In this document: positions 1-33,367 of the stretch, piece by piece
Layout: every line of letters begins with the position of its first letter
Position numbering within the stretch: the stretch's first letter is position 1
Assembly (NCBI GenBank): GCA_029747585.1
Contig: JAPEVF010000500.1
Coordinates: 1-33,367, forward strand
Reading direction: 5' to 3'
DNA length: 33,367 bases
Origin: Pleurotus djamor
Taxonomy: Eukaryota > Basidiomycota > Agaricomycetes > Agaricales > Pleurotaceae
Made by a program: the position numbers and the translations under genes
Notes under the pieces: generated by a model
What the model was told of the DNA's origin: nothing
Database searches by the model: none
Seen by the model: only the letters and a program-made list of their open reading frames with translations

Positions 1-299
1 TGCCATTTCTGCAAATATCAATTGACCTTATGGTAGAGATGAGTATGCTGCACTGTGTTTGAGCATCATCGATCATTTGAATGTGTATAGTAATTGGGTG
101 TAATTCAGCATTATATATTAAATACCATGGAGCGTTGAGTCTAAAATTAGGCTGTGGGTATCTAACCAGGTCTGTTAATATCCTGTCAACCATCTGTATG
201 AGACTATCCAGAAAAGTCACAGCAGGTACCCAATCTGTCAGCCCTGTAACCCTGTAAGCCTCTGGCAGCTCTGTAATGTTCTGTGCAGAACTGCAAAGC
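1..299. other. Intergenic, downstream of the JmjC-like gene
   Basis: I see no convincing coding segment. Bases 238-300 contain short imperfect repeats of a CTGTAA/CTCTG type. The minus-strand gene next door ends at 300 and its 3' untranslated region probably lies here. Confidence 0.4.
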
Positions 300-3200
300 T
301 TATCTGTTTTTCCTGATGTCGTGATGTACAGTGGTATCCGCGATACGGGGCATCGCAGCGTTATGAAGGAAGCCAAACATGTGCTTGACGATGCTTCCAC
401 CGAGGTAGTGGAGGGAGCCGTGTGCCACTGTCGGTTCATCCAAGTGTAGGACGGCATATGGGCACCCGGCGGGTAGAAACCTGTAGGGTAAAATCGTTGA
501 GGAAAGTAACGCAATCAAAAGAAGTGGGATTTACATCGTGGTACCTGGCTCCAAAACTGCGTAGTCAACATCATACTCCGAGGAAGTGAGGACAGCCGTG
601 ACATTATTCCAGTCAATCGGGCGGAAGCCATGTGGGTCGTCCTTGCGTCGGAAGACAGCATACAAGATCCTGCCCCACACCGGCGATATGACCGATAGAA
701 AGCCACTCGTATGAACCCGCACGCAGCCGAAATTCCACGGAGTAGAAACCGTGTCCCATTGGAGAATTGACAGATCTGGAGGCGGTCGTTGATCACCATA
801 CGTCCACGAGGCCCGATAGCAAACACGGTCGAGGGTGTCTTCGTGTACGAAAGGGAGGTTGGCACTAAGCGGGCCAGGGAGAGGTGAGCACGCAAGGTGA
901 TTCTCCTGGTCGGGGTCAGCGCAAACGCGGACCAGTTCCTTGAGCGAGACCTTCCTCCACTGCCCAGTCCCATTCGGACCTGGAGGAAGCGATAAATCTA
1001 TTTAGGCATTGTGATAAGTAACAGAGGCCAGGTTAATGAATGGCAGTGGGATTACCGCAACATAACAGTTCAGTGTCAAGGGGACGCTCCATGCTCAGAA
1101 TAGCTTCACGAAATGTATTGGGCTGAACGTGCTCAGGCACTCCCGTGATAAGTACAGGCCCGTCCTTGAGATGAATGTCCAGTCCACGGAACGAAAGACG
1201 TTCATAGGCCTCGTAGTTTAAGGCTTGTATCATCAATCCGCGGCCCCGCGTCGAGGAAGTATACTGAGGGGGGAGGTCCAATGAAGATTGAAGCATTCCC
1301 TGGAACAGTGCTTGGAGCACTCGGCCATATTGAGGATTCTGGGGAAAAATTAAGGAAAAAGAGTACCCAAGATTTGCGAGACTCACGGAAACGATGGGCT
1401 TCACTTGAACTGGTTCTCCGTGCACGTCGTAGATGACAGGTAAATCACAAAGTGACATTACATTCTCTCCGAGTCCAGGGCTGGGCGCTGGTCCGAGACT
1501 ATTGTGGCTATCATACGTGGTCGAAGCGATATCGTGGCAGAGACGACGTTTCTTTGCAGTCCTTGGAACCTTGAACCATAGCGGATTAATGGGATTCGTG
1601 GCGCGTTTAGGGCGGAGGGTCCTGGGATTAGTGCCCTGGACGTCGTTGGCAGAGGAATCGACCACTTCAGGTAGATATTCAGAGTCGTCACCATCATATT
1701 CTCCTCCAGAGCTAGATGCCCTTTTCCGTTTCTGACCAGTCCGAGGTGGAGGACCGGCAGGTCCAACGATAGTAATTTTTCTAGGCTTCGACGTGGATTT
1801 GGGACCCATCGCAGCGATCTTTCGAGGGGCGCTCCCATCGTCGGATGGGTCACGCGGGGGTGACGGAGAACGAGAGATGGAGCGAGGGGCTTGAGGGGAG
1901 GTTGGTGGAGAGGTTGGTGGAGAATTCGGTGGGGATGGACTGTTTGATTCACTAGGCTGTGAAGGGGTAGCTGTGAAAGTAGGAGTGGGAGCGGAAGACA
2001 AAGATTGAGGACGGGATAATGTGGGTGTCGATGGACAATCAGGATCGCTTGGTGGTGAAGGGGTAGCTGGGGAAGTAGGGGCAGGAGAAGAAGGAGATGG
2101 ACGACGTGTTGACGCGGCTGTCAATGGTGAATCAGGATCGCTTGGTTGTGAAGGGATAGCGTGGGGAAGTAGGGGCAGGAGGAGAAGGAGATTGACGAAC
2201 GTGTTGACGTGGCTGTCGATGGTGAATCCGGATCGCGTGGTTGTGCAGGGTTTGCTGTGGAGGAAGAGGCAGAGGCAGGAGGAGAAGAGGGACTTGACGG
2301 ACGCGAGGACACTGTTCTGGATTGGCTGGCTCGGTGGTCGGTCTGAGGGCATGGCAACGCGGAAGATGGTTCGGGGGAAGTTGACGGGGATCGTGGCAGG
2401 GGTGGTGACGGCTTGTCTGAATCGGTTGGCTGGTGGGCGGGGGTGAGCGTAGATGTTTGAGAGACTGCCGGCATCTGGGGACGCTCTAGAGAACGGGGAC
2501 GATTAGGCAATTCTGGCTGGAAGCCTGTCGTCGCAGGTGGTGGCAAAGTGGGAGCGACCGATGCCGTGGATGATGATTCGGTGGTGATGGACTGGAGTTG
2601 CCGGAAGAACGATTGGTCCTCCTTTGAAACCATAGGGCCCTCGAGTTCCTTTAACGCAGCGTGCAGGGTGCCGAGCGCAGAATTGAGGGATGACGGAGCT
2701 CTGGCGACTTCGTGCACCGCATTCCAAATGGCACGCTCAATCTTCGTAATACACTCCGGGCGTTCCGAGCCAAGGTGAAGCCATATCTGACAATGGAACT
2801 CGGTTAGAACTATGGGGACGGAGTGAATCAGTAGCCTCACTTTGAATAACCATGCTCTGGACACGCTCTTATTGATGAATGATTTAGGGATGAGGAGCAG
2901 CATTGGCGAGATCGACAAAGCGAGGTGGAGGGGAAGAAGCATCACCCGCGGTCCGGAATGTACACTGGGACTCTTCAGTCTACAGAAGCAGGCCACAGAT
3001 TCAGGTGCGACGCCGCAGCTCTCAAGTTCATTCCAACCCTCTGGAATAGGAAACGACTAAACGGGGGGTTAGATTCAAGCTACGGGTGTTAGAGGGTGGG
3101 GTTACCTCGATGGCGAGTCGTAAGCCCAGTGCCGCCAGAAGGATATTCGCAACGGTCTTGTCCATAACATTTTGGGCCTGGACCCTCTCATTTGCCGTCA

Positions 3201-3788
3201 CTAGAGCGTCGAGCGTGTTGGGAGCGTCGCTATTGATGAGTGGGGAAGAGTCCCCCTTGGGAGCATTGGATAGAAACTTCTGGATAATCGCTGGGTAGTT
3301 GTATAGCATTTCAACTGCTTTCAAACAATGCTTTTGCAATGGACAGGAGTTGGAGGGTTGCGGTTGACTTGCGCAGGGGAATCGGAGGAAGCCGGGAGGG
3401 GCATTGAGCGAGGCTAAGAGAGTGAGGGCGCATATCATGAAGATTGTGGAACCAGGCGTAGCACCGCTGGTACCACTTGCTGGAGCGGAGAGCCAAGTTT
3501 TCAAGCTGGAGCAAAGGTTGGGCGATAAGAACCCATGTAGGAAGACGATGCTCTCCGGCTATTGACGTGAACAGGTTAGTGAGGCACAGGTCGTAGGCGG
3601 CATAAGACCCACGGGCAAGTAATTCTCCAACGCGTCCGGGGGATAAAAAAACGGCAACGAATTAAGGCGTAGCTCATCAACGGCAACTTGAAAAGGAGAC
3701 AGGACACTAGAGAGTCGATTAAAAATGGTGACAGGACGTTAGAGGAGCTTTACCTGGTGGGATGCAGCGGTCCGGTGAGGAGCTCCAT
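300..3788 (-). CDS. JmjC-like domain protein with Ser/Pro-rich repeat region, multi-exon, frame-damaged in this sequence
   Basis: This is a large minus-strand gene. The 3' exons are well supported: 300-480, 535-979, 1056-1338 and a long exon from 1387 upward, with GT/AG junctions whose phases agree. Further exons are likely at 2841-3056, 3106 upward, a segment ending near 3706, and a start exon 3754-3788. The N-terminal third is helical and Cys-containing. The middle is a Ser/Pro-rich tandem repeat followed by basic KRKR/RPKR patches, which suggests nuclear location. The C-terminal part (535-979 joined to 300-480) has the layout of basidiomycete JmjC-like proteins: a PWNFGCVRVHTSGF segment, a WGRILYAVFR strand, and a late AHGSLHYL segment. 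The first metal motif reads H-T-S rather than HxD/E, so catalysis is doubtful. Single-base frame breaks seem present near 2190, 3395 and 3650, each in a repeat or homopolymer. They could be real decay or sequence error. The family call is from remembered patterns only. Confidence 0.55.
1941..2330 (-). repeat. Tandem repeat of about 93 bases, four units, in the JmjC-like gene
   Basis: Units start near 1941, 2033, 2126 and 2221. Spacing is 93 bases for the second interval and 95 for the last, so the last junction changes the reading frame. Each unit encodes a Ser/Pro/Thr-rich stretch of the type QPSDPDSPST followed by SPAPTSPATP. Confidence 0.75.
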
Positions 3789-4254
3789 GGTTTCAGGGTA
3801 GTAGAGCTGGTGGCCTTAATATTCAGTCAAGGGGAGTTCCAGTGTATGAGGCGCAGAAATGGTACTGTTTGCTACTGTTTGTTCTCACGATGAAAACTGC
3901 TTCGGATTGGTAGAGCGCTTGTCGGGCGCTAATCGATTTGTCGACACACGATTTTGGGGCAATATCTTCCCACGATGATTAGTCTGCCCTCGGAAGGAGT
4001 CCGAGTTCGGGCACTCGCCGTGACGTTCGTATTACAGTCCACTCTGAAATCACCCTAGGCTGTGAAAACATATCATCTTAATTTTTGGCTTCCGTCTACT
4101 CGGTGGGCGGGGCAAAAGCTGGGAATACCCATAACTTGGTCATATCAAAATTGAAGGGGCATAACCCATAATTTCAGGTNAAAAAAATGTCTAATCATTA
4201 TACATCCTCTTAGCCGCCACGACGAGGCTTGGTGGTTCTATAAACACAAAGTTA
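3789..4254. other. Intergenic between two minus-strand genes
   Basis: I find no open coding segment with believable codon use. The stretch holds the upstream region of the JmjC-like gene and the 3' region of the oxygenase gene. One N occurs at 4180, just before a run of A. Confidence 0.4.
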
Positions 4255-5217
4255 CTACCACGTCTCGTACATTGCCAGACCGTCACGCCAACGCTGCTTT
4301 CTTTCTTCGGCGGTGGCAGGAGGGACGTCTTTCTCCATAAGAAAACCGTTGTCAACCCATCGAAAGAGCTCGCCACCGGTATACTGGGTGATTGAGTATC
4401 GAGTTTCATGAGAGGAAATCGGGGTATTGGAGTGGTACAAACTAGCAGAGGGAATGAGGACGGTGTAACCAGGTGGGAACTCAATGACTAGCTCCAAGTC
4501 CCAGAGGACGAGGTGTCCGCCTTTCAGGTGATCGTATTCACCCAAAGCGGTGATGGCGCACCAACCCCAAGCGAGGTTACAGACGTCGCGGTGCTTCTGG
4601 CAAACGGTCTGGGGACCAAAGTTGACTGTGAGGGATGCAAAGTCGCTACGTTTGAAGTTCCGTTTCAGGTGTGGGTGGTGTTCAACGACGGCATCGAGGG
4701 TTGAACGATAGTACCTTCCGAGATCGGGTGCGTGTTTATGGAGGAGGGAGCTCTGGAACTCAGCCAAAAATTGCAGCTTCCTTGACGCGGCAGTGGGTTC
4801 GGCATTCCCAGGTCGAATACTGGCGATCGTCGTCGCCGCGAGGAGATGCAACGAGCTGCTGTATCGGGAAAAATTAATGCGGTGGAAAAGACGAGGCCCT
4901 CAAACTAGAACCGACGGTCATTTTTGCCATCACCGTTGTTGCAGTACGGTTCGAGGGACTCAAAGTCTACAGATGTCGTGACGTGTTGGGGAAATGCTCT
5001 TGCGGAAAGTCCGCCACCTGATTGGGGAAAGTGAGCATGCGTACGCATGGAGTGGAACGTATGCCTCATCACCTGGGGGTCGATGGGGACGGATTCCATG
5101 GGGTGAATGAGTCCGTTGGGCTTCACCTATGAAAGATGATAAGTACGAGTGACTCTAGAGAGGTGATGGAATCATTACGCAGGGAGGTACGGTCTTCAGT
5201 GGGCTGGTTAGCGACAT
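4255..5217 (-). CDS. TET/JBP-type 2-oxoglutarate/Fe(II) dioxygenase-like protein
   Basis: The main exon runs from about 4867 down to the stop at 4255. It encodes the double-stranded beta-helix core seen in many Agaricomycete accessory proteins: a VNFGPQTVC strand, an H-x-D iron motif in QKHRD, AWGWCAITALGEYD, GGHLVLWDLELVIEFPPG, a distal iron-binding His in SLYHSN, and the 2-oxoglutarate-binding Arg in ETRYSITQY. All expected metal and cosubstrate residues are present. Members of this group are thought to oxidise 5-methylcytosine in DNA, which would place it in the nucleus. A likely upstream exon ends at 5126 and a small start exon may lie at 5191-5217. The junction between the middle and main exons is not resolved. 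Placement in TET/JBP rather than another 2OG group is from memory of family motifs. Neighbours are also chromatin-type or basic proteins. Confidence 0.65.
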
Positions 5218-5439
5218 TGCCAATTGCGCGACGCTTGGAGAGTGAGGGGCCTACATCATGTACGGAGGACCCAATTTGACATTTGTTCGGGAACACTACG
5301 GGAGCTGGGCGTACCTGAGAGGATAGACTGAGAACATGATCTTTTACGCATCGGCGAGGTAAGCGGGTTAGAACCGAAGAACAACAGAAGACTAATAAAC
5401 ATTAACATTGTTCATTTTTCAGGGCGAATTATTACATAA

Positions 5440-6075
5440 TCAGTCGATATATTCCTGATGGACGAATTGGCGCAGCTGATAGGCTTCGCCGAACTGCCGG
5501 TGGCCCTTTGTTGCACGACGCAATGCATCTTCAAGTCCTGCAATAGCCCTTTGTATCTCCCGTCGGACGTGGCGTACCACCCTCAGCTCAGAACCTGCTC
5601 CTGCGAGCTGAAGGATGGCAGCATGGCAGTCGTCGGTAGTTTTGTCGAAACTTCCCACTGCGAGCAGCGCCTCCTCAAACAGCTCGTACGAGCAACCTGA
5701 CACCGAGAGGTATTTGTGGCAGAGCCCATCAACATAGCTGCGGACCGTGCCGTTCTTGAGTTGCTTGAATCGTTCATTGATTGCATTGAATTGGGCCATC
5801 CACTCAGCCACGGTGGTAGCATTTTGGCTGAAGCTGGGCGTCAGCCAAATTGATGGCGTTCATTTTCAGGGTAACAGACCTCTCCCGTGCGTGACGATAT
5901 CGAACAGTTCTACGGGTATTGACAAGCACCTTATGCCTACATTCGGTTAAGCAAGAGTGCGACGGTGGTACTGTTTCACTCACTTCTCGTAGCTGCGATT
6001 ACTTTTGGACCGGTTGGCCGCTTGCTGCTCTTCTGGAGTATGGTACAACCGAGGGCGACCACGACTGCGAACCAT
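5440..6075 (-). CDS. Small basic basidiomycete protein, unknown function (178 aa)
   Basis: Three exons fit cleanly: 5984-6075, 5880-5936 and 5440-5827, giving 537 coding bases. The first intron has a GTGAGT donor and TAG acceptor, and the second a GTCTGT donor and CAG acceptor. The N-terminus is strongly basic (MVRSRGRPRLYHTPEEQQAA, then NRSKSNRSYEKHK), and an Arg-rich segment follows after the first intron. This type of start is common in repeated Agaricomycete proteins of unknown role and looks like a nucleic-acid-binding tail. The C-terminal 130 residues are predicted helical with no recognised motif. It lies in tandem with the next upstream minus gene, only 82 bases apart. I do not assign a function. 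Confidence 0.6.
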
Positions 6076-6157
6076 GGAAAAGAGGGAAGGAGCCGCATGT
6101 GAGCGCATCGATACCTTTGAAACTGGCCAGTGCGGATGCATGTTCCTTCTGCGCTTC

Positions 6158-6885
6158 TTAAAGATCTTCGCAATCCAAAGTTCGGTGCACCGTTGTCCGA
6201 ATCAGGCTGGCGATCAGCAGGATCCAGTCGGTCTTGTTGGATTTGGCAAATTCGATGTATGGAGGTGGGTAAAAAGTCGAACAATCAAACTCTTCAGTAA
6301 ACTAACGGGAAAGACCATCTAAGAACCGTCCTTCTCCACAGGGCAACTTGAAGGCTAAAAGTAGAAGGATGATGGCAACCAGATGAGCGTCGCTGTCAAA
6401 GCAGTTGATCCTCAACGTACCCCATCTTTATCTGACTGATTGGACGAGTCATCTGCGAAGAGAAGAGATGTCGCCGCTTCGATGTTCTGCCTGTGCACCC
6501 TGAATGCTTCACCAAGCTTTCTCCTTTCGTTGGCTACATCGGCCGTCACAAGGAAAAGGATGTAGGCGGCATCGCGGTAGGAAACCCCCCACCGATCCTT
6601 GACCTCAATGATGCGGGAGTGAAGGACAGTCGCCTCTGAAATGGAGTGAGGCTGAGGAAGAGGGATCAGAGGGCAGCGAACGGACAAAACTTTTCACGAA
6701 CTGGATCCGATGGTATGGGGATGGAGCTCTGGCCGATATTGATAGTGGGTCCATGGAGGGTGGGGGGTATCTAGACAATGTGTGAAGAGGTAGGACGATA
6801 GATGTGAGAGATTCAGTCATTCTACCTGAAAACGGGGCTCGCCCTCATGCTTGGGATCGGGGACTGCTTTGGGCGAGTTGGACAT
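6158..6885 (-). CDS. Hypothetical protein, about 163 aa, four exons
   Basis: A start at 6885 opens exon 6826-6885, followed by 6698-6770 and 6421-6635, with phases that agree. The third exon encodes a helical segment (VLHSRIIEVKDRWGVSYRDA, then AYILFLVTADVANERRKLGE). The last exon is most likely 6158-6301, a protein-like segment with FYPPPYIEFAKSNKTDW and a hydrophobic ILLIASLI stretch. An alternative short last exon at 6319-6354 would end the protein earlier. I recognise no family. The gene is divergent from the plus-strand gene starting at 7020 and lies directly upstream of the small basic protein gene. Confidence 0.5.
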
Positions 6886-7019
6886 GGGAGTGGATGGAGT
6901 AGATGCGTGGGAAACTGGCTAAAACTAGATTCGTTGAAAAAACGCGCATCAACGCGCGTCACGGCCCATCACTCCTGACAACCCGGCCCAGGGCTCAACC
7001 TGCAGGGTAGGCGAACCAT
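6886..7019. promoter_or_regulatory. Divergent (bidirectional) promoter region
   Basis: Only 134 bases separate the start codons of the minus gene (6885) and the plus gene (7020), so both promoters must share or overlap this stretch. It includes a close pair of ACGCGC(A/G)TC words near 6940-6960. Confidence 0.45.
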
Positions 7020-9635
7020 ATGTCCTCCCCCGTTGAAGAATTCGCCACCTTGGACGTCGAGACGGCAAGAAGTCGCGTTGAATCCATTGCTCGAGCATTT
7101 CGAAAGGCGGTTAACCGGGATCGCGGCGCCGGATGGCTGAAAAGTCGCATTCAAGACGTCGTACGCATAGCTGAACGCATCATGGCTTGTGATGATACTC
7201 AGGTCATGTTTTAGGTTGCAATTCTCCGCGCCTTAGATCGACGTAACGACCTTGAGGAATTTCGAGGGGGGTCACTGGGTTTCTTAAGGAGTGTTGTCAA
7301 TACGCATACCAACCCGCGAATCAACTATGAAATGCGAGTCTCCCAAACAATTGACCTGGCCCGTACTTTCGCGCCACCGGAAAACTTGCAACCACGACCT
7401 CCACCTAGTCCTACGAAGGAGCCTGAACCCTCACATGCTCTTCACCAGCGCACCAAGAACTTAGCCGACGAAGCTGATAGGAGTACGCAGAGTAGGGATA
7501 ATCTCCTCCAGCAGCCACTCCAAGCGAACCCTGTCAATCCTCTGCTGAAGGTGGGACCGCCTAGAAAGTACGCCGCAGCGTATCAACTTCAAAAGTCAGT
7601 CCCCCTGGAACCTAAAGTGGTACGTCGTGGTTCCCTCTCTCATCAATCTGCCTCATTGTGCACAGGCGACTGCCCAACCATCAGCCCTCGATGCCCCTCC
7701 ATCGCCCCCGGCGAGTTCCGCCTCTACACACTCCGAGTACTTGCCAATGAGGAGCTCTAGCAAAGGGAAGCGGAAGCAAGATGATGACGATTACGTTGAT
7801 CCCCCTCAGGGTTTCCTTCAAGGGAACGATCAACCAGTCCCCATACGGAGATCCAATCGCAAGCCTCCTCCAGCCCCGCTTCCAAGGCCATCCTCAAGCA
7901 AGCGTCCCCCCCCCACATCCGAGTCCCACTCCACTGAAGACGAGAACGAGGTCAGCCGCTCCGAAACCACCCCCCCTAAGAAGAAGATTAAGTTAGCGAC
8001 CAAGTCCCGCCCAGCGCCGCCCCCAAGAGAAGAAGTCCCTAGCCCTGTATTTAATGAAGGCGAGGACGAGCTCAGCCCCTCCGAAAGCTCCCCCCCCCCC
8101 AAGAAGAAGAAGACCAAGCCAGCGACGAAGTCCCGCCCTGGGCCGCCCCCGAGAGACGAAGTCCTTGGCTCAGTCCTTGATATTCCTTGTACTAGATGCG
8201 TCAACGATGCGGTCGTGTGTCGATCTAACCCCGATCCTACCAAAAGTGCCTGCCAAACGTGTTCACGACGGAAAGTCAAGTGTAATCTGTCATTACCTAA
8301 CGTTCGTATGGAACGACTGGAAGAACGGATGAAGAGTCTGGAGGAGGGTCAATCAAAGTTGTTGCAAGGGGTGTCATGGATTCAAGAAGCATTGGACGTC
8401 CTCGCAAAAATGGGCATGAAAACTCCCTCCCTGACGGGCCACGTTACGTTGGCGAGGCTCCAGGGAGCCCTTGGAGACTTGCGTCCCAGCAATGGTGTTA
8501 ATTCAGCGCGAGGGCCAACCAATCCCGCATTCCCACACGGGCGTGGTGCCAACCACAACCAGGAGGATCTCCTCAACGATACTGCGAGCGATCTTACGAC
8601 CGAGACCCACACCCCTGCTCACAACTTATCCAGCACCCTCGTCATCCCACAGGTTAGCATTCCCAGTTCTGTTTCCTTGGACGTCCCCGAAATGAGAGCC
8701 ACTGCTGGTATGAGTACCCTTTCTACTCAACCACCCCGGGCCATCGTGCCTGATGCAGCACTTCTTTCAACCACGCCTCCTGATTCTGCGAATGTTGTTC
8801 ACTCACTTCCTCCATCATCTTTGCCTCACAAATTGGGCGAGGTATCTTCTTTGGATCCCTTGGCATCCGAAACCTCTGTCCCTTCCCTCACCCGCTCGAA
8901 TGCGGCTAACCCGACGTCTCCTAACGATACCGAATTCTCTGGACCCAGTAACGCTCGCCTCGTCTCGCCATCGCTGTTGTCGACCATCATCGACCACCCT
9001 CCCCCACCATCAGATCTNGCCCCTCAACATGGGAGATACTGCGACCCTGTCCCCCACTGCAATTCANGGCTGTGAATCTCGAGCCCCCTTTTGCCCCCGA
9101 ACTCTCTGTTACCCAGTCTACAGGTTTAATTGTAGATGACCAAGTCGCCCAGCCTCCTGCGACCATCTCCTCCCAAGCGTTGGAACTCTCTGCTACCCAG
9201 TCTACAGGTTCAATTGTAGATGACCGAGTCGCCCAGCCTCCTGCGACCATCTCCTCCGATGTGACTGCTCCATCTGTAGCCGGCGACATTGAGATGAGCA
9301 ACCCCAACGACTTGCCTCCTTCAGCATTGTCCACTCCCCCTTCGTCCCCACCACCACCACCACCACCACCACCACCACGAAGCGTCGACGTCCTCAATGA
9401 CAAGTCATGCTCGTTGATCTTCCATGTCTTGCGCCTACATCCCTTCTGGCGACTTCCTCTCGATGGGGTTAGGCTTCGTTTCACACCAGCAGTTCTACGC
9501 TCCCAACGTAAATACTTGGATCCCTTTGACAAACCAACTGTCATCCTCGTCATCCTGGACGGGAAAATCTGTGAAGTTGGAAGGTTTAGGGTAGGTTTTT
9601 TCGGATGGTTCGAGTTTGTGGTAGATATCGAGTAG
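7020..9635 (+). CDS. Nuclear proline-rich protein with Zn2Cys6-like cluster and coiled coil (about 837 aa)
   Basis: Exons are 7020-7160, 7215-7619 and 7666-9635, with GTACGC/TAG and GTACGT/CAG introns of 54 and 46 bases. Leaving out the N characters at 9018 and 9067 gives one continuous frame through to 9635; keeping them breaks it. The N-terminus is helical. Residues from about 183 are Pro/Ser/Lys-rich with two copies of a 40-residue module containing PPKKKIK or PPPKKKKTK, likely nuclear-localisation signals. Cysteines at about 357, 360, 367, 378, 381 and 388 make C-X2-C-X6-C-X10-C-X2-C-X6-C, the Zn(II)2Cys6 spacing, and the second half (CQTCSRRKVKC) carries the basic residues. A coiled-coil-like segment follows at about 394-426, as in dimeric fungal regulators. 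The rest is low-complexity with a 28-residue duplication and a run of ten prolines. Probably DNA-binding; target unknown. Confidence 0.6.
7936..8175 (+). repeat. 120-base tandem duplication encoding basic/proline module
   Basis: The unit beginning at 7936 recurs from 8056, exactly 120 bases (40 codons) later. Both encode an acidic start (EDE or GED), Ser-rich stretch, Pro-Lys cluster and ATKSRPxPPPRxEV. Confidence 0.75.
9099..9257 (+). repeat. 84-base tandem duplication in the Zn2Cys6-like gene
   Basis: Units begin at 9099 and 9183, 84 bases apart (28 codons), with few differences. Both encode TQSTG, IVDD and VAQPPATISS, so the duplication is recent and in frame. Confidence 0.85.
9348..9378 (+). 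repeat. CCA trinucleotide microsatellite (polyproline)
   Basis: About ten CCA units in frame, encoding a run of ten prolines. Expected to vary in length between strains. Confidence 0.9.
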
Positions 9636-11583
9636 AGGGAGGTTTTCCTTAAATCTCATGAGAGAGTAGTTCCTCGACGATGTACACACCATCTACAGCA
9701 ACATGGCTTCCTATCTTATCAATAACCACACCAACACTCCCTACGTCCTCAACACAGACCGTTTCATTTGGAACAGACGTCAAGCGACGCGCGTATTCCA
9801 TCCAAGCCATCCAAGAGGCCTTGCTGCTCGTACCCTCTCTTTCCTCATCCTTTGACCTGCTGTAGGATACGAGGGTAGAGGAAGATATGCTCCTCTCATT
9901 CGCTACCCTACTCAAGATGACCAGGGGAGCATGTTATCGTCCTTGATGTTGATGTTGTCTTACAACCCGTACATCCATCTGCTGTCATCCGCATGTGAAT
10001 TCATCGAGGCCATCGTTCAAACTTGTCTTGCTGCGGATTGTTGCTGTGATGATGTATGAACGTTGGATCCCTGGCTGTCTATCTTGTTATATGTGAGCAT
10101 TCGTATCTCTTTCTCCATCACCTAACTAACTAGCTGTCTCCTCCCCCAGATTCTCCAGGACAGTTCATAGCTTCCTCAAGCCACCAGCTCCCTCCGATGA
10201 GCGGATCTTGGAGTCAGGCTACAGTCAGGCGGTTCAGAGTCGAGTTGATGGAAATGTAGAGGGAGGCTGGACGTGGAGCTGGTCTGGTCTTGACGAAGCT
10301 TCCACCTTCGAAACACGGTGCTGCTACGAATGCCTAGCTTCGATAGCAATAACCCGCCCATCACCACCTCCCCAGATCCCCGCTCTGTTCTTACCATCAC
10401 AGCCATCAGAATCCCAAGGAAAGTGAAACTAACCGCTCAATGACGCACCGATCAACATGAACCCTCTCCACTCATAGCTCCGCAGTCACCAGCACCTTCC
10501 TTCATTGTCTACGATCAATTCCTGCGTTGGTCGTATCCTCCAGGATGGGCGTCAAACAACGCACGTCTCCAACCTCCTCTGGCACGATGTAACTCCCGAC
10601 CCTCTGCGCCGTCTACATTCCTCCCATCGCTCACACCAATCAGGAGCACCAAAATCTCAGCATGCCTCACTTACTATCGATACTGCAAGTATCGACCTTT
10701 GAAGCTGTTGATAGTCATACTTGTTCTATGGTGCGTGAATTTTCTCATTTTTCATCTTCCTGGCTGACACACTTGGTTTCTTTTCTTCTTTTAGGTATTG
10801 TCTCATACGGCTTTGGGACCCTGTACTGGCAGCGTTACGCGTATACACTGGTCAAAGGAACCTTCCGCTTAGCTCACCGTTGTGTACGTCGCGGATATGG
10901 ATTTTGAAGGCTGGTCGTTTTAGGCAGTTGGAGTTTGAGGAGATGTCGAACAGAGGTTGGCTTGAAAGGGAGGGGACTCTACGAAGAACAAACTTGAAGA
11001 TGAGAGGATGGAGCTGCGACCAATGCGAAGATTCGTCAGCGGACGCTTGTCAACCCTTACATGTCGAACATGCGCCTTGCTGGTTGCTCACGCGCATGGT
11101 TGAACCCACTGAGGTCGGACGAAAACCTCGGGTAGTCGACCGGCTCCCCTCCATCCTGTCCTCCTCAGTAACCAGCACCACCCACCCCTGTGATGACACT
11201 GCATTCCACATGGGTATCAAGCGCCGCGTGCACCAATCCCTTCTTTCTCCGTATTACCAGGCACTGGTGTTCCATCCATCCCTTTCCTCTGCATAAGACT
11301 ACCCTCGGGGTACCCAAATGGAAGAAGAAGATTACCTTGAGTCTAACGCAGCTCTCGCATCCACGCCGCCCACAGGGATCGCTCCGAGGAGCTCATAGCT
11401 TTGTCAAGCCACCCACTCCCTCGGATGAATGGGTCTCGAAGTCTCTTTGTGAAGCATTGGTGGGTACATGGGGTGCTAACAATGAGATAGAGTATACTTA
11501 TGGAGGGTGCGGGGTAGGTACGTCTAGGCTGAAACACGCCTACGACACGCGTAAATCGGTGCCAGAAGCGAGGAAAAGAGACA
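9636..11583. other. Gene-poor region with scattered coding-like fragments
   Basis: No complete gene could be built. Protein-like plus-strand segments occur at about 9703-9858 (TDRFIWNRRQATRVFHPSHP), about 10501-10738 (FIVYDQFLRWSYPPGWASNN), which is followed by a possible intron ending near 10795, and 11340-11510. The motif HSFLKPPAPSDE near 10165-10200 recurs as HSFVKPPTPSDE near 11395-11430, which points to an old internal duplication. These may be exons of a degraded basidiomycete gene family that I cannot name. Confidence 0.3.
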
Positions 11584-12385
11584 CTAGAAGGCCGTAAAAA
11601 TATCAGTAAGTGTGGCAAAGCTCGATTCATCAATTTTGACACACTCTGCCTGGTCCTGTAGCTTTCTCAACCTCAGAAACTGTTGTCCCCCCCGTTCCCA
11701 CATTGGCTGTCCAACCATTCCGAGCAGTATGTGTCCTCCACCCTCCAAGGCTCCATCTGGACATATTTTGCTAATGCCTAGGCTAGCCGCCTCGTTCGAC
11801 GATGCCTCCGATGGTCTCCATGAAGCCGATGCACACCTAGCAGATATCAGGTAAGTCATTTGTAACCTCGACGAAGCATTAGAACCAAAAGAAATACTCA
11901 CTTATTGACTTGATTCCTTTTTTTTTCGATATTGCACAGCCACAATGATCAAGATCGGCGGATATGTCAGCGAGGACAGAGGTGATGAATTTGAGGGTTG
12001 GAGGTGTTGTTTGTTGGGCCGTGGCGCTGTCTTTGCTTGTAGATGTGGAGGTCTGAGTCGAAGCGTGGTAGTGGTTGTTCCGGGGTAGAGGGAGGTGGAT
12101 GTTGTCGTCGTCGTTTGGGTGGAAATGGGTGGTGCTGGTGAAGGGAGGATGTCGCTGCATGCGCATATAGTGTTGGGTAAGTCATCTACAACCCTCCGAA
12201 GCAATCGCACGGCTGGAAAACTCACCGCTCAGTCTTTTTTGTCCTACACAGCCACATGTACGTCGACCAACATCAACCAATAACCAATAACTCGACAGGG
12301 ACTGAGCGAATCGGTCTAGCATGTGGGGATGTTGTTCATGGGAAGTTAACGGTGTGTTAGCCGTTGAGAGGGGTGGCGGAAGCAA
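11584..12385 (-). CDS. Possible multi-exon hypothetical gene
   Basis: Three protein-like minus-strand segments lie in order: about 12385-12270 (HPHMLDRFAQSLSSYWLLVD), about 12150-11945 (a Thr/Ser/His-rich segment ending LKFITSVLADISADLDHC) and 11850-11584 (ARCASASWRPSEASSNEAAS through LEGGGHILLGMVGQPMW to a stop). Candidate splice sites exist between them, but phases were not confirmed. I recognise no family, and part of the middle segment is low-complexity. Confidence 0.3.
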
Positions 12386-12616
12386 AGGGATTGATGGTGG
12401 TGTTGGGGCAGCAGAAGGAGGGAGTTGGGGAGGAGTTGACTGGTGTCTCTGGGTGATGGTTAGGGATGGAATAGAGCTTGATGGTGATGGGTTAATGATG
12501 GTGGTCTCGCTCTCCTATGCGGTCTTCAACTTGCATAGTGACTACATGCTTTCTCAGAAACTACCTTCGGCCTCGTAAGCGTGGTGTGCATCGCACACCC
12601 ACAGGGCAAGTGTAAG

Positions 12617-12832
12617 TTACACATAGTACTCTCCCTCAACCCCATCCTGAGTCAAATATTCCAGGCCCGTGTATTTTATCTTCCCCACAGGGATGTGCAT
12701 TGTTGCGGACTCAAGGAAGTTTGACGTAGCCCGGCTGTATGAACGATGCATCCCATTAGGCAGTTGCGAGTCGGCGACTGTGACAAACATTGTAGTAGCC
12801 ACTCCTGTGTTCCCCTTTACGGCGGGTGTCAT
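12617..12832 (-). CDS. Hypothetical protein fragment
   Basis: A minus-strand open segment encodes a balanced, protein-like sequence (ATTMFVTVADSQLPNGMHRS, later TMHIPVGKIKYTGLEYLTQD) ending at a stop at 12617. The opposite strand is also open here, so coding strand is not certain. No start or partner exon was found. It may be a remnant. Confidence 0.3.
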   Translation of the reverse strand: MTPAVKGNTGVATTMFVTVADSQLPNGMHRSYSRATSNFLESATMHIPVGKIKYTGLEYLTQDGVEGEYYV

Positions 12833-13020
12833 TCAGGATGGTTTAACGAGTTACTGGAAGCCGATAGACCGTATCCACAGACAAGATGGCGGGGTTTGGA
12901 TGAAAAAAACTCGGTTCAATGTTTGAATTTGAATTCTCACCCAATATGGCTCGCAACTCTGCCATATTCTGCCATACCCCCCAAAAATTCTACCGTTTTG
13001 CCAGGGGTTATGCCATGGCA

Positions 13021-13056
13021 GGGCAGAACTCGTGGCAGCCTGGCAGAGTTCTGCCC
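13021..13056. repeat. Inverted repeat (11-base arms) in CTGCCA/TGGCAG-rich sequence
   Basis: GGGCAGAACTC at 13021-13031 pairs perfectly with GAGTTCTGCCC at 13046-13056, with a 14-base loop. The same words recur in both orientations from about 12950, suggesting a small non-autonomous element or foldback remnant. Confidence 0.6.
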
Positions 13057-13193
13057 CCAACTCTAGGCCTGGCTGGGACAGAGTAGGTTCAGCAGGACGT
13101 TGAACCACCTCTAACTTTCCCCGGGGTGGGCTTGAAAGTTGGCCCGAAAAGTGACTTTGTCAATCGCCCCCTCAGACACTGCAGAGATATCTG

Positions 13194-13217
13194 TAACTCT
13201 GAGGCCTGTCAGAGTTA
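13194..13217. repeat. Short perfect inverted repeat (9-base arms)
   Basis: TAACTCTGA at 13194-13202 pairs with TCAGAGTTA at 13209-13217 around a six-base loop. Together with the hairpin at 13021 it may mark one end of a small foldback element. Confidence 0.5.
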
Positions 13218-14165
13218 ATTTCAGTAATACCTAGACGCCGTGAATCAGAAACGAGGTCAACAAAATGATTGGAATACCACGTACCGGTCAGAACATACTA
13301 GATGGGCTTCTTCCCACCCGCATCCACCATTCTTCCGCTTCAGCAGGGTGCCTCGGCACTGGCAATGAACTCCATACATATACTGGTCTCCTTTGCAAAC
13401 GAGCACCTCATAACGGCTTGGTCACCACGCTACATTCCACGCCCCAGAATGTAACCATTTCCACGCATACACCCGTCCCGGGGGCCCAAGCCAAAGTTTC
13501 GCGCTTTCAAGCGATTTTTGCCCAACGATATGTTCATCATGGTGTATAATTGATGTGTTTCCCAAAAGGCACGATCAAGGTTGAAATCGAAGTGGCGGAA
13601 ACGGAGAGGGGAGAAAAAGAGAGATGGATCAGATGCGGGGTACATACTAGGCTCGAAATCCAGCCTGGGAGGTTATCCTGGTAAAAGGCGCATTCTTCGA
13701 GCCATTCAAACAAACCATGGATAATGCGAACAATCAAGTGCTACACGACACTCTCGGCTTTCAGATTGCTACGAAGATGAATTTCGCATATTCCACCTGG
13801 ATTTCCGTGAAAGGCATGCAGTGGCATGCACAGATGTTTGGTGAGCCTCATCGACCACCACAAGTCACGGATGGAGACGTTGGAAGTTGGGTGTTTGAAT
13901 GAGTGTTGACCGGGACGCGTGACGGGTTGCAAGACGGGTCGTCGTGGGATCCTTCGAACGAAACGAAACGAACTCCTTGATCTTGACCTCGAAGCAACTC
14001 CCACTTGGTCAATAACTTCCAAGGAACTTCGACTCTTCTGACGCGTCTCTACCAGGATCTACAGGATTTTCGCTTCGTTTGACCGTAACATAGAGGCAAT
14101 CATGACCAAGGCTAGCCTGAAACACACAGTCTGCTCGTGTGGACACTGAACCAAGCCCCGTATCA

Positions 14166-14476
14166 GGAAGTAGATCATTGCATCGGGTAATTAGGCAGGG
14201 ACTTTCTTGATTGAATTGTCATTGATACTCATTGGATCGTTTCAGGATTCGTACAGTTCATGGAAACAGGTGGCCGTCCAGAGCGACCCTTGGTCTGAAC
14301 GCGTCCTGACGAATCGCAGCGTATTCGCGCATCTACGTCTACCAGGGCCATCGGATTGCCACCCCGCGCCTGGGATGTTAGATCTCTGGATGCGTATCAG
14401 GTGTTCAGAGGTCGCACTTTCTACGCTGATCTGCGAGTTGAACAAGATATCGGTGCAAACATGGAGAGTATAAAAG
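14166..14476 (+). promoter_or_regulatory. Promoter of repeat-peptide gene 1, conserved with gene 2
   Basis: The stretch from 14166 to the start codon aligns with the region upstream of the second peptide gene. A 21-base block at 14166-14186 is identical in both. A TATA box (TATAAAAG) lies at 14469-14476, 141 bases before the start codon. A CTCAGCAGTGCTGGTCACTT block after the TATA box is also shared. The conserved block is a candidate activator site. Confidence 0.7.
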
Positions 14477-14616
14477 CGGCCTTGCTTCAGTGGTTACTCC
14501 CTCAGCAGTGCTGGTCACTTCTCAAGACATCTCCTCCAACCCACCTCGAGCCGGGCTCACCTCTCTCACACCACTCTTCTCTCTAACTAATCTCGTCCAT
14601 CTCCCCCTCTGCCACC

Positions 14617-15994
14617 ATGTATTTTTCTATGAAGTTCGCTGTTCTTGCTTCCTTGGCTTACGCTGCCTTGATCAGCGCGTCACCAACGCTGTAAGCTCTG
14701 CATCTCTCGTTGAACCCTGCGGCGATACTGATACCGCGTTTTTCTCTCAGAAACGTCGACGACGGCAGGGACCTCGAAGCTCGTGGTCCTCGCGGTCGAC
14801 CTACTGTATGTTCCTCTTTGCTAACGGATCTACAATACTCTGATCATTGCTTGTCTTCTAGCAACAAGAGTGCGAGGTCGCATGCACATTATCCGGATTT
14901 GTTGGTGCTCAGTGGCAACAATGCGTTCGCGACTGTATGGCTACGAACTATCCCTCGCCACCACCTTCTCCTCAAAATAAGAAGAAGGCAAAGGGAAAAC
15001 GCTACAACGAGGGACTTGAAGCTCGAGGACCTCGTGGGCGACCTACGGTAAGACATCCTTCTGACCTTTCCTTGTACATATAAGTTCCTGATTTCGCGAT
15101 CACTAGCAACAAGAATGCGAAGTTGCGTGTACGCTGTCCGGGTTTGTAGGAGCACAGTGGCAACAGTGTGTCCGGGATTGCATGGCTACGAATTACCCGT
15201 CGCCACCACCTTCCCCTCAAAACAAGAAGAAGGCGAAAGGAAAGCGTGAAGCCGAAGAGCTTGAAGCTCGAGGCCCTCGAGGACGACCTACGGTAACGCA
15301 CTCGACGATGAATCATTAGTTCGTCCCTAACCATGTCTAACAGCAACAAGAGTGTGAGGTTGCGTGTACCCTATCAGGATTCGTTGGTGCCCAGTGGCAA
15401 CAATGTGTCCGAGATTGTATGGCGACCAATTATCCTTCACCTCCACCTTCCCCACAAAATAAGAAAAAGGCAAAGGGCAAGCGTGAGGCCGAAGAGCTTG
15501 AGACGCGTGGACCCCGTGGTCGTCCAACGGTAAGCTTTTTCTCTTTCGAACCATCGTTTCGAATACTCATCCAGCCATGATGTTGCCAGCAACAAGAATG
15601 TGAAGTTGCTTGCACGCTCTCTGGTTTCGTCGGGGCTCAGTGGCAACAATGCGTGCGCGAATGCATGGCTACCAACTACCCTTCTCCCCCACCTTCGCCG
15701 CAAAACAAGAAGAAATCCAAGGGCAAACGTGACGCTGAAGAACTCGAAGCTCGTGGTCCCCGTGGTCGTCCTACGGTAGGAACTTTCCCCGACGTTCACT
15801 CTGAGTTCTCATCACTTAATCGGGATCAATAGCAACAAGAATGTGAGGTTGCCTGCACTCTTTCTGGGTTTGTAGGAGCCCAATGGCAACAATGCGTCCG
15901 CGACTGCATGGCCACGAACTATCCTACTCCCCCTCCTTCCCCTCAGAACAAGAAGAAGGCTAAAGGCAAGCGAGCTGAAGAAGATTCCGAGTAG
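14617..15994 (+). CDS. Secreted Kex2-processed repeat-peptide precursor, copy 1 (alpha-hairpinin-like, five units)
   Basis: Seven exons: 14617-14690, 14751-14805, 14862-15047, 15107-15292, 15344-15529, 15590-15775 and 15833-15994, giving 344 residues. Exon 1 encodes a secretory signal peptide (KFAVLASLAYAALISAS). Exon 2 encodes a leader ending LEARGPRGRPT. Each of the next four exons is exactly 186 bases (62 codons, phase 0 at both ends) and encodes one unit; the seventh encodes a shortened last unit. A unit has Cys at positions 4, 8, 21 and 25 (C-X3-C-X12-C-X3-C), a helix-friendly core, a PSPPPSPQN tail, KKKAKG and a Lys-Arg site, at residues 89-90, 151-152, 213-214, 275-276 and 337-338. After Lys-Arg comes EAEELEARGPRGRPT, or a variant, as spacer. 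The spacing fits two disulfides in a helical hairpin. Kex2 cleavage would release five near-identical peptides of about 60 residues. Function unknown: antimicrobial, inhibitor or signal peptide are possible. Confidence 0.85.
14862..15994 (+). repeat. Exon-intron tandem repeat array of peptide gene 1
   Basis: Five repeats of one exon plus one intron with a period near 240 bases. Exons are 186 bases (the last 162) and introns 51-60 bases. Intron sequences have diverged strongly, while the encoded peptide is almost constant. Confidence 0.9.
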
Positions 15995-16571
15995 ATATCG
16001 TCTTTGTTTACTTATCTACCAACACCGCAATTTCAGTATTTTTACCCCGACGTGCTCTATACTCATCCACGACAATATGTCCTATCTTGGCTACAGTCTA
16101 GCCTCCCGGCCTATGGAACCCCGGCTTATTCGCTCTGTCGACCAGTCTCGGGAATGAAAGCGCGAAGAAAACGTCAAGTCGTCAACAAGTGTCACGACAA
16201 CGACGAAAAGGTTCTGCATCGAGGAAACCCATCAAGACGCCGCCAGGGACAAGGAAGTGCCACATAGGCGAAACGCTTAAGTTGTTCGCCAAGCTGAGAC
16301 GGATAAGGCAGACCCACATTGCATCGTTTTTCTTCCATTGACTTGCCTTGTACATGTCCTGCAGAGAGTTAGGCCATGTGCTGCACATAGGGTGTTCACT
16401 GGCGCCGGAGACGACGTCGACGTGCAGTTCGGGGACGGGCGAATGGCCGCAGGCAAAGAAGGAAACGGCCACGTGAGCGGAGCACCAACGGAAAAGTTCC
16501 ACAGTTTACCGCCCCATCGCGTTACGTAATCATCAATCCTCCCCAAATCCCCAAAAGATTTTCTTTTTACA
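15995..16571. other. Intergenic between peptide gene 1 and the desaturase
   Basis: No supported gene. It holds the 3' region of the peptide gene and the promoter of the desaturase. Open segments on both strands look like chance. Confidence 0.5.
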
Positions 16572-16577
16572 TATAAG
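16572..16577 (+). promoter_or_regulatory. TATA-like element before the desaturase
   Basis: TATAAG lies in a T-rich context 92 bases upstream of the chosen start codon, the only AT-rich promoter-like element nearby. Confidence 0.35.
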
Positions 16578-16663
16578 AATGGTCGACGTTGGAGGGTCGC
16601 CGCCACGCTTCCGTCACTTTTTTCCTCCCCCCACCACCGTCCTCCGGGACTTCCTCATTCACG

Positions 16664-18252
16664 ATGTCCTCCCTCCCTCCTTCATCGCCGCCCAACGTCA
16701 AGAACGACGAGCCCGTACCCGCCGACATCGACATCCCCGACGACTACGTTACCTACACCCTCAAGAACCAAAAGCCCCTCCCACCTTTCCAATGGGCAAA
16801 CCTCCCTAACGAACTCAACTGGATTTCCTTCACCCTCATCACCCTCACTCCCATCATTGGCTTCGTCGGTGCCTACTTCACAAAGCTTCGATGGGAAACT
16901 TTCTTGTTTGCAGTATTCTACTACTTCGTTACTGGTTTGGGTATTACCGCAGGTTACCACAGATTGTGGGCTCACAGGTCCTACAACGCTGGCCTTCCGC
17001 TGCAGTACGCTTTGGCGTTGGCTGGCAGTGGTGCTTGCGAAGGTTCTATCAAGTGGTGGTCGAGAGGTCACCGCGCTCACCATCGTTACACCGACACCGA
17101 GCTCGACCCGTACAACGCGCACAAGGGTCTTTTCTACTCTCATGTCGGTTGGATGCTTGTAAAGCCTCGTCGCAAGCCCGGTGTCGCTGATGTGTCCGAC
17201 TTGAGCAAGAACGCAGTCGTCAAATGGCAACACAGGCACTACGTAAAGCTCATTCTCATCATGGGTTTCCTTTTGCCTTCTATCATCCCTTGGCTTGGCT
17301 GGGGTGATTTCCGTGGTGGTTTCATCTACGCTGGTGTGCTGAGATTGGTCTTTGTTCATCACGTACGTCNTTTCTCTTTTTCGCCTATTTTTCTTCAATT
17401 TTCTCACGTCAATTTCTTTGTTCTCCAGTCTACCTTCTGTGTCAACTCTCTCGCACATTGGCTCGGTGAAGCTCCCTTTGATGACAAGCATACTCCCCGT
17501 GATCATCTCGTCACTGCGCTTGTCACAATTGGAGAAGGTTATCACAACTTCCACCATCAATTCCCCATGGACTACCGTAATGCCATCAAATGGTATCAAT
17601 ACGATCCCACCAAGTGGTTCATTTGGTCTATGCAACAACTCGGTTTCGCCAGCCACTTGAAGAAGTTCCCCGATAACGAAGTTACGAAAGGTGTTTTGAC
17701 CATGCAGCTGAAGAAGCTCAGAGAGTTGCAAGAGAAGTTGGACTGGCCTAGCGAGAGCTGCAACTTGCCCGTCGTCAGCTGGGAAAGTTGTAAGTAATTT
17801 CTCGTAATGCCTTTTTATATCCTTCGTTGACCGGGGTATCTTTTCGTGATTAGATCAAGAAGAAGCTCAGAAGCGTCCTCTCATCCTTATCTCTGGTTTC
17901 ATCCACGATGTCTCTGACTTCATGGAGGAGCACCCTGGTGGTCGTCACCTTCTCGTCAAGATGATTGGCAAGGACGCGACTACGGCTTTCTTCGGCGGTG
18001 TCTACGATCATTCTAACGCTGCCCACAATGTATGACATTCCTGTTTTAGTTCTGTTCATATATGCTGATCCGCATTGCTCTTGTTAGCTTCTCTCGATGA
18101 AACGCGTTGGTGTTCTCCACGGTGGACAACCACATGCGTTGGAAGACAAGGCTATCCCACCATCACAACGTCTCAAGATCGCACGCTATAACGAGCTCAA
18201 CTCTGGTGGATCATGGAGCTCGGGGTCTGATGCCGAGGGTATGTTGGGTTGA
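16664..18252 (+). CDS. OLE1: Stearoyl-CoA (acyl-CoA) delta-9 desaturase with C-terminal cytochrome b5 domain
   Basis: Four exons, 16664-17362, 17429-17789, 17854-18029 and 18088-18252, give 466 residues, the usual length for fungal Ole1. The enzyme introduces a cis double bond at C9 of stearoyl- and palmitoyl-CoA in the endoplasmic reticulum membrane. The three histidine boxes are present: HRLWAH at 99-104, HRAHH at 136-140 and HNFHH at 272-276, with hydrophobic membrane segments between them. The C-terminal cytochrome b5 domain starts near residue 354 and has the haem-ligand HPGG motif at 380-383; it supplies electrons to the di-iron site. An upstream in-frame ATG exists at 16589, but the start at 16664 gives the usual N-terminus. 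The N at 17370 falls in the first intron. This looks like an ordinary housekeeping gene inside an accessory region. Confidence 0.95.
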
Positions 18253-18792
18253 AATTAGTTCGCCCAGCCTACACTTCCCATCTAGCTCTCCCATTCCCTT
18301 TGACTTGATGTCGCGTTGCTTCCCTTGCTGGTTTGATGATGTTGGCTGCGTTGCCTAGAAGTTGAATGATTTATTGTCGAAGATGCACATTGCACCTTCG
18401 TGGTATATGATACTCGCTCCAAGTTGACAATTCTTTTGGTACTTGCAATAATGTTTTCTTAGATGGATGTTTTGGCCTCCCCCTCGTTAGTTCATGAATT
18501 ATTGAATGAATGTTTTGTTTTTTGGATGCTGTTACAGTTTCGCCGTCGTCTTGGAAGGTTCGATACCCGTTTTGAAGAGGCTTGTGAAAACGGAAGCATT
18601 TTTCCATGTCAAGCGTTCATGGGCTCTTCGCCTCCCTTTCCGGTATGTTTTCTTCTCTCGTTCGTCACCCTTATTTTTTTCTTTCAGAACCACGATCCGC
18701 GTTTCCATATCTCTGTTGTCTCCCTTTCAGGCTTTCACCATGCAGCTCGATTCTCCCCTCTTTCGTGCTATTCACGTACGCGCAGGTCTAGG
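18253..18792. other. Intergenic, 3' of the desaturase
   Basis: T-rich sequence without a convincing gene, ending near the TATA box of the gag-like gene. I did not find a matching long terminal repeat on the other side of that gene. Confidence 0.4.
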
Positions 18793-18800
18793 TATAAAAC
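18793..18800 (+). promoter_or_regulatory. TATA box upstream of the gag-like gene
   Basis: TATAAAAC lies 142 bases before the chosen ATG at 18942, with a C/T-rich leader between, typical of basidiomycete promoters. Confidence 0.45.
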
Positions 18801-18941
18801 GGGTCGTCCTTGCGTTCAAACAACCCAAGTTCGTTTAGACTTTTTTCGCCCACCTCCTTGGTTTCCTCTCTGATTCCTTCTGCTTCCTCATCGCCCTCAC
18901 CTCCGTCTTCGCTGCCTTACTTGCACTCGACCATCGTCACT

Positions 18942-20012
18942 ATGCTTGCTCTTGACCTGCCAGGTCGTGGTGCACCCGATGCTCCGAAGTTCTCTGGCCG
19001 AGGAATCCATCTACGCCGCTTCTTCGAGGATATTGAATTTCTCGCTGTCCGTGCTGAGTTGACTGACGAAGAAGACAAGATCAAATGGACTCTATACTAC
19101 CTCGAAGATGTGCAGTGGGAGACCTGGAAGAACGTTATTCCTGAAGCGAAGGGAGACGATTGGTCTGCCTTTAAACTTGCTGTTCTGCGGCTTTATGGTG
19201 AAGCAGACGAGGACTCCCGATACAGGATTCGTGACATCAAAGTACTCTGTGAAGAACAGTCTCAGAAGCCGGTCGGAGGTGTCGAAGATGTTCTTCGGTA
19301 TTATCATCAATTCCTCACGATCGGGATGTTTTTGAAGGAACGAGATCAAGTTGGTGTATACTTCCTCGATGAGCTTTATCTACACAGTTTCGAAGCTACT
19401 TTTCAGAAGAAGCTTCTTCGACATCTGCGATGGCGAAACCCTTTGGACTACCTTGGTCGCGATCACCCCTTTGAAGAAGTCCACAAGCTCGCTATTTCGA
19501 TCCTCAAGTTGACGTCTCCTGTAACCATCCCAGACAATACCACGTCGACTTCGTTGGTCTCACTTCCATCACCACCATTATCATCGCCACCATCTTCCCA
19601 CCCCGACGCTGGTGACAATCTGGATACGATGAATACGACTAGTGGCGCTCCTCCCTATACCTCCACCCCTCCTCCTCCTACCTATCCCCGAATGCTCTGC
19701 GCGTTCTGTCACGATCCCAATCACACCTCTCGGCACCAATGTCCTTCCTACCAAGCCATGGCTCGAATGGGCTGGGTTTATACTAACGAACGCGGCTGCT
19801 TTACCCTTCCGAATCATCAGGAAATCACTCGCGCGATCCGAGGGAAGATGTTCAAAGAGCAGGTTGAGAATTGGCGCCGCGATCATAACCTCCCTCTCGA
19901 CCTGGCTGATCCTTGCCCGATATGCAATCCAATGTCGACGTCCACACCGTCGCAACCTGTATCTGTGGGCTTGGGTTTCGTTTCAGTATATTTTAGCGAG
20001 GCGTCAGAATAG
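18942..20012 (+). CDS. Retrotransposon gag-like protein (356 aa), orphan or domesticated
   Basis: The single-exon frame starts at 18942 and ends at 20012. The N-terminal half matches the Ty3/Gypsy-type capsid pattern seen in basidiomycetes: APKFSGRGIHLRRFFEDIEF, then DKIKWTLYYLEDVQWETWKN and WSAFKLAVLRLYG. A Pro/Ser/Thr-rich linker follows. A zinc-knuckle-like motif C-X2-C-X4-H-X5-C lies at residues 253-267 (canonical is CX2CX4HX4C), and a CPIC pair sits near the C-terminus. No protease, reverse transcriptase or integrase follows, and I saw no flanking long terminal repeats. It is therefore a solo gag, either a remnant or a domesticated copy. An upstream in-frame ATG at 18810 would add 44 low-complexity residues and is less likely. 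Confidence 0.7.
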   Translation: MLALDLPGRGAPDAPKFSGRGIHLRRFFEDIEFLAVRAELTDEEDKIKWTLYYLEDVQWETWKNVIPEAKGDDWSAFKLAVLRLYGEADEDSRYRIRDIKVLCEEQSQKPVGGVEDVLRYYHQFLTIGMFLKERDQVGVYFLDELYLHSFEATFQKKLLRHLRWRNPLDYLGRDHPFEEVHKLAISILKLTSPVTIPDNTTSTSLVSLPSPPLSSPPSSHPDAGDNLDTMNTTSGAPPYTSTPPPPTYPRMLCAFCHDPNHTSRHQCPSYQAMARMGWVYTNERGCFTLPNHQEITRAIRGKMFKEQVENWRRDHNLPLDLADPCPICNPMSTSTPSQPVSVGLGFVSVYFSEASE

Positions 20013-20969
20013 ACATCCTATATTTCGAGGGAGCGGTAGGAACAACNAAAAAAATGGAGTTCAGTCATACTTACTAGTAAAGCAATATCAGCTACTAGTA
20101 TCCCTTACTCATTGTCGTTTGTCGTCACACATCATATAGAGTATCATATCTCAGTCACAATTGCTACCCTATCCACGATCATGGTTCCGGGCTGTCGTGT
20201 TTCCAAAGAGTCTGACCATCGCCGTGGTATCACTGAGGATGCCAATCAGTCATAGCTAGTAAATAGTTGCTTTCCTCATATGTGCATGACGTACCACTCA
20301 TCCCCCCTCTTCGTCATGCCACAGGCAACTCGAGTCTCCGTACAGTGCACATAAACGGGCGAACGCAAGCTAGAAGACGGAGTTGGCGTCCCGAGCTGCC
20401 ATTGTTTGACATTGATCTCGACTTCTGGGGCATCTTCAGGGCCTACCGAGCACGTCCCGCATTTCGAGAGGGTTGGATTTGGATCGAAGAAAACGCAGGG
20501 AGCATGATTAAGTTCAACTTAATAGTTCATGATGCTAGCCAGTAAGCATTTCCGTTCGAGAGGGCTGTGAGAGGAAGATGGCTGAGTCGTCTTAAAAGTA
20601 ATTATAGAAAATGCGAGTGTAATTTCCTCGGAATGAGGTGCAGTGAGCAGGACATGGGAAGGGACTAGGAAATGTCGGGGGTGACAATGTAAGGTAGCGA
20701 AGATCCTATAAATTCGACATGGAAGTGTTGGGGATGGGGAGGTGTGTTGAATCGAGAGGGAAGTAGGAGCGACGATCATTGGCGGATATGTCAGAGCGGT
20801 TATGTCAAACGTCGCGGTCATGTGATCGAGGGGAAAGGAAAAAGGCAAGCTACGTGCCGAGACTCAAGGGAAGGGAAACCCTAAGCCTACAGTATCAATC
20901 AATGGATCTATTCTACTTTGCCCGGGGCCGCGAGTGGATGCAAGGCAACCGGCAAAGTGCTATAAGTAT
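20013..20969. other. Intergenic between the gag-like gene and the minus NLR
   Basis: One N lies at about 20047. A plus-strand open segment at 20267-20545 contains a protein-like stretch (LPLFDIDLDFWGIFRAYRAR), but I found no splice partners or family, so I do not call a gene. The rest appears non-coding. Confidence 0.35.
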
Positions 20970-23900
20970 CTATGGCGCTACGGGGAATCCTGCGGCCCTC
21001 ATCATGCAACGGTAAGGCATCTGCCATTGCGTATTCCAACCTTCCTTATGATGCAGTGACAGTGCTTCAAGTTTCCAAAACCTCAATTCCAGGGCTACCA
21101 CTCCACCGGGGCGGATGACGACAAGCTGCGCACCATAACCATCATACTGGATGGTACGGCATTCCCCATGGTAAGTACTCGGGATCTGGACGGCGTAGAA
21201 TCTACGCAATCTGTCCCCTAGCCATAATCCCTTGAAGTTGTAGGAAGGGTGTGGGGACTTGTCGAGCACGGAAGGTAGTACTTCATTCCCTGGAACACTC
21301 TTAATTGTTTTGAGTTCCCATTCAACAATATAGTATCGTCGCGGACATCCGATCCCTAGGTATATAGTTCGACCATCTGGCGAAACGCTTAGATCCCACT
21401 GCAACGAGAGTGTGTCAAGCCACTCCTTGTTGACACCTTCGTCAGACTCCGGTATTCCCAAGTGGCTCAGGCTCAAGGAGGACGTTTCTTGAGTAATGGT
21501 GTTGACCAGGCTCATGTTGGTGCCATAAAACAGTTGCTCTCGAGTTAAGGTGTCGTCCTTTGCGCGGGATCGCCTGTGTCGATACACTAAAGCAATCCAT
21601 GTCCAGCCTGAGCTGCATGCGATACCTTGCAGTATCAGATTTGGACCCTCGCAGTTGACAGTGGCCAGAAGGCGGTCATCACTTAGGCTCCAAATAGACA
21701 ATGGGGCAACTCTCTGAGGTCGAGTAACTAATAGCTGAGAGTCCTGAAAGATCCAAGTGCGCAATGATTTGGAGAGATGACTTGGTTCGATGCCGGAGGC
21801 CTGGTGCAAGGGGGCTGGGTGTTGACTAACATCCCATAATTGAACATCCCCATGGCTATTTCCAGAGCCCAGCATCCTGCCATCCGGGGAGAAGGCAAGA
21901 GAAACCAGGTTGTCATTGCCATTGAAAATGGCTAGGCAGCTTTTGTCTTGAATTGACCACAGGCGTATCGTGTGATCGTCTGACCCAGACGCAATGATAG
22001 TGCAGGAAGGATTGACTGCGAGAGTAGTTATTGACGCGGTGTGGCCATTGAATATATGGAGACATTGTCGAGTGTCAACATGCCAGAGATGAACATTGTT
22101 ACTGTCAATGCTATTGGAGACAAGGAGGTCCGGTCGCTGAGCACGAGGGAGGAATTTTACAGTGGTGTTGTGGGAGGACGGGCTATGGTTCGATGCTCCG
22201 TGGACCGCTAGTTCTTTCCAAATGGATCCTGATATCGTGTCGTAGATTATAATCCTATGCTCTACGACTACGGCAAGATATCGACCATCTGCCGACCAGT
22301 CGAGATCGTGACTGGAGTGTGACCATGATTGCAAAGTTTGTCCGTCTAGATCAAGAATCTGAGTAGCAGTGTATGGGAGGATCATCGCAACTCTCTGAGG
22401 AAACACATTTGAGGTGCGAGACACAGCCAACTTGTTGACGTCCCATGGCAAGTCAGTAGTTTTTAAACATGCTCCCGTCATGACATTCCAGATCTTCAGC
22501 GCCTTATTAGGAGATACAGAGATGATCCTATCATCTGAGAGAAATTGGTGGGCAGAAACCCAATCATCATGATCAGAGAGCTTGCGGAGGAGCGCCCCAT
22601 TGTTGGAATCCCAGATTTTGATGTGCTCATCGCCACCTGCGGAAGCTATCCACCGACCATTGGGAGAGAATGTTACCCGCGGGAAATCGTGGCGCATCAT
22701 ACGGAGACATGGTCCCCATGTCTCATCACGACCGGCAAGAATGTTGACGGTAGGAGGATCACTATCTTGATATGGGTACACCTCTCGAAGAAGACATGTG
22801 GATGGCGTGAACTCCAGTGCTGAAGTATGAATCCAGAATGGACATTCCTTGATACAATCCATGAAGCTTGAGACAAATCGGTAGCCATCTTGGAGCAACA
22901 TGTGCATCTTGTCATCACCCTGTTAATGCAATAAATGGGCTTGAATCACCCCAACGACGCCAAGCTCACCTTGTACCAGTCCAGAGCCAGGTTAAGCAAT
23001 GTTACAGCCTCTTCAATCCGACTCATCATCGCCAGGGCTTCCATCCAATTGAGCATCTGTGTTTCCGTGAACTCCTTCAAAAGCTCCATGATTTCTGTGG
23101 TTGACACGGTTTTGCTAAGGTGAAAAGACCAATGAAGGCAAGCATATTGAACATGAGGATGGAGTGAGACAGCCACTCGTTCGTTCAGATCCTCGATCAG
23201 GTCTATGGATATCAAAGGCTGTGCAAGGTCACATATATTCCTTTTCAGATTGTTCTCATGGAGCAGGACTTTCAGGCAGCGTATAGCAAGGTGGTCATGG
23301 CCGCGAAAGGATAGACTGTCACTGATCCTAGGTACACGGCACCTAGTGGAATCTGCGAGAAACTGGGGGAAACTGGCGTGCAGGAGGCGTATGGGTTGAT
23401 TCGTGTCAAACGTCAAGACGGAACGAAGACGCTCCAGTATCTCTTCTAGAGTTGTGAAGCGGAGCTCCAAAAGCTCGCAGAGGGATACCGGGGTCAACTG
23501 GTCGCGAAGAGCTGCAAGGGCCCCTAGGATCACTGGTATTGAGGGCCCAAGTCAGGATGACGCATCATGTCATCTGAGAAGGCATTGACAAGGACGATCT
23601 TGTAAAGGACGTCTAACGCATTGACGTTCAAGCCATGATCAAGGATCAGCCCCAAAGTCCGGCGCAAGTCGCGTCTGTATTGGTGAAGAAATTCAAGACA
23701 AGTGGAGGCGTAGATGAAGAGGCCGTCAGCAGCATCCGTGAGCCGTTCGATAGCATCGGATTGGATCGCCATCATTGTTTTCATGATTCCAAGTTCCCCT
23801 AGTCGAGATTCAATAAAAAGCTTGATGTCACCGCGCAGGATGGGGGTCGGGATGTGATGTAATTGGAATGGCTCTGGTTCCGACTGCCATTCAACCGATG

Positions 23901-25273
23901 CGAAAGCGTCTTGGATATGGTACTCTGGACGAGTGGTGAGGAAGAGTCGAAGGGGGAAACGGAGGGAACGCATGCGTTTCAGTAGCAAGTACAGCAATTC
24001 AGGAACCTGATCTTGTTCGTTGCATTCATCGAGAGCGTCGAGGACGAAAACAATGGGTCGCCGTGGCCACTGATCCTCCGATACCAGTCTCAGCGGTTCT
24101 ACGATCAGTTCATCCAGAGCGTACGATAGGTGTTGTGTATTGCCATCCTTTCGATGGGTCGAAATGGCTTCCGCTATCAATGGCGCCAAAGGTTGATGAT
24201 AGCGAGCCAGCTGAACAGCCAGTGTTGGGAATACATGTCTAGTTGCGGAAAGCTCTTCGATACCTCGTTCGAAGAAGAACGATCCGCCCAGAGCACCTGC
24301 TTTGTCGAGAATCTTGGCGACCTGAACAGCGATCGTCGACTTCCCAGTTCCAGCTGCGCCAACGAGCACGAAGATACGAGCATTCGCTTGAGCACCACCC
24401 TTTCCACCTCCCATAGACCAATCCTCAATGTCCTTCAGTAGCTCCGTTCTTGTTCCCTCCAGCCACTTGCTCTTCCGACCGTTTACGGGGGCTCTGTATC
24501 CTGCATCGACAGTCTTGATACTACTCAGATTGCGCTCCAGTTCGGCTATTTGCGTCGTCTTGATGATTTCATTCACCACCATCTCGATGCTGATCGTGCC
24601 TTGTAGATATGTAATCGAACCTCGGACGGATCGCATGTTTATAGTGAATAAGTGCTGACCTGGAATCGTGATTTTGCCTGGAGAACTTGATCATTGAGAG
24701 ATTTAAGGGTGGTTGCATCCTCGCTGCTCCGGAGAAATCGTTGGATCGAGTTTCCTTTTGATAACTTTCGACCCTCTCTCAAGATCTCATTGATGTTGCT
24801 AGGAGGAATAATCATTAGACGCATCGGGATGACTAACAACGTACATACAATGCGAGCTTCTTGACGCGGTCTGAGAGACTTTGAGAGCGCTTCAAAGCCG
24901 CTGCTGCTGCTTGAGGGTCACCGCTAGTGGATAGGTCGACGTCCACTTGTCTATGGATCTTGTCCGTCGTGGATTCCAGAAACACCACAAGGCTTTCGAG
25001 GCTCTGGGCTAGCTGTAGACATTCGGCTGAGTTATTCCGCGTTTCCTTTTGAACAAAGTCAGTTTCGAGGCCGCTGTGAATCACTCAAGCAGATCGCTCG
25101 AGAGTCTGACTCACCTGTACCATTTCCACGAGTTTCAGCAGTGTTGACGCTACCACCGACAATCCCGGGATGGGCGCGAGTGATAACGGGCCCTCTGCAT
25201 GGCTCAGAGTGGTTGCAGAGGCGGAGAGTAATTTGTCTATGAGTTCCCTCCTCTGACTAGAGCGAGACATCAT
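20970..25273 (-). CDS. NACHT-WD40 NLR-like protein, probably disrupted copy
   Basis: Exons by comparison with the plus-strand paralogue: 25115-25273, 24849-25045, 24660-24798, about 22970-24606 and 20970-22919. The N-terminal domain has the SLAPIPGL motif and predicted helices of the MLKL-type four-helix-bundle/HeLo-like group common before Agaricomycete NACHT domains. The NACHT domain has Walker A (VGAAGTGKST) and Walker B (FVLDALDECNE). The last exon encodes about 649 residues of WD40 repeats and is intact. Two defects are seen. The acceptor AG before the NACHT exon, present in the paralogue, reads TAT here, and I found no in-frame substitute. One base is missing near 23545, which shifts the frame after HPDLG. 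The second could be sequence error. If both are real, the copy is a pseudogene or gives separate shorter products. Fungal NLRs of this layout act in non-self recognition and cell death. Confidence 0.75.
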
Positions 25274-25804
25274 CCATCAATTTCAATGAAGAGATGCAAG
25301 AGTCAGACTTCAAGCTTCAAGCTTCAGGTGCTGCGTGCATACGGGCTGCGTGTGAGTCGACGGCCTGACATTTGGGCGGTAATCACCATTGTGCGAGAGA
25401 CGTCAAGTTCGTTGTTGGCGGGACTCTCAGCATCGCAAAGGTTCAGATAGATAGCTATGGATTTGCGGCCTGTGGTGAATGGGGAATAGAATTAAAGGTG
25501 CAGACTGCAGAGACAGATTCGAAGTTTGTTCGAGTCCTTCGCCTAATCGGGTAATTTTCTCGGACATGTGATGTTACTGACGACGCGACGCGACGCGCGT
25601 ATACTTACTCAGTAGGTGAACATTTGCCATGTATGTTATCATGCATCAACCTTAACATTTGCACCAGCCGTGGCGATTAATTTGGATGAAATGACCCCAG
25701 TGGCTTCGATCGCTACAGTCAATCTGGCTGGGACGCTTCACTTTTGGTCAAGAAGCAGTAGAAATACAGAAGTGGTGGCGTCGGTTGGACATGAATACAA
25801 AGAT
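25274..25804. other. Intergenic between the minus NLR and peptide gene 2
   Basis: No gene seen. It should contain the promoter of the minus-strand NLR and the 3' region of peptide gene 2. A short GACGC-type repeat lies at about 25581-25598. Confidence 0.4.
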
Positions 25805-26942
25805 CTATTCAGAATCTTCCTCAACACTTCGCTTTCCCTTTGCCTTCTTCTTGTTTTGAGGGGAAGGTGGAGGGGTCGGGTAGTTCGTAGCCATGCAATC
25901 GCGAACACATTGCTGCCACTGGGCACCGACAAACCCAGAGAGCGTGCAAGCAACCTCGCATTCTTGTTGCTATTCGTCGCGCGTGGTTCAGAAATATTCA
26001 AAGTTAATGTTGGGATGGGGACTTACTGTGGGACGACCACGGGGACCACGAGCCTCGAGTTCCTCTGCTTCACGCTTGCCTTTGGCTTTCTTCTTGTTTT
26101 GAGGGGAAGGCGGGGGAGTAGGATAGTTGGTAGCCATGCATTCGCGGACACATTGTTGCCACTGAGCACCTACGAAGCCAGAGAGCGTGCAAGCCACTTC
26201 ACATTCTTGTTGCTAACAAAGTTATCGTTGGATAAGCATCATAGACGATGATTTGAGTAAATGGAGAGAGACTTACCGTAGGACGACTACGGGGTCCACG
26301 AGTCTCGAGTTCTTCAACCTCGCGCTTGCCCTTCGCTTTTTTCTTGTTCTGCGGGGAAGGTGGTGGCGAAGGATAGTTTGTCGCCATACAATCTCGCACG
26401 CATTGTTGCCATTGGGCACCAACGAATCCAGATAGAGTACAAGCAACCTCGCACTCTTGTTGCTGTTGGCGTGGTTAGCAATGACACGATGCAACATCGT
26501 TGAGTGTAGCTCACCGTAGGTCGTCCTCGAGGGCCTCGGGTTTCTAGTTCTTCGGCTTCACGCTTTCCTTTTGCCTTCTTCTTGTTCTGAGGAGAAGGCG
26601 GTGGCGACGGGTAGTTAGTCGCCATGCAATCCCGAACACACTGTTGCCATTGTGCGCCTACGAATCCCGAGAGTGTACAGGCGACTTCGCATTCTTGTTG
26701 CTATTGAACGCGTAAAAGTGAGAACAATGGAAGTGAGAGTCGGAGGGAAGTCCTACAGTGGGTCGTCCTCGAGGCCCACGAGCCTCGAGTCCAAAGTTAT
26801 TGCGTTTTCCCTTGGCTTTCTTTTTATTCTGAGGAGAAGGCGGTGGTGAAGGGTAGTTCGTAGCCATACAGTCCCGAACACATTGCTGCCACTGGGCACC
26901 AACGAATCCGGACAGTGTACATGCGACCTCGCATTCTTGTTG
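25805..26942 (-). repeat. Exon-intron tandem repeat array of peptide gene 2
   Basis: Five exon-intron repeats with a period near 240 bases, the same unit as in gene 1. Some exon pairs in this copy are closer to copy 3 than to each other. Confidence 0.85.
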
Positions 26943-27193
26943 CTGGAAGACAGCACAATGATCAGGAGGTCATCATTGGCGGAAGGCAAGGCCGAACATA
27001 CCGTGGGCCGACCACGAGGACCACGAGCTTCAAGGTCCCCACCATCTTCGACATTTCTGAGAGATAGAAAACACAGTATCAGCATTGTTGTTGATAACAA
27101 TTAGAAATACGAAGCTTACGGGGTAGGTGATGCGTTGATCAAAGCAGCGTAGGCCATAGAGGCGAGAATGGTGAACTTCAAGGAGAAGTACAT
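25805..27193 (-). CDS. Secreted Kex2-processed repeat-peptide precursor, copy 2 (alpha-hairpinin-like, five units)
   Basis: Seven exons on the minus strand: 27120-27193, 27002-27056, 26757-26942, 26515-26700, 26277-26462, 26027-26212 and 25805-25969, giving 345 residues. Exon lengths are 74, 55, four of 186 and one of 165, matching copy 1 exon by exon. The signal peptide is KFTILASMAYAALINAS; Met-5 of copy 1 is Leu here, which supports the first ATG in both. All five units keep the C-X3-C-X12-C-X3-C core and the Lys-Arg site. Unit 1 has NNFGLEARGP after Lys-Arg where later units have EAEELE or EVEELE; unit 3 carries an Arg-Pro-Arg-Ser-Arg variant in the linker, and unit 4 has Glu for Asp in the CVRxC segment. 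The protein ends SVEEDSE after the last Lys-Arg. It shares its promoter with copy 1. Confidence 0.85.
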
Positions 27194-27333
27194 CGTGATA
27201 AATTGGCGAGAATACAGAAGAGAGCGGTGAAAGAGGTGGTGCGCGAGAGGTGAGCTCAGCTCGAGGAGAGTTGTAGGAGTTGTGTTGAGAAGTGACCAGC
27301 ACTGCTGAGGAACCAACCACCCAAGGCGACCTG

Positions 27334-27638
27334 CTTTTATACTCCCCAAGTGTCCGCCGATTNCCTTTTTCGACTCGTTCATCAGCCTAGAGAGTATCAA
27401 CTCGTTGAACTTCTGATACAGTTCTAGCACCCTAGACGTGAGGTAGTCGTCCTGTATCCCTGCCAGGCGTGATGCACGGATCCATCGCGATTCGTTAGGG
27501 TACGTTCAAACCTAGGCTGAGTAGGATCGCCACGCATGGCTACTTGTTTCCAGGAAGTGCATGGATCTTGAAACGATGATATGAGTACTGATAATAATCC
27601 GACAGAGAAAATCCACACCGATGCAATGATCTACTTCC
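27334..27638 (-). promoter_or_regulatory. Promoter of repeat-peptide gene 2, conserved with gene 1
   Basis: A TATA box (TATAAAAG on the minus strand) lies at 27334-27341, 141 bases before the start codon, as in gene 1. A 21-base block at 27618-27638 is identical to 14166-14186 of gene 1. Between these the two promoters align over most of their length. The N at 27363 falls in this region. Confidence 0.7.
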
Positions 27639-28472
27639 AGATGTCCCGTGCTGACCCTCACGTCCTTGAGTGTTTCAAGATGGTCTTGGTAATGACCCTC
27701 CTCTATGTTGTGGTTGAAACGGTACCAAAACCCCATAGCCCCTTGCAGCAACGGCATCCAAGATCCTTTTATCAATGCCGGACCCCGGTGAAGCTTTGGA
27801 CAGCCTTGCCTAGCCTTGTGCGTGTCGAGCTGACGACTCATAGCAAACTTGTGGTTCTGCCCAGTACAAAAGGCTGACTTNCCGCGCACTGAGTAGTAGG
27901 TTCAAGGGAGATCATCAGAGTGGCTTACCACGATAATTGGAAACGGATGCGTATAACCAGCCAAATAACTGAATGTCAGAGTTGTCTATAGTTTGAACCA
28001 GGTATGTAAAGAGGCGCCCAACCTTGCCTTCGATGTTCGACGTTCCCTCTCGTCATAGAGGTTGGTTTCCAGCCTAACGTTCCCCTACAGTGCTCAGTCA
28101 CATTCGTCTTCGACTCGCACTTATCAGTCAAGAAACCTAGAGTCACTGTTCAAACGTTCACCACCACATACGTACCGTGGAGATAGCAATCCCACTACGA
28201 CGTGTCTCTGCAAACGGGCCTTGCTTCAGCCTACTATCAAATCTCCGCCTTCTCAGTTCACCCAAATTCTGCGCTGTTCGCCATCCTTTTCCTTTGCAGC
28301 TTCTCCTACTATAGAGGATCTAGCCAAAATGCCAGCGTAAACGCGCGCTCTTGCCGGACGCGTGTGACTTGCGTACAGCCCACTGACATACTCTACACAT
28401 GGCTATGTACTATCATCTATTCTACGTCGTTACCTTTTTCTTCCAGCCTTCCCCCACTCAAGAACCGACTGG
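27639..28472. other. Intergenic between divergent peptide gene 2 and plus-strand NLR
   Basis: No convincing gene. It should contain distal promoter sequence of peptide gene 2 and the promoter of the NLR that starts at 28473. One N lies at about 27881. Confidence 0.4.
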
Positions 28473-31400
28473 ATGTCTACCCAGAGGAAGGAACGCATAG
28501 ACAAGCTGCTTTCCGCTTCAGCATGTTTTCTGGACTTCGCCGAATTCCCGCTATACCTCGCGCCGATCCCAGGTTTACCCGCGGCAACGTCGGCGTTGCG
28601 AAAACTCGTCACCATGGTACAGGTGAGTTCACATCTTGAATTCAATGCACAGTCCAAAGCGAACCTCACTTGACTGAAGGAAACCCGGACTAATTCAGCG
28701 GAGTGCCTACACCTAGCCGAGAGTCTTCAAGATCTCGTGAACTTCCTGGAAGAATTTCAGAAGCAGGTCAAGGACGACCTGTCGAATAGCGGGGACCCTC
28801 AGGAGGCAACAGCGGCCTTGCAGCGATCTCAGTCACTCTCAGATCGCGTCAAGAATCTCTCTTTGTATGTATATATTATAACTTCAACACGAACGCGACA
28901 CACCTGCCTACTGTAGTGACATCAACGAAATCTTGAAAGAAGGTCAAAAGTTAAGAGAAGGGCGCACTATCCATCGATTCATCCGAGGGGGCGAAGATGC
29001 TGCCACTCTGAAGTCGCTCAACGATCGAGTCCTAAAAGCACATATGCGATTTCAGGTCAGTGTCTCTGAAACATCAACCTGTGACCATGCTGAACCTCGG
29101 CTGCTATCAGTTACAAGGCTCAATCAGCATCGAGATGGTAGTGAATCAAATATTCAAGGCCGCGCAAATGGCCGAGCTGGATAGCATTGAGTCCGTTGAC
29201 GCGGGGTACAGAGCACGGAAGAGCAAGTGGTTAGAAGGAACAAGGACTCAACTGCTGGCAGATATTGAGGATTGGTCAACTGGACGTGGAAAAGACGACG
29301 CTCGAGCGAAGGCTCCCATCTTCGTGCTTGTTGGAGCGGCTGGGACTGGAAAGTCTACGATTGCCGTCCAGGTCGCGAAGACCTTGGACAACGAAGGTGC
29401 TCTAGGTGGATCCTTCTTTTTCGAACGAGGCATCGAGAAAATTTCCGCGACCCGATTTGTCTTCCCCACTCTCGCTGTTCAACTGGCACGTTCTCACAAG
29501 AAGTTGGCTCCGTACATCGTCAAAGGGATATCAAAGCATCGGCAGAGGGGAAACCAACAATACATGTCGTATGCTCTTGATGAACTTATCATAGAGCCAC
29601 TGAAGCGAGTTCCTAAAGAACAATGGCCACTTCGACCGATCATTTTCGTACTCGACGCCCTCGATGAATGCAATGATCAAGATCAAATCCCTGAAATGCT
29701 GTATCTGCTACTCAAGCGCATACGTTCCCTCGATTTTCCTCTTCGGCTCTTCCTCACCACTCGTCCCGAATATCGTATCCGAGAGGTGTTCGACTCCATA
29801 GAATGGCAGTCGGAACCCGACCCGTTTCAATTACACTCTATCCCGACCAGCACTGTCCGCCATGATATCAAGCTCTTCATAGAACATCGGTTGAAGGAAA
29901 TCGGTATCATTGAACGTATCAAAGGCATTCGGGACGATGCTATCGACGAACTCACGGATGCCGCTAACAGACTCTTCATCTACGCTTCCACATGCCTCGA
30001 GTTTCTCAACGAACACAAGGCCAATTTAGGCCGGACCTTAGAGCTCATTCTGAGCCATCGCCTAAAGGTCAGCGCCTTGGACAACCTCTACAACTTTGTT
30101 CTCGAGAATGCCTTCCCGGAGGACGCGATGTGCCATCCTGATTTGGAACTCTCGGTACCAACTGTTCTGGGCGCTCTCGCCGTTCTTCAAGATCAGTTAT
30201 GCCCAAAATCTCTCAGCGACCTTTTGGCACTTGAAGACTCGATTACGCGTCAGATACTGGATCGTCTGCGGTCGATTCTGACGTTTGGTACCGATGTTGA
30301 ACCAATCAGCCTCCTGCATGCGAGTTTCCCTCAATATCTCGCGGACCCTCGAAGATGCCGCATTCCCAGTATCCGTGACAGCCCTTCCTTCCGTGGCCAC
30401 GACTGCCTCGCTGCTCAGTGCCTGGAGACCCTACAGTACGGCAATACTCTGAAGAGGAATATATGTAACCTCGAGGATCCTTTGGTTTTCAGAAATGAGA
30501 TCCTCGACTTGGATAAACGTCTGAGCACCTCACTCCCTTCCCATGTCCAATATGCCTGCCTTCACTGGTCTGTCCACCTCAGCGACTCCTTGCCATCGTC
30601 GAAGAGAACGAACCTCTTGAAGGAATTTGCGGAGACAAAGTTGCTCAATTGGATGGAAGCGCTGGCCATGATGGGGCGAGTCGAAATGATTGTTGCCGCG
30701 CTTAACCGTGTTTTGAAGTGGTACAAGGTACGTTTGAGTGCGTTGGTGAATCTCAGACCCATTGATGATACTACTCTATTAGCTAGACGACGACACCCGA
30801 GCACTGTTACACGATGGCCTCAGATTCATCTCAGCTTTCATGGCTTGTATCCAGACATGCCCATTCCATATCTACACTTCGTGTCTGGCTTTCACGCCAT
30901 CTAAGTGCCTCCTCCGGCAGGTCTATCTACGTCGAGAGGATTTTCTTCCTACTGTTGATGTACCCGTTGGGCTTGACGAGACTTGGGGAGCCTGTCTACG
31001 TGTGATGGAAGGACACATCAAACCGGTAGACAGTGTAACGTTTTCGCCCAACGGTCAATGGATCGCTTCGGCCAGCGATGACAAGAACATCAACGTCTGG
31101 GACGCCCATAGTGGTGTTCTCCTCCGAACCCTTTCTGGCCATACAGAATGCGTCTCTAATTGCATATTCTCTTCAGACGATGAGATCATTTCCGGCTCAG
31201 TCGATGGGACGATCAGGTTTTGGAATATGAAAACAGGGATACCTTCAAGGGTTATTCATTTGGACGATGAAGACATCCCAGTCCTGTTTGTTGCTTTATT
31301 ACCTACCTCGAACACCCTCGATGTTCCTCGGAGAATCGCAGTCATACGTCCCCTGCACAATCTCCAAATTCTTGATATGGATGGCAGGCTCTTGACGCAG

Positions 31401-32666
31401 CGATCGTGGGATGGATCAACGGGTTGTTTGACGGTGCTGGACTGGTCGGCGGATGGTCGATATATTGCCATAGCACATGAGAAGACAATCATCCTCTACG
31501 ACACGATATCGTCGTGCATTTGGAAAGAACTAGTTGGTCATGAAGATGACGTACTCGACCTAAAGATGATATCTCAGCCTCGAATGGACCTCCTCGTGTC
31601 TAGTGGAAATGACTGCACTGTTCGACTTTGGAACTTGGAAACTCAAGAATGTGTCCATATCTTCACAGGCCACACCTCATGGGTCTCAGCTGTCGCGGTC
31701 GATCCTTCCTATGCCACCATTGCATCTGCATCGCAAGACGGCACGATTCGTCTGTGGTCGATTGAGCATAAGACCTGTCTGACCGTCTTTCCATGCAATT
31801 CCTCCCGGTCTCTTGCTTTCTCTCCAAATGGTAGGATGTTAGTCTCTGGACACATGGACTCTGTGATTCGGATATGGGATGTTGATCACCGCGCTGTCCT
31901 GCCCCAGGAATACACTAGCACCTTCAACCGAGAGGGTGTACTATGTACATTCTCATCCGACTGCCAGTTCCTGGCTGCTCAGGCTGAGCGCGGTGCTCCG
32001 ACAGTGGATGTATGGAGGTTGCGAGATGATCATTTTATAGCTACTATCAAACGGGAAAGGACACATTTTTCTGTTCGAAGCGTAGCTGCGAGTCCTGATA
32101 GTTCATGGGTGGCTATCGGGGAGGCGAGTCCGTCGGAGATGACCAGGAGTATTCAACTAACCAACACCCTCACCAAAGAAACATTCACCATCGCCTACAC
32201 GCATGCTAAAACAGAACATTGGAAATTGGGTGGTGTTTCTTCAGATGGACGGCGCATCTATCTACACGGATATGACTCACGATACCGTCGCATACGTTGG
32301 AAGATCTTCAACCGGGACACAAAGCAGTTCGCTTGTGTGGGTAGCGATGAAGTACCTTTCGCGCGGAGCATCGACTGGTTGAACCCTTGCCTCCCTCAGG
32401 TCAATCAATCTGGATGGCTCGTGGATCGGCGGAGTCATCGCAACATAGCCTGGCTCCCAAGTGCCTACCGATGCTGGGGCTACGGAACTGAAACTTTGTT
32501 GATCTACCATGACGACTATTGCTCGAAGCTTCTTCTAATAAACGCCCAGAGAATAACTGTTTTGGACTTAAACAATAGGAAAAACGACAGCGGTGAAGCG
32601 GGTTCAGATCCTCACTGGCAGAACGCTTACCGTTGCGTAAAAAGGATCTTACCACATCTTCAATAA
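28473..32666 (+). CDS. NACHT-WD40 NLR-like protein, intact (1324 aa)
   Basis: Five exons, 28473-28622, 28680-28864, 28917-29055, 29111-30727 and 30783-32666, sum to 3975 bases in one frame. Residues 1-158 form a helical N-terminal domain (APIPGLPAATSALRKLVTMV) resembling the MLKL-type four-helix-bundle/HeLo-like domains of Agaricomycete NLRs and kinases, likely the membrane-acting effector. The NACHT ATPase follows, with Walker A GAAGTGKS at 233-240 and Walker B (FVLDALDE) with Asp-340, 343 and 344, then a helical C-terminal NACHT region. WD40 repeats (GHIKPVDSVTFSPNGQWIAS and others with WD or LW endings) run from about residue 770, and serve as ligand sensor in this class. The WD repeats have diverged from each other, unlike the highly identical repeats of het-gene NLRs. 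It is divergent from peptide gene 2 and convergent with peptide gene 3. It is paralogous to the minus-strand copy throughout. Confidence 0.85.
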
Positions 32667-33064
32667 TATTTGCTATGATGGCCCAATTCGTGGAGGTTGT
32701 GAGCGGCGACATTCACACCTGTACGCCTGTTCTTCGCCGTATCAGAGAGCAAGGCTCTGGAAAAATCACTGTCATGCGGCGATCAACTTCTTCAACAACT
32801 TCGCACCATGACCGTCAATCCGAGCCCTTCGATGATCCCAGTCTCAGGTTGGCATGTAACAACTCGTATAGATGAAAGAGGAACCCACAGTTGTACGGCG
32901 GAGGAAGGATTGAGGAATGGACGAAGGAGGTTTCGCTCACCTGCAGGGGCTGTTCAGACGCTCGGGGTGGTATGGTAAAAGGGAATCTCTTGCCGAATAA
33001 GCAAAGAGTCCTGGCACTGATATTACAGTAGCTGCGTATTCATTTACACTGAAGTAATGAATAT
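32667..33064. other. Intergenic between convergent NLR and peptide gene 3
   Basis: This stretch is shared 3' flanking sequence of the two convergent genes. I see no gene in it. Confidence 0.5.
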
Positions 33065-33367
33065 CTACTCGAAGTCTTCCTCAACACTTCGCTTGCCCTT
33101 CGCCTTCTTCTTGTTTTGAGGGGAAGGTGGAGGGGTCGGGTAGTTCGTAGCCATGCAATCGCGAACACATTGCTGCCACTGGGCACCGACGAACCCGGAG
33201 AGCGTGCAAGCAACTTCACATTCTTGTTGCTATTTGTCGTGCGTGGGTTAGAACAATTCAAAGCTATGATTGGGGAGAGGCCTTACTGTGGGACGACCAC
33301 GGGGACCACGAGCCTCGAGTTCCTCAGCCTCACGCTTGCCCTTGGCTTTCTTCTTGTTTTGTGGTGA
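33065..33367 (-). CDS. Secreted Kex2-processed repeat-peptide precursor, copy 3, 3' part only (window edge)
   Basis: The last exon is 33065-33229 (165 bases, one unit ending SVEEDFE) and the previous exon is 33287-33367, cut by the window end inside the SPQNKKKAKGKR tail. The intervening intron is 57 bases, the same length and position as in copy 2, and is recognisably similar. By hand count the terminal exon differs from that of copy 2 at about ten of 165 positions, with a run of about 100 identical bases. The reading frame, splice phase, Cys spacing and Lys-Arg site agree with the other copies. The 5' exons lie outside the window. Confidence 0.85.

Follow-up and report, generated by a model that had tools for sequence, protein, structure and literature searches.

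Kex2-processed repeat proteins (KEPs) of fungi are described as having a signal peptide, internal repeats and Kex2 sites (PMC6339444, PMC7329392), and peptides derived from them have been reported from fruiting bodies of Pleurotus ostreatus and P. eryngii (PMC6339444, PMC7329392, PMC9769878). KEPs of Coprinopsis expressed in Pichia are reported to be likely cut after single Arg residues (PMC9769878). The alpha-hairpinins known from plants are characterised by the motif C-X3-C-Xn-C-X3-C, where n is mostly 11-13 (PMC7191063, PMC11591084). Among mushroom peptides, cylindracin is described as antifungal and as preceded by an Arg-terminated acidic pro-piece (pI 4.01), a synthetic version of which left activity unaltered (PMC11532979). 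The gene described here, from Pleurotus djamor, combines features of these systems. It lies in a stretch of 33,367 nt (contig C864), referred to as the window.

Gene layout and the gene family

The focal gene extends exactly from an ATG at 14617 to the end of its stop codon at 15994. A spliced model of seven exons and six GT-AG introns of 51-60 nt gives an intact frame of 344 amino acids, and the NCBI model of a paralogue with 92% identity (P0001, 345 aa) is equivalent to it. The features of the window are:

14469..14476, + strand: TATA box TATAAAAG
14504..14520, + strand: family-specific 17-bp element AGCAGTGCTGGTCACTT, 35 nt after TATAAA
14617..14690, + strand: exon 1, hydrophobic signal-like N-terminus; paralogues have a similar start
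14751..14805, + strand: exon 2, acidic pro-piece to LEAR (14773-14784), then GPRGRPT (14785-14805)
14862..15047, + strand: exon 3, unit 1, comprising predicted hairpin, PPP-Lys tail and KGKR
15003-15026 and 15027-15047, + strand: end of exon 3, spacer YNEGLEAR and GPRGRPT of the next peptide
14994..15238, + strand: 245 nt missing from the four-unit counterpart (C1306:184k), equivalent to one exon and one intron, frame kept
15107..15292, + strand: exon 4, unit 2; spacer EAEELEAR at 15248-15271
15344..15529, + strand: exon 5, unit 3; spacer EAEELETR at 15485-15508
15590..15775, + strand: exon 6, unit 4; spacer DAEELEAR at 15731-15754
15833..15994, + strand: exon 7, unit 5 with its acidic tail AEEDSE, then the stop
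25805..27193, - strand: second five-unit paralogue
26757-26942, 26515-26700, 26277-26462, 26027-26212 and 25817-25969, - strand: unit exons of the second paralogue
27290..27306, - strand: exact copy of the 17-bp element before the second paralogue
33065..33367, - strand: third paralogue, truncated at the contig end; covers the last unit and part of the preceding one

Exons 3-6 are each 186 nt long. The unit exons open with QQEC and, save for the last, close with GPRGRPT, the following intron being in phase 0. Since this intron, between GPRGRPT and QQEC, falls inside the predicted mature peptide, exon borders are not peptide borders. Each of the five C-X3-C-X12-C-X3-C units carries a Pro-rich cationic tail up to Lys-Arg, KGKR being present in all five, and AEEDSE follows the KR of the last. 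A repeat search returned five 201-nt copies in register, with 65-79% identity between one copy and each of the other four; as the copies are in register and the same layout is seen again in other genes of the genome, the repeats are not due to chance. No RNA element was found by Rfam in 14400-16100.

An initial annotation of this sequence had called a fungal secretory-type precursor of five units with Lys-Arg sites, and the intact spliced frame and its five KGKR sequences bear this out. The cysteine spacing of alpha-hairpinins, also proposed, is found in all five units, and the arrangement of one exon per unit holds at the level of the gene model, with its 186-nt exons and its agreement with NCBI models. 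Where a signal peptide was called, the N-terminus MYFSMKFAVLASLAYAALISASP is hydrophobic by eye and contains A-S-P, conserved in paralogues.

The assembly searched (55.9 Mb) includes two haplotypes, and the 62-residue unit gave 87 matches in it at E up to 1. At least six subtypes of the family were distinguished. Single-unit genes carry a very long Lys/Pro tail (net +12.8), and candidate models of them agree with NCBI's P0011 and P0016; a diverged single-unit type lies at 55k and 87k of C387. P0008 and P0018 represent a further type, of two or more units. C819 and C1273 carry a five-unit type with LSKR/VEKR, and the spliced model of one of its copies and NCBI's P0021 are identical at all 351 residues; C1273 also carries a four-unit type with SKRDT. 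The last is a distant type at C1306:162k and on C1379; the 17-bp promoter motif supports the membership of the C1306:162k type. The window corresponds to C1306 at about 184-199k, the identity being 88-99.9% by segment, and the counterpart of the focal gene there (C1306:184k) has four units as against five. The NCBI model of this haplotype copy (P0003) retains one intron, unlike the model made here.

A search of fungal proteomes with the unit profile had been suggested by the initial annotation. With about 7,985 candidates scored in each protein search, relatives were found in P. pulmonarius (P0004, P0005, P0007), P. ostreatus (P0009, P0017) and Fistulina hepatica (P0019), together with a three-unit JGI protein (P0006); the single-unit relatives are P0011-P0016 and P0019. 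A search with the five-unit LSKR type, over the same number of candidates, returned P. djamor's own protein and one match at E 7.1. Several database models of relatives look garbled, with introns kept and parts of exons lost, and P0003, P0009, P0010, P0018 and P0020 keep introns or slip frame. Because of such models, KEP surveys based on proteomes would miss or mis-cut members of this family. The strings QQECEVAC, RAECEGAC and TQQECEV, searched literally, matched no paper, and no fungal hairpin KEP was among the literature matches listed; the supplements of KEP surveys may already catalogue the P. ostreatus members. The main text of a paper on P. ostreatus SSP1-6 (PMC5674062) has no word beginning with "cystein".

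Predicted processing and fold, and selection on the units

Unit statistics were drawn from 32 intact internal units of nine gene copies, haplotype copies included; all last units, and units broken by N or by contig ends, were dropped. The four Cys and Trp-18 are invariant in all 32. KR stands at positions 46-47 in 31 of them, and L-x-x-R at 52-55 in every one, with Leu-52 and Arg-55 invariant. The spacer between the two sites is acidic and, outside L-x-x-R, variable (23 distinct versions among the 32 units). The site before the first focal unit, in exon 2, is L-x-x-R alone; at the homologous position, the C819/C1273 subtype has a genuine Lys-Arg (LSKR/VEKR), and the Fistulina protein and P0006 have LEAR. 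As L-x-x-R is invariant, is the sole site before unit 1 and is dibasic in the C819/C1273 subtype, the released product is predicted to be about 52 residues long (GPRGRPT...KKKAKG) with the spacer excised, and not the 60-residue unit. The release of peptides of about 60 residues, put forward in the initial annotation, thus gives way to a shorter predicted product, in view of the second invariant site and the variable acidic spacer. For this 52-residue peptide the calculated average mass is near 5634 Da in reduced form, and two disulfides would lower it by about 4 Da.

Charges alternate along the focal precursor: -2 for the pro-piece, +6 for the mature units including KR, -1 to -3 for the spacers and -4 for the C-terminus. 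The LSKR type breaks this alternation with a C-terminus of +4. One match to the Kex2-type P-domain was found in the P. djamor genome, which also has a DPP-IV-type gene. A STE13-type KEP was rejected: of the X-A/X-P ladder, A/P was present at position 49 (the pair 48-49) in 14 of 32 units and at position 51 (the pair 50-51) in none. For amidation at GKR, the genome gave no Cu2_monoox_C match, and neither did control genomes. A dikaritin-type RiPP, with its link to UstYa, was also rejected; the genome has 37 matches to UstYa (DUF3328), none of them on the family contigs C864, C1306, C387, C1273, C819, C175, C1379 and C635, up to the contig ends.

AlphaFold2 predicts a two-helix hairpin for the unit, with helices at 2-10 and 15/16-29 and a pLDDT of 84-93 over residues 1-30, so the paired helices expected in the initial annotation are present in the model. 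With cysteines at 4 and 8 in one helix and at 21 and 25 in the other, and the helices antiparallel, 1-4/2-3 disulfides would be feasible. In four of four fold comparisons the first-ranked PDB neighbour was the alpha-hairpinin VBP-8, with weak scores; the lists were short (five and three matches for Foldseek, eight and seven chains for VIA). The nearest solved folds among the matches listed were VBP-8 and the leaders of Pis v 3 and Ana o 1, which are plant vicilin-buried peptides. The helical-hairpin fold originally proposed is supported as a predicted two-helix hairpin; its match to alpha-hairpinins is weak in fold, and none was detected in sequence: neither phmmer with one unit nor an eight-member profile matched any alpha-hairpinin chain among PDB sequences, in a family which shares little but its cysteines. 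We do not assign the Pleurotus units to the alpha-hairpinin family. Between the CX3C pairs, the focal gene has 12 residues, the single-unit and Fistulina types have 12-13, and the LSKR and SKRDT types have 16.

A match to Vicilin_N (E 0.014) fell below its cut-off. The whole precursor scored 34.9 bits against DUF4787 (PF16029; cut-off 27) by summing five partial stretches, a single unit scoring 12.8 bits and single family members reaching E 0.031 at best. Small Tim chaperones (Tim8/13), which have twin CX3C motifs, are mitochondrial; unlike them, the Pleurotus precursor has a signal-like N-terminus, repeats and Kex2-like sites. Membership of this family (zf-Tim10_DDP) was rejected, P0021 scoring 15.9 bits against a cut-off of 22.3 and P0011 and P0019 giving no match.

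The within-gene pN/pS is lowest in the hairpin (0.015), followed by the tail (0.032) and GPRGRPT (0.053), and reaches 0.286 in the eight-residue spacer. Synonymous sites of the hairpin are near saturation, with a pS of 0.83-0.92 (0.83 within genes). Selection against repeat identity, in the form of codon over-divergence between units, was rejected: in codon permutations of eight genes with four or five readable units, observed differences (0.475-0.597) were at or somewhat below those expected at random (0.571-0.615), and for C1306_177k, C1306_156k and C1379 they were clearly below, with no more than 2 in 1000 shuffles reaching values that low. Among five non-allelic genes, units at the same position were 0.826 alike and units at different positions 0.795, a difference reached in none of 2000 permutations; units within a gene were 0.811 alike, so a slight within-gene likeness remains. 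Because of the same-position likeness across genes and the saturated synonymous sites, we conclude that the five-unit array predates most of the gene duplications, and that the likeness of units is maintained by protein selection rather than by recent copying.

Promoter signature and neighbouring genes

TATAAA is present upstream of 18 of the 19 family signal exons listed; the exception, C1306:153588, has TATATAAT, and its 17-bp motif carries three mismatches. Allowing up to two mismatches, the 17-bp motif occurs at 38 sites in the assembly (18 exact, seven with one mismatch and 13 with two), as against eight for the reversed 17-mer used as a control. Thirty of the 31 sites examined have a family unit within the next 700 nt, the seven remaining sites all having two mismatches, and TATAAA lies 34-36 nt upstream of the motif in 30 of 30 sites with readable upstream DNA. 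Of the sites with no more than one mismatch, 25 of 25 stand in front of family genes, and the 24 with upstream DNA have TATAAA at 34-36 nt; these 25 include haplotype copies, and independent loci are fewer. This genome-wide tie of the motif sites with at most one mismatch to the family genes is new here. At C1273:22456-22472, TATA and the motif (two mismatches) stand at the family spacing with no recognisable unit within 700 nt, perhaps marking a dead or very diverged member.

The stretch between TATA and motif is much less conserved than the motif itself among ten representatives, and selection therefore appears to have preserved the motif across subtypes with widely different units. Its distance from TATA places it likely at the transcription start. 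A near-perfect inverted repeat, CAGCA-G-TGCTG, lies in the promoter motif (14503-14513), and a second, GAGCC-G-GGCTC, at 14548-14558, has variants in many, not all, of the promoters compared. Both are possible dimer binding sites. The gene layout, the family, the selection on it and the promoter pattern are solid as facts of sequence.

NACHT (NPHP3_N)-WD40 genes of NLR-like type are located in the window at 20970-24690 (- strand) and 29036-32666 (+ strand), and in C1306 at 164-168k, 179-183k and 195-198k, so that they alternate with peptide genes in C864/C1306. A tblastn search of the stretches examined on C387, C1273 and C819 found none; another NPHP3_N gene occurs at C1273:78675, with a family gene about 19 kb away. 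The alternation is probably due to local block duplication, which is simpler than a functional link, and a cluster of fungal immune receptors and peptides at C864/C1306 is worth a look. Directly 3' of the focal gene is a fatty-acid desaturase gene (16577-17797, + strand; PF00487, 42.3 bits against a cut-off of 29.7), and an open frame at 4255-4899 (- strand) has a sub-threshold match to the Tet_JBP 2-oxoglutarate oxygenases (25 bits against 34.9).

Proposed function and comparison with known systems

The helical hairpin, the cleavage and the shared regulation are well-supported predictions. We favour, at little better than an even chance, a precursor cut by Kex2-type proteases into five cationic helical-hairpin peptides of about 52 residues, likely for defence. 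The TATA box and the 17-bp element at the likely start site would drive transcription together with the paralogues, and the hydrophobic N-terminus would take the precursor into the secretory pathway, with the signal presumably cleaved. The antiparallel helices predicted suggest that disulfides 4-25 and 8-21 lock each hairpin. Cuts after KGKR and L-x-x-R, at the conserved sites, would remove the acidic spacer and leave GPRGRPT-hairpin-PPP-KKKAKG with a net charge of about +4, or about +6 where KR is retained. Before processing, the cationic peptides may be masked by the acidic parts of the precursor, namely pro-piece, spacers and C-terminus, with charges of -1 to -4 each in the focal gene. Many identical copies would supply dose and not diversity, and the target is most likely to be microbial or animal antagonists of the mycelium. 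For the function itself, defence is our best guess, with roughly equal chances of being right or wrong.

An unlikely alternative is that the peptides are the fungus's own signals or developmental factors, in the manner of alpha-pheromones and perhaps of further Kex2-processed repeat products, and not antimicrobials. Cores frozen by purifying selection would suit a constant receptor, and mating factors are counted among KEPs (PMC6339444); yet a 52-residue cationic hairpin with predicted disulfides differs from the KEP signals described, which are short and linear, the lack of the STE13 ladder speaks against it, and the sexual pheromones of Basidiomycota are given in the same review as a-type and not KEP-derived. 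A structural or surface role in the hyphal wall, like that of the Rep1 repellents of Ustilago maydis, with the Lys-rich tails of the Pleurotus peptides binding to the wall, seems less probable still. Rep1 provides the precedent of a Kex2-processed basidiomycete repeat protein acting on hyphal walls (PMC6339444), and the cationic Lys/Pro tails are kept in the family, to the great length seen in the single-unit type. Rep1 peptides, however, are described as forming amyloid-like, surface-active fibrils (PMC6339444), whereas the Pleurotus unit is hydrophilic (GRAVY -0.95) and predicted to be a compact helical hairpin.

We regard as very improbable that the product remains an uncut secreted protein of five domains joined by flexible basic linkers. 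Cleavage is so far a prediction, and two subtypes keep the five-unit layout. Against this, the spacer is variable except at L52 and R55 and another subtype is dibasic at the homologous place; furthermore, the haplotypes differ in unit number and single-unit relatives exist.

With release of cationic hairpin peptides as the preferred reading, we tentatively, at a little short of an even chance, see here a fungal equivalent to the alpha-hairpinin arsenal of plants, in which disulfide-locked hairpins come from charge-masked five-unit polyproteins with one exon per unit, and copies and subtypes share one private switch, TATA plus the 17-bp start-site element, used by no other gene of the genome. 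If true, fungal Kex2 repeat proteins, whose reported Pleurotus products are short and linear, would also yield a disulfide-locked helical hairpin, and the multi-unit hairpin precursors known from plants would have a fungal, probably independent, case. The family occurs in edible, culturable mushrooms, the promoter signature offers a handle on when it is switched on, and a possible defence arsenal of mushrooms becomes testable through a family with one such signature.

Like KEPs, the focal precursor has a signal-like N-terminus, near-identical repeats and Lys-Arg between them. It differs from the reported Pleurotus KEP peptides, which are short and linear (e.g. SGVAADW; PMC9769878), in its predicted four-cysteine hairpin of about 52 residues, and furthermore in its exon per unit, its second, single-Arg site and its acidic spacer. 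With plant alpha-hairpinins, as described (PMC7191063, PMC11591084), it shares the cysteine motif with n = 12, the predicted helix-loop-helix and several modules per precursor. Unlike them, the Pleurotus gene is fungal and has Kex2-like sites, and no sequence homology was detected. The alpha-hairpinin genes of wheat, chickweed and barnyard-grass are reported to be intronless (PMC7191063), in contrast to the exon per unit here, and, unlike the Arg-bearing trypsin inhibitors among alpha-hairpinins, the Pleurotus units have an inter-helix K/R in 1 of 32 only. Cylindracin/Pri3 of Cyclocybe, compared by its description, is likewise a Cys-rich cationic mushroom peptide behind an acidic pro-piece ending in a single Arg, but has eight cysteines in a single 95-aa protein, for which the description consulted gives no repeats (PMC11532979). 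The focal gene works like a KEP and resembles an alpha-hairpinin precursor, and it is filed as a KEP variant.
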